NCBI GenBank assembly: GCA_018818785.1 | Contig: JAHIRF010000008.1 | Span: forward strand, 1-64,000 | Length of the DNA stretch: 64,000 nucleotides | Reading direction: 5' to 3' | From: Thermoplasmatota archaeon | GTDB taxonomy: Archaea > Thermoplasmatota > Thermoplasmata > UBA10834 | Shown: piece by piece, positions 1-64,000 of the stretch | Numbering within the stretch: position 1 is the first letter of the stretch | Layout of the letters: each line of letters opens with the position of its first letter | Program-made: the position numbers and the translations under genes | Notes under the pieces: generated by a model | What the model was told of the DNA's origin: nothing | Databases searched by the model: none | What the model saw: the letters and a program-made list of their open reading frames with translations, nothing else

Positions 1-335
1 TATTCATGGTATAGTAGCGTACTTCCCACTGAAGGCCCTTGGTGGGAGACATAGGGAATCAGAACGAGATGCTGCGGTGCTTGATTGAAACCAGAAAAAG
101 GATGTCTGGCTCGCACAGGGTTCGCGGCCCGGCGGCCGCACTCCTATGCATAGCCAGACCGATATTTTCGGTTTTAATTGAAGGTTTGATTGTAGCCAAA
201 TCTCCTTGCGTTGACTTTTTTGAATCGGGCAGCTTCGAACCCGCGGCCTTGACCATTCCAACTGCCAGATAGCCTTGGATTCCCAGCACAAAGGATATCC
301 ATCATGAGATCATTCCCCGGCTGGTGGATTGGGGG
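1..335. other. Non-coding or unresolved left edge
   Basis: No gene could be supported here. Open frames exist on both strands, but none has a convincing ribosome binding site or a recognisable protein. A tRNA T-loop-like string (GGTTCGAA on the minus strand near 233-243) is not flanked by a pairing stem. A short motif, TGATTGAAACCAG near 82-94, recurs with one change near 5460. The last bases (323-330, GGTGGATT) carry the Shine-Dalgarno-like site of the next gene. Confidence 0.4.
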
Positions 336-1619
336 ATGAAATGTCGAAGGTGTGGGGCAGAGAATGCCACGCACATGAGAGCATGCGGCAACTGTCAGAT
401 GCCACTATCATCTTTGGATTCTAGCCCTGGTCTGGTCGAGGGTGCATCACAATCCGGCGACCATGCTACCATCAATGACGCATCCGTTGAGCTCCGACAT
501 TTGCAGGCTGACATGATTCAGGATCCTTTGAAGACGCACAATTCCAAGCTCCTATGGCTTGCCATTATCATGCTAATCATAGGCGTATTTGATTTCCTCA
601 GTTCTTTTTTGAGCGATGGCGACCTGTCCATCATGTCTATCCTTCTAATCCTGCCCGGTGTGCTGTTCCTCTTCACCTTCGTGTTCATCAGAAAGCAGGC
701 TTCAAAGATGGCGCAGTACATTTGGCAGAGAGGTGATGTGCTTGCTCCGATGGCAGAGTCTCGAGGAATGAACATATCCGGACTTCTAGTAATTCCATTC
801 GTAATGATTGTCTCGATCATGATGAGAACCCTCTTCCACAGTGACGACCAGATTCTGATCGCTCTAGCGGTTGGTCTGCTGATATCCATTGTTCTTTTTC
901 TCAGTCTGATCCGGTCAAAATTGATGATACAGAGCGATAGCATCCTTGTGGGGATTCCGTCCGGCCTGATGATGCTTCGGCTTCCATTCAAGAAGATCCA
1001 TTCAGTCAGATTGAGAGGGAGGCTGCTGAAGGTCATAATGACGGAGAGAATCAGTCCACTAACATCCAAGACATCGCGGTATCTGATACTTGGCGATCCC
1101 AGACCCGTGGCCACCGCCATCCAGGCAATCGGTATGACTCGGGGGATGGACATCAATGTCGAGAATGCGGAGATCGACGCTGAACTTCTAAAGTCGTGTA
1201 TGAAAGTGATTCAGCACAAGAATGACGACATGCGTCATGTATTTGATGATGGGCACGTGATCGCCACGAGGTTGCTTGTACCGAAGAGGTCCACTTATCC
1301 GGAATTCATCTCTATCCTCCTCCTTATTGCAGGAATATCTGCCCTGGTGACCGGATTTGTGCTCAGTTTTATAGATAGGATGGTTGCAGAGGATATTGGG
1401 CGACACCTGATTTACATAGAATGCTGCGCCATACTCGAATTCCTTTTCGGCGCCATAATCATCGCTGGAGCTTTGATGGCTCGCAGGCGCAAGAAATTCG
1501 GATTAGTGAAAGTCAGCGCCATCATCGCGATAATAAGCTTTGGCGGTTTCGTTTCGACGATACTCGGAATCATATCACTAGTCCTACTGATTAAATCGGC
1601 GGACGAGTTTGAAGAGTGA
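336..1619 (+). CDS. Zinc-ribbon multi-TM membrane protein, unknown function
   Basis: The product has 427 residues. It opens with a zinc ribbon (CRRC followed about ten residues later by CGNC), then a polar linker, four hydrophobic segments (roughly residues 70-200), a soluble middle of about 110 residues, and three more hydrophobic segments to the C-terminus. The middle part, with its alternating hydrophobic pattern and the run from IQSDSILVGI to KKIHSVRL, resembles a bacterial PH-like (bPH) domain, but this is inference. I chose the ATG at 336 over the in-frame GTG at 324 because GGTGGATT lies just before it and the zinc ribbon starts right after. A cytosolic zinc ribbon on a membrane protein is common in Thermoplasmata. 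No partner gene is adjacent. Confidence 0.75.
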   Translation: MKCRRCGAENATHMRACGNCQMPLSSLDSSPGLVEGASQSGDHATINDASVELRHLQADMIQDPLKTHNSKLLWLAIIMLIIGVFDFLSSFLSDGDLSIMSILLILPGVLFLFTFVFIRKQASKMAQYIWQRGDVLAPMAESRGMNISGLLVIPFVMIVSIMMRTLFHSDDQILIALAVGLLISIVLFLSLIRSKLMIQSDSILVGIPSGLMMLRLPFKKIHSVRLRGRLLKVIMTERISPLTSKTSRYLILGDPRPVATAIQAIGMTRGMDINVENAEIDAELLKSCMKVIQHKNDDMRHVFDDGHVIATRLLVPKRSTYPEFISILLLIAGISALVTGFVLSFIDRMVAEDIGRHLIYIECCAILEFLFGAIIIAGALMARRRKKFGLVKVSAIIAIISFGGFVSTILGIISLVLLIKSADEFEE

Positions 1620-1877
1620 TCCAAATGATTATTCAGTGTGGCGGGCTTCGTTGCGTTTGAACTATGACCACTTGCATCAAGTCTTGCATCCGGCGAAGTG
1701 TCGTATATGGAGATTCTGCGTTCATGGCAATCGATGTGAGCACCATCGTAAGAGAAGAGAATCCTTCATTCGTCAATGAGAAAAGGTTTCTATGTTGAAT
1801 GGTCCCCACGCCACTTCCCATCCATTTTTCAGCAGCGGGAGATAAGCGTTCTTCCTGAACAAATAACTCTGGACCAT

Positions 1878-3122
1878 CTATCTCGACCGATAATGTCTCC
1901 CAGTCGGTCGATTCGTGTTTGACCGTCTTTGACCTCTTTGTTGTTTTGGCGGTGGCCTTGCAGCAGCGCCAACAGCATCTCTTGCCATGTTAGAATGAAA
2001 TGAATGAGACATCACTTCGATATTCATTTTTATGAGGCTTTCGATTTCTCTCAAGGCATTCCGTTCATAGCTTGCGCACAATGAATATGCAGTGCCTTTA
2101 GCTCCTGCTCTTGCGGTACGGCCAATTCGATGGACATAGTTATCAATCTGGTCAACAGGTAGATCATAATTAATTACATGGGATATGTCATCAATGTCAA
2201 TGCCTCTTGCCGCAATGTCTGTCGCAACCATCACTCTTGCATGTCCAGATTTGAAATTATCTAATGCTCTTGTTCTTTGACCCTGGGATTTGTTGCCATG
2301 TATGGCTTCGGCCCGAATGCCCTGAGTAGTCAGCGACTTGGCGACGTTATTGGCTCTTCTTTTAGTTCTTGTAAATATCAGCACACATTTCAGATCTCTG
2401 TGTTTCAGCAATTCCAACAAAATCGCGATCTTGTTTCTTTCGTCTACAAAGAGAACCTTTTGCTGAACTAGTTTCACAGTGGTTGCCTGAGGAGCAACCT
2501 CAACGCGCACAGGATGATAGAGCAATGTTTTTGCTAGTTCACTTATCCTTGGAGGCATCGTTGCTGAAAGGAATATTGACTGTCTGTGTGTCGGCAATTT
2601 CGCAATGATTCTCTTGACATCAACCAAGAAACCCATGTCAAGCATTCTATCAACTTCGTCGAGAACAAGGAATTCTAAATGGTTCAGATTCACGTGGCGC
2701 TGATTCATCAAGTCCAATAATCTGCCAGGTGTAGCGACAAGGACATCAACTCCCGTGGAAATTGCTCTGACCTGAGCGACTTGACTTACACCGCCGAAGA
2801 TTACGGTGTGCCTGAATCTCATAAATGAGCCATAGGTTGCAAAGCTTTCATCTATCTGCGCGGCTAATTCTCTAGTCGGCGCAAGAACTAGAGTTCTAGG
2901 AGATCTAGGGATAATACGCCCAGGTGATTGGGACATTATCTGCAATAGGGGCAGAACAAATGCAGCAGTCTTTCCTGTACCCGTTTGTGCGATCCCAATC
3001 AAATCCTTACCTTGAAGAATATGAGGGATTGCCTGTTCCTGTATCGGCGTTGGCGCAGTATAACCCTGTTTAGCAATTGCATCCAGCAGAGGCTCTATGA
3101 GCTTAAGATTCTTGAACGTCAT
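1878..3122 (-). CDS. DEAD-box ATP-dependent RNA helicase, RhlE-like
   Basis: The 414-residue protein has the helicase motifs in order: Q motif (PTPIQEQAIP), AQTGTGKT (about residues 44-51), PTRELA, TPGR, a Walker B motif reading DEVD instead of DEAD, SAT, and the C-terminal HRIGRTARAG. The Arg/Pro/Gln-rich tail (about 30 residues) is typical of RhlE-type bacterial enzymes and would bind RNA. Such helicases remodel RNA duplexes in ribosome assembly or cold adaptation. The DNA is visibly richer in A and T than most of the window, and the protein reads more bacterial than the second helicase at 16315, so horizontal acquisition is plausible. Its ATG overlaps the stop of a small upstream frame (ATGA). 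Confidence 0.95.
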   Translation of the reverse strand: MTFKNLKLIEPLLDAIAKQGYTAPTPIQEQAIPHILQGKDLIGIAQTGTGKTAAFVLPLLQIMSQSPGRIIPRSPRTLVLAPTRELAAQIDESFATYGSFMRFRHTVIFGGVSQVAQVRAISTGVDVLVATPGRLLDLMNQRHVNLNHLEFLVLDEVDRMLDMGFLVDVKRIIAKLPTHRQSIFLSATMPPRISELAKTLLYHPVRVEVAPQATTVKLVQQKVLFVDERNKIAILLELLKHRDLKCVLIFTRTKRRANNVAKSLTTQGIRAEAIHGNKSQGQRTRALDNFKSGHARVMVATDIAARGIDIDDISHVINYDLPVDQIDNYVHRIGRTARAGAKGTAYSLCASYERNALREIESLIKMNIEVMSHSFHSNMARDAVGAAARPPPKQQRGQRRSNTNRPTGRHYRSR

Positions 3123-3376
3123 TTGTTCCGCTCTCGAATCGTCATCCCCGCAGCAGGAGATAAGGGTTCTTGCCTGACAATGTGGACTGTGTAGGCTCCC
3201 ATGCTTGTTGCGATTTGGACAACAAGGTTGCCTCGACCATTACTTTCGGCAGCGGAGTGATCAAGAACAACACCTGGATAGATGGAGACTATGATTGGTC
3301 TTCCCACATATTCGAGTTCAGTGCATCCGCCTCTTTGAACGAATCCGTCGAAGCGGTCGCAACCGCATTGAACCAT
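3119..3376 (-). CDS. Candidate small protein coupled to the helicase, possibly a frameshift remnant
   Basis: This open frame of 85 residues ends in TGA inside the helicase start (ATGA overlap), the arrangement expected for translational coupling. The protein is not recognised. It carries several Cys early (QCGCD, GGC), and its second half (VGRPIIVSIYP, GNLVVQIATSMGAY) reads like folded protein. A neighbouring frame just upstream encodes a hydrophobic stretch (TLTTTVMIVTIA) that could be a signal segment, so the real gene may be longer and split by a frameshift near 3410-3440. It may equally be chance; only the overlap and composition support it. Confidence 0.3.
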   Translation of the reverse strand: MVQCGCDRFDGFVQRGGCTELEYVGRPIIVSIYPGVVLDHSAAESNGRGNLVVQIATSMGAYTVHIVRQEPLSPAAGMTIRERNK

Positions 3377-3515
3377 CTCCGGATAGAGGCGACACTGGCC
3401 ATCCCCAGATAGTGCTTCTCGGCGCTATGGTAACGATCATGACGGTTGTTGTTAGCGTGAGACGATTCTCATCTAAAGGTCCATAGTGGCGGAAAGGCGA
3501 CTATCTACTATGTCA

Positions 3516-3680
3516 TCACAGCACAAATAGTAACGCGAAAAATCCGAGAATCAAAGCGACGAAGAAAAGGATGCTTTTCCAGCTGACGCCTAGCGCCACT
3601 CTAGCGTTTGCAACCTGCGCACCTGTTTCTTTGTTTCTTGCCCTGTATGGAATCGGTGGAGGGCCACTAACTATCGTCAT
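3516..3680 (-). CDS. Small single-TM membrane protein (54 aa)
   Basis: This frame is short but reads like a real tail-anchored miniprotein. A polar N-terminal part (MTIVSGPPPIPYRARNKETG) is followed by a strongly hydrophobic helix of about 18 residues (ILFFVALILGFFALLFVL) that runs to the last residue before TGA. The ATG lies about 30 bases after an AT-rich element (GATTAAAT on the minus strand, near 3707-3714), fitting a leaderless archaeal transcript. The family is not known to me. Small C-tail membrane proteins of this kind are often subunits or regulators of membrane complexes, but nothing in the neighbourhood says which. Confidence 0.55.
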   Translation of the reverse strand: MTIVSGPPPIPYRARNKETGAQVANARVALGVSWKSILFFVALILGFFALLFVL

Positions 3681-4014
3681 CAAAGTATGAAACTAGAAAC
3701 GCACGATTTAATCTCTTCCTAGGAAATCCTTGCAGACAGCAGAGAGAAAGGAGGGTGAATGAGTTTTATGTTGTCTTCCAAAGATGCCATTCTGGAAGGA
3801 CTATGTACATTTTTGAGCCGAGACAGTCGAAAATGTGGGTAGAAATCCCATTCGGTTCATCTCTACGCATAGCCAGTATAATCATTTTCTTCTTCAATCT
3901 GGGGGGATTGAAATTCGGAGCCTTTTCCGACATCTAAAAGACTCTCATGAATTCGAGCCATACGGAGGTGCTCTGCAGTCGAGCTTCTTTGATTCGCCCG
4001 ATCCATCCTTGTTA
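3681..4014. other. Intergenic stretch with one strong ribosome binding site
   Basis: There is no established gene. On the plus strand AAAGGAGGGTGA immediately precedes an ATG at 3759 that opens a 27-residue peptide ending at 3842. A GTG at 3755 opens an overlapping 60-codon frame with a hydrophobic stretch (IASIIIFFFNLGGL). Either could be a leader or small membrane peptide, but no downstream plus-strand gene is near. The rest is AT-rich and unassigned. Confidence 0.35.
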
Positions 4015-5250
4015 TCAGCGCCGAATCCGACATAGAATCAGAAATACGGCGATGGTAGTCATGGCTACCAATGGGAGTGCTAATGATGACATCTCGGGTA
4101 TCACTAGTGTCTGCGTCGTCGCATACTTCAGGCCGCCCCCGTCATCGTGACTGCTGCTTTGTCCTCGCATGTAGCATATATGAACATCCCCTGAAGCGTC
4201 CACGACAATGGACGAGTGAACCAGGAAGGGAAAATAGTCTGCTTCAAAGTGTTCCACGACCGACTTGACCCATTCATCATCAGTCTCCACTGCATACATG
4301 AGTGTCGAACTGGACGTCGTATGGGTGGAATAGCTTACGTGGGTCCTATACTCCGTGTCAATCGTGATTGAAGGGAACCAGTCGATGCTTTCTGCGAAGT
4401 CTACGGTGGAATTCTCCCAACACATACCACTGCGCTCTGCACATTTGATGGCTGCCTGGTCAATGTCCTTTCCCACGTACACTACGCGTGGATTATCATT
4501 TGGATCGACGGCGATGGCTCCATATCTTCCGAAGTCCACTACTGAGGGATTCCAAGCGCCGTCAGCATTTGTTGCGTAGAGGACCGAATAGTCTCCATCG
4601 TATATCGTATATGCAATGTGAACCTGGTCATCGGAATCGAGGGCAATCGAAGCGTGCATGGTGTGGTTCAAGTCGTCGATGATTTCAGATGTCCAAGTCC
4701 CGTCCGCATTGCTCGCATATGCCAAGGCATCCAGAAGTCCAATTCGGACTGCGTAGCATATGTGAGCTACTCCCTGGGAATCTACACACATCGTGCCAAT
4801 CCCTTCGCCATCAGAGATGTCTGTCATGGTCCAGTCTCCCGCACTATTGTTTGCATATCTTATTAGGCTCTCGCCCCAGGTAACATTAGAGTGTCCAATG
4901 TGGATGATGTCCTCAGTGTCGATTGCGATTGAGGTCGGCAGGATTGTGAAGGCATTACCACCGCCATCGACAAAAGACACATCCCAAGTGTCGGATTGCA
5001 GTGCGGCATGCTTCACTGAATACCAAATGGACGATGACTCGCCACATATCCGATAGCAGATGTTCGGCGCGCCCAAGGAATCCAAAGCGATTGAAGTCGT
5101 GCTATAGAGTGTACACGGAGAGTCGTTCGCCTCCACTAATGTGACATCCCATTCTTCAAGAGCGCTCGCAGGTTGCACCGTGACGACTATAGTCACAGCT
5201 GTAAGTGCCAAAGATGCAATCAGCGCAAGACATACACGCCTCAGGGTCAT
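4015..5250 (-). CDS. Secreted beta-propeller-like surface protein with PEF-CTERM-like tail
   Basis: The 411-residue protein has an N-terminal signal peptide (hydrophobic run LALIASLALTAVTIVV ending near SALEEW). Seven or so degenerate repeats follow, each with a core like SIALDSxDxVHIAY followed by YATNADGxW; the spacing of about 50 residues suggests a beta-propeller of the kind seen in exported archaeal proteins. The last 28 residues read IPEM, then a hydrophobic helix, then an Arg-rich end (CRIRR). This resembles the PEF-CTERM class of archaeosortase sorting signals, which would anchor the protein at the cell surface after cleavage. That assignment is inference. The minus-strand leader carries GGAGAAGGTGGG before the ATG. 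The ligand is unknown. Confidence 0.8.
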   Translation of the reverse strand: MTLRRVCLALIASLALTAVTIVVTVQPASALEEWDVTLVEANDSPCTLYSTTSIALDSLGAPNICYRICGESSSIWYSVKHAALQSDTWDVSFVDGGGNAFTILPTSIAIDTEDIIHIGHSNVTWGESLIRYANNSAGDWTMTDISDGEGIGTMCVDSQGVAHICYAVRIGLLDALAYASNADGTWTSEIIDDLNHTMHASIALDSDDQVHIAYTIYDGDYSVLYATNADGAWNPSVVDFGRYGAIAVDPNDNPRVVYVGKDIDQAAIKCAERSGMCWENSTVDFAESIDWFPSITIDTEYRTHVSYSTHTTSSSTLMYAVETDDEWVKSVVEHFEADYFPFLVHSSIVVDASGDVHICYMRGQSSSHDDGGGLKYATTQTLVIPEMSSLALPLVAMTTIAVFLILCRIRR

Positions 5251-5545
5251 CGTGCCATTCCCACCTTCTCCCAGAAGTCCGTGTATCTATATCAACACTT
5301 CAGCGGAGCGGCTTTGACAGCGATGTGCATTCAACAGGGCAATTCATGCATGGTTCTAATGCGGCGCCTTCATCTGTTCACAGCAACAGCACAGAGATGG
5401 CTAACATCCATTCTCTCAGCGATAGGAGTCGAAAGAGGTTTGCATCCATTCAATTCCCCGCTGATTGAAATCAGAAAAAGAGTATATATCGCGTACAATG
5501 GTCCAGATTGCCGCCGACCCCATTTGTCTCGGGATATCGATTGAA
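5251..5545. other. Intergenic region with palindromic motif and TATA-like element
   Basis: No gene is supported. Near 5463 lies TGATTGAAATCA, a perfect palindrome with a two-base spacer, followed by AAAAAGAGTATATATCG, which contains a TATA-like string. A near copy of the palindrome block is at about 82-100. This could be an operator plus promoter, but no plus-strand gene begins just after it. Confidence 0.3.
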
Positions 5546-5842
5546 TCAGATCCGTCTCAGATTGATTTCATATCTTGAGGTTCGGCTCAGTTCGTCCATC
5601 GGTACATGCGTCCGCTCAGTCCTTGGGCCAAGGATCGTTACGGCTGATATTGCATATATGATGATCATGAACAGCACCATGATGCATGGCTGGACTAATG
5701 GATTCTCCCACCAGGGTTGATTGAGTTCATCTGCAGTCATCCTAGCAGACGCATTCTCCACACCAAATACGAGAAAGAGCATCAGAGATGACAGCAGTGC
5801 TAGCATGACAGACGTCATCATCTGTTTGTTTGAGACATTCAC
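5546..5842 (-). CDS. Small membrane protein with two hydrophobic helices
   Basis: The product has 98 residues. An N-terminal hydrophobic segment (VMLALLSSLMLFLVFGVENASA) looks like a signal peptide or first helix with a possible cleavage after ASA. A short polar loop rich in Trp and Asn follows, then a second helix (CIMVLFMIIIYAISAVTIL) and a basic polar tail. The start is GTG at 5842, with GGGGAT a few bases upstream. I do not recognise the family. It lies on the same strand as the secreted propeller protein, about 300 bases upstream of it, so the two might be exported together, but the gap is long enough for separate transcription. Confidence 0.6.
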   Translation of the reverse strand: MNVSNKQMMTSVMLALLSSLMLFLVFGVENASARMTADELNQPWWENPLVQPCIMVLFMIIIYAISAVTILGPRTERTHVPMDELSRTSRYEINLRRI

Positions 5843-6016
5843 TCCAAATCCCCAAGAGCATAGACAAAGGTTGCGCTATATTAAGGTGATTAAAAATCCA
5901 TCTGAGTCGAACCCGGATCAAAGGTCCCTGGCAACCGGATCACAGCTCTCACAACACAAAAGGTATATCACCATCCACAGGCCTGCAATCTATGGCCGGT
6001 ATTTGGAGCATCGTGA

Positions 6017-6895
6017 ATGACTACGACATATAACGATTCGATGATAGGGAAAATCGTGATGATAACCGGAGCCACCGGCGGCATAGGCAGGGAGACTGCG
6101 AAAGGGTTGGCTTACATGGGAGCAACGGTGGTTCTGGTTAGTCGGTCGACGGAGAAATTGATCAGAGTCGCGAGCGAATTGAAGTCTGAAACGAGAAATG
6201 ATCACATCGACTATCTACCCTGCGACCTGACATCCATGGAGAATGTCCGCAAGCTTGCATCCGATTTCAAAGAGCGATACGACAGGCTCGATGTGCTCAT
6301 CAATAATGCAGGAGAGATAATCAACGAGAGAAGAACCTCGGTCGATGGCTACGAATACACACTGGCACTGGATCATCTGTCGCATTTCCTTCTGACTGCC
6401 CTTCTTCAAGACATCATCAAGAGGAGTGCCCCCTCGAAGATAATCAATGTGAGTTCAATGGCGCATATTCTCGGGCACATAAATTTCGATGATATCATGA
6501 TTGAGAAGGGATACACCCCCGGAAAGGCGTATGGACAAGCTAAGCTGGCGAACATATTATTCACATATGAACTCGCGAGGAGGCTCTCGAAAACTGGAGT
6601 CACCGTCAACTGTCTCCATCCGGGAATGGTAAGGACCAATTTCGGAAAAGACACGACAGGCGCCTGGAAGTTATTCCTCTTGCTGAGCAAGCCATTCATG
6701 ATCAGCGCCAGGAAGGGCGCTCAGACATCGATATACCTGGCATCCTCCCCAGATGTCGTTTCTGTAACTGGGAAGTACTTCGCCAAGAAGAAAGAGAAAA
6801 AATCCTCGAAAGAATCCTATGATGAGAACGTGGCGAAGAGGTTTTGGGAAATCAGTGAGAAGTTGACAGGCATGGGCCAAACCCATCAAGAATAA
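6017..6895 (+). CDS. Short-chain dehydrogenase/reductase, retinol dehydrogenase-like
   Basis: The 292-residue protein is a classical SDR. It has the nucleotide-binding GATGGIGRE near residue 18, NNAG near residue 95 (written LINNAGEI), the catalytic Ser in NVSSMAH, and the YxxxK pair in YGQAKLA around residues 172-176. The sequence between, including the HPGMVRTNF stretch after the active site, is closest in character to the RDH/WWOX-type SDRs that act on lipid-like or hydrophobic alcohols with NADP(H); the substrate is not deducible. The start at 6017 is favoured over the internal ATG at 6041 because GGAG sits nine bases upstream. The Lys-rich C-terminal part (KKKEKKSSKE) is unusual. The gene stands alone. 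Confidence 0.9.
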   Translation: MTTTYNDSMIGKIVMITGATGGIGRETAKGLAYMGATVVLVSRSTEKLIRVASELKSETRNDHIDYLPCDLTSMENVRKLASDFKERYDRLDVLINNAGEIINERRTSVDGYEYTLALDHLSHFLLTALLQDIIKRSAPSKIINVSSMAHILGHINFDDIMIEKGYTPGKAYGQAKLANILFTYELARRLSKTGVTVNCLHPGMVRTNFGKDTTGAWKLFLLLSKPFMISARKGAQTSIYLASSPDVVSVTGKYFAKKKEKKSSKESYDENVAKRFWEISEKLTGMGQTHQE

Positions 6896-7061
6896 TCGCA
6901 TACTGAGAAAGAATTGAAGAAAGGAACACGGGATACTGCGAGATGTATCCAGACAATATGATGACAGGAACAATGAAAACCATTACAGATATAATATCGA
7001 ATGGCATATCGAGGGATTGCTGGCATCAGGGGATTGGATTTCATCCAGCGGAAGGGAGACC

Positions 7062-7352
7062 ATGAACTCATCACGATTCGCAAACGGCCCTTTCAATGGC
7101 AAGATGAAGAGACTCGTGACCAGCCTCGTGTTGCCGATAGACCCGAAGAGGAGCGGGAACTGCAGGAATTGTGGAGCGTGTTGTGAGTTCCTTGTCAAAT
7201 GCCCATTCCTTAGATATTCTGATGACGACCCACCGAAAGCAAGGTGCAAAGCATATGCGATAAGACCCCTTCAGTGTCGCAAATATCCAAGAACCAAGGA
7301 TGAGCAGATACACGAACCATGTGGGTATTGCTTCGATCGATCAGAGGAATAG
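7062..7352 (+). CDS. YkgJ-family cysteine cluster protein
   Basis: The small protein carries a CxxCxxCC motif (CRNCGACC) followed by further Cys (KCPFL, RCKAY, QCRKYP, PCGYC). This is the YkgJ / putative Fe-S or zinc cluster pattern; family members are thought to bind a metal cluster, with roles proposed in oxidative chemistry. The whole molecule is about 96 residues if translation begins at the ATG at 7062, which has AGGGAG just upstream. An ATG at 7104 (MKRLVTS) is an equally reasonable start, and the open frame extends upstream to 7017. It is convergent with the radical SAM gene that ends 29 bases away. Confidence 0.8.
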   Translation: MNSSRFANGPFNGKMKRLVTSLVLPIDPKRSGNCRNCGACCEFLVKCPFLRYSDDDPPKARCKAYAIRPLQCRKYPRTKDEQIHEPCGYCFDRSEE

Positions 7353-7380
7353 CGCATCATCAAATCGATAATATGGAGGA

Positions 7381-9249
7381 CTATTCATCCGCCGTCCGAT
7401 CGATAGTTCTTAGATACTCAGCTACCAACTCGAGGCCACCAGCCGTCAACAACCGGATCAGGCTTGCCTTCTTCTTGATCCCTCGGTTCGATGTGAACAT
7501 TTTCCCCAAGATGCGGATATTATCAACAATGTTCAGTTCACGATTCCCGCCGAAATCGAAATAGTTCAAGTCCACATCCATATTGATAGTGTTCAGATCA
7601 GATTTTCCTGGAATGACCTGGATATGCTCCACCCCGTCTCGCGTGACTTTCATGATCCAGCTGGTAACGGCCAGTCCATTATTCATCACTGTGAGCTGCA
7701 CCGTCTGATTGCCAAGGAGCCGCAGGAACGTGCCCATATCGATGAGGTTGTGTACCCCCACGTCCCTCGTGTAACGCTCCACACCAGGGTCCGCGGACGC
7801 CTCTATCACCGCCAGCACATGTTTCCCGAGGTTCTTGTTCTGAAGCTGCGAGCCCATCTCAACCGAGAAACTCAGCTCCTGTAGTCTTTCAGCGATGAAT
7901 TTGGCGAGCGATCTCTTGGACTCATGCCTTATCATATGCATCCGTTCCTTCTCAAGGAACGTGTCTACTGTCCAGAATTTGGCCATACAGATGGAGGCTA
8001 GCTCTTCAATCCGTTCGCTGGAGATGTGCTTCAACTTGAATATCGAGTGCATCTCATCATAACGATTCCAGTCTGTCTCAAAGATCAGCCCTTGGGCATT
8101 CAAATCATCATAGAATCGAGTGCCTGGAAAAGGCGTTGCGATGCCGTAGGCCGTGCTCGTAAGCCCTAACATCTTGGCATAGGCGGGGAACCCTAGTATC
8201 TGGTCTTCGGTTTGATCGGGGAGGCCGATGACGAACGTCCCGCCTGCATTCCCGCCCCATCTTTTTATGTTGTTGACTGCTTGGATATGCACGTCTGTGC
8301 TCAGGCCTTTGGATGTTGATTCGAGGTCATCCATGTGAGGGCTCTCTATGCCCATCTCGAAGCCCTCTATCCCCACTGCGATCATTTTCCGAATGATGTC
8401 AGGGTGCTTCGCCACCGAGTCGGCTCGCACCTTGACGCCGAAGCGTATGTCGAGCTCATGCTGAGCCAAGAGATCGCATAACCGATTCACCAGCGCTGGT
8501 CTCCCAAGGAAATGAGGGTCGGTGATATCTACGCTAAGGGGCTTGTGGTTGTGGAAGGCGTCCATTTCCAAGATCTCCGCCAACACATTCTCGGGAGAGC
8601 GGAAGCGCTGATGACCATTGCTCATGGTTGGTTCGCAACAGAAAGTGCATTCACCATAACACCCTCTGGATGTCGTCAGGGCGTCGTAGTCCCGGCCTCG
8701 CGACGTCCTTGTACCATAGGTATATCTCCTAAGGTGCCTGGCGGGAAAAGGTAGACTATCTAGGTCCTTGATGAACTCTCTATCAGGGTTATGGATAATT
8801 TGCTCCTTCGCTTTGTACGAGACTCCCCGCACGTCTTCTGGTCCACCTTTTTCGACCAGCTCCCGCATGGTGATTTCACCTTCGCCTCGGACTATCAGGT
8901 CCACCTGGGGCTGCAATAAGAGTTCGTCTGCGATGGCCGAGGGATGATACCCACCCAATATGGTCAAGGCACCGTGACCCTTGGCTAACCGCGCGATTTC
9001 CAGACCTTCGCTGTGATCCGTTGCTGACATCGTTATCCCCACAAGATCAGGGTCCAGAGCCATCAAAGACTCCTTGAACGTCTCTTCGAAAGGCCCAGGC
9101 TCCATCTCGAGGTCCAAGATGGTCACAGTGTCCGTGACATCCTCCACCGTGGCAGCGATGTATTCAAGCGCGGTCGGAACCAAATCGAATGCATAGGAAA
9201 GGCCGTGCCTACCGGAAGGCTTGACCAGAAGAACTCTTTTGAATGACAT
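7381..9249 (-). CDS. B12-binding radical SAM protein
   Basis: The 622-residue protein has an N-terminal cobalamin-binding Rossmann domain (about 1-150, with ILGGYHPSA and LIVRGEGE) followed by a radical SAM barrel whose cluster motif reads CYGECTFC (CxxxCxxC, about residues 195-202). This is the class B architecture of BchE- and HpnR-like methylases, P-methylases and ring-forming enzymes. After the barrel there is an extra region of about 200 residues, rich in beta character, that I cannot name; it resembles a lipid- or sterol-binding module in pattern only. A TATA-like element (near 9282-9299, minus strand) and AGGTGA nine bases before the ATG give a complete promoter and start. The substrate is unknown. 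Confidence 0.9.
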   Translation of the reverse strand: MSFKRVLLVKPSGRHGLSYAFDLVPTALEYIAATVEDVTDTVTILDLEMEPGPFEETFKESLMALDPDLVGITMSATDHSEGLEIARLAKGHGALTILGGYHPSAIADELLLQPQVDLIVRGEGEITMRELVEKGGPEDVRGVSYKAKEQIIHNPDREFIKDLDSLPFPARHLRRYTYGTRTSRGRDYDALTTSRGCYGECTFCCEPTMSNGHQRFRSPENVLAEILEMDAFHNHKPLSVDITDPHFLGRPALVNRLCDLLAQHELDIRFGVKVRADSVAKHPDIIRKMIAVGIEGFEMGIESPHMDDLESTSKGLSTDVHIQAVNNIKRWGGNAGGTFVIGLPDQTEDQILGFPAYAKMLGLTSTAYGIATPFPGTRFYDDLNAQGLIFETDWNRYDEMHSIFKLKHISSERIEELASICMAKFWTVDTFLEKERMHMIRHESKRSLAKFIAERLQELSFSVEMGSQLQNKNLGKHVLAVIEASADPGVERYTRDVGVHNLIDMGTFLRLLGNQTVQLTVMNNGLAVTSWIMKVTRDGVEHIQVIPGKSDLNTINMDVDLNYFDFGGNRELNIVDNIRILGKMFTSNRGIKKKASLIRLLTAGGLELVAEYLRTIDRTADE

Positions 9250-9743
9250 GACTGAGCTTCACCTATCAGCGCTCGATAAGAGCAATTAGTATTAATAGCA
9301 AACGAAAATCACAGAATCTGGGTCGCGCTCCGATGACTCCAAAACCCAGGCACTGCCACATCATAGCGCATTCCATCATTATTCCATCCCGCGGTCTTCC
9401 ATAAGCTCAAAGGTGCCAAATCGGGGGAAATAATGATGTACATATTAAACAAATGGATATACCTGGCTTTGACGGTTACTCAAGCAGCCGATTCGCACTC
9501 GTACGCAAATCATAGGCTGAGATTCTCACTAGTGGTTCTAGGGGCAATGGTTATTTGTTCTGCAAGCGCATGCTCTCGTGGAGCCCTCTCGAACACAGCC
9601 ATATGATCCTTGGCTCATGTCTGCATAAACACTGGCACTGGAGAGATGACTCCAAATCAATTCCGAAAATGATACATCGACCAGGGAAGTCGACTACGTC
9701 AGTGAACGACTTTGCGAATTGCAGATATCCAGAAGGTGTTGAG
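9250..9743. other. Divergent intergenic region
   Basis: About 490 bases between the divergent radical SAM and aldo/keto reductase genes. The minus side holds the radical SAM promoter (TATTAATACTAAT near 9286-9298). The plus side is AT-rich around 9430-9460 (ATGATGTACATATTAAAC), which may hold the reductase promoter. An open frame runs in from 9555 in phase with the reductase, but its composition does not look like protein. No RNA gene was recognised. Confidence 0.5.
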
Positions 9744-10907
9744 ATGCAGTACAGAGATTTTGGAAAGCTCGACTGGAAGACTTCAGCGCTGGGTTTCGGA
9801 TGCATGCGTCTTCCCACCACCGATGACAATCCCTTTGGAGGGAACATCGAGGAAGGGATGGCGACCAGGATGATACGCTTGGCCATCGATAAGGGTGTCA
9901 ACTACATAGATACCGCATATCCATATCACGAAGGCAAGAGCGAGGTCCTGCTTGGCAAGGTGCTCAAGGACGGATACAGGGAGAAAGTAAGGCTCGCAAC
10001 GAAATCCCCCGTATGGTTGATCAAGGAAGCTGATGATTTTGATAAATATCTCAATGAACAGCTTGAGAGGCTTCAGACAGACCACATCGATTTCTACCTA
10101 CTCCATGGCCTGGGAAAGGAGAGATGGGAAGATACCGTGATCAAGCTCGGACTGCTCGATAGAGCGGAGTCCGCAATCAAAGATGGTAGGATCAGGCATC
10201 TCGGATTCTCCTTCCACGATGATATCGAGGCATTCAGGACAATAATGGATGGATATGACAAATGGACATTCTGTCAGATACAGTACAATTACATGGACAC
10301 AGAGAACCAGGCAGGGACTGAAGGGTTGCGGTACGCCGCATCGAAGGGGCTCGCAGTCATCATAATGGAACCGCTCCTGGGCGGGAAGCTGGCAAGGCCA
10401 CCCAGGCAGATAGCTGATGTTCTGAGTGAATCGGGATCAGCTCGAACCCCTGCCGACTTGGCGCTCCAATGGATATGGGACCAGCCGGAGGTTTCTCTCC
10501 TCTTGAGTGGCATGAGTACCATCGATCAAGTCAATGAGAACCTTCGGTCAGCGGAAGCATCAGGGACCAATCTGCTTGGCGAAGACGAACTGGATCTGAT
10601 TGGAAGGATACAGGAGGCGTTCCGACAGAAGATGCTTGTCCAGTGCACCAAGTGCGGATATTGCATGCCCTGCCCGAACGGAGTCAAGATACCGTCCAAT
10701 TTCGAGTTGTATAATGAGGGGTACATGTACGAAGCCGTTGAATCGTCGAGATTCTCCTATAAGAGATTCCTCGAGGAAGGGGGGCGAGCGAGTGCATGCA
10801 CACAATGCGGGGAATGCATGGAAAAATGTCCGCAGAAGATACCAATCAAAGATATGATGCCAAAGGTGCATTCGGTACTAGGTGAAGGCAAGCCTTACGA
10901 GGAATGA
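9744..10907 (+). CDS. Aldo/keto reductase with C-terminal 4Fe-4S domain
   Basis: The protein is 387 residues when started at the ATG at 9744, which is preceded by AAGGTG and gives the family's usual N-terminus (MQYRDFGKLDWKTSALGFG). The first 280 residues form the AKR barrel, with the catalytic region around YIDTAYPYHEGKSE. The C-terminal part has two ferredoxin-type motifs, CTKCGYCMPCPNG and CTQCGECMEKCP, so eight Cys can hold two clusters. Such AKR-ferredoxin proteins are frequent in anaerobic archaea and bacteria and are thought to couple ferredoxin to NAD(P)H-dependent carbonyl reduction; the substrate is unknown. Ferredoxin is encoded elsewhere in the window (28334). Confidence 0.92.
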   Translation: MQYRDFGKLDWKTSALGFGCMRLPTTDDNPFGGNIEEGMATRMIRLAIDKGVNYIDTAYPYHEGKSEVLLGKVLKDGYREKVRLATKSPVWLIKEADDFDKYLNEQLERLQTDHIDFYLLHGLGKERWEDTVIKLGLLDRAESAIKDGRIRHLGFSFHDDIEAFRTIMDGYDKWTFCQIQYNYMDTENQAGTEGLRYAASKGLAVIIMEPLLGGKLARPPRQIADVLSESGSARTPADLALQWIWDQPEVSLLLSGMSTIDQVNENLRSAEASGTNLLGEDELDLIGRIQEAFRQKMLVQCTKCGYCMPCPNGVKIPSNFELYNEGYMYEAVESSRFSYKRFLEEGGRASACTQCGECMEKCPQKIPIKDMMPKVHSVLGEGKPYEE

Positions 10908-10929
10908 TGAGTGAACCGACCTGGGTCAA

Positions 10930-11406
10930 TCAGGAGACGCTTCTTCGTCTGGCCCTCAGATCCTTCACGATTATTGCCGGGTGGCAGGTCTTGTTCAGCT
11001 CCGGGCATCCCCTACATCCATCCAGGGTCTTTGGACCGCGTTCACCCTTGCCCAATATACGATAGCCGATGCTCTTGTAGAAATCAGGGATCCTCGCCTT
11101 AGCCCAGAGTTCGATCATGCCCCGGTCCCGTGCCTCGCCCTCGACCATGTCGACGAGAGACCCACCTATTCCTTGGAGCCTTACGCTATCATCGACGGCG
11201 ACCCATTCGAGGAAGAGATTGCCGTCCTCGTGCTCAAGAGCTGCGCTGCCCATGAGTCTACTATCAAGGAAGTATCCGAAGGCGGCAACGATGTTGTCTG
11301 TTGGTTTGTCAGCTACATCCAGGCCGGCTCGGAGCGCCAGCTCCTTCACGGCATCATAATCGTCTATCCGCCTGAATTCGGACCTCTCTGACGCTGCAGC
11401 TACCAT
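10930..11406 (-). CDS. GNAT-family N-acetyltransferase
   Basis: The 158-residue protein has the GNAT acetyl-CoA-binding loop VRLQGIGGSLVDMVEGEA (R/Q-x-x-G-x-G/A) about residues 75-93, preceded by the beta strand FLEWVAVDDS and followed by YKSIGYRILGKGE, the typical family ending. A Cys pair region near the C-terminus (CRGCPELNKTC, about residues 130-140) is unusual and could bind a metal. The acceptor is unknown. It is convergent with the aldo/keto reductase gene and lies upstream of the ABC exporter on the same strand. Confidence 0.88.
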   Translation of the reverse strand: MVAAASERSEFRRIDDYDAVKELALRAGLDVADKPTDNIVAAFGYFLDSRLMGSAALEHEDGNLFLEWVAVDDSVRLQGIGGSLVDMVEGEARDRGMIELWAKARIPDFYKSIGYRILGKGERGPKTLDGCRGCPELNKTCHPAIIVKDLRARRRSVS

Positions 11407-11459
11407 TACTCCAGCGCATGGATGAACTTGGCTTATACCTTGCTATTCAGGCATCGTGG

Positions 11460-12545
11460 CTACTTCTCTTTCCAAGACATTAGTCTGCTGGCCAGTACGA
11501 AGAACACCATTCCCATGAGTACTATGATCGCCAGGTTCACAAGGGCGCTCGTCTCGTTGCCGAATATCATCGTGTCCCTAAGCCCATCGTTCAGGTAGGT
11601 CAACGGCATGGCCTTGGAGATCATCTGCATATATTCAGGCATCGAGTCCAGGTCCCAGAACGATCCAGATAGGAACATCATTGGGAATCCGATCGCATTC
11701 GATATGGCTGAACCGGATTCGGGGTCCTTGACAATCGTTCCGAGGAGCATTCCGAGGCTCGTGAAGAGGAATGCCCCTCCAATCACAAGGATCAACGATA
11801 GGGGCGTGAGGACAGCATTGAGATCGAATACAAGCATAGCGACGGCGAAAGTCACCAGGAGAGAGGCTATCAAGAGGACGGAATTGAAGAGGAATTTCGA
11901 TACGAGCCAATCGGATTTCTTGAGCCCTGTCGTCGCCAGGAGTTTGAAATAGCCACGACTCCGGTATTCGGCGCACATGGATGTCATGAAATACATCGCC
12001 GTGATCATGACAGTGAGGCCTACAAAACCCGGCAAGAAGAAATCATATGGGGTGAGCTCGTCCGAACCAGGATTCTGAGTCGCAAACCCTATGATGCTCT
12101 CCGAACCGGAGAGATCGTAATTCATCTGAGCTATGACTGCCTGGAACACCCCAGCAGCAATCTGGGATGATGATTTTGAATGGTCTAGGTAGAGAATCAC
12201 GTCAATATGCGTGTCAATCAATATGCTGGCAGTGAAATTGGATGGGATGAATGCCGCTATAGACAGACTATTCTCACTTATGTATTCCTGGATATCTGAG
12301 GATCGATCAATCAAATGAATCTCGAAATATCCTGTTGAATTGAGTGCGTCCATTAGGGCCACAGAATATGGACCGTCATCCATGTTCTGCACATGCAACG
12401 ATATCCCGCCGCCGTCTCCCCCGCTGAATACGGCTCCGAAGAGCATTATCAAGAGCAGAGGAAAGATGAATGTGAAGAAGGCACCGACCTTTGTACGTAT
12501 GTACTGTCGACCGAAGCTCAGGGCGTCAGAGAGAATCCTGTTCAT
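11460..12545 (-). CDS. ABC-2 type transporter permease
   Basis: The product is 361 residues with the ABC-2 permease plan: an N-terminal helix (GAFFTFIFPLLLIMLFGAVF), a large outer loop of about 140 residues, then five hydrophobic helices (from LPGFVGLTVMITAMYFMTSM to LAIIVLMGMVFFVLA). The motif-like stretch SNAIGFPMMFLSGSFWDLDSMPEYMQ is characteristic of the DrrB/NodJ-like group, which exports drugs, lipids or polysaccharides. Its ATG overlaps the last bases of the ATPase gene (ATGA), so both are translated together. The substrate cannot be deduced. Confidence 0.9.
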   Translation of the reverse strand: MNRILSDALSFGRQYIRTKVGAFFTFIFPLLLIMLFGAVFSGGDGGGISLHVQNMDDGPYSVALMDALNSTGYFEIHLIDRSSDIQEYISENSLSIAAFIPSNFTASILIDTHIDVILYLDHSKSSSQIAAGVFQAVIAQMNYDLSGSESIIGFATQNPGSDELTPYDFFLPGFVGLTVMITAMYFMTSMCAEYRSRGYFKLLATTGLKKSDWLVSKFLFNSVLLIASLLVTFAVAMLVFDLNAVLTPLSLILVIGGAFLFTSLGMLLGTIVKDPESGSAISNAIGFPMMFLSGSFWDLDSMPEYMQMISKAMPLTYLNDGLRDTMIFGNETSALVNLAIIVLMGMVFFVLASRLMSWKEK

Positions 12546-13480
12546 TTCTGGAGCACCCCCTCATCCATCTTGGCCCCCACCAGATTCAGGAAGACATCCT
12601 CCAATGTGTCTCGGCGGGTGTATATCTCCTCGATGTCGATCGGAATGGATGACAACTTGGCGAACATCGCCCTCAATTCGGAAGGATTGGAGACAGACAC
12701 GGTCACATCACCGTTCTTCTCGGTCGAAGAAATCCCTCTGCAGGAGAGTTCGCGCATGCCCGCGGATCCAACGCCTCTCAGCACGATGGAGGTCTTCGAA
12801 CCATACCTGGATACCAATTCCCCAGGAGATCCAGAGACCAGGATCTTACCATTGAACATGATTGCTACATCATCAGCCAGCTTCTCCACTTCGTCCAGAT
12901 AATGCGTCGTAAGCACTATCGTCGCACCGCGTTTCTTCGCCTTTTCGATGAGTTCCCAAAGGTCCCGCCTAGCTTTGGGGTCCAGACCAGTCGTGGGCTC
13001 ATCTAGAAATAGCAGCTCCGGGTCGTTCACCATGGACAGCGCGATGCCCAGCTTTCTCTTCTCCCCTCCAGAGAGTTTCTTGGACATCACCTTCTTTCTA
13101 TCGGATAGGCCAACCTCGTCGAGCAATCGATCAATGTCTATCCTGGTCTTGGGAATATCGAAGAGGTCGCTCCAATACTTGACAGCCTCAAATGGAGTGA
13201 GCAGGTCAAATGGTTCGAAGTTCTGCGGAAGGACCCCGACCTTCTTCCGGATGTGTCCATAATTCCGGAGTGCGTCTGAGCCAAGGACTGTGACTTCACC
13301 AGAGGTCGGGACACGGAGACCTTCGAGAATCTCGACGGTCGTGGTCTTCCCTGCACCGTTCGGTCCAAGAATCGAGTATATTCTCCCTCGTTCAATTGAG
13401 AATGAAATATCATCCACCGCTGTGATATTCGGTGGATATCGCTTGCAGAGGCCTCGGACATCAATCACGGAGTCTGACAT
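12542..13480 (-). CDS. ABC transporter ATP-binding protein
   Basis: The ATPase has Walker A GPNGAGKTTT (about residues 40-49), Q-loop, signature LSGGEKRKLG, Walker B LLFLDEPTTGLD, and the H-loop TTHYLDE, giving a complete nucleotide-binding domain. The C-terminal 80 residues form the small extra domain seen in DrrA-like exporter ATPases. I start at the ATG at 13480 (MSDSVIDVRGL), which has AGGTTCAC just upstream and gives 312 residues. An in-frame upstream start adds 27 residues that read as leader. The gene overlaps its permease by four bases. Confidence 0.93.
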   Translation of the reverse strand: MSDSVIDVRGLCKRYPPNITAVDDISFSIERGRIYSILGPNGAGKTTTVEILEGLRVPTSGEVTVLGSDALRNYGHIRKKVGVLPQNFEPFDLLTPFEAVKYWSDLFDIPKTRIDIDRLLDEVGLSDRKKVMSKKLSGGEKRKLGIALSMVNDPELLFLDEPTTGLDPKARRDLWELIEKAKKRGATIVLTTHYLDEVEKLADDVAIMFNGKILVSGSPGELVSRYGSKTSIVLRGVGSAGMRELSCRGISSTEKNGDVTVSVSNPSELRAMFAKLSSIPIDIEEIYTRRDTLEDVFLNLVGAKMDEGVLQK

Positions 13481-13674
13481 GTGAACCTGCCTACCTCGCG
13501 TTATGGACCATAATGCATCCCATTCCCCTATTAAGTTGCTGAATTCAAATCTGTATCCCATCCGTGAAATCCAGGAGGAGCATCAGTACGAATCATCCAA
13601 TGGAATATGAAGGAAGATGTTTGATGGATTTCAGATTGCGAGAGAACTCGATTCCTGAGCAAATCACGAGTGAT

Positions 13675-13956
13675 TCAGTTCTTATCAAGGACTCGGATCA
13701 AGTGCCAGCCGAACTGAGTCTTGACTGGACCTACTACCTGGCCCTTCACTCCCTCAAAAGCTGCGACTTCGAACTCTCGAACCATCATGTTCTTCCCGAA
13801 CCAGCCGAGGTCACCGCCACTCTTGCCCGAAGGGCATTCTGAATGCTTCTTCGCAAGCTCGCTGAAGTTCTCTCCGCCCTTGACCTTGTTCATCAGTTCC
13901 TTGGCCTCATTCTCGGTCTTCACCAGTATGTGCGCTGCATGAACCTTGTTGACCAT
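13675..13956 (-). CDS. Parvulin-type peptidyl-prolyl cis-trans isomerase
   Basis: The 93-residue protein is a stand-alone parvulin domain: AAHILVKTENEAKEL, the SGGDLGWFGKNMM loop, and QFGWHLIRVLDKN at the end are family signatures. It would catalyse proline isomerisation in folding, probably in the cytoplasm because no signal peptide is present. I start at the ATG at 13956, because a TATA-like element (ACTTTATTAT on the minus strand) lies about 28 bases upstream and overlaps an alternative ATG at 13980. This matches a leaderless transcript. Confidence 0.9.
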   Translation of the reverse strand: MVNKVHAAHILVKTENEAKELMNKVKGGENFSELAKKHSECPSGKSGGDLGWFGKNMMVREFEVAAFEGVKGQVVGPVKTQFGWHLIRVLDKN

Positions 13957-14029
13957 GCTCCCGCATCCAGTCGTTGACATAATAAAGTTTTCGAAACAAG
14001 ATGCAGCAGGCGATAACTGAGGTGCCCCA

Positions 14030-15460
14030 TCACGCCGATCGCGTCTCGTACTCAGAAATCAGTGTATCGCCTTGGCAGATGATCTCTGAATCATATGCGG
14101 GAACCCTGTGCTCAGATAATAGCTTCCTGGCGATGCTGCGCGCATCATCGACCATTGAATCGGACATGGTAGCCTCCCATTTATCCATGGCAGTGTTCTT
14201 GAAGGTCAGTTCATTCTTGAAATGTTTGGCAGTATGCGGATGCGTTATGAACGTGTTCCCATGACCGACCTGACGCACGACGTCCAATGCGATCGAACTC
14301 TCATCAATCACATGATCCCTCATGAATCCTCGGACCTGTTCCCACAATTTGGAGTCAATCACCGCTTGGTCGAAGGATGCGCCTTTGACTGCATCTAGCC
14401 CGCCAATACCCGAGACGAGGTCGGTGTTGCCAAGAGTGCTCAAGGCCAATCCCATGATCTCGGTGAGAGTATGCGGCATGCCAGGATCTGCAGTATCGTT
14501 GGCGCCCCAATCCCCAACCATGCTCGGCAACTCATATCTGCGAGCCATCTGGCCCAGCCCCGCCGCGATGATGCTCTGTTCGGCCGACATGTAATCAATC
14601 GATCCAGATCGCATGTTTATGGGTGCTGACGATGAACAATAGACATGCGGCGCCCCAGGGGCCGCACACTGAGTCATGACAAGGCTTGCGAGGTTCTCGG
14701 TGTTCGCATTGCAGATAGTACCAGCTAACGTCACCGGAGCGGATCCCCCAGACAATGACATGGACATCGACATGACGGGGATACCTGACCGAGACAGCTC
14801 CAGCATACCTTCAACAATTCCAGCCTCGTACGATAGAGGAGCGATCGAACAACATATCACAGAGAACAGAGGTCTCTTCCTCAACGCATCCTCGCCTCCT
14901 GCGAGCAGCGATGCGAGAGACACCTGCATGCGTGCATCCTCTGCGCTCAGGATCGATACACTAGTCACATGCTTCGTGGTGTTCTGGAGAGCAGTCCACA
15001 ATTCGTGCAGGCCATGCGACACCGCGGAAACCTCGGTGGCTGTGAGGGTGGTCCATACGTAATCAGCGCCTTGGAGCGCGTCGGCCAGCCGTATTATGTC
15101 AGCGATGTCCTTGCGGGTCGATGGCCTCTTCTCGCCGGTATCCATGTCCCTGATGTATACGCCTAGACCCGTCGTGGCGGCGAATGGAGGACCATCCACG
15201 GGGATCTCCAAATCGTGTTTCGGATCCCTCGCGCACATTCGGAATCGCTTCGGCGCCGTTCCCAGCGCATCCTTCACCATGCATTCCGGCAATCTCGCGA
15301 CCATCTTCGAGTGGTCTATTTGAGCACCATGCTCTTCGAGGAGTCCGAGCACGTAATTGCTGGGGACATGCACCCCAATCTCCGCCAAACATCTCAGGCT
15401 CTGTTCGTGTATTAGCTCCATCTCATCCCTGTTGAGGAAAATAAAACGTCCTACGGCCAT
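14030..15460 (-). CDS. MttB-family methyltransferase without pyrrolysine
   Basis: The 476-residue protein belongs to the MttB superfamily (trimethylamine:corrinoid methyltransferase and relatives). Family features include the N-terminal helical lead, a TTGLGVYI-like strand, the TAGTxCNANTEN region read as LAGTICNANTENLAS, and the last third DLVSGIGGLDAVKGASFDQAVID. The frame is uninterrupted and ends in TGA, so there is no in-frame UAG for pyrrolysine. Non-Pyl members include the glycine betaine methyltransferase MtgB, so a quaternary amine or similar methyl donor is likely, feeding a corrinoid protein. No corrinoid protein or activase gene is close by. The minus-strand leader has GGGAGT nine bases before the ATG. 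Confidence 0.88.
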   Translation of the reverse strand: MAVGRFIFLNRDEMELIHEQSLRCLAEIGVHVPSNYVLGLLEEHGAQIDHSKMVARLPECMVKDALGTAPKRFRMCARDPKHDLEIPVDGPPFAATTGLGVYIRDMDTGEKRPSTRKDIADIIRLADALQGADYVWTTLTATEVSAVSHGLHELWTALQNTTKHVTSVSILSAEDARMQVSLASLLAGGEDALRKRPLFSVICCSIAPLSYEAGIVEGMLELSRSGIPVMSMSMSLSGGSAPVTLAGTICNANTENLASLVMTQCAAPGAPHVYCSSSAPINMRSGSIDYMSAEQSIIAAGLGQMARRYELPSMVGDWGANDTADPGMPHTLTEIMGLALSTLGNTDLVSGIGGLDAVKGASFDQAVIDSKLWEQVRGFMRDHVIDESSIALDVVRQVGHGNTFITHPHTAKHFKNELTFKNTAMDKWEATMSDSMVDDARSIARKLLSEHRVPAYDSEIICQGDTLISEYETRSA

Positions 15461-15554
15461 TCTTGCTCAACTCCCAGACCGCTGACCTCTCCAGAAGATC
15501 CCAGCGGGCCCGTCCGAAATCATGAAGCAGATAGTTAATCTCTGGTACGAAGCC

Positions 15555-16223
15555 TTAAGTCGATTTTGGTACCGCATGATCTCCGTGCTTCCGCATCAAC
15601 ACCTTCAGGACATCCCTCTTGCCGGCGACCGCACCGAAGGTGACCCTCCTTATCGCGCCAACTTCCATCACTATCTCGAAGGACCTGAACAAGGACTGGA
15701 CTTCGCCCTCCTGGAAGTAGTGGGTCATTATGCCGTCCCCACGAAGGTACGAGAAATCCTCGATCTCCTTACCTTCCCCGCATCTTATATCCCCACGTCC
15801 AAAGACCTCGATGAAAATGAATCCATCCGTCTTGAGGGCCGCCGATAGTTGCTTCGCCGCTGTGACCCTTTCAGCCCCGACCATGTGCGAAAGGGTATGC
15901 ACGCAGGAAATAACATCGAACTTTTCTTCACCAAATGGAAGTTTCAATATGTTGCATTCGACCAGATTGGCGATTCTATCCGGATCACGTTGAGACCTCA
16001 GGGCCATGAGAGCCTCTCGAGAGAAATCGCAGGCCACGACATCGCATTTCTTTAGGAGGACCTCGGTCGTCTTCCCATCGCCGCAGCCGGCATCCATGGC
16101 GAGCATCCCTTTCCGCAGATGTGGCTCAAGGAATAATATGTCGCCAGTACCCCCATAATGGAGCCCGCGCTTGGAATACAACTTCTGCCAGGCATCCTTC
16201 GCCTTGGATAAGCCACCAACCAT
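15555..16223 (-). CDS. Class I SAM-dependent methyltransferase
   Basis: The protein has the SAM-binding motif AMDAGCGDGKTTEVLL (motif I) followed by VVACDFSREAL (motif II acidic end) and FDVISCVHTLSHM, the typical Rossmann methyltransferase series. I start at ATG 16223 (MVGGLSKAKDAW, 222 residues), with GAGG seven bases upstream; a GTG at 16238 is a second option. The C-terminal part (about residues 140-222) probably binds the substrate, which is not recognised. It lies divergent from the DEAD-box helicase, sharing an intergenic region of about 90 bases. Confidence 0.85.
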   Translation of the reverse strand: MVGGLSKAKDAWQKLYSKRGLHYGGTGDILFLEPHLRKGMLAMDAGCGDGKTTEVLLKKCDVVACDFSREALMALRSQRDPDRIANLVECNILKLPFGEEKFDVISCVHTLSHMVGAERVTAAKQLSAALKTDGFIFIEVFGRGDIRCGEGKEIEDFSYLRGDGIMTHYFQEGEVQSLFRSFEIVMEVGAIRRVTFGAVAGKRDVLKVLMRKHGDHAVPKST

Positions 16224-16314
16224 CTGTACGCCTCGCACTTACTAAACCATATGGATTCAAATAGTACAAAAAGACTAACTCGACACCTGGAAGAAGACAA
16301 GGAAGACTGAAAGC

Positions 16315-17727
16315 ATGGAATTTAGAGAGCTCATAAGCAGCCAAGAATTGTTGAGAGCTATAACAGAATTGGAATGGGAAGAGCCGACCCCCGTCCAGGA
16401 ACAGACCATACCCGTAGCCAATCAAGGCCACGACCTGATGGCCCAGGCCCAGACGGGCACTGGGAAGACAGGAGCGTTTGCTATCCCGATCGTATCCAAG
16501 ATCACGCCCAAGAAAGGAATTCAGACTCTTGTGCTCGTGCCGACAAGGGAGTTGGCCGTGCAGGTGGCCGAGGATTTCTTCGAACTGGCGAAGTACATGG
16601 ACCTCCGACCCTTAGCAATCTACGGTGGACAGTCGATGAACGTCCAGATCAGCAGATTGAGGAAGGGAGTCGAGATTGTGGTAGGCACGCCTGGTCGATT
16701 GATGGACCTCATGAGGAGAGGAGAACTCTCGTTCAACGACGTTTCGGTCGTTGTGCTCGATGAGGCTGACAGGATGTTAGACATGGGATTCATCGATGAT
16801 ATAGAATGGATACTCCAGAGGGTTCCGAAGAAACGACAGACGATGCTCTTCTCCGCGACCCTTCCGGAGGCGATAAGGGAACTCGCCCTGAGATACATGA
16901 AGGACCCCACCACGGTGAATATCAGTCAGGATGCCCTGACTGTTGATCAGACCGAACAGGTCTACATCAACGTGGGCAGGAAGAACAAGCTCTGGGCCCT
17001 GTGCAGGATACTCGATACTGAGAAGCCAGCGCTCACATTGATATTCTGTTCCACGAAGAGGATGGTGGACACACTGGTGAGGAAGCTCAAGGCCTATGGA
17101 TACTCCGTGGAGGGCATCCATGGAGACATGGGCCAGTCAGCAAGAGAGAAGGTCATGGCGAAGTACCGGAGTGGCAAATTGAAGATTCTCGTCGCCACCG
17201 ATGTCGCGGCTAGAGGCATAGATGTCGAAGGCATATCGCATGTGTTCAACTACGACATCCCGGGCAACCCCGAAGACTACGTCCACAGGATCGGCAGAAC
17301 TGCGAGAGCCGGACGTGATGGGAAGGCAATCACATTCGTCTCCAATGAGGAGCGGCATCTGGTCAAAGCCATAGAGAGCTTCGGAAGGACGACGATACAA
17401 GAGGAGGACGTGCCCGATTCCGGGGGCAGGGACACCGTGAAACGCCAGCTCGACTTCGAAGAGTACGCAGACAATTTCGGAATGGTGGCCTTCGCGATCA
17501 ACCTGGGCAGAAATGACGGCATAGACATGGTCAACCTGCTGAGGTTCATAGAGAGGAAGGCAAGAGTCCAGGAACATCTCATAGGAGACGTCACGATAGG
17601 TGATGGGGACAGCAGGGTCCATCTGCACAAGAGCGTTGCATTCGGAGCGATGAAGGACCTTGAGAGATGCACCGTGGCGGATAAGCACGTCCGGGTCAGT
17701 CTGATAAGAGACCGGCTCAGGCGTTGA
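16315..17727 (+). CDS. DEAD-box RNA helicase with C-terminal RNA-binding domain
   Basis: The 470-residue protein has canonical helicase motifs: TPVQEQTIP, AQTGTGKTGAFA, PTRELA, TPGRLMDL, DEADRMLDMGF, SAT, and HRIGRTARAG. After the helicase core, residues about 385-470 form an extra domain ending in RDRLRR. Its pattern fits a DbpA/CsdA-type RNA-binding domain, which would direct the helicase to structured RNA such as rRNA. Unlike the helicase at 1878, its composition matches the window. GGAAGACTGAAAGC precedes the ATG. The 3' end overlaps the convergent Fe-S assembly gene by 11 bases. Confidence 0.95.
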   Translation: MEFRELISSQELLRAITELEWEEPTPVQEQTIPVANQGHDLMAQAQTGTGKTGAFAIPIVSKITPKKGIQTLVLVPTRELAVQVAEDFFELAKYMDLRPLAIYGGQSMNVQISRLRKGVEIVVGTPGRLMDLMRRGELSFNDVSVVVLDEADRMLDMGFIDDIEWILQRVPKKRQTMLFSATLPEAIRELALRYMKDPTTVNISQDALTVDQTEQVYINVGRKNKLWALCRILDTEKPALTLIFCSTKRMVDTLVRKLKAYGYSVEGIHGDMGQSAREKVMAKYRSGKLKILVATDVAARGIDVEGISHVFNYDIPGNPEDYVHRIGRTARAGRDGKAITFVSNEERHLVKAIESFGRTTIQEEDVPDSGGRDTVKRQLDFEEYADNFGMVAFAINLGRNDGIDMVNLLRFIERKARVQEHLIGDVTIGDGDSRVHLHKSVAFGAMKDLERCTVADKHVRVSLIRDRLRR

Positions 17728-17995
17728 CCTCTCGATTGATGTCGTCAGCCCGGATGTGTCCCACCACTTTGACATTCACCTTTGTGATGCCGTCGACGGT
17801 CAGTACCTGATCCTTGATCGCTTTCGCGAGTTCGACACCCATGGGGCAGAACGGGCTTGTTGGCATGAAAGTGAGCTCAACGGAATTCTCGTCCACTACC
17901 AAGCCAGAGATCAGTCCCATGTCGTATACGCTGACGCCCGTATGAGGATCCAAAACACCTCTGAGCGCCTCGACGATAAACTCTTTCTTATCCAT
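17717..17995 (-). CDS. MIP18/DUF59 Fe-S cluster assembly factor
   Basis: The 92-residue protein belongs to the MIP18/SufT group: DPHTGVSVYDMGLISGL near the start, then the TSPFCP motif with its conserved Cys at about residue 50, and the C-terminal VDGITKVNVKVV. Members help assemble or transfer Fe-S clusters. The ATG at 17995 is chosen because a TATA-like element (TTTATAATAC on the minus strand, 18022-18031) lies about 30 bases upstream, giving a leaderless mRNA. A TTG at 18007 would add four residues. Confidence 0.9.
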   Translation of the reverse strand: MDKKEFIVEALRGVLDPHTGVSVYDMGLISGLVVDENSVELTFMPTSPFCPMGVELAKAIKDQVLTVDGITKVNVKVVGHIRADDINREVNA

Positions 17996-18021
17996 GTCCG
18001 GGTTCAAATTGTGGATTGAGT

Positions 18022-18031
18022 ATTATAAACT
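18022..18031 (-). promoter_or_regulatory. TATA element of the Fe-S assembly gene
   Basis: On the minus strand TTTATAATAC lies about 30 bases upstream of the ATG at 17995, the archaeal TATA spacing expected for a leaderless transcript. Confidence 0.5.
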
Positions 18032-18056
18032 GTCGAGGAATGCGGTCGGGCCCGAA

Positions 18057-20678
18057 TCACTTGTACATCAGCACAGAGAGCCCGCCGGCGGTGATATGAT
18101 TCAGTTCTCCGCGCTCGGATGATATCGTCTTGACGACATCATAGAACTCCCGTCCAAGAGAAATCTTCCTACCATCGCTCATAGGCACCTCGATGCCGCT
18201 ATCCGTCGTGGCAATCGCATCGCCACTCAATGAGGATAGGTATGCGACAATCTCCTTGGCATCTCTCTTGAAGGTCGGCCCGAGTTTTGCATGGATGGGC
18301 TTCATCCCCGTGACGGTCTCATTCAGCTTGACATCAACCAGCAGCTGCAGCTCCTTCGCCTTCACCGTTGCGCGGATGTCCTCCTCGGAGCCGCTGATCA
18401 GAGACCCGACCTCAGGACCGACGATCTCGACCCTGGACAGCTCGGAATTCAGTGACATGCCGTTGGCAGCCTTCCATGCGCGGATCGAAGAAACGATATC
18501 CTTCACTGATCCGCCCATGATCTCATGCGCCTCGTCCTTCTCAGGCTTCTCGGGCCAAGCGGACACGTGTATGCTCAGGTCTTCCTCGAATTCCTTGAAA
18601 TTGATCTGATAGGCGTCCTCCGCCATGTGAGGCAAAATGACGGACATCATCTTGAGCAGCCCATGGCCGACGGTATATAGCGCATATCTGGCACCCTCGT
18701 CATCGTCGGAGTAGACCCTGTGCTTCACGAGTTCAATATAATGGTCTGCGAACTCATGCCAGAGGAAATCTTCCAGGAGCGCAGTGGAACGATCAAACTG
18801 GTATTGATCGTTGTGCGTCTCAACCTTTCCGACCAGTTCCCCGAATCGGCTCAGTATCCACCTGTCGATGGGATGCGCCTTCTCGGGCTTGGTCGGGCGA
18901 CCCTTGCAGGCAGCACCGACCAATCGCATGATATTCCAGGTCTTGACAGAGAGTCGGTTCCCGCGGACAAGTTCCTGCTCCTTGAAGGAATGATCCATCC
19001 CCAAACTGCAGGTGGAAGCATAATATCTCATCGCGTCCCCACCGTATTTGGCCAGCAAGGGCATCGGGTCGATGATGTTCCCTGAGGACGTGTGCATGGG
19101 TCTCCCGTCCGGGGCCATTATGAAACCATGGATCATGACCTCGTTCCACGGTTTCTTGTTCAAGAGGTGCATCTCGCGGAGTATCGTGTAGTAAGCCCAT
19201 GTGCGAATGATATCATGGCTCTGAGCGCGAAGAGTCATCGGATACAGTTTCTCGAACATCTTCGCATCCCTCTCCCAGAAGGTGTTGTACAAGGGCGAGA
19301 TGCTGGAATCCATCCACGTGTCGAAGACGTCCTTCGAGCCGACAAGCCCTCCGCCACATTTCGGACACTTGTCAACACATGGCCTGTCGACAGTCGGGTC
19401 CACATAGCAATGGTCCTCCTCTGGAAGGACCACCTCGCCGCACTTATCGCATTCCCATAGAGGGATGGCAGTTGCGAAGTACCTCTGACGAGATACCACC
19501 CAATCCCAGGCAAGCGAATTGATCCAATCTTTGATCCTGATCTTCATGAAATCAGGTTTCCAGACGACCTCGTCGACCATCTTCAGCACTTGATCTTTGT
19601 ATTGAACGGTCTTGATGAACCATTGGGGGACCTTCAGGAATTCGATAGGCGTGCCGCATCTCCAGCACATGCCCACATTCTGATCGAGTGGCTCTTGCTT
19701 CGACAATAGCGCTTGCGACCGGAGTTCCTCGATGATTGCCACCCTGGCATCTGCAACGGGCATTCCTTCGTATTTTCCAGCGAGGGATGTCATCCGGCCA
19801 TCCTCGTCGATCCCCTTCTCTAGAAGAAGGTTGTACTTCATGATCCATTCCAGGTCGTCCTTATCGCCGATGGAACAGATCATGACAGTCCCGGTCCCGA
19901 ACTCTGGGTCGACCTTCGGGTCAGCAATGACCTTCACGTGCCGGTCGTAGACTGGAGTGACCAGCTCTTTTCCCAAGAGATGGGCTTTGGATTTGTCATC
20001 CGGATGCACAGCGACCAGAAGGCAAGTGCAGAGCAGCTCGGGCCGAGTCGTCGCGATCATTACCTCTCGACCGGACTCTGCCTCATGGAATTTGACGAAA
20101 TTCAACTTCGTGGATCGATGCTCGTAATCGACCTCTGCGTCAGCGAGGGCGGTCCCGCATCGAGTACACCAGTTCACTGGAAAATGACCTTTGTAAACGA
20201 GTCCTTTCTTGAACATGCGTATGAACGATATTTGTGTGAGGCGGCGATAGTACTCGGCATCTGTCTGGTAGTAGAGCGACGGGTCCATGCTCTCTCCCAT
20301 GATCTCGAATTGGTTGATCATCTCAGCAATGTACTTCTCTGCGAACTCGCTGCACATCTTGACGAATTCCTGTCGGGGAACATCCGATGCTTTGATCCCT
20401 TTGACCTTCTCCACTCGTACCTCGACGGGTGTACCATTTACATCGAAACAGAGCGGGAAGAATACATTGTAACCCTTCAGGCGCTTATATCTCGCGGCGA
20501 AGTCGATGACCGTATATCCGTAAGCATGCCCCAAATGAATCGCGCCGGAGGCATATCGAGGAGGATTGTCTATGCTGAATACTTCCTTTTTGGAGGCGGG
20601 ATCGAATCTGTATATCTCCCATTCCTTCCACTTCGACTGCCACTTGGGCTCGCACTCTCGCCAATCGTACTGGGCCAT
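18057..20678 (-). CDS. valS: Valyl-tRNA synthetase
   Basis: This is a class I synthetase of 873 residues that joins valine to tRNA-Val. It has the HIGH-type motif (SGAIHLGHAYG), the editing domain (including MIATTRPELLCTCLLVAVHPDD), zinc-type Cys pairs (CDKCGEVV, CPKCGGG), and the anticodon-binding helical region. The length fits archaeal ValRS. The KMSKS loop is strongly altered: near residue 526 the sequence reads PMHTSSGNIIDP where KMSKSxGN is expected. The start at ATG 20678 (MAQYDWRECEPKW) is chosen over an upstream in-frame codon at 20720 because a TATA-like element sits about 28 bases before it and 20720 lies upstream of that element. The SAP/SWIM gene begins upstream on the same strand. 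Confidence 0.95.
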   Translation of the reverse strand: MAQYDWRECEPKWQSKWKEWEIYRFDPASKKEVFSIDNPPRYASGAIHLGHAYGYTVIDFAARYKRLKGYNVFFPLCFDVNGTPVEVRVEKVKGIKASDVPRQEFVKMCSEFAEKYIAEMINQFEIMGESMDPSLYYQTDAEYYRRLTQISFIRMFKKGLVYKGHFPVNWCTRCGTALADAEVDYEHRSTKLNFVKFHEAESGREVMIATTRPELLCTCLLVAVHPDDKSKAHLLGKELVTPVYDRHVKVIADPKVDPEFGTGTVMICSIGDKDDLEWIMKYNLLLEKGIDEDGRMTSLAGKYEGMPVADARVAIIEELRSQALLSKQEPLDQNVGMCWRCGTPIEFLKVPQWFIKTVQYKDQVLKMVDEVVWKPDFMKIRIKDWINSLAWDWVVSRQRYFATAIPLWECDKCGEVVLPEEDHCYVDPTVDRPCVDKCPKCGGGLVGSKDVFDTWMDSSISPLYNTFWERDAKMFEKLYPMTLRAQSHDIIRTWAYYTILREMHLLNKKPWNEVMIHGFIMAPDGRPMHTSSGNIIDPMPLLAKYGGDAMRYYASTCSLGMDHSFKEQELVRGNRLSVKTWNIMRLVGAACKGRPTKPEKAHPIDRWILSRFGELVGKVETHNDQYQFDRSTALLEDFLWHEFADHYIELVKHRVYSDDDEGARYALYTVGHGLLKMMSVILPHMAEDAYQINFKEFEEDLSIHVSAWPEKPEKDEAHEIMGGSVKDIVSSIRAWKAANGMSLNSELSRVEIVGPEVGSLISGSEEDIRATVKAKELQLLVDVKLNETVTGMKPIHAKLGPTFKRDAKEIVAYLSSLSGDAIATTDSGIEVPMSDGRKISLGREFYDVVKTISSERGELNHITAGGLSVLMYK

Positions 20679-20701
20679 GACTTTCGGGACAAAAGAGTAA
20701 G

Positions 20702-20711
20702 CATAGATAAA
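20702..20711 (-). promoter_or_regulatory. TATA element of valS
   Basis: The minus strand reads CTTTATCTAT about 28 bases upstream of the ATG at 20678, consistent with an archaeal promoter and leaderless start. It overlaps the alternative upstream start codon, which is why that start is not used. Confidence 0.45.
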
Positions 20712-20748
20712 GCTTGTCAACGAGAGGTCTGGCTATAGGTCGTATCCC

Positions 20749-21291
20749 CTAACGTCTCGACCTCTTCTTCCGGAATACGTTGGCGAGGATTATGTCTTCC
20801 ACCTCAGGAGTCATGGGACCGGTCCATCGGTCCAACTTGAAAAGGCCTTCCTGAAGGCACCGAACAAGAGTGGCCATCTGATGAGCGCAGAAATATCCCT
20901 TCTCCCTGAACTCAAGGCACTCGCAGGAGGTGCCGATGTCATCCGTCGTCTGATTCACGAAACGAATGTTGTAGACCTCGTAACCGTCAGACCGACGCAG
21001 AGTGAAGGTGGCATTCGCGATCGTATGATCGCTCTCGGGGTCGAGCTCTATGACCTTCCGGCTTCCGGCCCATTTGATCGCCTTGGCCATGTTCTCCACG
21101 AAATAGATTTCTTCCTGCACGGTACAGAAATCCTCAAGTACCCTGGGCTTGAGATTCTTCAATATGAACTGGACCAACTCGTCCTTCTTCAGATTCGACC
21201 AACCGGATAGTTTCTGAGCATCGCATAGGTTCCTCAGACTTGTGACGGTCAACCTAGAGAGTCTCAATTTAAGAGGCGGTTCGACTGGCAT
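20749..21291 (-). CDS. SAP-like and SWIM zinc-finger protein
   Basis: The 180-residue protein has an N-terminal helix-rich part (about residues 10-50) patterned like a SAP DNA-binding motif (LTVTSLRNLCDAQKLSG, then KKDELVQFIL). The C-terminal half carries a SWIM zinc finger of the CxCxnCxH type: CECLEFREKGYFCAH at about residues 123-137. Both features point to nucleic-acid binding. SWIM proteins occur with Swi2/Snf2 or recombination factors, but no such gene is adjacent. It precedes valS on the same strand and has its own GGAAGGATG leader. Confidence 0.8.
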   Translation of the reverse strand: MPVEPPLKLRLSRLTVTSLRNLCDAQKLSGWSNLKKDELVQFILKNLKPRVLEDFCTVQEEIYFVENMAKAIKWAGSRKVIELDPESDHTIANATFTLRRSDGYEVYNIRFVNQTTDDIGTSCECLEFREKGYFCAHQMATLVRCLQEGLFKLDRWTGPMTPEVEDIILANVFRKKRSRR

Positions 21292-21494
21292 TGTCCCATC
21301 CTTCCAGAGACATGATTAGAAACCGGGCATAATAAGATAGCGATTCTCGACCGCGCGATATCATGAGTACTCCCGAAAACACAACGCGAGGATTCAGATA
21401 ATCTACAGAGGCGATGGCAGGGCATCATTGGTGGTCGGAAAGCGATTGTGTTAAATCATTTGCGTGCAGATATCACATACAGGCAGGTTCGTAG

Positions 21495-22721
21495 ATGGAG
21501 AAGAAGGAGATTGAACGAGGAGATTACCAGACATGCGAAGAGGGTTCTGTCCTCAACTCGAAACAGCTTCTCGACATTGCTAACAGGATTATCCCGATAT
21601 TCTTGAATTCGCCAGATGATGAGATGTACAACGAGGTGCTCAAGATACTGCTCAAAGATACTGATAGCAGGCATGGAATCTTCGCATACATCGATGAGAA
21701 TGGTTCGATGGTTGCACCTTCGATGACCAGAGACATTTGGGACCAATGCCAGATCCCGGGTAAAACCTACACATTTCCGCGTGAGATCTGGGGGGGCATT
21801 TGGGGACGTGCGTTGAGTCAGAGAAGGGCTCTTTATTCAAACGGCACGCATCATGTTCCCGAAGGGCACATTGCAATCGTCAGATCCATCTGCGTCCCGA
21901 TAATCCACCAGAATGAGCTCATCGGCATGTTTGCCGTGGCGAACAGGACTTCGAGTTACTATGAAAACGACGTGAAGCACATGAAGGCGATTGCTGATCT
22001 CGTAGCGCCCGTGCTTCATGCGAGATTGCAGAGAGATCGCATTGAAATCGAGAGACGGAAAGCAGATGAAGCCGTCAAGCTCGCGAACAAGAAGCTCGGA
22101 CTCATGAGTGCCATCACCAGGCATGATGGCCTGAATCAACTGAGCCTCATACTGGGCTACGCACAGATAGCCAGAGAGATGTCGAAGGATGGCAAGATTA
22201 CATCATACCTGGATAAGATAGTCCTCTCAGGGCAGTCGATGAGCGCTCAACTGGAATTCACTCGGATCTATCAATCTATAGGTTCCACTAGCCCAGAGTG
22301 GCAGGATGTTCGACGGGTATTCGACAAGGCGATGTCCGAGCTGGATATGAACGGAATAAAAGTAGTCAACAGATTGAGTGACGTCCAGGTCTACGCAGAT
22401 ATGATGCTCGGGAGGATCTTCTACAACCTCATTGAGAATTCATTGAGGCATGGGACCAGAATCACGACCATTAATGTTCATGACGCACAGACTGAGAATG
22501 GATTGATAATAAGCATCGAGGATGATGGGGTCGGAATCCCAGACCAAGAGAAGGAGATCATATTCGAAAAAGGATATGGAAAGAATACTGGATACGGATT
22601 GTACGTGACCAGAGAGATTCTGGATCTGACGGGCATATTCATAAGAGAAAAGGGGGAGTATGGCAAGGGAGCGAGGTTCGAGATACTCGTCCCGACGAAT
22701 GGATACAGGACTCCTTCGTGA
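21495..22721 (+). CDS. GAF-domain sensor histidine kinase
   Basis: The 408-residue protein has no transmembrane segment. A GAF-type sensory domain (about residues 30-180) is followed by a short helical linker, a dimerisation region with the archaeal H-box ITRHDGLNQL (about residues 207-216), and an ATPase domain with the N-box (RIFYNLIENSLRHG) and G-box (DDGVGIPDQEKE, then GYGKNTGYGLYV). It should autophosphorylate in response to a cytosolic signal that is not known. No response regulator is adjacent. A TATA-like GTGTTAAATC lies about 45 bases upstream of the ATG. Confidence 0.92.
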   Translation: MEKKEIERGDYQTCEEGSVLNSKQLLDIANRIIPIFLNSPDDEMYNEVLKILLKDTDSRHGIFAYIDENGSMVAPSMTRDIWDQCQIPGKTYTFPREIWGGIWGRALSQRRALYSNGTHHVPEGHIAIVRSICVPIIHQNELIGMFAVANRTSSYYENDVKHMKAIADLVAPVLHARLQRDRIEIERRKADEAVKLANKKLGLMSAITRHDGLNQLSLILGYAQIAREMSKDGKITSYLDKIVLSGQSMSAQLEFTRIYQSIGSTSPEWQDVRRVFDKAMSELDMNGIKVVNRLSDVQVYADMMLGRIFYNLIENSLRHGTRITTINVHDAQTENGLIISIEDDGVGIPDQEKEIIFEKGYGKNTGYGLYVTREILDLTGIFIREKGEYGKGARFEILVPTNGYRTPS

Positions 22722-22732
22722 CGTTGATCGAT

Positions 22733-24055
22733 TCAGAGGCAGTCCATGGACGGCTTTCTCTTTCTCTGAAGGACCAATATGTAATCCTTCTCAATCCGAC
22801 TATCGTTCCAGCGTGGAATATCAAGGTGTCGATTGATCACATCATAGACATAGGTACCTTTGAGTATGTACCCGCATTGTGAAGCGATCCTCGCCAGGAT
22901 GAGATAGGTCGGTACTCTGACCTTTCTGAAGGTGTTCTCTCCGACCACCATGCAATATATTCCGTTCCGACCAAGGACACGATTGATCTCACAGAGATTC
23001 CGCCTCATATCATCGAAATACTTGTAAACGATATACGCACTTTTCTTATCATTCTCGACCAGTTCAGTCAATACTCGTTTCAATTCAGGGACGCTCGTCT
23101 TTGGTTCCCAAGGCCTGTACTCCCGGACATAGGCCCTCGAAGTCCCCACGACCTGACCGTCCAACCTCGCCATGTCATCGAGCAAATCGAGCCAGAACAT
23201 CTCCAGCTTGTGCACACTCACATAGTGAACAGCACTGGCATATGGAGGAGATGTGACTGCTAGATCGACGGATGAATCGTCCATTTCGATGTCTCTAGCA
23301 TCGCGCCCGATTATGTTGATGGTCGGCGGGTTCCTGAACTCCTTCTCCACATCATGAGAGATCTTCCAGAGCTCCTCCGCATCCAGCAGTTTATTGCCAA
23401 CGGTGTTCTCGAACTTGGACATCACATCGAATGAGGTTTTGCCTTGCTCATCCAGTTTTTTCCTGAAGCTCGTGACCTCAGGGATCAACGAATCGGCGTC
23501 AGAGTTCGACATCTTCCGTATGATTGATGAGAAGCATATCTTGAAGAAGTCCTGCGTGGGTCCACTTCGTATGCGCCACACATATTTCTTTATCGTCGCC
23601 AGATTTCCAAGGACCTCAGGACGGAACCAGTGGTCCCTATTGGGTATTTCAGGGATCAGCGAGCTGTTATCATAATCATCCGAGCGAATGTGGTCCAATA
23701 GGTTCTCCGCGACACGGGAGAGATGCGTTGGATCGATGGGTGTGGTCTTGACCTTGGCGATCATCCTGGCCAATGGATGGATGTCGATGCCGTAGCTCTC
23801 CCGTCCTAATATGTACGACTCAAGGAGCGTGGTCCCCGAGCCCATGAACGGGTCGAGAACAACATCCTCTGCCTTTGAAAAGGATTCGATGCAGAATCTT
23901 GGGATCTGAGGTATGAATTTAGCAGGATATTTGTGGATGCCATGAGTTGCATAGCTAACCTGCTTGCCGATGTATTTCCGGAACTCGCCTGATAGGTCCA
24001 CGGGCCTTGGAAATCCGTGGAAATCAGACGGGTCACTGGAAGATTGTGAGGACAT
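22733..24055 (-). CDS. DNA adenine/cytosine-N4 methyltransferase
   Basis: The 440-residue protein has the SAM-binding motif I DPFMGSGTT (about residue 70) and the catalytic TSPPY motif IV (about residue 267), which mark amino-methyltransferases acting on N6-adenine or N4-cytosine in DNA. Motif I comes first and motif IV about 200 residues later, the alpha-type order with a target-recognition region between. No restriction endonuclease is adjacent, so it is likely an orphan methylase or part of a non-classical system. It lies 20 bases downstream of glyS and probably shares its transcript; GGGGAGA precedes the ATG. Confidence 0.85.
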   Translation of the reverse strand: MSSQSSSDPSDFHGFPRPVDLSGEFRKYIGKQVSYATHGIHKYPAKFIPQIPRFCIESFSKAEDVVLDPFMGSGTTLLESYILGRESYGIDIHPLARMIAKVKTTPIDPTHLSRVAENLLDHIRSDDYDNSSLIPEIPNRDHWFRPEVLGNLATIKKYVWRIRSGPTQDFFKICFSSIIRKMSNSDADSLIPEVTSFRKKLDEQGKTSFDVMSKFENTVGNKLLDAEELWKISHDVEKEFRNPPTINIIGRDARDIEMDDSSVDLAVTSPPYASAVHYVSVHKLEMFWLDLLDDMARLDGQVVGTSRAYVREYRPWEPKTSVPELKRVLTELVENDKKSAYIVYKYFDDMRRNLCEINRVLGRNGIYCMVVGENTFRKVRVPTYLILARIASQCGYILKGTYVYDVINRHLDIPRWNDSRIEKDYILVLQRKRKPSMDCL

Positions 24056-24075
24056 GCTGTTTCTTAATCTCCCCT

Positions 24076-25770
24076 TCAGAGTCCTTCGAGAGCTTCTAGA
24101 CCAGCTCCCGACACGATCCTCGCAACAGCTACAGCAACGTTCTCCTTCTTAATCCTAACCTGGTTGGCGCTGTCCCTATCACGAATCGTCACCGTCCCGT
24201 TCGCCTTGGTCTCGTAATCGACCGTGACGCAGCAAGGAGCCCCGATCTCATCCATTCTAGCATATCTGCGCCCAATCGAGCCAGAATCATCATAATAGGC
24301 GGTCATGCCAGCGAAGGTGATCGAATCCTGCACTTCCACTGCAATCGAATCGAGCCCATCTCGGGCCATGAGCGGGAACACGCCAGCTTTCACGGGAGCC
24401 ATGCGACCATTGAACCTCAACACGATATAATCATCCTTCTTCGTGTACGAATGCTCCAGGAGAGAATATAGCATCCTGTCCACACCATAGGACGGCTCGA
24501 TCACATGAGGCACCAGCTTCCGTCCAGAGACTTTCTCCTTTCGCATGATGATTTCGAAGCAGTCCGAGGAGATCTTGTATGTCTGTCCATCTATGTCCAA
24601 CGAGACTTCGGCCTTTCCCTTGACCGACTCCGCGGGAAGCTTCGACAGTGCATCTGCGATCTTCTTCGTCTCGCCCTTGAACAATTTGCCCATAACATCG
24701 AAACGGGCTCTGACGACTTCCTCTTCCACTTCCTTCGCTTCATCGAATAGCTCGAACGCCATAAGCTCGGATCCAGAGTGATTGATGTGAGCCTGAAGGT
24801 CGTAGCATCCACGATCAGCTATCCCGACCATTTCTATCCAGCCAAAGGAGAGTTCGGCTTCCATGTCCCAGCAATCGGATGCGTAATGCGCCATCTCGTC
24901 CTTCTCATGTTGCCTGAAGCGCAACCTCGAGGGATCCAATCCGATATCACACGCATACTTGTATGTGAGATAGATGAAATAGGCGAGGGTCTCGTTGACA
25001 ATAACATTCTGATCTACCGCTTCCGCAAGAGTCATCACTCTCGGCGGCCCGGAGTTGGGGACCAACGGCAGCTTCGTATCCTTCACCGCAGAGAATCGCG
25101 GCCACGATTTATTCTCGGGATGGACGAACAATTCGGCCTCCATCTGATGGAACTCCCTTAGACGGAGAAGACCTTGCCTCGGTGATATCTCATTCCTGAA
25201 TGCCTTTCCGATCTGGACCGCACCTACGGGGAGCTTCTCGCGAGCGTGTCTGTAGACCTGGGAGAAATTGACGAACATGCCCTGGGCGGTTTCCGGTCGA
25301 AGGTATCCTGGCTTGGAGACCCCTGCACCGACAGATGTCTTGAACATCAGGTTGAATTTCCTCGGAGCTGTGAGGTCACCCTTGCAGCTAGGACACTTCA
25401 CATCATTGTCATTCAACAGCTCGCCCAGTTCATCCTCTTTGAGGGTCGCAGGGTTATCATGAAGACCTTCTGCAAGATGATCCGCACGGTAGCTCTCATG
25501 ACACTTGAGACATTCCACATACATATCGGCGAACGCATCCAGGTGTCCCGACGCCTTGAACACTGGCTCCGGTGCGATGATAGGACAAGATATCTCCAGA
25601 AATCCCTCACCCAGAACATACAACCTGCGCCAGTGGTTCTCCATGTTGTTCTTAAGAGCAGCGCCTAGCGGGCCATAATCATACATCCCCGCCAACCCAC
25701 CATAAATGTCGTAGGCGGGCCATAGGAATCCTCTGCGTTTGCAGAGAGAGAGAATCTCCTGCGAGTCCAT
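24076..25770 (-). CDS. glyS: Glycyl-tRNA synthetase, archaeal/eukaryotic type
   Basis: This is a class II aminoacyl-tRNA synthetase of the alpha2 archaeal/eukaryotic kind, joining glycine to tRNA-Gly. Signatures include RRGFLWPAYDIYGGLAGMYDYGPLG near the start, the Cys pairs of the zinc insert (CLKCHE, CPSCKGDL), motif 2 around FRNEISPRQGLLRLREFHQME, and motif 3 around EPSYGVDRMLYSLLEH. I start at the ATG at 25770 (564 residues), eight bases after the CBS gene and preceded by GTGATGC. An in-frame ATG at 25812 would overlap that gene. It belongs to the amidohydrolase-usp-CBS-glyS-methylase run. Confidence 0.96.
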   Translation of the reverse strand: MDSQEILSLCKRRGFLWPAYDIYGGLAGMYDYGPLGAALKNNMENHWRRLYVLGEGFLEISCPIIAPEPVFKASGHLDAFADMYVECLKCHESYRADHLAEGLHDNPATLKEDELGELLNDNDVKCPSCKGDLTAPRKFNLMFKTSVGAGVSKPGYLRPETAQGMFVNFSQVYRHAREKLPVGAVQIGKAFRNEISPRQGLLRLREFHQMEAELFVHPENKSWPRFSAVKDTKLPLVPNSGPPRVMTLAEAVDQNVIVNETLAYFIYLTYKYACDIGLDPSRLRFRQHEKDEMAHYASDCWDMEAELSFGWIEMVGIADRGCYDLQAHINHSGSELMAFELFDEAKEVEEEVVRARFDVMGKLFKGETKKIADALSKLPAESVKGKAEVSLDIDGQTYKISSDCFEIIMRKEKVSGRKLVPHVIEPSYGVDRMLYSLLEHSYTKKDDYIVLRFNGRMAPVKAGVFPLMARDGLDSIAVEVQDSITFAGMTAYYDDSGSIGRRYARMDEIGAPCCVTVDYETKANGTVTIRDRDSANQVRIKKENVAVAVARIVSGAGLEALEGL

Positions 25771-25777
25771 ATCTGCA

Positions 25778-26620
25778 TCACTTTGTGAGTGTGGATACAA
25801 CATCGACATCATAAATCATTGCTACGAGGTTGTCCTTCGAATCCCTCACTGGGAGCTGTCCGAAATCGCTTTTTCTCATCACTCGAGCCGCATCTCCAAC
25901 GAGAGTCTTCCTGAATACGGTGATCGGGTTCTTAATCATGATATCCTTGACGGTCAATTTCGGAAGGTCCACTTTGGAGACTTCATACCAGAGCTTCATG
26001 ACGTTTCGCAAACCTTCCCAAGTCCAGTTCTCGTCGCCGTCGCTTATCCCGAGGTCACTCATCGCGACCGACCGGTCTACGATCGTCTGATTGAAGATAT
26101 CTCTGTCCGTCACGATGCCCACGAGCTTGGCGTCGTCATCAAGCACAGGCAGAGCGTAGACCTTCGCGGTCTTGAACGTGGCGAGTGCGACCGTTAGCGG
26201 AGCACCGTGATATATGGGGATGCAGGGGGATCGGACGATATCCTCCACGGACAGCTCTGGATTCATCTTCTCGACCACGATCAGAAGGTCCGTAGGTGTT
26301 ATGATCCCTACGAGCTTGCATTTCTCCACAACCGGCAGGTGACCTAGATCCATCTCGACCAATATTCGAGCAGCGTCCTTGACGCTGGCGTTCGGGCTGA
26401 TCGAAGGATAGTCCCTTCTCATGACGAGTGCGAGCTGCTCCTCCTCTGGTTTGAAGAAGATATCCTGACGAGTCACAAAACCCGCAAGGGTCCCGTCATC
26501 TGTCTTCACGACGGGCATGCCAGTGATGTTGTGACTGACCAGTTGCTTCAGCACCTCGGAGCGAGTTCCTGGCAATTCGGCGACTATCGGATTCTCAGTC
26601 ATTATCTCTTTTACTTTCAT
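25778..26620 (-). CDS. Tandem CBS-domain protein (four CBS motifs)
   Basis: The product is about 280 residues made of four CBS domains in two Bateman pairs; KVKEIMTENPIVAE, VPDASVKD-like (here PNASVKDAARILVE), LVGIITPTDLLIV and LVGIVTDRDIFNQ are visible. Such proteins bind adenine nucleotides and act as energy or ligand sensors. The chosen start is the ATG at 26620, eight bases after the stress-protein stop; a longer frame reaches 26671 but would overlap that gene. It lies between usp and glyS in one tight minus-strand run. Confidence 0.9.
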   Translation of the reverse strand: MKVKEIMTENPIVAELPGTRSEVLKQLVSHNITGMPVVKTDDGTLAGFVTRQDIFFKPEEEQLALVMRRDYPSISPNASVKDAARILVEMDLGHLPVVEKCKLVGIITPTDLLIVVEKMNPELSVEDIVRSPCIPIYHGAPLTVALATFKTAKVYALPVLDDDAKLVGIVTDRDIFNQTIVDRSVAMSDLGISDGDENWTWEGLRNVMKLWYEVSKVDLPKLTVKDIMIKNPITVFRKTLVGDAARVMRKSDFGQLPVRDSKDNLVAMIYDVDVVSTLTK

Positions 26621-26627
26621 CAGGTCG

Positions 26628-27065
26628 TCACCTCTTCTTGCTCCTAACAACCAGAACGGGGCACGGAGCATAGCGAGTAACTCGCTCGGCCACGCTTCCC
26701 ATGAAAAGCTTGGCTATTGCGGAGCGCCCCAGCGTGCCAAGAACGACGAGATCGAAATCGGAAGACGTCTCGATGATCTTTCGCGTAGGTGAACCTTCTA
26801 GAACCATGGGTGTGACCTTCACGCCCATTGACTCTCCGTCCTCACGAACCTCCTCCACAGCTCTCTTGCCCTCTTTCTCGAGCAGTGAGAAGACGCTTAC
26901 AATGGACGAATCCATCGGGTAGCTGACAAATGATGTCTGGTCGATGACATACAGAGCAGTGACCTCTGCATCCAGCCGCTTGGCAAGCCAGAGGCCGTAT
27001 GTGACAGCCTCTCGAGTGTATTCGGATCCGTCTGTGGCTATGAGTATCCTCTTGATATCATCCAA
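26628..27065 (-). CDS. Universal stress protein, UspA family
   Basis: The 145-residue protein begins with the family strand KRILIATDGSEYTREAV and ends with the ATP-binding loop LGTLGRSAIAKLFMGSVAERV (G-x2-G-x9-G-S), followed by CPVLVVRSKKR. It is a single-domain, ATP-binding type Usp, often found with CBS proteins. It starts one base after the amidohydrolase stop, and the CBS gene starts seven bases after its own stop. Confidence 0.95.
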   Translation of the reverse strand: MDDIKRILIATDGSEYTREAVTYGLWLAKRLDAEVTALYVIDQTSFVSYPMDSSIVSVFSLLEKEGKRAVEEVREDGESMGVKVTPMVLEGSPTRKIIETSSDFDLVVLGTLGRSAIAKLFMGSVAERVTRYAPCPVLVVRSKKR

Positions 27066-27066
27066 C

Positions 27067-28140
27067 TTACGGCCTCCGTAACCTTCCTCCCAGAGAGATA
27101 GCAGATATGGTCGCAGATCCCGCAGCAGTGGCCACCTCTGTCAAAGGCTCATCGCCCGTGACATCGATGACCGCGAGGTCATCATCATAACTGATTTCTG
27201 TAGTGATGCTCTCCGCATTTAATACTTTGCGCCCGGAATACGTCGCCAGACGTATCGCAAGTTCAGGAGATATGCCACCTCTTCGCCTGCTCAACCGATA
27301 GGCAGCCTGCAACTCAAACAGCATGTCCGGAGGAGCGATCATGGCATTGTCTGTCCCCAATGCGACCTCCACCCCGTGACGTAGTAAGATGGGGATGCGG
27401 GGATCCATATCAAAGAATTCATTGGACCTCGGACAGACCACTATGGGAACCCTTGCCTCAGAACATCTCACGAGATCAGATTCGAGAGCAGAGGTCATAT
27501 GGATGAGGAATCTTGGTTTCAGGTCCAGCACTCTGTCGATGTCATCACGTACGGTCTCGCTGGAGTGTAACGCGAATATCTTACCGGATGCCCTTGCGAG
27601 TCTGGAAGCACGCTCAAGGAGGTCGTATGGGATATCCCTTATCGAACTCATTCCAAATCCATCGCATCGTGACAGCATCTCCCTCAGTTCAACATCCCCG
27701 GCATCGATGTTCAATGGGCGGCTCAGTATGATCGGGTTGAGCAACGAACCAGTCATGGCCTCTAGGATCATGCCTACCCCCTCGACCCCTTCTTCCCGGA
27801 AATCCGCGAAAACAGATGATCCGGTGGAAAGCATCAATCTGGCGGATTCGCGCATTGCACGGACCTTGATGTCACGGTCAGCTTCTCTCAATCTGCGGTG
27901 TTTATAACCATCAGGAGGGCCGACGATTTCCTCCACTGTCCCTTTCGGGGAAGGGTATGCGAAAGCATCACCCAAGTGGGTATGTGCATTGACGAAACAT
28001 GGAACGATCAACGACTTCGTCGATTCCAGCGGAGCTCTGCCCATACGAACATCGACTACCTCATCCCCAGCCAGGACGAGACATCCTTCCTCGAGACCCT
28101 CATTCGTGAGAATCCACCTTCCGATGAAATCTGCCGTCAT
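27067..28140 (-). CDS. Amidohydrolase-family metal-dependent hydrolase
   Basis: The protein has the metal-binding motif FVNAHTHLGD, the middle His residues in ALHSSE and IHMTSA, and the Asp in GTDNAM. This is the chlorohydrolase/cytosine-deaminase branch of the amidohydrolases, with substrates usually cyclic amidines or guanidine-like compounds; the substrate here is not deducible. The ATG at 28140 gives 357 residues and the family N-terminus (DFIGRWILTNEGL); an upstream in-frame start exists at 28212. It is the first gene of a minus-strand run of five. Confidence 0.88.
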   Translation of the reverse strand: MTADFIGRWILTNEGLEEGCLVLAGDEVVDVRMGRAPLESTKSLIVPCFVNAHTHLGDAFAYPSPKGTVEEIVGPPDGYKHRRLREADRDIKVRAMRESARLMLSTGSSVFADFREEGVEGVGMILEAMTGSLLNPIILSRPLNIDAGDVELREMLSRCDGFGMSSIRDIPYDLLERASRLARASGKIFALHSSETVRDDIDRVLDLKPRFLIHMTSALESDLVRCSEARVPIVVCPRSNEFFDMDPRIPILLRHGVEVALGTDNAMIAPPDMLFELQAAYRLSRRRGGISPELAIRLATYSGRKVLNAESITTEISYDDDLAVIDVTGDEPLTEVATAAGSATISAISLGGRLRRP

Positions 28141-28231
28141 ATTCCATATGAGCGAAGGGTCATTCCAGACAAATACTTTGTCGAGAAGAACTAACCACTT
28201 CCGCCTTCTCATTGATGACGACTTGCCAGAA

Positions 28232-28260
28232 TTAGATTTCAGAGATGAATAAAAATCTAA
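28232..28260. repeat. Short inverted repeat before the ferredoxin gene
   Basis: TTAGATTT and AAATCTAA form a perfect 8-base inverted repeat separated by 13 bases, between the amidohydrolase and ferredoxin genes. It could be an operator for either divergent promoter or a weak terminator-like stem. Only the sequence symmetry supports it. Confidence 0.4.
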
Positions 28261-28284
28261 CCGTATAAGATTCGCTCAAGAAAG

Positions 28285-28293
28285 TTTATATGG
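28285..28293 (+). promoter_or_regulatory. Ferredoxin gene promoter (TATA element)
   Basis: AAAGTTTATATGG is a strong archaeal TATA element. It lies about 45 bases upstream of the ATG, leaving a short leader that holds GGAGGT (28321-28326) seven bases before the start. Confidence 0.65.
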
Positions 28294-28333
28294 CGGCAGA
28301 TAATGCCGAAAAATACCAACGGAGGTTAGTCAG

Positions 28334-28507
28334 ATGCCAGCTAAAATCACAAAGGACGAATGCGTTGCATGTGGCGCTTGCGTAGATATTTGCCCAGAGG
28401 GAGCGATCACTTGTGAAGATGTCGCAGTCGTGGACGAGAAGAAGTGCCTTGACTGTGGCGCTTGCGTGGACGAATGCCCGAACAACGCAATCAAGATGGA
28501 GGACTAG
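28334..28507 (+). CDS. 2[4Fe-4S] ferredoxin
   Basis: This 57-residue protein has two cluster motifs, CVACGACVDIC followed by P, and CLDCGACVDEC followed by P, spaced as in clostridial-type ferredoxins. It carries electrons at low potential in the cytoplasm. The start has a strong GGAGGT site and a clear TATA promoter. Given its size and motif fit, the assignment is secure; likely partners are the Fe-S oxidoreductases in the window, for example the AKR-ferredoxin fusion (9744) or the LUD/CCG protein (30077). Confidence 0.96.
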   Translation: MPAKITKDECVACGACVDICPEGAITCEDVAVVDEKKCLDCGACVDECPNNAIKMED

Positions 28508-28657
28508 GCGGGTCCTTAAAACCTCTTTCTTGAATACTTTCTATTCACAAGGGTTCTACTCTCATATCCGACACGCTCACGTATCATCTTCTCACGACGA
28601 ATAAGCCATGTGTCAATCTTGATATAATATGGAAATCCTTCGAGACATGGTGCGTTA

Positions 28658-29428
28658 TTGGACGATTGGGTCTTGTTCGCGATAGCCATAGTTCTTGTCG
28701 CATTCGTGCCATCCCTGCTGTACTTGGTATGGGTCAGGAACACTGAGAAGTACTCACGCGAACCGTGGGGCGCAGTCGTCAAAGTGTTCTTCTATGGATC
28801 CTTGATCTCCGTGATAATCGCGATCGCATTGGAGATAGTCCTTGCATCATTCTTCAACAGGAACCTTGAAAGACTATACGAGTTCGTTGGAGAGAATCCG
28901 AGCATCCCCCTGCTCATCCTCGCATGTGTCATCGCACCTTTCGTCGAGGAAGCAGCGAAGGCTGTCGGCGTGTTCAGAGCCAGATCCCGCAGGATGTTGA
29001 CCGAACTCGAGAACGGGATCGTGTACGGAGCGGCTGCAGGGTTGGGGTTCGCAGCGACAGAGAACCTCCTTTACGAGTTCAGTGCCTACGCATCCGATGG
29101 AGCGGGGGCATGGATTGCTACAGCTATCGTAAGAAGCTTATCCTCGGCGCTTCTCCATGCCACTGCATCCGCGCTATTCGGCTTCGGAATAGCGAAGAGC
29201 GGAATCCTGAGGAAGTCCTGGCTACCATATTACCTTGGAGCGGTGGGACTGCACAGCGCCTTCAACTTCTCAGCCTCGTTCGGAGCGCTGTATGAGAGTT
29301 CGCTCGGAGACCTCGCATATTTGATTGGCCTGTCCGTGGCGTTCATCATTGCCATCATGGGGTTCAGCATGCTCAGAGGTAAGATACGATCCCTGAACAT
29401 GAGACATCGCAGAAGACGAATGAAGTAG
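28658..29428 (+). CDS. PrsW-family intramembrane metalloprotease
   Basis: The 256-residue membrane protein has the PrsW signatures: IAPFVEEAAKAVG (Glu-Glu-x-x-Lys, about residue 96) in one helix, GLGFAATENLLYE in the next, and two His-containing helices (LLHATASALFGF, LHSAFNF). Members are CAAX-protease relatives that cleave membrane substrates; in Bacillus PrsW acts on an anti-sigma factor, a role with no counterpart here. The start is TTG at 28658, with GGTG five bases upstream and a TATA-like GATATAATATGG further up. Confidence 0.88.
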   Translation: MDDWVLFAIAIVLVAFVPSLLYLVWVRNTEKYSREPWGAVVKVFFYGSLISVIIAIALEIVLASFFNRNLERLYEFVGENPSIPLLILACVIAPFVEEAAKAVGVFRARSRRMLTELENGIVYGAAAGLGFAATENLLYEFSAYASDGAGAWIATAIVRSLSSALLHATASALFGFGIAKSGILRKSWLPYYLGAVGLHSAFNFSASFGALYESSLGDLAYLIGLSVAFIIAIMGFSMLRGKIRSLNMRHRRRRMK

Positions 29429-29431
29429 TCA

Positions 29432-30061
29432 ATGCGCAAAATCATAGTCACTCGCGGGCAAGAAGGACTATTAGTCGAGAAGCCGTTTCCTCAACCGTTG
29501 AGGATCAGGGCGTTCATCTCAGTCGATATCGAACCGACGCAGGACCTGGTAGGGCTTCTGGGTGAGCTTCGTCGTTCGAGAGCGGACTTAAAGATCGTGA
29601 GGCCGGAGTTACTCCATCTCACGTTGAAATTCCTGGGAGACACTGAGGAGGATCTCGTCGGCGAGATATGTTCGCGAATGGGCAGGGTATCCGAAGAGAC
29701 CACGCCATTCTCCATCAGATTGACGGGTTTGGGAGCTTTTCCATCAGTGTCGAACATAAGGGTGGTCTGGATAGGCGTGCACGACGGCCAACTGCTCACG
29801 GTCATCGCTGAGCATTTGGACATCGCTCTCGGGGGAATCGGATTCGAACGAGACCGAAAGGGGTTCAAGCCGCACCTCACGATTGCCAGAACGAGGAGTT
29901 CTGGAGACATTGGCCGACTTCAGAACATGATCAGGGAGAAGGCTGCCACCCAATATGGCAGCTACAGAATAGACCGCATACGCCTGAAGAAGAGCGTCCT
30001 CGGTCCTGACGGACCGACCTATCACACGATTGGAGAATTCGCCTTGGGTGTACACGGATGA
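29432..30061 (+). CDS. thpR: RNA 2',3'-cyclic phosphodiesterase
   Basis: The 209-residue protein has the two HxT/S-type motifs of the 2H phosphoesterases: LLHLTLKFLG and FKPHLTIAR, with RIRAFISVDIEP as the family start. It hydrolyses 2',3'-cyclic phosphate ends and, in related LigT enzymes, can join tRNA halves in vitro. The frame begins at 29432, directly after the PrsW stop, but the family N-terminus begins at the TTG at 29498; either may be the real start. Confidence 0.9.
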   Translation: MRKIIVTRGQEGLLVEKPFPQPLRIRAFISVDIEPTQDLVGLLGELRRSRADLKIVRPELLHLTLKFLGDTEEDLVGEICSRMGRVSEETTPFSIRLTGLGAFPSVSNIRVVWIGVHDGQLLTVIAEHLDIALGGIGFERDRKGFKPHLTIARTRSSGDIGRLQNMIREKAATQYGSYRIDRIRLKKSVLGPDGPTYHTIGEFALGVHG

Positions 30062-30076
30062 TGCAGATATGTCCAA

Positions 30077-32083
30077 TCATTCCTTGCGCATTAGCGCTTC
30101 GTGGACAACGTCCACCAGGTCTTTCACTTGGACCTTGGCCCTGGACTTCTGACATTCCCGTAGACCCTGCACGCACCACGGGCATGAAGTCACGATCAGC
30201 TTAGCACCTACAGATTTTGCCATATCGATCCGATCGGAACCGATTGCTTCGGAGAGCGATGGGAATCCGCTCTTGACGCCTCCGCCGGAACCACAGCAAG
30301 AACTGTTCCTGCGAGACCGATCCATCTCGACGATCGGTGCATCCAGGACTTGTGACAGCACATGACGGGGTTCTTCGTAGATGCCCTGTATTCTTCCAAG
30401 GTCGCATGGATCGTGATAGGTCACCTTGCATTCCAAGCGCACGGGGGAGAGCGATTCATGCGACAGCTTGCCATCTAGGAATTGAGAGATGTGACTGACC
30501 TGGATCCCGTATTCTTCTATCAAGTCAGGATAATGATTCAGAGCAGATGAGCATCCAGGACACGACGTGACCACGATCTTTGCCCCAGCATCATGGAAAT
30601 CTCGGAAGCAGGCCTCCGCCTTGTCCCGCGCGACGGAGAACGCACCCAGTTTCCTGACTGTTGATCCGCAGCATTTCTCCTTGGAGCCTATATACGCAGG
30701 TTCCATCCCGAGGACCCTCAGTATCTCAACCATCTTCTGCGCAGTCTCAGGGAAGAGAAGGGATGTTGAGCAACCTGCGAAGAACAGGACCTCGCCTTTA
30801 GGCTTCAGCCCCAGACCCTTCGACCACTTGGACTTCTGCGCCCGTGGGACCTTCCACGGATTATCGTAATTCCTGAGGCTTGCAAGGACCTCCTTGTGCT
30901 CGGATATGTCAACCTTTTTCGAGTCTGTCGCAGTGCATCTGAGATTCGCCATCCCTTTTTTAGTATCAATCCTCGAAGGGCATACCTCGGTGCATGCGCC
31001 GCACGAAGTGCATAGGAATAGACCGTCCTCAAGAGAGTCTTCAAGCTTCCCCGTCGAGCCTAGGAGATAGACTCCCTGACCACCCATATGACCCGAACTC
31101 CCGAAGCTCGGGCCCATCACATTGTATACGGGACAGTGCAGAAGGCACATGCCGCATCCTATGCAATACTGTGGCTCCTTATCGACAGCAGACAGCCGCC
31201 CATCATCGACCAGCACCACGACGACGTCCTTAGGTCCGTGCATCCCGCGATACAGCTTCTTCTCGATATCGGCAGTGTAACTGGGGCCAGTGATGACGTT
31301 GATGTACGAACTGACTATCTTCCCGGTCGACAGATAAGTCTGCAATCTGACCGAGTTCATAGCATCCTCAAGAGTGGGTACTATCTTTTCAGGCGTGGTG
31401 ACGATGATATGCTTGTCAGGGAGCATCGCGCACCTTGTCGCATTGCCCTCGTTATGGACGATCACCACAGCTCCCTCGGCTGCGGTGATGGCATTAGCAC
31501 CTGTTATCCCCACCATAGCCTTCGATAGATACTCCGCGATCTCGTCGCGCATGACTGATGTGAGCGCCATAGGATCGTCGGATATCTCCCGACCGAAATG
31601 CTCTGAGAAGAGTTGCGCGATCTCAGACCGAGTCATGTGACAGGCAGGTCCAGTGGGATGGGCAGCCATGCAACCGGCCAATTGGACGATTCTGTCTCCA
31701 AGATCTGTCTCGATCACTTCGACCCCCGATTTCGCAAGGTGTTCGGCGAGGTGAAGCTCCTTCGTGACATTCGACTTCGATTTGACAACCAGTTCATAAC
31801 CATGCAGCTCGTGTTGGATGGCGCTCAGAGCAGCCTCGGCAGTCTTGACCATTAGAACCCTGAATCCGTTCTCCCTGAGAGCGGAAATCGCTTCGATGAG
31901 CATCTCCTGATTGCCCACGGAACCCTCTTTCATGACGCGTAATCGGTCCTTGCGGGCCTCGAGGTCCGGTATCTTCGCCTTGTTCTTGCACTGCCGCTCC
32001 TCGATGGTCCTGAAAGAATGCCTCATACCATCAAGAGACGACTTGTCACGAACAGCCTGATCGACCCGCTCCTTGAGCCCCAT
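30077..32083 (-). CDS. LUD-domain and Fe-S/CCG-domain fusion, LutB-LutA-like
   Basis: The 668-residue protein joins two proteins that are usually separate. The N-terminal 300 residues form a LUD (LutB/LldF-type) domain. Two ferredoxin motifs follow, CIGCGMCLLHCP (about residue 307) and CTSCGACTEVCP (about residue 358). The C-terminal 260 residues carry two CCG-type cluster sites (KEKCCGSTVRKLG with TSCPGC, and NSSCCGSGGGVK with TSCPWC), as in LutA, GlpC and HdrD/HdrB. It should oxidise a hydroxy acid such as lactate or glycolate, or pass electrons like heterodisulfide reductase. No flavin dehydrogenase partner is adjacent. Confidence 0.88.
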   Translation of the reverse strand: MGLKERVDQAVRDKSSLDGMRHSFRTIEERQCKNKAKIPDLEARKDRLRVMKEGSVGNQEMLIEAISALRENGFRVLMVKTAEAALSAIQHELHGYELVVKSKSNVTKELHLAEHLAKSGVEVIETDLGDRIVQLAGCMAAHPTGPACHMTRSEIAQLFSEHFGREISDDPMALTSVMRDEIAEYLSKAMVGITGANAITAAEGAVVIVHNEGNATRCAMLPDKHIIVTTPEKIVPTLEDAMNSVRLQTYLSTGKIVSSYINVITGPSYTADIEKKLYRGMHGPKDVVVVLVDDGRLSAVDKEPQYCIGCGMCLLHCPVYNVMGPSFGSSGHMGGQGVYLLGSTGKLEDSLEDGLFLCTSCGACTEVCPSRIDTKKGMANLRCTATDSKKVDISEHKEVLASLRNYDNPWKVPRAQKSKWSKGLGLKPKGEVLFFAGCSTSLLFPETAQKMVEILRVLGMEPAYIGSKEKCCGSTVRKLGAFSVARDKAEACFRDFHDAGAKIVVTSCPGCSSALNHYPDLIEEYGIQVSHISQFLDGKLSHESLSPVRLECKVTYHDPCDLGRIQGIYEEPRHVLSQVLDAPIVEMDRSRRNSSCCGSGGGVKSGFPSLSEAIGSDRIDMAKSVGAKLIVTSCPWCVQGLRECQKSRAKVQVKDLVDVVHEALMRKE

Positions 32084-32123
32084 AGATCACACGACTCACG
32101 CAATTCAATTGTATCGACCGAGC

Positions 32124-32498
32124 TCAAACCTGGAGATGTTTAAGCTGATCCCATTCGACTGTGTGAGGCACTCCCGCCTTCTTCAAAAATCTGCTGAGCT
32201 TCTCGGTTATCCTGATGATCTCAGTGGTCTTCGAATCCGACCGGATATAGAACTCCTTCTTGGTGGAGGTGTTGGGAAACACCATCCTGATCCTCCCTCT
32301 TCGGTTGAACCCCTCGGGTTTCCGATTCTTCTCGATGTCCATCATATTGATTCGGAGGAACATCTGGACGATCTCATCGTCGTCGGGGACCTGATCTGTC
32401 TCCTCAAGAAAGGTCTTGAGAAGATCCTCGAAACAGTCTTTCAGGGATTTCCACCTGAACTTCTCTTTGAACACGATGTGGCCGGACTCAGCCTTCAT
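32124..32498 (-). CDS. Conserved-looking hypothetical protein
   Basis: The 124-residue product is soluble, charged and rich in Lys/Glu/Asp, with no signal peptide. The stretch GFNRRGRIRMVFPNTSTKKEFYIRS suggests a basic beta region, possibly nucleic-acid binding, and the C-terminal part is helical. I do not recognise the family. A TATA-like TTATATATGC on the minus strand (32522-32532) lies about 27 bases before the ATG, fitting a leaderless transcript divergent from thiDN. Confidence 0.6.
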   Translation of the reverse strand: MKAESGHIVFKEKFRWKSLKDCFEDLLKTFLEETDQVPDDDEIVQMFLRINMMDIEKNRKPEGFNRRGRIRMVFPNTSTKKEFYIRSDSKTTEIIRITEKLSRFLKKAGVPHTVEWDQLKHLQV

Positions 32499-32521
32499 AC
32501 AAACCGTTCTTATTGGCTACC

Positions 32522-32532
32522 GCATATATAAC
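32522..32532. promoter_or_regulatory. TATA element in the thiDN/hypothetical divergent region
   Basis: GCATATATAACC reads as a TATA element on the minus strand for the hypothetical gene ending at 32124. For thiDN a separate AGATTTATCAATAGG (about 32571-32585) sits about 26 bases before its ATG. The two genes share this intergenic region of about 100 bases. Confidence 0.55.
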
Positions 32533-32601
32533 CGTAGTGTAGCGTCCAGGGAGCAGGTTCCGGACACAAGAGATTTATCAATAGGAATCCATGGAGCCTC
32601 G

Positions 32602-33918
32602 ATGGCGAACGCTCTGACTATTGCTGGCTCCGATTCAGTCGGAGGGGCAGGCCTGCAGGCCGATCTTAAGGCGTTCGAGGCCCTGGGAATCCACGGATGT
32701 ACCGTCGTGACCTGCGTGACCTCCCAGAACACCAAGAGTGTATCCTCCATATTCCCCATACCTCAGCAGGAGGTGGCCCGCCAGATCAAATCGGTCCTTG
32801 AGGATGTGAAGCTGGATGCTGTGAAGACAGGGATGCTTTTCAGCGGCGAAACAGTCAAGACCGTGGCTACCCTCCTCAAAGGCGTTCGAGCGCCCATCGT
32901 TGTCGACCCTGTGATGGTCGCAACAACGGGCAGCCCACTTCACGAATCGGGATTCCTGGAGATGCTCATCACCAAACTGATTCCCATGAGCACAATTGTG
33001 ACCCCAAACCTCCTCGAAGCCGAGAGAATGACTGGCATCAAGGTGAAGGACGAGAGGAGCGCGAAACGAGCGGCCGCAGAGATTCTGGAGTTCGGTCCAG
33101 ATGCGGTACTGTTGAAAGGAGGGCATCTCAAGACCAAGGAGGCGACGGATTTCCTTATGTGGGATGGAGAGATACTGAAGCTATCATCGCCGAGAATCGA
33201 CGCCGATGTCCATGGGACCGGTTGCACACTCGCCTCACTGATTGCAGGCAACCTCGCGCACGGATACGAGATAGAGGAGGCAGTGAGAATCTCAAAATCG
33301 ATGATATTCAAGGCAATACTGAGCAGAGAGACCGTCGGTACTGGCATACCTTGCGTGAACCCCCTTTCCATACTCAGGGCCGAGGCGCAGAAAGCGGCCG
33401 TGCTTGAGGATTTGGAGGTTGCTTCGAAAGCTCTCGAAGACATAATGGACTCGGACCTCATCCCGGAAGTCGGAACGAATATGGGATATGGGATGCTAGG
33501 GGCCTTGGAGCCCGGAGAGGTCGCAGCCTTCGATGGAAGGATCGTCAGATGCGGCACGAGGGCGAAGAAGGTCGGATGCGCGCGATTCGGTGCGTCCAAG
33601 CATGTAGCGAGGATCGTGCTCGCCACATCCTCACGGGACCCGGATATCCGATGCGCCATGAATGTCAAGTATTCGGATGCGAACGTCTCCGCCTGCAGAA
33701 AGGCCAAGTTATCGGTGGCTTCGTTCGAAAGGACAAAGGAGCCGAAAGGAGTGTCATCTATGACATGGGGCGTTCTCGATGCTATTGAGAGATATGGCCG
33801 GGTTCCAGATGTGATATATGATAAGGGTGGGATGGGCAAGGAGCCCATGATCAGATTGCTCGGCAGATCCCCAGAAGACCTGCTATTGAAACTCAAGAAG
33901 ATATCGGTCAATAGATAG
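32602..33918 (+). CDS. thiDN: ThiD-ThiN fusion (HMP kinase plus thiamine phosphate synthase)
   Basis: The 438-residue protein fuses two steps of thiamine synthesis. Residues 1-260 are hydroxymethylpyrimidine (phosphate) kinase: the start [21 protein letters not shown], the [11 protein letters not shown] region, and [16 protein letters not shown] are all ThiD marks. Residues about 265-438 are the archaeal ThiN domain ([13 protein letters not shown], then RCAMNVKY and [11 protein letters not shown]), which couples HMP-PP with the thiazole phosphate. The ATG at 32602 is chosen because a TATA-like element precedes it by about 26 bases; the frame opens further upstream. No thiamine riboswitch was recognised in the leader. 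Confidence 0.95.
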
Positions 33919-33937
33919 ACGAGGTGATTCGCTGAAG

Positions 33938-35095
33938 GTGGCCATGTTCGCAGATTCGTTCTATCCGACCATCGACGGTGCCGTCATCTCCATGGAGACG
34001 CAGGCCAGAGGACTCGAGGCCAGGGGACATGAAGTGGTCATGTTCGCTCCGAACACTCCGAAGAGGCTGAAGATGGATCGACCGGTCCATTACTTCCCAT
34101 CGTTCGCATTTAGATCCTATACGGATTATCGCATCGTCTGGGCGGCTCCGCGGATGATGGAATGCGTCAGAAAGGAGAAAGTCGATGTGCTCCACTGCCA
34201 TGGCCTTGCATCGATGGCGATCCTGAGCCTCACCGTTGCCAGGGCGTTGAACATACCGCATGTGCTGACGTTCCATACGATGGCAAATGAGGCTGTGAAA
34301 TACTATTCGTTCGTTCCTTTGAGGGAAGATATGATGGTGCCAATGGTCTGGATATATCTCCGGAACCTCCTGAGACGTCCGGAGGTCGTCATAGCGCCTT
34401 CGGCCCCCATAAGAGACGAGTTGATCGAGAACCGAATCAAGATGAAGGCCTGCGAAGTGGTCCCTACAGGCATTGACATACAACGGTTCACGCCGAAGAA
34501 TCACGACCCGACATTCTTGGAGAGATGGGGGCTCGACGGAAACCGAGTCATCTTGCATGTTGGCAGGCTATCATTCGAGAAACGGTTGGACATAGTGCTG
34601 AATGCGATGGCAGACCTGAGAAAGGAGGAGCCCGACCTGCGACTGCTGGTTGTGGGGAAGGGTCCGGCATCGGATTATTACAGACGACTTGCCGAATCAC
34701 TCGGGATCAAGGACCGAGTGGTCTTCACAGGATTCCTGCCAGACGACGATCTTCCAAAGGCGTATGCGAGTTGCGACATGCTCGTCATAGCCTCAACCTT
34801 CGAGACACAGGGATTGGTGGTCCTCGAGGCGATGGCGTCGGGCACGCCAGTCGCAGGGATAAGGAGCAGGGCGATACCTGAGTTCGTTAAAGAAGGCAAG
34901 AACGGCTGCCTCTTCGACGAGACATCCTGCACTGATGCGATCAGGAGATGTCTGTCCAAAGCAAACTCCATGAAGATGGAAGCAGTGGCGACGGCAATGG
35001 GTTTCTCCATTGACACGTGCACCGCCAAGCTTGAGAAGACTTACGATCTGGCTGCGGAGATAATGAAGAACGATCTGGAGAACAGATGGTTCTGA
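33938..35095 (+). CDS. Glycosyltransferase family 4 (GT-B)
   Basis: The 385-residue GT-B enzyme starts with the N-terminal Rossmann pattern AMFADSFYPTIDGAV and has an ending with STFETQGLVVLEAMASG (E-x7-E type motif, about residues 285-302), the mark of retaining GT4 enzymes. The middle (EVVPTGIDIQRFTP, HVGRLSFEKRLDIVL) is likewise standard. Lipid glycosylation is suggested by the next gene, a PAP2 phosphatase 55 bases downstream. The sugar and acceptor are unknown. The start is either GTG at 33938 or CTG at 33932; GAGGTGAT lies upstream. Confidence 0.92.
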   Translation: MAMFADSFYPTIDGAVISMETQARGLEARGHEVVMFAPNTPKRLKMDRPVHYFPSFAFRSYTDYRIVWAAPRMMECVRKEKVDVLHCHGLASMAILSLTVARALNIPHVLTFHTMANEAVKYYSFVPLREDMMVPMVWIYLRNLLRRPEVVIAPSAPIRDELIENRIKMKACEVVPTGIDIQRFTPKNHDPTFLERWGLDGNRVILHVGRLSFEKRLDIVLNAMADLRKEEPDLRLLVVGKGPASDYYRRLAESLGIKDRVVFTGFLPDDDLPKAYASCDMLVIASTFETQGLVVLEAMASGTPVAGIRSRAIPEFVKEGKNGCLFDETSCTDAIRRCLSKANSMKMEAVATAMGFSIDTCTAKLEKTYDLAAEIMKNDLENRWF

Positions 35096-35149
35096 GATAG
35101 ATTGCAGCGCCATTCTCTGGGAACCTTTTTCTATGCCAGTTCAGATGTG

Positions 35150-36064
35150 ATGACGGGACATATGCCGTTGTCGTACCCCGTCTTCCTACTGCTATATGTC
35201 GTTTCTATGATCGTGGGAGTCGTAGCTGGTGTACTACTGCTGGTAGGCTGGAAGAACATCTCGATACATAAGACGCTTCAGGCCCTCAAATACAACATGG
35301 CATACGTTCTGATGCTCATCATGCTCCCACTCATAACCCTCGTCGAGGGCGCCATCCGCAGCGCCGACGAGGTCTCCAAAGAGGTCCTCTACACAAACTG
35401 GATATTCAGCATAAGCGGGAATGCTATACGAGTCCTCCAGGACCGTCTTGATTACCAGATAGTCGTAGACCTATCCATACTGGTCTACGTCTGGATATTC
35501 ACATTCATCCTCTACTTCACACCAGTCGTCCTGATGACCGTGCGCGAGATGGACCTGTTAAAACGGTATTCCGTCGCTATGATGTTCAATTACATCGTGT
35601 TGCTGCCATTCTACATCTTTGTCCCGGTCACCGTGACAGGGTTCTATGCGGACTCTGGTCTCACCCCCCTGCTATATATAAACACAAACTGGGGGAGGAT
35701 GGTGACGAGCGTCGACCCGCTCAACAACGATTTCCCGAGTGGGCACATCAGTATCGTGATGACCACGCTGCTTGTTCTGAGCTCGGCAGGTCTCAAGGGG
35801 AGAATCATCGACTGGAGAAAGAAGGTGTACGTCTATTTCATTGGATTATCGGTTCTAGGAATAACCTTCACCGTCCTATATCTAGGGGTGCACTGGCCAG
35901 CGGACGTGTTCGCAGGTTTCATATTGGCCGTCGGTGCGACCCTGATATCGGGGAACGAGAAGGTGCATCTCGCCATAGATAAGCAGTTCAGAAGGCTTTC
36001 GGCAAGATTGATGAAAGGTGTGCACGTCGATCCAGGGGAAGAAGGGCCAGGGAATAATGACTAG
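35150..36064 (+). CDS. PAP2-family membrane phosphatase
   Basis: The protein has about 304 residues and six or so hydrophobic helices. It carries the PAP2 motifs: DFPSGHIS (about residue 194) and GVHWPADVFAG (about residue 246, with catalytic His and Asp). Family members dephosphorylate undecaprenyl/dolichyl diphosphate or phosphatidic-acid-like lipids on the outer face. Placed right after a GT4 glycosyltransferase, it may recycle or finish lipid-linked sugars. The start is tentative (ATG 35150 or 35162); an in-frame TTG is at 35102. The last four bases overlap the convergent FKBP gene. Confidence 0.85.
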   Translation: MTGHMPLSYPVFLLLYVVSMIVGVVAGVLLLVGWKNISIHKTLQALKYNMAYVLMLIMLPLITLVEGAIRSADEVSKEVLYTNWIFSISGNAIRVLQDRLDYQIVVDLSILVYVWIFTFILYFTPVVLMTVREMDLLKRYSVAMMFNYIVLLPFYIFVPVTVTGFYADSGLTPLLYINTNWGRMVTSVDPLNNDFPSGHISIVMTTLLVLSSAGLKGRIIDWRKKVYVYFIGLSVLGITFTVLYLGVHWPADVFAGFILAVGATLISGNEKVHLAIDKQFRRLSARLMKGVHVDPGEEGPGNND

Positions 36065-37008
36065 GCCTTCACTACACCACGGACGAATATCTCGAAGACG
36101 AGCGTCCTTCCGGCGATTTCGCCGTTGTATCCGATCTCGCTGTTGCTCCAATGGACCTGGAATGTGCCAGCGCTCTCATTGTACCCTGACACGATGAATA
36201 CCGAATCATCATATGTCACGCCCTTGACATTGTACACGTCGGACTCCGTGATGTCGTGGTGGACGGTTATCTTCCCAATGCCATCATCAGCAGCAGGGTC
36301 GTAGGACACCACAGTGCATGCCCATCCCGAGGGACCGTATTCGTCCTCAGGATCCCCGAATGGATATGCCACCTGGCCGACACTCGGGACATGCTTGTAA
36401 GTCACCATGCCGAACTCATCGGACAGAACCAGGACATCCCAACCCCATTCAAAGTGCGTCACGTAGCTGAACGGAATTGCGGGCGTACCGAAGAGGGAAG
36501 TGAAATCAGCGGATGACAACGTTTCCACGATCGGTATTTCCTGATTAAGGCTGATGTTGGTGACCATGCCGGCGTTGATCGCATATGCGTCCTCGGGCGC
36601 AATCACAATGGTTCGGACATCGGAAGCCTTCAACCCTATGACTCCCAAGGCGAACCCTTTGATGGTCCCGCCAGATTCGCCATACAGGCCAGCAGTCATC
36701 TCGAATACAGAATACGATGATTCTTCCCTGGGAGAGAATGTGAGCGATTTCGGATAGCTAGTATCGTTCGAGGCCACGCTGTAGAGGCTCGTGTCGAAGA
36801 CACTGCCGTCTTCGAACATGCCGATGTAGTCGAGATAGACCGTGTCCCCTGACTCCGCTACGTAGACGGTCCCCATGTCCGCGGCCTTGGAGTTGTCGTA
36901 TATGACATATCCAATCAGGCCGATGGATACGACGATGAGCGCTGTCAGTACAGCCAAAACCATGCCCAACGAGTCTCTGGGCTTGCGTGGCTCGGTCTCG
37001 CTTGCCAT
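36061..37008 (-). CDS. Membrane-anchored FKBP-type peptidyl-prolyl isomerase
   Basis: The 315-residue protein has a single N-terminal helix (MVLAVLTALIVVSIGLIGYVIY, about residues 16-37), then the FKBP core with its insert: GDTVYLDYIGMFEDGSVFDTS, KGFALGVIGLKASDVRTIVIAPEDAY, and the family ending GRTLVFEIFVRGVVKA. The arrangement, with a long insert-in-flap-type middle of over 100 residues, is the archaeal long-FKBP. It would fold secreted proteins on the outside of the membrane. It lies just downstream of the MoaD/SAMP gene on the same strand and overlaps the PAP2 gene end. Confidence 0.85.
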   Translation of the reverse strand: MASETEPRKPRDSLGMVLAVLTALIVVSIGLIGYVIYDNSKAADMGTVYVAESGDTVYLDYIGMFEDGSVFDTSLYSVASNDTSYPKSLTFSPREESSYSVFEMTAGLYGESGGTIKGFALGVIGLKASDVRTIVIAPEDAYAINAGMVTNISLNQEIPIVETLSSADFTSLFGTPAIPFSYVTHFEWGWDVLVLSDEFGMVTYKHVPSVGQVAYPFGDPEDEYGPSGWACTVVSYDPAADDGIGKITVHHDITESDVYNVKGVTYDDSVFIVSGYNESAGTFQVHWSNSEIGYNGEIAGRTLVFEIFVRGVVKA

Positions 37009-37092
37009 CTCAAATCCCGAATCGCGGTTATGGTCTGGCCCGATATAAAGCTTATCTTGCGATTCGCGAGGCTTCCCAAGGGCATCTGGTCG

Positions 37093-37368
37093 TCACCCTC
37101 CTGAGATCGGTGGGAACAAGGACACTTCGTCACCATCGGCCAGGGGCGTTTCTAATCCTTTCAATTGACGGATATTTTGGCCATTCACCAATATCACGAG
37201 AGAATCTGAGAGAGCACCAAGGTCGCTATTCGCTGGAACGATGGCGAGGCCATATTCAATCGATAGATACGAGATCAGAGAGCCAAGATCATCGACATCC
37301 ATGCTTGTCGACGCGGTCCCTGCAGCCTCGCGTACTGTGGCGAAGAACTTGACATTGACTTTGGCCAA
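37093..37368 (-). CDS. MoaD/ThiS-like ubiquitin-fold protein (SAMP-type)
   Basis: This 91-residue protein has the beta-grasp pattern (VNVKFFATVREAAGT, then SLVILVNGQNIRQLKG, DGDEVSLFPPISGG) and ends in Gly-Gly. It can serve as sulfur carrier for molybdopterin or tRNA thiolation, or as a SAMP protein modifier. The start is TTG at 37368, chosen because GAGGTG lies seven bases upstream. It sits upstream of the FKBP gene on the same strand. No E1-like activator is near. Confidence 0.88.
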   Translation of the reverse strand: MAKVNVKFFATVREAAGTASTSMDVDDLGSLISYLSIEYGLAIVPANSDLGALSDSLVILVNGQNIRQLKGLETPLADGDEVSLFPPISGG

Positions 37369-37813
37369 TGAGCGACACCTCGCATTGGAGCATAGGTGAT
37401 GCTCCATAGTAAATGCATCCGTGCGAAAGTGCAGGACTCGACCAATCGGCGGGCGGATGTGTCCGCTCAGAACGACCAGAAAGACCACACATTTGCGTCA
37501 TACATGGCTAATCCGAGCAAACGTCGGGAGACAAAGGGCATTCATGGAGATGGGCAAGAACTTGAGCATTCGCGACGAGGGGGGCAGCAAAGATCTCGTG
37601 GAAGACACTATTGCGATATAGAATCACTCATGAAAGATGTACCTATTTAGTGACAATTAGGCATATGTATTGAAATAACATTCCCCTTTTTGATACATTG
37701 TCCACCCCCAATCGATTGTTTCGAGGAGTATGCAGACAAACGACATCGGACCGGCACAATTGATATTTGATTGCGCGTGCTAGGACCACCTGTGAGCTGA
37801 GAGGAGATAGGAC
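37369..37813. other. Intergenic region upstream of copA
   Basis: Divergent region of about 445 bases between the MoaD gene and copA. AT-rich runs occur around 37650-37700, with ATTGATATTTGATT near 37758-37771 as a possible copA promoter. GAGGAGAT before the TTG at 37814 is the copA ribosome binding site. Open frames here read as chance. No metal-response operator was identified, although one would be expected for copA. Confidence 0.45.
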
Positions 37814-40246
37814 TTGTCTAGTTCTAGAAAGGGGTCGGTTCGAATCAGGGGCATGCATTGTGCAACGTGCGTGGACGCGGTGCGAGAATCAATAGAATCT
37901 CTGGAAGGCGTTGAAGATGTCTCGGTCAACCTGGCGACCGAGAAAGCCACCTTCCGATTTGACCCAGATAGGACTTCGATGGAGGATATTGCCAACACAG
38001 TCAGATCGACAGGGTACGATATCGCACGGGACGAATCGACGTTGACGATTGGGGGCATGCATTGCGCCACATGCGCGCTCACTATCAAAGAGAGTCTGGA
38101 GGAGGTTCCAGGGGTGAAAGAGGCGAAGGTCAATTTCGCCCTCGGGAAGGCGACTGTGGACTACGATTCCACAGTGGCGTCAAGATCCATGCTGGCAGCG
38201 GCAGTCGAGAAGGCCGGGTACAATGTCCTCGAGATAGAGGGGGTCATGGCCGAAAGGCTGGCGAGGAAAGCAGAGTTGAATGCGGTGATGAGGGACCTCT
38301 TCATTGCGTTGGCATTCGTGATCCCGGTTGCATCCATCACCATGACGTACTCGTTCTGGTCGGACATTATGACCACGGAGATCAGGAATTACATCCTGCT
38401 GATCCTCGCTGCTCCAGTCCAGTTCTACGCGGGTCTCAGGTACTATAAAGGTGCCTACAGGGCGATCCTGAACAAGAGAGCGAATATGGACACGTTGGTG
38501 GTCCTGGGGACCAGCTCCGCATTCATATACAGCCTGATAGTCACACTTGACCCAGGATTGGTGAGCACACCCGATGTATACTTCGACACTTCGGCAGTGA
38601 TAATCACTCTAGTCCTTGCAGGGAAGTATCTCGAACTCAGGTCCAGAGGCTCCACATCAGAGGCGATAATGAAGCTCATGGACCTCCAACCACCCACAGC
38701 AGTGACGATAAGGGATGGCGCTGAAACACAAGTCAGTATCGATGAGATCAAAGAAGGAGACCTGGTCTTGGTGAAGCCAGGTGAGAGAATGCCGATAGAT
38801 GGCATGGTCCAATCAGGACGTTCATCTGTGGACGAATCCATGGTCACTGGCGAATCGATACCACAAGAGAAGGGCGAGGGGGCCGAAGTCATCGGAGGGA
38901 CCGTCAACATATCTGGCATGTTGAAGGTGAAGGCCACTCGCGTCGGCAGGAACACGACCTTGGCCCAGATAGTGAAGCTTGTGGAGGATGCGCAGAGCTC
39001 GAAAGCGCCGATAGAGAGATATGCGGACAAGATAGCAGGATACTTCGTGCCAGCTGTACTGATAGTGGCGGTATCCACATTCATCTTCTGGTATTTCGTG
39101 GGATCCGGGATATGGGATGTTGGAGATGCTCTGTCGTTCTCCCTCACCACATTCGTGGCGGTGCTCGTGATCGCATGCCCATGCGCATTGGGGCTCGCCA
39201 CTCCTACCGCAATCGTCGTCGGCACAGGCAGGGGCGCGCAGCTTGGAGTGCTGATAAAGGATGCCGATGCTCTGGAGACCGCGGGGAAGCTGACCACCCT
39301 GATATTCGACAAGACGGGTACGCTGACCGTTGGCGAACCGAAGGTCGTGAAATTGGTGCTGGGGGATGCGCACGATGAGCGGGAACTGCTCTACCATGCT
39401 GGAAGCGCGGAGAGGGGTTCTGAGCATGTCCTATCCGGTGCGGTGATAGAGGCCGCTCGTGAAGCAGGGATTGTTCTGGACGAGCCCGAAACGTCCACGG
39501 TAGTGCCTGGCGAGGGAGTGACTTCGATCGTGAAGGGCGTGACCATACATGTTGGCAACAGGAGAATGGCAGCGCGGCTGATGTCTGCTCCACCCAGGTT
39601 GGACCAATCCATCACCCAGATGGAGGATGAGGGCATGACAGTCATGGTCTGCATCGCTCAGGGCAAGATGTTGGGGGCCATAGGAGTTGCCGATACGCTC
39701 AAGGCGGGAGCGGAAGAGGTGGTCCGCAACCTTACAGACATGGGACTGAAGGTGGTGATGCTCACAGGGGACAATGAGAGGACCGCAAGAGCGATCGCCG
39801 CCAGAGCAGGGATCCATGAGTTCAGAGCGCAGCTCCTGCCGAAGGACAAGGCCTCAGCCATACGATCGTATCAGGAGGCCGGTGAGATTGTCGCCATGGT
39901 AGGCGATGGAATAAACGATGCACCCGCACTTGCACAGGCAGATATTGGGATTGCCATCGGGAGCGGAACAGACATCGCCCTCGAGTCAGGCAACATCGTC
40001 CTCGTACGAGACGATCTGAAAGGGGTTTCCACGGCCATCCGGCTCAGTAGACGCACATTCCGCAAGATAAGAGAGAACCTGTTCTGGGCACTCATCTACA
40101 ACACAGCATCGATACCCATAGCGGCAGGGATACTCTATCCGTTCACGGATTGGCTTCTCAGCCCGATGATAGCCGCCGGGGCCATGGCGTTCAGCTCGGT
40201 CTCGGTGGTCGCGAACGCATCCTTGCTGAGAAGATTCAGACCGTGA
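37814..40246 (+). CDS. copA: Copper-translocating P-type ATPase
   Basis: The 810-residue P1B-ATPase has two N-terminal metal-binding HMA domains, each with MHCATC (about residues 16-21 and 82-87). The transmembrane metal path CPCALG (about residue 455), the phosphorylation site DKTGT (about 499), and the hinge GDGINDAP (about 697) are all present, placing it in the Cu+ exporting group. The start is TTG at 37814 with GAGGAGAT upstream. A small copper chaperone or regulator is not seen next to it, so copper response is probably controlled from elsewhere. Six to eight membrane helices are readable. Confidence 0.96.
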
Positions 40247-40457
40247 GGGTGATTCTAGCGGATAAGCGCACGATCGATGCTTTTCCCTCGTATGGCTTGG
40301 ACTCGCGAGAGATATCCGCAGGGAAAAGGTTATGTTCAGGCGACCCGATAACAACTTCCAGTCGTCCAGGTATGCGGGCATAACGCAGAGGGTTCGAATG
40401 GTCTTTGCCCGTACCCCAATGACCCGGTCACGACACCCCCCCGTCGGAAGTGGTCCA

Positions 40458-42686
40458 ATGTTTGGGAAAAAGATATACAAGGGATTTCTAGTTGAGCCAG
40501 ATGGCCGACTTCTGAAGGAGTTCGTATTCAGCACGAAGACCGACGTCAGCTACGATGACGTCAAGAAGGCGATCAAAGGGAAGGGTGACATAGCAGCTAT
40601 TGGAGCCTTCGAGGTCGACAGACTCGTCGGAACGGTCATAAGAGGCCAGAAGCTCCATTTCATGCTCGTTGGAAAAGACGTCGCCGAGGACGATGAGACG
40701 GGGTTCATCAAGGAAATGCTCAACTCGGTCGAAGGCACCTTAGATGCGTCAATAGAGGCCAGGAGCAAGGCGGCTCTCGAAGCTGAGCAGAAGGCCAAGA
40801 ACGAGCAGGCGAGCGCTCAGGAAGCCGTGAAGGCCATGGAGGCGGAAAAGACCGCTCATGTTCAAGAGATCGAGGAACTCGAGAACCTCAGGAACGAGCT
40901 CTCGAAGTTTCAGCAAGACACGGAATCATGGCAGAAGGAGCTTGAGGAGTTCGAGGCAGAGGTCTCGGACAGACATTCCCAGATAAACGAGAGGGTCACA
41001 CTATTGCTGGAGAGGGAGCAGAACCTCAACCGCAGCAGACAGTCGTTCGAGGCGGCAGCTGATGCCAAGCGTGGTCTGATGAGATCGCTCCAGGTAGGTA
41101 TCGGACAATCGATAAACGAGTACGAAATCGGCTATGGACGACTCGTGAAGGAAAGGCTCGAACTCGATGAGAGCCAGAAGAGGTTCGACGAGGAGATGGA
41201 GAGCTACGAACAATCCAGAACCGAATGGCTCAAGGAGGTCGAGGAGACAAAGGTGCGTCTTGAGAGCCTTGACAGGGACAGGAAGCAGATCGAGGGCGAA
41301 CGCGAAAAGATCGAAGAAAAGGAACGCTCTCTGAAGCAGCTGCAATCCGGCCTCGAGGCACGGAAGATGGACCTCGACAATTCGACCTCAGCTCTGGAGG
41401 ACGAGAGGAGAGCATTCATAGTCGAGACGGAGAACCTCAGGGCGGATTTGGCGGATATGGATGTCAATCTCGGAGAAAGGGAGACAAAGATATCCCAAGC
41501 GGAGGAGGACCTAAGAGTCAGGCAGGAGGAATCCCAGAGGTCCGCTGATGAGTTGGAGCAGAGGAGAACCGCCTTCGGATCGGAAGAGCAGGAATTCAAG
41601 GACAAGATCGATAGCATAGAAGAGAGGGAGCGGGAGCTCGCCTCAGAGAAAGAGGAGTTGGAGAGACGGAGGTCGGAGATCGACACCAGTGCCGAATCAC
41701 AGCAGGCCGAACTATCCAAGCTACTCGGCAACATAGGCAAGGAGAACGAGGACCTCCAGAAGAGGACCCAGGAACTCGACTCGATACAGACGGCCCTTAC
41801 CAAGAGAGAAGAGGGTGTCCAGGAGTCCGAGACGCGCATCGAATCGATGCTCAGAGACCTGGACAAGAGAGAGAAGGATGTTCAGAAGAGAGAGACGAAG
41901 CTCGGCGAATCACTAGCAGGTCAGGAGGAGACCGTCCAGAGCATGTCGGACCGTGAATCGGCGATAGCGGATAAGGAAGGCGTTCTAGCGGCAAAAGAGG
42001 GCGAGACCGAAGAGCTCAGGGCGAAACTCGAGACCGAATCCGCCGAACTCGCCAAACAGAGGATGGAGCTGCAATCGCTCAAAGCGGAGATAGACAAGAA
42101 GACGAGCGACTTCGACGAGCGCGAGAAGCTCATCGAGGAGCGCGAGCAGAGGGTCGAGGCAGACAGAGCTGAGATGGAGAAGATGGCGGAGGAGCAGAAG
42201 GCCTCCCAGCAAGAGCTCGACTCCAAACTTCAGGCACTCGCGGACCGCGAGAGCAACCTCGGACAAGAGGTAGACCAGGCTAAAACCCAAGTTGAAGATG
42301 AGATGAAACGGCTCGATGCCGAGCGCAAGCACGTCTCCGGGAGGATGGCGGAGATGGAAGAGAAGGAACGGATGATCCAGGAAAGGGTCGACACCTTCGA
42401 AGAGCGCGAGGAGCAGCTCAGGACCAAGGAGCAGGCATTCGAGGAGAAGATGCGGGAGATGGACGAGCGCAGGGAGCACATGGCGGAGGAGATGGAGAAG
42501 ATAGCGCTCGAGAAGTCCAAGACTGAGAAGATGAGAGAGACCATCGAACGCAGGAAACAGGTCATCGGAGACCAGGTCGACAGCATCTCAGAGATCACGA
42601 AGAAGCTTGAAGAGATCAGGAGCCGGGGGAAGAGAAGGGCGGATGCCCATGGCGAACCGGGGGATAAGAAGACAGGATCGGCATGA
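40458..42686 (+). CDS. Long coiled-coil protein with small N-terminal domain
   Basis: The product is 742 residues when started at the ATG at 40458, preceded by AGTGG. Residues 1-95 are globular (IYKGFLVEPDGRLLKEFVF, then RLVGTVIRGQKLHFMLVGK) with a pattern like a longin or roadblock fold. Residues about 110-730 are one long coiled coil, almost wholly Glu, Lys, Arg, Gln and Asp with few aromatic or proline residues, full of EEL/ERE/KEK heptads. It has no ATPase motif, so it is not an SMC or Rad50 protein. It could scaffold a membrane or DNA structure. I do not recognise the family. Confidence 0.8.
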   Translation: MFGKKIYKGFLVEPDGRLLKEFVFSTKTDVSYDDVKKAIKGKGDIAAIGAFEVDRLVGTVIRGQKLHFMLVGKDVAEDDETGFIKEMLNSVEGTLDASIEARSKAALEAEQKAKNEQASAQEAVKAMEAEKTAHVQEIEELENLRNELSKFQQDTESWQKELEEFEAEVSDRHSQINERVTLLLEREQNLNRSRQSFEAAADAKRGLMRSLQVGIGQSINEYEIGYGRLVKERLELDESQKRFDEEMESYEQSRTEWLKEVEETKVRLESLDRDRKQIEGEREKIEEKERSLKQLQSGLEARKMDLDNSTSALEDERRAFIVETENLRADLADMDVNLGERETKISQAEEDLRVRQEESQRSADELEQRRTAFGSEEQEFKDKIDSIEERERELASEKEELERRRSEIDTSAESQQAELSKLLGNIGKENEDLQKRTQELDSIQTALTKREEGVQESETRIESMLRDLDKREKDVQKRETKLGESLAGQEETVQSMSDRESAIADKEGVLAAKEGETEELRAKLETESAELAKQRMELQSLKAEIDKKTSDFDEREKLIEEREQRVEADRAEMEKMAEEQKASQQELDSKLQALADRESNLGQEVDQAKTQVEDEMKRLDAERKHVSGRMAEMEEKERMIQERVDTFEEREEQLRTKEQAFEEKMREMDERREHMAEEMEKIALEKSKTEKMRETIERRKQVIGDQVDSISEITKKLEEIRSRGKRRADAHGEPGDKKTGSA

Positions 42687-42732
42687 GATCGACTCTTCAT
42701 CGCATTGCCAAATGCCAGCAGCATATGATCAT

Positions 42733-43464
42733 CTAGGCGAGGCTGGGCCAACCGCGCTCAAGAGTCTGCGCAACTTTTTCAAAGGGTCTCCTGAACAAAG
42801 GCTTCGACCGGGCGGAATTCCGCAGATGCTTGGCCACGTACGGTCTGACGCTCTCCAGTGATTCCAGACCACTCTCGTCCTCGTATCCTTCGAGCATTGT
42901 GAAGCATAGGTCGAACTTGATAGGTGTGAAGAACGGTTCGCTACCGAGTATGGAGGCGGCCATCTGTCCCAAGTCGTCCAGCGGTTCCCCATGAGATGCA
43001 TCTTCGAGATCGAAACCGTATATACGATCATCTTGCATGATGAAATTCTGAAGGGTGGCATCCGCCATCACCAGTGGGCGGCCGAAGCTCTCGAGACGCT
43101 CGTGGAATGCCGCGAACCATCTGCCCAATCCTCCGGCAGCATCATGGCTGAACATGTGATTTATCAGCAGATCACAGGATTCGCCAGCGATGAACTCGGT
43201 GACGAGATAATGCTTGTCCATGAAGAGTGGGTAGGGCACATCGATCCCAGCTTTCTTCGCCAAGAGCATCGTCTCGAACTCCACGGGTGAACGGCCGGTG
43301 AAAGAACGCTTCATTACCACGGGTCGCACGTCGGTCTCGACGAACCAGACTCGGTTTCTATTGCTCGGGACAATCCTGGACCTCGTGATAACTACTCTCT
43401 GATTCAATGCTTTCTTGAGGACATCTATGCCCAGAGAATCTATGGAAGTATGGTCCGAAGGCAT
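42733..43464 (-). CDS. Atypical kinase-fold protein
   Basis: The 243-residue protein has the outline of an aminoglycoside-phosphotransferase or RIO/Kdo-type kinase: an N-lobe Lys region (VVMKRSF), a hinge (YLVTEFIAGE), a catalytic loop reading ADATLQNFIM where H-G-D-x4-N is expected, and a metal-binding-like GFDLEDASHGEPLDDLGQ. The catalytic His is replaced (MAD), but Asp and Asn remain, so it may be active or partly degenerate. The substrate is unknown. It is convergent with the coiled-coil gene, with 46 bases between. Confidence 0.65.
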   Translation of the reverse strand: MPSDHTSIDSLGIDVLKKALNQRVVITRSRIVPSNRNRVWFVETDVRPVVMKRSFTGRSPVEFETMLLAKKAGIDVPYPLFMDKHYLVTEFIAGESCDLLINHMFSHDAAGGLGRWFAAFHERLESFGRPLVMADATLQNFIMQDDRIYGFDLEDASHGEPLDDLGQMAASILGSEPFFTPIKFDLCFTMLEGYEDESGLESLESVRPYVAKHLRNSARSKPLFRRPFEKVAQTLERGWPSLA

Positions 43465-43511
43465 CGTTCACACTACCCATTTCCAATGATAAGAATTCTT
43501 TCCCCGAGATT

Positions 43512-44441
43512 TCACAACATGGAGAGTAAGGAGTTTCTGGAAGCGGGTGATCCACCTTTCCTCCAGGAGACCGAGTCCTCTCTCAGGACATCCATCAGCT
43601 CCTTGGTTATCCGGAGCGCCTCGTCGACATCGTTGGCCTTCAGGCTATTCATGGCCGCCTTCATCCGCAGGACATAGTCCGAGACCTCGACCCCTGCAGC
43701 CTTCGCATCCATGAGATACTCCCTGGCTCTGGCCAGTTCGGACCTCACCAGCGAGGGTATACTCGGGGTCATGACCTCTTCCGTTTGTCTCGCAAGGGCA
43801 GAGACCAGCGTCCAATTGCCTTCCCTGCAGGCCTCCCATGCATTGCCTATCAGCCTCCGTGCCCTCGTGGTGTCCGTGCCCAGAGAGCTGACGTCTGATA
43901 TCAGGTGCTCGATCTCCTCGAGAAGCCGAGCCGAACCAGCAAATCCGTTCAGAGCTTCCTGGTAGAGTAGTTCTCGTGCCCGGGCCCGCGTCTTCATCAT
44001 GCCGAACAGGTCGAACTTCTCCGGCCGGACGAACTCCTCACGGATCATCGGAGGGGCGTCTGATGGCTTCTCATCCGCTTCCGCGGTCTCGTCTGAAGAC
44101 GATAGCGGGCCGTCTGCGAATATGGCACCGCAGAACGGACAGTATGGATCAGAATCCTTCACCATCATGTCGCACTCGGTGCATTGATATTGCACGCACT
44201 CGTCTTCCGAGACCGATGCAGGTACCAGCAGCTCGGGTGAGAGGGTCGCTTGCTTCTGATTCAAGCTCGGGCTGGAGGTCTTCCTCGGATCGAACTCATC
44301 GGAAACATCCCGCAACTTCAGGTCCTGGTTCCGAACGATCCTCTGACGCTTTCGCCTTTGCGTGTTGAGCGAAGCGCTATTCTCGAAGGCCCCGGCTGCA
44401 GTCCGTGCCCCGGGTTCCTCTCTCCTATCGTTTCGGTGCAT
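43512..44441 (-). CDS. Zinc-ribbon and helical-repeat protein, unknown function
   Basis: The 309-residue protein begins with a basic, disordered-looking 70 residues (RRKRQRIVRNQ), then a zinc ribbon, CTECDMMVKDSDPYCPFCG (about residues 89-107), an acidic linker, and a C-terminal helical region of about 180 residues that looks like paired-helix repeats (REYLMDAKAAGVEVSDY). This plan is common among unnamed Thermoplasmata proteins; the basic and zinc parts suggest nucleic-acid or protein binding. GGAGTGA precedes the ATG. The gene lies downstream of ligA on the same strand. Confidence 0.7.
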   Translation of the reverse strand: MHRNDRREEPGARTAAGAFENSASLNTQRRKRQRIVRNQDLKLRDVSDEFDPRKTSSPSLNQKQATLSPELLVPASVSEDECVQYQCTECDMMVKDSDPYCPFCGAIFADGPLSSSDETAEADEKPSDAPPMIREEFVRPEKFDLFGMMKTRARARELLYQEALNGFAGSARLLEEIEHLISDVSSLGTDTTRARRLIGNAWEACREGNWTLVSALARQTEEVMTPSIPSLVRSELARAREYLMDAKAAGVEVSDYVLRMKAAMNSLKANDVDEALRITKELMDVLREDSVSWRKGGSPASRNSLLSML

Positions 44442-44568
44442 CTCGTGTTCACTCCGCTAGCAATTTCCTGCACCTATTAATGTGTCAATTTCGAGTATTT
44501 GAATCCGCGCGTCTGGCTATCAGATGCTGCAAGCTATTGAATGCGTGGAGAAGTGTCTGGGAGAATGA

Positions 44569-48290
<3,722 letters not shown>

Positions 48291-48420
48291 GTATCCACTC
48301 CAGTGTTGAATCCAAATCCATGACCGTCGGAATATACGTTTCCATCAGGTTCGAGGATAAAGACTCATGCGTTGGGGTTTTATGCCACTTCGACAATGTC
48401 GCAGCCGAGGGGGAATTTAG

Positions 48421-49377
48421 TTGAAGATACAGAAGCCGCCGAAACTGAAGAAGGATTCGACCGTGGCAGTCATATCGCCTTCTAGCAACCCGGACCACTT
48501 CGGAATACACATAGGAGTGGACCTGCTCAAGAAGATGGGACTGAAGGTTAAGCTTGGAGACACCACCAGGAAATTGCTCAGCGTTAGAACGCTGGCAGCG
48601 GATGACAAAGCCAGAGCGGATGATTTCAACTGGGCATTCGAGGACGATTCCATCGATGGAGTGCTCTGCGCAACCGGTGGCTACGGTTCGATGAGAATAC
48701 TGGACATGATCGATTTCGACATGATCAAGGACCATCCAAAGGTGTTCATGGGATTCAGCGACATCACTGCATACCATGCCGCACTGAACCAATTGTGCGG
48801 AATGGTCACATTCCATGGCCCTCTGGTCGATATATGGCCCGCTAAAGGAGAAGAGTTCATCAAGACCCAGTCAGAGGACCTGAAGACGGCTATCAGGGTA
48901 ATGATGGGGCAGGAGGAGCTCCAGGTTATCAAGAACCCGCCAAAGGGCATGATGATGATGACAATCGGGGAGGGCAAGGCCACTGGGAGACTGTGCGGTG
49001 GGAATCTGACGCTGGTGTGCGGCATCCTCGGGAGCAAGTACGAGCTCGATACCAAGGATAAGATCCTGCTCCTGGAAGAGGTCGGTGAGACCTATTATCA
49101 CATAGAGTACCACCTGACACAGCTTAGATTGTGCAAGAAGCTCGAGGACGCCAGGGCGATAATAGTGGGCGAGATCTCAGAAATGAGGAAGCCGGACGAA
49201 CCTTACCCCAGCGTTGAGGAGATAGTCAGGGAGCGGATCGGAGGGGTGAACAAGCCAGCCATATGGGGCCTCTGCTCAGGCCATGGCATGTACAACGCAC
49301 CCCTGCCGTTGAATGCCAAAATAGCCATCGACGCGACCGAAAGGGAGATTCGCGTCCTAGAATCCGTTGTGGATTGA
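48421..49377 (+). CDS. LD-carboxypeptidase, peptidase family S66
   Basis: The 318-residue protein has the S66 marks: VAVISPSSNPD near the start, the nucleophile Ser in MGFSDITAYHAAL (about residue 113), and the later Glu and His in LLLEEVGET and SGHGMYNAPLP. The family includes LdcA, which trims murein peptides, and MccF, which cleaves the microcin C7 acyl-phosphoramidate. An archaeon has no murein, so a detoxifying MccF-like or other peptide role is more likely. The start is TTG at 48421 with GAGGGGG upstream. It is divergent from polX. Confidence 0.88.
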   Translation: MKIQKPPKLKKDSTVAVISPSSNPDHFGIHIGVDLLKKMGLKVKLGDTTRKLLSVRTLAADDKARADDFNWAFEDDSIDGVLCATGGYGSMRILDMIDFDMIKDHPKVFMGFSDITAYHAALNQLCGMVTFHGPLVDIWPAKGEEFIKTQSEDLKTAIRVMMGQEELQVIKNPPKGMMMMTIGEGKATGRLCGGNLTLVCGILGSKYELDTKDKILLLEEVGETYYHIEYHLTQLRLCKKLEDARAIIVGEISEMRKPDEPYPSVEEIVRERIGGVNKPAIWGLCSGHGMYNAPLPLNAKIAIDATEREIRVLESVVD

Positions 49378-49475
49378 ACGAAACTCCAACTTATGTTTTC
49401 ATTTTTCATTCATACTGGCGTGACTTATGCATTCAGTTCTTATACCATAATCGATATACTCGTACCATTGATGAT

Positions 49476-50069
49476 ATGAATAACACTGTTTCAAGAGAAT
49501 TCATAAGGATACTGGCTAGGAAAGGCAGAATAGATATAATTCGAACATTAAGGGCCCATCACGATCATAGGTTCAGTATCAACGAACTCTCAAGGACTTC
49601 CGGAATCCCGACCATGACCGTGTGGAGAGCGGTCGATGAGCTGAAGGGGCTTGGATTAGTAAAGACAAGAAAAGTGGGGAATTGCACCTCGGTTAGGCTC
49701 ACAGACGATAGAGAGAAACTCCGACCGTTGAAGATCCTGCCAGACGCGGATCCCCATAAGGATGCTGCGAGGGCATATTCGATGATGATGAGCAAATACG
49801 ATTGGTTGGAGGAATGCAGACTGTTTGGAACAGTCGGAAGAGGAGAACATGGGCCCGGTGAGGAAGTCGATGTCGCCGTGATCTTCGATGATGCCAAAAT
49901 CACAGAACAGCAGGCGAAAGAAGCGTCTTCGAGCCTATCGGATGAGGTTAGGGAGAAGCTCAACATCATGGTGGTCCCGCTCTGCGTGGCTAAGAAGGAC
50001 ATGTCCAGAAAGGGTGGTCTCGCCGTCGAACTCAGGGACAAGGAGACCATCTGGAAAAGGCGACAATGA
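49476..50069 (+). CDS. HTH protein with nucleotidyltransferase-like fold
   Basis: The 197-residue protein has an N-terminal winged helix-turn-helix (RIDIIRTLRAHHDHRFSINELSRTSGIPTMTVWRAVDELKGLGLV, in part) followed by a domain like the minimal nucleotidyltransferases: RLFGTVGRGEHGPGEEVDVAVIFDD. The family norm is hGS then DhD; here the second catalytic residue of DhD is Ala (VDVAV), so the enzyme is probably inactive and may act as a nucleotide or ligand sensor for the HTH. The ATG at 49476 gives this N-terminus. The gene precedes the DUF835 membrane protein by 79 bases, possibly as its regulator. Confidence 0.8.
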   Translation: MNNTVSREFIRILARKGRIDIIRTLRAHHDHRFSINELSRTSGIPTMTVWRAVDELKGLGLVKTRKVGNCTSVRLTDDREKLRPLKILPDADPHKDAARAYSMMMSKYDWLEECRLFGTVGRGEHGPGEEVDVAVIFDDAKITEQQAKEASSSLSDEVREKLNIMVVPLCVAKKDMSRKGGLAVELRDKETIWKRRQ

Positions 50070-50148
50070 ATCCATCATAGGCCATCCTTGGAAAGAGATT
50101 CAAAATATACCGACAAACGCCATCTCACAATAGAACGGAGGAAGGGAA

Positions 50149-51420
50149 TTGAGATTCGCGCTCCCGAGGACGACTCGAGGATGGTTTCTCGTCGCAGCGG
50201 TGCTCGTGTTCGCAGCGTCCATGCCACTGCTCTGGGCAAATGATGAGCAGGCAGAATTCGTAGCCAATGTGGTCACCCCTGCGATCTCAGTCCTAGCTGC
50301 ATTTCTATCGTTCAGTCTCTACTGGACAAACCGGAAGACCCCGTTCAGACGAATCGGCGTATTCTTCGTAATCGCCTTTGCGCTCTTTGCGGCGGGATGG
50401 ATCGCATGGCCGATATATCATCAATTAATGGATGACGTGCCACCTGTAACTCTCGCCGACGCGTTCTGGTTGGCTGGGTATATAATCATTGCATCGGTCC
50501 TCGCAACGACGGTCCTAAAGACCTGGACACGAATCCCTAACTCAGTCCTGGCAGCAGAGCTAGCTTTCTGGGTCCCAATGAGTGTCATGCTCGAATTCAC
50601 TGTATACACCACTGCGAAATCAACGGATATCACTGTCATAGAGAAGGTGGTGTACAGCATGTACCCCATACTCGATTCGATCATGCTGACGCTGCTCATT
50701 GTCCTGGTTTGGCTCTACAAGCGAGGGCGCCTCGAGGACTATTGGTTGTCAATATCGGTGTCAATGCTGTTCTGGACGGTAGGGGACCTCCTGTACGCAT
50801 TCACGACCGCATCTGGAGAGTATTCGATCGGGTCTTTGCCCGATATCCTTTACCTCTGCTCCTACACGGTCCTAGCCATGGGATTCGCCATGATCATTCG
50901 ATCGAAACAGCGGTTCTCGTCGATCACACCTGAACCAGAGAGAACGTTGGATGATGCGAGGCCAATAACTCTTGAGGCCAAGAAGACATATATTGTCTGG
51001 GGCAGCGACGGGAAGAGAGCATATGAGATCATGATGGAAGCGCTCGATACTGGGCTCGAGGGACTGATCATCGCCAGGAAGCATCCCAACACGATTCGAG
51101 AGCAATATGGGCTAAAGAAGACGGCGATACTCTGGCTATCGACCACCGCGAACCAGAACGTCATAAACCCTGCGAACTTCGGGATATTGACGGATACAAT
51201 CATCAGGTTCATAGAGCGCGGTTCGAACACCATCGTGCTCCTCGATGGTTTCGAGAGCCTCGTGACATACAACGATTTCCGAAAGGCGCTATTGGTGATC
51301 GATCACCTTAAGGATGTCATCATACACAGAAAATCCAGACTCATACTCGTGCTCGACAGGATAACTCTGACAGATAAGGAGGCTGCCCTGGTCGAGAAGG
51401 GGACTACCGTGCTCACATGA
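50149..51420 (+). CDS. Multi-TM protein with C-terminal DUF835 domain
   Basis: The 423-residue protein has about seven or eight hydrophobic helices in the first 240 residues (from VAAVLVFAASMPLLWA to LPDILYLCSYTVLAMGFAMII), then a soluble DUF835 domain (about residues 285-423): KTYIVWGSDGKRAYEIMMEAL, ILWLST, NTIVLLDGFESLVTYNDF, SRLILVLDR. DUF835 is a RecA/KaiC-like domain of unknown function common in Thermoplasmata, often joined to sensory domains; here the membrane part may sense. The start is TTG at 50149, with GGAGGAAGG upstream. It lies 79 bases after the HTH protein. Confidence 0.88.
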   Translation: MRFALPRTTRGWFLVAAVLVFAASMPLLWANDEQAEFVANVVTPAISVLAAFLSFSLYWTNRKTPFRRIGVFFVIAFALFAAGWIAWPIYHQLMDDVPPVTLADAFWLAGYIIIASVLATTVLKTWTRIPNSVLAAELAFWVPMSVMLEFTVYTTAKSTDITVIEKVVYSMYPILDSIMLTLLIVLVWLYKRGRLEDYWLSISVSMLFWTVGDLLYAFTTASGEYSIGSLPDILYLCSYTVLAMGFAMIIRSKQRFSSITPEPERTLDDARPITLEAKKTYIVWGSDGKRAYEIMMEALDTGLEGLIIARKHPNTIREQYGLKKTAILWLSTTANQNVINPANFGILTDTIIRFIERGSNTIVLLDGFESLVTYNDFRKALLVIDHLKDVIIHRKSRLILVLDRITLTDKEAALVEKGTTVLT

Positions 51421-51425
51421 CGTCA

Positions 51426-52502
51426 TCATGGACGGATGCGGGAGAAGTAATCATACACCGTCCGGGCGATCCGGGCCTCGACGTCCAATGTCTTCTCGAA
51501 ATGACCTTCCTCTACCTTATTGAAGAACGTGCAGAGGATTACGTGCGATTTCGCGGATATGAATATGATACCGGCGTTTGTAAGTGAAGCTGCGGTCCAT
51601 CCAGATTTCAGTGCGACCGGGGTGTCCGGGGACAGCAGATAGGACATCGATGTCGGATCCTTCTGACGCATCAGGAGCTTGAGCATTGCCTGACAGGCCT
51701 GCGGTGAGACGACCTCGTTCTTCAAGATCTTCTCGAGTATTATGCCGATCTCCCGGGGCGTGCTAAGATTGTCAAAGACCTCGTCGTAGACCCTCTGGGT
51801 CTTGAATTTCTTCTCTGCTCTGACACCATATATGCTCGCGTATCGGTTCCTGAAGTCCTCGATGGATAGGCCGGCGGATTCGCGCTCGGTCTCGTTCAGA
51901 GTCTTCATCCTTTCGACATCGGACATGCCCGACCATGCCCTCGCAGCCTCTGGTATGGTTCGGTCCTTGAGCGGGCCATAGCCCATGGACATGAGGAAGC
52001 TCTCCCTGTAGGGGATGTAGATGGACGTCTTGGCTAGGCCGAGTTCGCGCATGAGCATGTTGACCCTCTGGATGCCGATACGTTTCCATAGCATCTCGGA
52101 AGCAGTATTATCCGTAGCGATGATCATCAACGAAAGAAGGTCTCCCACCGTCGGTTTCAGGCCTGGAGACAGGTATTGCATGACGCCTTCGCCGATGCAA
52201 TAATGCCGGGGCTCCAGCTCGATCCGTTCCTCAAGGGATATCGATCCTTCCTCAATCTGTCTGAAGGTTTCTACCATCACACCCAACTTGAAAACGCTGG
52301 CCAGAGGGAAAGTCTTGTCCGCATCAACGGCTATTTCCCGACCGGATTCGACGTGCTTAATGAACAGTCCAAGATGACCCTTGACATCCTTTGCCATCTT
52401 GAGCAGCTCGGACTTTAGCCGAGTGAGGTCCGAACTCTCCGCAATCGCCGGGGTCTTTGTGGCCTTCTTCTTCGCAGTCAAATCCAACACCATCAAGGGC
52501 AA
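51426..52502 (-). CDS. Class A beta-lactamase-like serine hydrolase
   Basis: The 358-residue protein has the SxxK nucleophile motif as SVFK (about residues 68-71), the second motif as TDN (in ATDNTAS, Thr replacing Ser of SDN), and the third, KSG (about residue 297, in VALKSGWT). The E166xxLN stretch that activates water in class A beta-lactamases is not evident, so it may be a peptide esterase or transferase rather than a lactamase. No signal peptide is present, so it acts in the cytoplasm. It starts at ATG 52502 (or 52493). It is convergent with the DUF835 gene, ending six bases away. Confidence 0.8.
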   Translation of the reverse strand: MPLMVLDLTAKKKATKTPAIAESSDLTRLKSELLKMAKDVKGHLGLFIKHVESGREIAVDADKTFPLASVFKLGVMVETFRQIEEGSISLEERIELEPRHYCIGEGVMQYLSPGLKPTVGDLLSLMIIATDNTASEMLWKRIGIQRVNMLMRELGLAKTSIYIPYRESFLMSMGYGPLKDRTIPEAARAWSGMSDVERMKTLNETERESAGLSIEDFRNRYASIYGVRAEKKFKTQRVYDEVFDNLSTPREIGIILEKILKNEVVSPQACQAMLKLLMRQKDPTSMSYLLSPDTPVALKSGWTAASLTNAGIIFISAKSHVILCTFFNKVEEGHFEKTLDVEARIARTVYDYFSRIRP

Positions 52503-52913
52503 TCAGGACTCTTGGAAGAGCTTCAATTAGCTCAGTTCCCAATGTCTCATGCTGGTGGAAAATCAAGGTGAACCTATTTTAGGACTTCGCTGGGACCCTT
52601 CAATCGGCACGTTCGAACTAGGCGCCACATACTGAATCGTGTAGCACATAGCGAGCCAGTCAACATTAATGAAAGGGGGGAACGGAGATCGAAAGTGGAC
52701 CGAGACCCGTTTCTTTGGGGGAATGGTTGGGGGGAGGAGAGTGGCAGAATCCGGGTCATTATGAAAACCGTGATTCGGTCCACTTCCAATCTCTTGAATC
52801 CTTATCAGCTATGTCCTTTCATATACCCTTTCCCCCAGGAATCATGAGTGATAACATCGATTGGAAACATCTGGCCATAGAGTTTTATGTCCAGCGACCG
52901 ATTGGGGGTTCTC
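52503..52913. other. Intergenic region, G-rich block and nested inverted repeat
   Basis: About 410 bases between divergent genes. It contains a G-rich run (GGGGGAATGGTTGGGGGGAGG, 52718-52738) and nested inverted repeats (see the repeat entry). Near 52883 a TATA-like TTTTATG lies about 28 bases before the HAD start. Other open frames read as chance. Confidence 0.5.
52695..52783. repeat. Nested inverted repeat
   Basis: GTGGACCGA (52695-52703) pairs with TCGGTCCAC (52775-52783), and inside it GACCCG (52704-52709) pairs with CGGGTC (about 52752-52757). The G-rich block lies in the loop. RNA from this region could form a long-stem hairpin, or the arms could be regulator sites. No known RNA family fits. 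Confidence 0.45.
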
Positions 52914-53645
52914 ATGAATAGAGGAGGATCCCTTCGACCCAGTCCGAGGGACGCCAGACCACCCAGAGCGGTGATATTCGACCTCGACGATACGCTCGTG
53001 CAGTCGGCGGTCGATTTCGGCAAGTTCCGTAAGTTGGTCATAGAGAGGATAGTTGATTTCGGGGAGGATCTTGATAATTACGACACCTCCGAGCTCATCG
53101 TTGCAATCATAGGCAGGTTCGAAGAGAATCAGAGGACTTCTGGGGTTCCGGAGAGTGTGATCAGGAGCAGACTCGCGGAACTGGATGTCATAATGGACCA
53201 GGTGGAGATGGAGAGAGCAGACCAGACGATTGCCATCAAAGGGGCGGTCGAGCTACTCACGATGCTCAAGATGAGGGGCGTCAGGATAGGCATCCTGACA
53301 AGGGGTTGCAGACAATATGCAGAAGATGTCCTTGAGAGGACAGGTCTCATCGAGATGGTCGATGAATTGGAATGCAGAAACTCGGAGACGAGGCCGAAAC
53401 CGAGCCCAGATGCATACCTGAGGCTGGTCCGCGCACTTGGTATCGAGAAGGATGAGACGGTATTCGTAGGAGATCATGTCATAGATGCCCAATGCGCTAA
53501 GAACGCAGGCGTGCCGTTCATCTCCGTTATGACGGGGGATGTGCCAGAGGATATATTGAGAGAGGCGGGAAGCATAGCGGTCTTTGAGGATGTTGGGCAC
53601 CTGATCCGCTGGTTCGATGAATTTATAAAGATTGAACCAAAATAG
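52914..53645 (+). CDS. HAD-superfamily hydrolase
   Basis: The 243-residue protein has the four HAD motifs: I, AVIFDLDDTLVQS; II, GILTRG; III, the Lys in ETRPKPSPDAY; and IV, VFVGDHVIDAQCAKNAGV. A cap of about 80 residues sits between I and II, as in phosphoglycolate-type HADs. It is a phosphatase of unknown substrate. The ATG at 52914 is chosen over 52887 because a TATA-like element lies about 28 bases before it (leaderless), while 52887 overlaps that element. Confidence 0.88.
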   Translation: MNRGGSLRPSPRDARPPRAVIFDLDDTLVQSAVDFGKFRKLVIERIVDFGEDLDNYDTSELIVAIIGRFEENQRTSGVPESVIRSRLAELDVIMDQVEMERADQTIAIKGAVELLTMLKMRGVRIGILTRGCRQYAEDVLERTGLIEMVDELECRNSETRPKPSPDAYLRLVRALGIEKDETVFVGDHVIDAQCAKNAGVPFISVMTGDVPEDILREAGSIAVFEDVGHLIRWFDEFIKIEPK

Positions 53646-53690
53646 TGCGAATAAACCATATCTGTGCAGGATTTGTCGTTAAAAAGTGGG

Positions 53691-54266
53691 CTATCTGTGA
53701 CCGACATTGAGGAGCCTGATTTCCCCTGTAGCAGCGTTGATCATAGGTTCCTCTGTGAGCTCTGCATCGACTCTGGGCACAAGCACTTCGAGATTCCGTT
53801 CAAGGAGTGCGAGTTCCCTCTCCGTCACCGTCCTGGGATCCATAGGCACGACTAGGATGCTCTCGTTCGTGACGACGAGATCCCTGAGCTGATGCATGAA
53901 CTGGAGCATGCGATCATAGGTATTGAGCGAGATCATGTACTCCAGACCATCGATCATGACCACGGATTTGGGTTGGTCCTCGATGAAAGATCGGACCTGG
54001 CTCATCAAGATACCTATCGCAGTCGGGTTCACCCGTCCATCCCCGACGAGGTTGGTAAGCCAGATGAGTTTGCAGCTATCCAATTCCTTCTCAGTGAGCA
54101 ACTTCTTGGGGAATTCGCGGGTCATTATCATACCATTGCAGCCCGACGACAGGGCATGCTCGAAAAGCTCATAGCTCAGCTTGGGCCGGCGTTCCTCCAC
54201 GAGGTAGACGTTGCCGAACAGTACATCGTTCGATAAACTGGTGCCTGAGCTAAGCATGGACACCAT
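53691..54266 (-). CDS. DUF835 protein, soluble
   Basis: This second DUF835 protein is soluble and is mostly the domain itself: NVYLVEERRPKLSYELFEHAL, LIWLTNLVGDG, KSVVMIDGLEYMISLN, and SILVVPMDPRTVTERELALLERNLEVLV. It has the same order of conserved strands as the membrane DUF835 protein at 50149. The ATG at 54266 (191 residues) is about 40 bases downstream of a clear TATA element; a longer frame reaches 54365 but starts before that element. Function is unknown. The Cys-repeat miniprotein gene is just upstream on the same strand. Confidence 0.85.
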   Translation of the reverse strand: MVSMLSSGTSLSNDVLFGNVYLVEERRPKLSYELFEHALSSGCNGMIMTREFPKKLLTEKELDSCKLIWLTNLVGDGRVNPTAIGILMSQVRSFIEDQPKSVVMIDGLEYMISLNTYDRMLQFMHQLRDLVVTNESILVVPMDPRTVTERELALLERNLEVLVPRVDAELTEEPMINAATGEIRLLNVGHR

Positions 54267-54303
54267 ACGAGCATCCCATCCATCGTAAGTATGCCTTGAC
54301 ACC

Positions 54304-54313
54304 TTATATAATA
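54304..54313 (-). promoter_or_regulatory. TATA element of the DUF835 gene
   Basis: The minus strand reads TATTATATAAGG, a strong archaeal TATA box about 40 bases upstream of the ATG at 54266. It lies between that gene and the upstream Cys-repeat gene, so the DUF835 gene has its own promoter. Confidence 0.6.
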
Positions 54314-54368
54314 CTGTTGATTTGGCTTCGCCAGTTCGAAAAAGATGCGGTCCCGGAAGCTGCATAAG

Positions 54369-54644
54369 TCACATCGCGTCGCAGAACACTCGCAGCCTGT
54401 CCTGAGACATCTCACCGTGAGGGCAACGCTCACATTCGATTATTGAAGCGGAAGCCTTCATGTCGAAGTAGCAAGGGACCATGAAGAACTTGGTGATCCC
54501 TGCGCATAGTACCCTAGACCCGTTGTCGACGACACTCCCGTGAGAACATCTGCTGCAATCGGGCGCACTGACCATGCGTGATTCCCCCAGATCGCACCGA
54601 GTCATGAAGATCTTATGCATCTTCGCGCTCATGATGAGTACCAT
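54369..54644 (-). CDS. Tandem Cys-motif miniprotein (two CxxCxHG repeats)
   Basis: The 91-residue product consists of two similar 40-residue units. Unit one has a single Cys (MTRC), then CSRCSHG and a final Cys (VLC). Unit two repeats this: VPC, then CERCPHG and VFC. Each unit thus has four Cys and a His in the same order, with a shared frame K-[IF]-F-M before and R-V-[LF]-C after. Such an arrangement suggests a zinc or Fe-S site per unit and gene duplication. I do not know the family. A TATA-like ATGATATC lies about 25 bases before the ATG at 54644. Confidence 0.65.
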   Translation of the reverse strand: MVLIMSAKMHKIFMTRCDLGESRMVSAPDCSRCSHGSVVDNGSRVLCAGITKFFMVPCYFDMKASASIIECERCPHGEMSQDRLRVFCDAM

Positions 54645-54767
54645 GTGCGAATGGACTATCGGCCAGATATCATTTGCTATTGATGGCGTCGGTGTTGCAG
54701 ACCCAGCCGTCTAATGAAGCACCACCCAAACCCCAGGTCAATATCATGGCAGTTAATCAGCGCACAA

Positions 54768-54780
54768 CTTTTTTATGAGA
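54768..54780 (+). promoter_or_regulatory. TATA element of the PAS-GAF kinase gene
   Basis: CTTTTTTATGAG lies about 70 bases upstream of the ATG at 54847. The leader that follows contains GGGGG about eight bases before the ATG (CTTGGGGGCATAG). Confidence 0.45.
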
Positions 54781-54846
54781 CTGAACTCCTGTAGGTTAGG
54801 AAGGGCCCATTCCGACTGAGATCGGGGAGTTCCCTTGGGGGCATAG

Positions 54847-56952
54847 ATGCTGACCAGCCAAGAGATTGATAAAAATATCCTCACTGAAAGCATTCTCGAT
54901 GGCATTTTCGTCAGCAGCAAGTCTGGAGAGATCCTCTACTCGAACCCCGCGTTCGCGACCATCACAGGCCACCCCAAGAGCAAGATCAGGTCCATGAACC
55001 TTGGCAAGGGCATCGTCGATAGAGAGCTGGAATGGAAGGCCCTTGTGTCATTGCTGGAGCAGGGAAGTCCCATACATGATTATGAAATCAAGTTCAGGAA
55101 AGCCGATGACACGGTCATCATAATCGCCCTCACAGCGTCGATGATCCACGATGATAACGGTGTCCAGATAGGGATCGCGGGGGTGGCGAGGGACATAAGC
55201 ACTCGGAAGGGCGTCGAACGCGACCTTCGCGACAAGGCGTTCAGATCGGACATACTGAACAGGATTGCGAAGTTGGCAGGGACCAACAACGACGTGAAGG
55301 CGGTCCTAGGCAGCATCGCAGATGAATTCAGGAAGCTCGTGGATTTCGATAGGGTCGCTCTTGGTGTCATGGAGGACAAGGACAGGCATGTGGAAGTCAT
55401 AGTGCCGGACCCTGGCAATCCAAAGAAGGCGAAGTCTCTGGGCAAGGTTCCATATGAAGGCAGTCTCGTGGAGAAGCTCAAGTTCGGGGGCAATGCGATC
55501 ATAGTCGAGAAGGACGTCGGCAGGAAGCTGTTCTCAGAGTTCAGCATAATGGAGACTGGCAAAGTCAGTTCGATGATGGCGGTACCCCTGACCTCACGAG
55601 GCAAGACATTGGGCACCTTATGCATGATGCATGCAAGGCAGGGGGAGTACGATTGGGAGAAGACCGAGGCGCTGCAGATGGTCGCAGACCTTCTGGGAGG
55701 CATGATCGACAGCACGGTCCTGTTCAACTCGACCGAGAAGCAGATGCGGCTTCAGGAAACCCTTATCAGATCCAGTGTCGAATTGCAGAAGGCGATCGGG
55801 ACTGAGCAGATCTACGCGGCGATAGCGTCTTTCATCAAGGATATCGTACCGTACAATGACCTCTCGTTCTACATAGTCGACTGGCAGAGGAGGATAGTCC
55901 TCCCGGTCTACGCGGTCGGCGAATATGAGGACGAGATATTGGCGTCACCCGGCGGGCTCGACGAAGGTATGGTTGGATACATCGCAAAATCGGGGAAGGC
56001 GGAGTTCGTGGACGATGTCGATTCCGACCCCAGGACTGCAGCCATACCCGGGATGCCTCTCGAACACGATGCCATGATGGCGATCCCATTGATGGGATCC
56101 AATGGTGTGATCGGAGTCCTGGAATTGTATCGCGATAGTGGAAAGGTGTTCACCCAGAGTGATCTCGAGGCGGGCCTCTTGTTCGCGCAACAGGCTTCCG
56201 TGGCACTGTCCAACGCCCAGCTGGTAGCCAAACTCCAGGAGGCGAATAAGGAGATCGAATTGCTCAACGACCTCATGTTCCATGATATCAACAACTACAA
56301 TTTCGCGACCATGAACTACATCGAGACGGCAGCAAAGAGCCAGGACCTGCCCAAAGAGCTGCACATCTACCTCGACAAGTCCCTTCATCTGATAAGGAAG
56401 AACGCCAAACTCATCGACAACGTCAAGAAGCTCACGAAGATTGGAATAATGAATCCAAATGATTTCGTTCCAGTCAACCTTAGCGATGTCATCCGCAAGA
56501 TCGTTTCTGGCATATCCAGCTCGAACCCTGACAAGACCGTCAGCGTCAAACTAAACATCCCTGAACATGCGTTCATCAAGGCCAACGCCCTAGTCGAAGA
56601 ACTCATCTTCAACATTCTCAGCAACGCGATCAAGTACGACAACCACGACGAGATCGAGATAGACATCGACATGACTAGGATCCTGGACGGTGATGCACCG
56701 TGCTGGAAGATATGCATCTCGGACAGCGGCCCCGGCATCCCCGATGAGAAGAAGGGCATGCTGTTCCAGAGATTCGTGCGGCTCAAGACGGACTCCAAGG
56801 TCGCAGGGACCGGACTTGGCCTCTCCATATGCAGGGCACTCACTGACAAGTTCCAGGGAAGGATCTGGGTAGAGGACAAGGTCATGGGGAAGAGTGAGCT
56901 TGGAACCCGATTCTGCCTATTGTTTCCAGCTGAGAGGCATCAGCCTAAGTGA
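54847..56952 (+). CDS. PAS-GAF-GAF sensor histidine kinase
   Basis: The 701-residue soluble kinase has a PAS domain (about residues 10-120, GIFVSSKSGEILYSNPAFATITGH), two GAF domains (about 125-290, with DFDRVALGVMED, and about 305-460, with GMVGYIAKSGKAEFVDDV), a short coiled linker, the H-box FHDINNYNFATM (about 477), and the ATPase with N-box (FNILSNAIKYDNHDE) and G-boxes (DSGPGIPDEKKG, then GTGLGLSI). The HDINN form is the archaeal kinase type. Ligands and output are unknown; no response regulator is adjacent. Confidence 0.94.
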   Translation: MLTSQEIDKNILTESILDGIFVSSKSGEILYSNPAFATITGHPKSKIRSMNLGKGIVDRELEWKALVSLLEQGSPIHDYEIKFRKADDTVIIIALTASMIHDDNGVQIGIAGVARDISTRKGVERDLRDKAFRSDILNRIAKLAGTNNDVKAVLGSIADEFRKLVDFDRVALGVMEDKDRHVEVIVPDPGNPKKAKSLGKVPYEGSLVEKLKFGGNAIIVEKDVGRKLFSEFSIMETGKVSSMMAVPLTSRGKTLGTLCMMHARQGEYDWEKTEALQMVADLLGGMIDSTVLFNSTEKQMRLQETLIRSSVELQKAIGTEQIYAAIASFIKDIVPYNDLSFYIVDWQRRIVLPVYAVGEYEDEILASPGGLDEGMVGYIAKSGKAEFVDDVDSDPRTAAIPGMPLEHDAMMAIPLMGSNGVIGVLELYRDSGKVFTQSDLEAGLLFAQQASVALSNAQLVAKLQEANKEIELLNDLMFHDINNYNFATMNYIETAAKSQDLPKELHIYLDKSLHLIRKNAKLIDNVKKLTKIGIMNPNDFVPVNLSDVIRKIVSGISSSNPDKTVSVKLNIPEHAFIKANALVEELIFNILSNAIKYDNHDEIEIDIDMTRILDGDAPCWKICISDSGPGIPDEKKGMLFQRFVRLKTDSKVAGTGLGLSICRALTDKFQGRIWVEDKVMGKSELGTRFCLLFPAERHQPK

Positions 56953-57078
56953 ATGGTTCAGCCTTATCCCGGACGGGCCAATGAACACCACATCATGGCA
57001 GGACCTATGAGCGGTCTCACTAGACTCGCATCGAAAAATGAAGAAGAATGAAGAGGTTTACCGGTTTTCTATGTCGGT

Positions 57079-60000
57079 TCACTTCGAGTAGCGACGTATG
57101 CCGACTCCGAGCGCTGTTACCGCCAACGCAGCAGCCACCGCAACCACCGTGAGCGACGCTACCTCTGCAGAGGATGATATCCCAGTTGCAGACGCCTGCT
57201 CACCCGACACGATTTCTGCTGGCGTCGATAATGCCAGGGCTTTCGGAGGCGATGCGATAACGTTGAACTCAATCCACGGTGCTCCGTGATATCGCGTTCC
57301 ATCCAGTCTGTATACGCTGTCGAAGTCCTTCGGACCGAGTATCGTCAGGGTCTTGGCAGCGTCATCGTACATTGGCGTCAAGTCTATTGGCGACGATGGG
57401 TTTGTCTGGAAGTATCCGAGCTCTAGGGTCCCGTCCTCACGTATGTCCATGAATCCATGGTTGTCGCCACCGATCAGATCTCCGTAGTCGGTCTTAGGAG
57501 CCGTGGTCGGTTTGCCCAGATATCCGATCTTCTCACCCATTGGGAGCTGGAATATCAGTGCATCATGTTCGCCAAGGTCGAGCCAGCCAGGAGTCGTATC
57601 GTACTTGACCTCTTGTCCGAATAAAGCGTCTCCGCTGTTCCAGCTAGTGTACTTCAGGTTCTCATAAGGCGCATATTCGGACGGATGACCCATTTGCGTT
57701 GTATAGTCGATTCTCACCGGCTCCCAGACCCATGCGGGGTCATCGACGGTCCCGTTCGCCTTGACCGCATGCAGACTATACTGGCAGACAGCATCCGAAG
57801 TAAGGTTCGAATCGATCGTGCCGTACTCCACCTGCATGGAGAAGTCCTCCCAGTACGGTTGATGGGCGCAGATGTTCGCATCGTCGAGCCAGCGGCACAT
57901 TAGGATCTCGAATCCCCAGCTGACATGTCCAATGGAAAGGACGACGTTGCCATCGCCATCAACTCTCATGTCCATCATCGTCGCAAGGTCGACGTAAGGC
58001 CATTCGAAGCCACACCAGATATCGAACACATCGTTCCCCTGGTCATCGATCCATGTCTGCCAATAGCTCATGTAGCTCGCTTTGTTGGCAGCCCACCAAG
58101 TGGCAGGGGTGTCCGCCTGTGGCATGTCGAGCCATACCTGAGCAGCAGGCCGGTTCAAGACGATCTCATAGGTCGTGCCAAGGTAATATCCGTCGTTGCC
58201 ACTATCGACGAGGTCATCGCCTGCCCAACCGGCAGTGCCGCTCCAGGTCGGTATCCAGTAGTCATCCCACCATTCGTAGGACAGGTACTGGAAGTATAGA
58301 TCCATCGACACAGATGGCGTCCCGGTCACGGTAGTCGGTCCACGAATCGGCATGAACTCAGGGTCGGTCACAGTGAGCTCCGGAATGTACTCCCCTTCCA
58401 TAGCCCATCTGTAAGGAGCGAATATCATGCCCTGGTAGAGTTTATCCGTTCCAGTTCCAACCGTATATCCAGGCATGTAAAGCAACGTGTTGTTGCCTTC
58501 TTCACTCGTTATGACATAGCTGTCGTCGTAACTCACCACGCGGCCCCAGTCTTCGTTCGTCCACCATTCACCCCATGGTTCCTCAAACATATCATACATC
58601 TCGTATGTCATTGAGCGATACCTCGGTATCACAACGGTGATAGACGCGCTGTCCGTCAACGAACCGACGCTGGTGTCCGTCACCTCGATGGTCTGAACGC
58701 CCGGAGTTATCAACACAAACTCGTTCGTGAATGTGCGTGTCCCCGCATCACCTGCGACGAATTCGTATTCCGATGGTAGCACCACCGAACCGGCCACGTC
58801 GCTGCTTTCGAATTCTATCGTGCCAGTGTACTCCGTATCCAATTCATGGTATTGATGCTCCACGCTGACCGTCAGCGTGAACTCAGCCCCGACATCGACC
58901 TCGGCAGGCGCGCCTTCGATCATCAGGTAGGTTGAGACCAGATCCTCGATGTCGATACCGCTCTGGGTACCAGTAGCACTTGTTACCACAGTATCTGCCA
59001 CCGTTAGGCTGAATATTCCTGGATCATCGAACTTCACAGCATTCTCGAACAGGCGTTCTCCATCGTCCAAGGCAGGCACGAATGTGTAGTCCGCAATCGG
59101 AGTCCATCCGCTTGCTGCGTCTGTCGAGAACTCGATCGTACCATCGTATTCATTGAAGACGTTGTTGTACTGATCATATGCCGTCACCAAAACATCGGAT
59201 ACGTTGCCTTCCCACATCGAAGTTATCCCTGTCACGGTGAAGTGATCTATAATCGGCACCACGTCCGTCACAAATATCTTGGTCTGATATCCAGTCAGAG
59301 ATGGATCACTCACGTCTATGACAGTGACGTTGAACCACCCAAGCACGGTGAAGTTCACGAGTTCCTCGAAAGTGTGGCTACCCATATCCGTGGCAGGTAC
59401 GAATGTGTAGTTGGGCGGAAAGTCTACGCCGGTTTCATTCGCCGTGAAGTTTATCGTGCCGTCGTATCCCGGGAATATGCGATCGTATTGATCGTATGCG
59501 TCCACCGTCACGGTCTCATTGACCTTCTGCACGACCGTATTCGATATTCCATATACATCGAGATATGTCGCGACGGCTTCGGGCAAGACTTCCACAGTCA
59601 CCGACCCTATGATCGACCCATCAACCGTATCCGTCGCCGTCAACGTCTGCATCCCGGGAGTCCCGAACATCACAGATGCTGGGAGTGTAATCTCGCCAGC
59701 ATCCAGGATATCGAAAGTCTGGTCGCTGATTGACGGAGACAGCAGGTCAGTACACGTGAAGGTTACGGTCCCCACGTACGTCGTGTAGGGATTGTCCCAT
59801 TGATCCAGCACAGTCACCGTCAGGTCAGACAATGACTCGTTGGCATACGATGGGTCGGCTACATCGGTCAGCACGAAATGAGGTACTGGCATCTCCTCGA
59901 CAACGATATTCAACTGCGAACCAGATATCGATGGCGTATCGACATCATATGCAGTAAGGTCGTGCGTACCAGGAGTCATGTAGGTGACCGCATCGCTCGG

Positions 60001-62583
60001 GAATGTCTTCATCCCACCATCAGTCAGCAGGAACGTATACTCGGTCGGTGAGAAGATCGCGGCACTGTCGTTTGACGAGAATTCTATCGTTCCAGTGTAT
60101 GTCGGGTACAACTCACCAAACTGATCCAATACGATCACATCGAATCCGGATGATTCGCCTTCCATGATCGGACTGGTAACGTTCTCGACCCGTAGCTCAT
60201 ATGGATATGGTGCCTCAGTCACGGTGATGGCGAACTGCGCCCCGAAGATGGTCATATCATCGGTATAGTTGACAACCAAATCGTGCTCGCCCAGCGTGTT
60301 GAATACGACCTCACCCGCAGCGAAGGTGTGCGTGCCGGCGTCACCTACATCGAAGGTATAGTTGTCTGGCAGCTCAGCGAGTGGATCCGTGGACGAGAAT
60401 GTTATCGTCCCGGCGAAGGTTGGGACCAATTCGTCGAATTGATCCAACGCCGATACGGTGAAGCTCGAAGACTCTCCTGCCACGATCGGGTCGGTGTAGC
60501 CTGACACATCGAACAATGTCAGCTCGGCCGGTCCTGTCAACCGGAATTCGATCGTTGGCATACCATATGGCAGCAGCCCCAAACGATCCCACTCTGATTC
60601 GAGCAATCCCGATCGATCCTGGTCACGAGACCATGTCCACATATCAATAGGGCCTACGAACTCGATCATCCTATCGGTAGTATCGATCGATATCTGACCC
60701 GGGAAGTCTATCGCCATTGGCTCCATGTAATCGACCGTCATGAGCCAATCCTCCAGCGCGAACTCGCCAGGCTGTATGTGTCTCAAGAACATCTGCTCCC
60801 CGGAGGGCCAGGTGAACCGCACGGTCTCGCCTTCTGTCAGGTTGAGCACGCCAGGCACGTAATCGTAGTACATCTCGGTTCCGTACAACGGACTTCCTGG
60901 CGCGGTGCAGGTGTAGGTCTTGCCCTCATACAGTTCGAAGAGGGATGGGTGAGCGAGCGATGTTATGTAATCTGCGAGCAGCCCTTCCCACATCCAGCAG
61001 GGTAATCCATCATCAGTGGTCTCATACGCATATATGGCATACTCAATTGCGGTCGATATGTCTAGGTCCATCATCTCGGGACCGATCTCCGCATGCATCG
61101 AGAAATCCTCGAACCAGTACTCGGTATCGTCCATCCATGCATCGTGCATCCACCTCGACATCAGGGCCTCGAATCCCCATGAGACGATCAACTGGTTCAC
61201 AACAACCTGATCACCGACGCGCTCGGCTGTGAGCTCGTGCTTGAACGGCTGTAACATGTACTCATACATGCAGTAGATGTCGAGCCTGTCGTTCGCTTCG
61301 GAATCGATGTAGTTCCACCAGCTGGTTCTGACAGATGCACCATTCGTCGTCCACCAGGAAGCGAATGTATCCCATTCGTTCGAAGGCATGCCAAGGACGG
61401 ACATCGCTGCAGCCTGGTCGAGAGTCGTCTCTCCTTCGAATATCGTGATCCATCCATCGTTGTTGTCCGCAGCGGAGGGTGAGAGAACAGCTAACTCGGC
61501 GTCAGTTCCATATGTGAAGTACCAATCGAGCACGGCGTTGCCACCGGTCGTGGTCCCGAGGTTCGGGAGGAACAATGGTCGCTCGTTCATGTTGATATCG
61601 GTCATGTTCCTTCCGGTTATGTCCAACCGCATGTTGGAATAAGTCCAGACGTTGCCCTCCTGAGAACCATCGACCCAGTCATATACATAGGGATAACTGT
61701 CACTCCAAGTGACCTCGTCGCTTCTCTTCTCGTACCATTCACCGAAAGGCACATTGAACATATCATACCAATAGTAATCGACCGTCCTTGGGTACTCTTC
61801 CCCACTTACGGTTATCATCGAAGAACCCGTGGCGCTGTGTGTGCTGTCAGTAGCTGTTGCGTTCAACCAAGCAACGCCCTCGACGAGGCCGGTGAATGTG
61901 ACACTCTCCCCCTCAGTGGCACTGAGGGTGTACTCACCAGTTGCAGGACCCTCGACGTCCCATGAGAGATCTACCCCAGTCATCTCGCCTCCGACTGAAT
62001 CGTAGGCAGTGGCAGTGAATATGGAACTCACATCCACGGAGACCGTCTTGGTAGCCGGGACTATGGTCACACTGTTCAGATACGGCGGATTGATCGTTAT
62101 GTCCTGAGCCACGGTCTCGTTCAAATCATCGATCTCGACGAGACACGAAAGGGTTCCCGTTCCACCCACGTTGTTGACGGTGAGGTTGCAGTAACGGTTC
62201 CCGGACAGGTCAAGGGATCCAAGCGTGATGGGGTCCCTCAACCATCTGTAGTCAACGCTGGAATTGCCATCAAGTGACGTCGTTTCGCCAGTGTCAACAT
62301 TTCGCAACACGGATGAAACATAGAACATCACGATGGATCCCGCTTCCGCCGTCACTTCCGTCGCAGGATATACGGTGACGACAAGTTCCATTTCAGCAGT
62401 CCCTTCATCACCACCATCATCCACCATCAGAACATAGACAACGGTGCTCAGCAGCAGGATCGCGACAATAATCGCAACGATCATCAGCCAAAGCTTTCTA
62501 CCGCCCTTGCTCTTTGGTGGCGAGATGGGTTCTGGTGAAGCATTCTCGCTAGCTGGCTCACTAGTTGACAGGCCTTCAGACAT
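57079..62583 (-). CDS. Giant cell-surface protein: repeated domain, six Ig-like repeats, two membrane anchors
   Basis: The 1834-residue protein has a short cytoplasmic tail, an N-terminal helix (LWLMIVAIIVAILLLSTVVYVLMV, about 31-54), two Ig-like domains (about 60-260), a large domain A (about 265-600), six Ig-like repeats of about 106 residues (about 687-1320), a second copy of the large domain, B (about 1320-1700), and a C-terminal helix with RRYSK. Copies A and B share blocks such as YDMFxxPxGEWY, VSWGFExLMxRWxxDA and EDFSMxxE. No catalytic motif was recognised. Both ends appear to be in the membrane, with a huge external loop. It is divergent from a solute-binding gene, with about 620 bases between. 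GGGGG lies nine bases before the ATG. Confidence 0.88.
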   Translation of the reverse strand: MSEGLSTSEPASENASPEPISPPKSKGGRKLWLMIVAIIVAILLLSTVVYVLMVDDGGDEGTAEMELVVTVYPATEVTAEAGSIVMFYVSSVLRNVDTGETTSLDGNSSVDYRWLRDPITLGSLDLSGNRYCNLTVNNVGGTGTLSCLVEIDDLNETVAQDITINPPYLNSVTIVPATKTVSVDVSSIFTATAYDSVGGEMTGVDLSWDVEGPATGEYTLSATEGESVTFTGLVEGVAWLNATATDSTHSATGSSMITVSGEEYPRTVDYYWYDMFNVPFGEWYEKRSDEVTWSDSYPYVYDWVDGSQEGNVWTYSNMRLDITGRNMTDINMNERPLFLPNLGTTTGGNAVLDWYFTYGTDAELAVLSPSAADNNDGWITIFEGETTLDQAAAMSVLGMPSNEWDTFASWWTTNGASVRTSWWNYIDSEANDRLDIYCMYEYMLQPFKHELTAERVGDQVVVNQLIVSWGFEALMSRWMHDAWMDDTEYWFEDFSMHAEIGPEMMDLDISTAIEYAIYAYETTDDGLPCWMWEGLLADYITSLAHPSLFELYEGKTYTCTAPGSPLYGTEMYYDYVPGVLNLTEGETVRFTWPSGEQMFLRHIQPGEFALEDWLMTVDYMEPMAIDFPGQISIDTTDRMIEFVGPIDMWTWSRDQDRSGLLESEWDRLGLLPYGMPTIEFRLTGPAELTLFDVSGYTDPIVAGESSSFTVSALDQFDELVPTFAGTITFSSTDPLAELPDNYTFDVGDAGTHTFAAGEVVFNTLGEHDLVVNYTDDMTIFGAQFAITVTEAPYPYELRVENVTSPIMEGESSGFDVIVLDQFGELYPTYTGTIEFSSNDSAAIFSPTEYTFLLTDGGMKTFPSDAVTYMTPGTHDLTAYDVDTPSISGSQLNIVVEEMPVPHFVLTDVADPSYANESLSDLTVTVLDQWDNPYTTYVGTVTFTCTDLLSPSISDQTFDILDAGEITLPASVMFGTPGMQTLTATDTVDGSIIGSVTVEVLPEAVATYLDVYGISNTVVQKVNETVTVDAYDQYDRIFPGYDGTINFTANETGVDFPPNYTFVPATDMGSHTFEELVNFTVLGWFNVTVIDVSDPSLTGYQTKIFVTDVVPIIDHFTVTGITSMWEGNVSDVLVTAYDQYNNVFNEYDGTIEFSTDAASGWTPIADYTFVPALDDGERLFENAVKFDDPGIFSLTVADTVVTSATGTQSGIDIEDLVSTYLMIEGAPAEVDVGAEFTLTVSVEHQYHELDTEYTGTIEFESSDVAGSVVLPSEYEFVAGDAGTRTFTNEFVLITPGVQTIEVTDTSVGSLTDSASITVVIPRYRSMTYEMYDMFEEPWGEWWTNEDWGRVVSYDDSYVITSEEGNNTLLYMPGYTVGTGTDKLYQGMIFAPYRWAMEGEYIPELTVTDPEFMPIRGPTTVTGTPSVSMDLYFQYLSYEWWDDYWIPTWSGTAGWAGDDLVDSGNDGYYLGTTYEIVLNRPAAQVWLDMPQADTPATWWAANKASYMSYWQTWIDDQGNDVFDIWCGFEWPYVDLATMMDMRVDGDGNVVLSIGHVSWGFEILMCRWLDDANICAHQPYWEDFSMQVEYGTIDSNLTSDAVCQYSLHAVKANGTVDDPAWVWEPVRIDYTTQMGHPSEYAPYENLKYTSWNSGDALFGQEVKYDTTPGWLDLGEHDALIFQLPMGEKIGYLGKPTTAPKTDYGDLIGGDNHGFMDIREDGTLELGYFQTNPSSPIDLTPMYDDAAKTLTILGPKDFDSVYRLDGTRYHGAPWIEFNVIASPPKALALSTPAEIVSGEQASATGISSSAEVASLTVVAVAAALAVTALGVGIRRYSK
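58622..60530 (-). repeat. Six tandem Ig-like repeats inside the giant surface protein
   Basis: Six units of about 106 residues each share the frame xLxVxDQxxxxxxxYxGTIxFS, then a YTF strand, an xDxGxHTF turn, and a PGxxxLTxxD ending. For example, unit 1 has LDQFDELVPTFAGTITFSS and unit 2 has LDQFGELYPTYTGTIEFSS. The DNA of the repeats has diverged, so duplication is old. Confidence 0.8.
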
Positions 62584-63200
62584 TTACTAGTTCCCCCACG
62601 AACGACTCAACTGTCGGAGCTGAGGTTGTACCGATTCCCAGCTATAAATAATCTATTGAAACATTATTCGAATCAGCGATTCCAATACGAAAATGTTTCC
62701 GACGGCGGACGCCATAGATAGCCCTAGACAGATGTATCACGCCATATTATTGAAACCAGCCCGGTCTCGCATAGAACAATCGAATGAAGACGAGGGAGAG
62801 TATGTCTGACCATAGAGAATCCAGATCATTCCGTTACATTCAGTAGATATCCGCGATGAAGAGCTCGATCCACCAGAGATCATTTCGGCAAACGAGATAC
62901 CATGAACATTTTACCAATTACTTCCAGAGAATTGCGGATAAAGGACTACATTTTCCAATAAATTATCATAATGAGTTTCAGTACTCGAACCACTTCGCAT
63001 TTTCGTAACGATAGGTCGGAATGTTCATATACGAAAGTTCTCATTAATGTTCAAGTTCGAAACGCGGATACATCAGCGGCGTGGAATGGTAGGGGAAGAA
63101 TTGAGTTCCACACAGATGTGGTCCTCGAAGCGTTTCGGTCATGTTTCGCGATTGGGGATATCGTGAAAATCTTGCAAGCTGAAACCAAGGGGGAAAGTAA
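62584..63200. other. Divergent intergenic region, low in GC
   Basis: About 620 bases between the surface protein and the solute-binding gene. It is AT-rich, especially 62650-62700 and 62905-62980. It holds the surface protein promoter on the left. On the right, TTCATATACGAAAG (near 63022-63035) is a possible promoter for the binding-protein gene, which would leave a leader of about 150 bases. GGGGGAAAG (63189-63197) is its ribosome binding site. ATTGAAACCAG (about 62750) matches the motif near 85 and 5463. The open frame at 62971-63213 lacks protein character. Confidence 0.45.
62643..62652 (-). promoter_or_regulatory. TATA element of the giant surface protein gene
   Basis: The minus strand reads TATTTATAGC about 62 bases upstream of the ATG at 62583, placing transcription start near 62620 and leaving a leader with GGGGG (62593-62597). 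Confidence 0.55.
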
Positions 63201-64000
63201 GTGGGTGACTTAGTTCGAAGAGTCTTGTCCATGAGCGTTGTCGCACTGATTGTAGGAATCCTGTCCATACCTTTGGCAGGCATCTTTGGGATGATTGGAC
63301 CAGCCGAGGGGGCTGATGAAGAGGTGGTCCTGAAGGTAGGGTTCATGCAGATGGTTGATAACCTCAATCCGAATGTCGGATTGAGTGATGCAGCCTACGT
63401 CTACTACGGTTTAGTCTATGATGCCTTGCATACCGTGCAGGATGACTTCGTCACTGAAGGCAATCTCGCAACATCCTGGAGGATGGTCCCTGCGGACGAC
63501 CCTGAGCTCATCGCATCTGGCGAACCGCTTGGGTCCGTCTGGGAATATGACATAACGGAAGATGCATATTGGCACGACGGACAGCCTCTTACAGTAGATG
63601 ACGTCGTGTTCACATTTAACTTGAACATCTTTGAATACGATTCATTCTGGGCATATCAGCCGTATGCGTACTTCATGCAATATGCTGAAGCTATCGACGA
63701 GAATACAATCCGGATCCACTACTATGACAGAGAGACGGAGGAACCTCTGCCATGTGCATATGCGCACTTGATTTGCATACCGATTCTCCCGAAGCATAAG
63801 CTGCAGAGCATGGATCCATTTGACATCGCATTCAACTGGCAGGGAGTGTTCGACGGAGAAGAGTATCCTGTTGTTGGGACTGGACCGTTCACAGCCACGG
63901 AGTACATGTACGACGAATGGAATTCCGGAGACCACATAACGCTCGTCAAGAACCCTAACTACCATGGCGGATCAGACGATGATTGGGAAGTGAGCTTCGA
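63201..64000 (+). CDS. Family 5 ABC transporter substrate-binding protein (partial)
   Basis: The coding region runs off the right edge, so only the first 266 residues are seen. It has a signal sequence (LSMSVVALIVGILSIPLAGIFGMI, ending near EGADEE), then the oligopeptide-binding family pattern: KVGFMQMVDNLNPNVGLSD, WEYDITEDAYWHDGQPLTVDDVVFTFNL, PILPKHKL, and VGTGPFTATEY. This is an OppA/DppA-like receptor for peptides or similar solutes. The GTG at 63201 is the start: it has GGGGGAAAG upstream and a stop (TAA) directly before it in frame. Permease and ATPase genes probably follow outside the window. Confidence 0.92.
   Translation, partial: MGDLVRRVLSMSVVALIVGILSIPLAGIFGMIGPAEGADEEVVLKVGFMQMVDNLNPNVGLSDAAYVYYGLVYDALHTVQDDFVTEGNLATSWRMVPADDPELIASGEPLGSVWEYDITEDAYWHDGQPLTVDDVVFTFNLNIFEYDSFWAYQPYAYFMQYAEAIDENTIRIHYYDRETEEPLPCAYAHLICIPILPKHKLQSMDPFDIAFNWQGVFDGEEYPVVGTGPFTATEYMYDEWNSGDHITLVKNPNYHGGSDDDWEVSF

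Follow-up and report, generated by a model that had tools for sequence, protein, structure and literature searches.

A doubly anchored giant surface protein of a Thermoplasmatota archaeon carries two copies of a previously unnamed domain and is genomically linked to an Opp-type importer

The giant protein and its parts

The window analysed here (the whole stretch of DNA, 64,000 nucleotides of a Thermoplasmatota archaeon) contains a very long gene for a putative surface protein, which faces a gene for an OppA-like binding protein. A preliminary description placed two related large domains, A and B, around six Ig repeats and between two membrane anchors, and suggested a peptide-capture or S-layer-type assembly. 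What A and B are, and what such a protein does beside a transporter, are the questions addressed here.

The doubly anchored reading frame proved to be genuine. It lies on the minus strand, from 62583 down to 57079, with its ATG immediately 3' of the preceding stop, and encodes one protein of 1,834 aa, whose orthologue in genome G001 is 58% identical over aa 1-1833. From its N-terminus, the chain consists of a membrane helix, two Ig-like domains, A, six Ig repeats, B and a second membrane helix, all encoded on the same strand. The first helix (aa ~31-49; 62425..62493) is signal-anchor-like and is preceded by a basic stretch, while the second (aa ~1811-1829; 57097..57165) is followed by RRYSK. 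Both were identified by hydropathy and are present in most orthologues with both ends intact and a length sufficient for assessment. Because of the basic N-terminus before the first helix and the RRYSK after the second, both ends are probably cytoplasmic and the ectodomain would form a single loop. The two Ig-like domains (aa ~65-165 and ~166-262; 61798..62391) were recognised by their sequence pattern and match Ig regions of other archaeal proteins, with no Pfam match.

The giant contains 22 N-glycosylation sequons. No catalytic or ligand motif was recognised in it, and the SBP_bac_5 model PF00496 was absent from it in the Pfam search, being present only in neighbours and fused paralogues. 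The PEF-CTERM model TIGR03024 had no hit at its C-terminus. Among the A/B paralogues, the tails of L026 and L035 passed the PEF-CTERM (archaeosortase) cut-off, and IPEF..RRRR tails end several (L026, L029, L035, L038, L040, L051 and L057).

The spacer between A and B (aa 685-1320; 58624..60531) consists of six Ig-type repeats of ~106 aa each, as had been described; their pairwise identity is 25-44%, and a repeat HMM finds all six. In complete members of the window's archaeal family, the spacer is always a whole number of repeats (2, 3, 5 or 6). The plan had been called symmetric: A and B do flank the repeats, but they are direct repeats, so that the arrangement is a repeat around a spacer and not mirror symmetry. 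A 1,928-aa protein from another family of the class (G054; L041, 5629-11412) has five such Ig repeats without A/B domains.

Domains A and B and their family

Domain A (aa 266-682; 60538..61788, minus strand) and domain B (aa 1323-1775; 57259..58617, minus strand) were delimited by HMM, alignment and structure prediction. They share 33% identity over 375 aa (E 5e-42), and the blocks YDMFNVPFGEWY/YDMFEEPWGEWW, VSWGFEALMSRWMHDA/VSWGFEILMCRWLDDA and EDFSM occur in both, which bears out the proposed duplication. Both are rich in aromatic residues (Trp 5.5%, Tyr 6.5-7.3%). The invariant columns of the aligned family include R22, D273 and S282 (A numbering), and there is no His or Cys among the invariant A/B columns.

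The earlier impression that no named family covers these domains held in every search. No Pfam or NCBIfam family matched the giant at E<=1. When 49 domain members were compared with the same libraries, only scattered matches were found (best E 0.003), to no named family. A profile search of PDB sequences with the alignment of these 49 domains gave no solved relative, and the Fenna-Matthews-Olson (FMO) bacteriochlorophyll a antenna protein was not listed. Iterated HMM searches over 40 loci yielded 60 domain matches; 54 domains cover about 300 or more profile positions. As judged from sequence, A and B thus constitute a surface domain family of ~430 residues that had not been named before, defined here in uncultivated sediment archaea by these 54 domains and two confident structure models.

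Among 60 related genomes, the giant had a match in every genome searched from its own genus, family and order; matches in the class's other families were weak and mostly to Ig regions alone. Of 389 genomes across the phylum, just two matched the domain profile, the window genome and another from its family. A GTDB-wide scan was run with patterns specific to A, since the 49 domains together gave too heterogeneous a profile for this use. Each of the 16 loci that it returned belongs to a metagenome genome of Thermoplasmata or Euryarchaeota. From these searches, the A/B family seems restricted to a single order of uncultivated Thermoplasmata. A literature search found no paper naming metagenome-assembled genomes of this lineage. 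Isotope probing has shown that the order SG8-5 (Ca. Proteinoplasmatales) catabolises protein (PMC9123169); we do not equate that order with the window's.

In a maximum-likelihood tree of the 54 domains, an A side was separated from a B side (97/86). Within the window's archaeal family, every first domain fell on the A side and every second domain on the B side, which places the divergence of A and B before that of this family. The second domains of two sister-family genomes formed long branches by the A side. A stand-alone gene (L085) encodes a true, divergent member of the family. The double plan is not obligatory, since G003, which belongs to the window's genus, carries at the corresponding position a protein of 783 aa in which A stands alone (L045), indicating that the repeats and B can be lost.

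Predicted structures

AlphaFold models of A and B were confident (pLDDT 95.6 and pTM 0.92 for A; pLDDT 95.2 and pTM 0.93 for B) and closely matched each other in the order of strands and helices. Both domains are predicted to be large antiparallel beta-sheet domains rich in Trp and Tyr. In Foldseek, FMO antenna proteins led the hits of A and of B by a wide E-value margin (E 6e-6 for A, 3e-5 for B), with a TM score of about 0.2 or less. In VIA, the match to FMO reached Z 8.6 for A (179 residues, 4.4 A) and Z 8.1 for B (170 residues, 4.5 A), in a range where unrelated folds can reach about Z 8. These alignments run from N to C across the whole domain at 6-10% identity. As A and B are homologous, the two matches count as one observation. 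The next match in VIA was the GPI transamidase subunit PIG-T (Z 7.7 for A, 7.2 for B); together, the beta-rich domains of PIG-T and OST1/ribophorin I, which are eukaryotic ER proteins without sequence similarity to A or B, gave Z 6.3-7.7 for A and 5.4-7.2 for B at rmsd 4.7-6 A. A library of viral structures contained no match at E<=0.001.

FMO (BChl_A, PF02327), whose fold is one large, wrapped antiparallel beta-sheet, is therefore the best fold match of both domains, whereas they share no sequence similarity with it, lack an invariant His and occur outside any context of phototrophy. A relationship by sequence was tried and rejected, as PF02327 had no match at E<=10 in G000, G004 or G007. We take the resemblance between these models and FMO as a suggestive lead on the fold class and not as homology. 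If it were upheld, FMO would gain a possible relative outside phototrophs.

Linkage to an SBP5-OppB-OppC importer

The gene that faces the giant, at 63201..64000 on the plus strand, was correctly described as OppA-like. It is a divergent SBP_bac_5 (SBP5) gene (E 2e-57) that continues past the window to 65195 and is followed, just outside the window, by OppB and OppC; these importer genes reach the Pfam cut-offs (SBP_bac_5 PF00496; OppB/OppC PF00528 and PF12911). The co-occurrence of A/B domains with OppA-like genes that had been anticipated was found in three forms. Giants with A and B are divergent from SBP5-OppB-OppC in three genera (for example in G000, G001, G006, G008, G014, G015 and G017), and in G007 an SBP5 gene also adjoins such a giant. 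At two loci (L022 and L054), an A-domain gene closes an operon of the order SBP5-OppB-OppC-MttB(-MttB), whose genes overlap or lie about 50 bp apart. In five genomes (G000, G007, G009, G013 and G017), SBP5, Ig domains, an A/B domain and a membrane helix are fused in one protein. Linkage to SBP5-OppB-OppC across genera is the property on which we base the proposal of an accessory of an Opp-type importer.

The fusions require at least 5-6 label changes on the domain tree, which we read as five or more origins, and L042, the fusion in the window genome itself, groups as sister to the window's A (99/98). In three genomes that each form a single contig, SBP5 lay close by more often for A/B genes than for relocated ones (p about 0.007 at 3 kb and 0.04 at 10 kb). 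Taken together, the genomic context supports a coupling of the giant to the importer. Against it, no SBP5 or Opp gene was found within several kb of the giants in G016 (both copies) or of one giant in G004, and no OppD/OppF ATPase was noted beside the window's locus.

By itself, fusion says little for a dedicated partnership, because SBP5 is commonly fused to other surface modules in this genome. Six of the eight SBP5 genes of the window genome encode long proteins with PKD, Big_1, MG4, CarboxypepD or A-type modules, and most of its SBP_bac_5 proteins (G000 C1, C7, C8 and C9; L078-L082) have 860-1,780 aa and PKD/Big_1/MG4/CarboxypepD ectodomains. Other long SBP5 proteins of the lineage contained no A/B domains in searches with filters off, and a literature search on SBP/PKD surface fusions in Thermoplasmatota found no relevant paper.

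The permease itself varies. OppC has ~600 aa at the orthologous loci L023, L027, L028, L030, L033 and L052, and in that of L027 two PKD domains follow an additional membrane helix at the N-terminus and precede OppC_N. The window genome's OppC has 351 aa and lacks these additions.

MttB-type methyltransferases beside A/B genes

Genes for a pterin-binding methyltransferase, a corrinoid protein and MttB lie downstream at several of the divergent giant/SBP5 loci. At three further loci (L049, L057 and L060), an A/B gene and an adjacent MttB gene have the same orientation across gaps of 29-330 bp, with a small ORF between them in L060. Of 11 stand-alone A/B genes, 5 had such a co-directional MttB neighbour; counted by lineage, the figure is 3 of 8, more than expected by chance in a post hoc test (p about 1e-4 to 8e-4). 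These neighbours pass the Pfam MTTB cut-off and fall under the pyrrolysine equivalog cut-off, as do non-pyrrolysine methyltransferases of quaternary amines. Proximity to MttB as a genome-wide rule was rejected (p 0.10-0.25 at 3-10 kb in three single-contig genomes), and only direct operon neighbours were kept. All 17 searched genomes of the order have 11-25 MttB-family genes each; most of those listed are without an internal stop and a few have one.

A precedent exists in Methanolobus, where the glycine betaine methyltransferase gene likewise lies between a transporter and its corrinoid protein, and transporter-mtgB-mtgC is the known gene order for glycine betaine use (PMC6855144). The loci described here resemble such non-pyrrolysine MttB/MtgB clusters in that a transporter adjoins an mttB-type gene and a corrinoid protein. 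They differ in that the known cluster has an OpuD-type transporter, and its description includes no giant surface protein. This context would tie the A/B family to the uptake of organic nitrogen compounds and to corrinoid methyl transfer.

A possible role and its alternatives

We propose that the giant serves an Opp/Dpp-type (SBP_bac_5) ABC importer as a surface accessory, most likely holding substrate or docking the binding protein near the permease, a proposal for and against which we find the balance about even. The chain would leave the membrane at the N-terminal helix and re-enter it at the C-terminal helix, and A and B would be the two working heads of the resulting loop. We infer that the heads bind a ligand or the substrate-binding protein; they might thus keep importer substrate, or the docked binding protein, close to OppB/OppC. 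The Ig repeats could serve as a spacer of adjustable length that sets the reach of the heads, and we count in favour of an importer accessory that conservation of A, B and the anchors goes with a spacer that changes by whole repeats. The likeness to Opp/Dpp/Nik-type importers lies in SBP_bac_5 and OppB/OppC being divergent, co-operonic or fused partners of A/B genes; the giant differs in that, by sequence, it has no SBP fold. To our knowledge, canonical Opp-type systems have no doubly anchored accessory protein of this kind.

The substrate would most likely be methylated (quaternary) amines, which are favoured by the MttB operons, or else peptides, which are favoured by the SBP5 family and by general ecology. 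With MttB-type methyltransferases among the operon partners, methylated amines are as plausible as the peptides suggested at the outset.

An S-layer-type assembly, the other suggestion of the preliminary description, found no specific support, and we consider it unlikely that the giant is a structural envelope protein. A and B would then form a lattice or belong to a wall spacer, and the position beside opp would be incidental or reflect a shared envelope layer. The great size, double anchoring, richness in Ig domains and sequons of the giant would suit such a protein, as would the several paralogues per genome, some with PEF-CTERM-like tails. A lattice accounts poorly for the recurring operons with SBP5, OppB, OppC and MttB and for the repeated SBP5 fusions, or for the retention of A alone at L045 and a spacer count that ranges from 2 to 6, and the giant matches no Pfam or NCBIfam S-layer model.

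The same operons and fusions would also be compatible with A and B acting outside the cell as enzymes (hydrolases or demodifying enzymes) on a polymer or conjugate, the product of which Opp would then take up. The invariant R22, D273 and S282 could be read in this way, but invariant columns without His or Cys, the absence of a match to any Pfam or NCBIfam enzyme family and first fold matches to non-enzymatic beta-shell proteins make this improbable. It is likewise doubtful that the giant is an ordinary adhesin whose A and B bind a mineral, a polymer or another cell and whose link to opp reflects the benefit of staying near food: an Ig stalk with large surface heads is typical of adhesins, but heads on a chain anchored at both ends cannot reach far, and they are found fused directly to SBP5. 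Quite improbable, finally, is the reading that the FMO antenna fold has in A and B its first relatives beyond phototrophs. They would be surface beta-shells closed around a ligand that is hydrophobic or planar (a corrinoid, another tetrapyrrole or a methylated amine pool) and meant for the importer and for the corrinoid-dependent methyltransferases.

Other genes near the giant

Two further genes of the window lie on the side of the giant away from SBP5. At 51426-52502 on the minus strand is a class A beta-lactamase-like gene (PF13354, E 1e-47), which scores below every NCBIfam beta-lactamase cut-off shown. A PAS/GAF sensor histidine kinase gene at 54847-56952 on the plus strand adjoins the giant directly.
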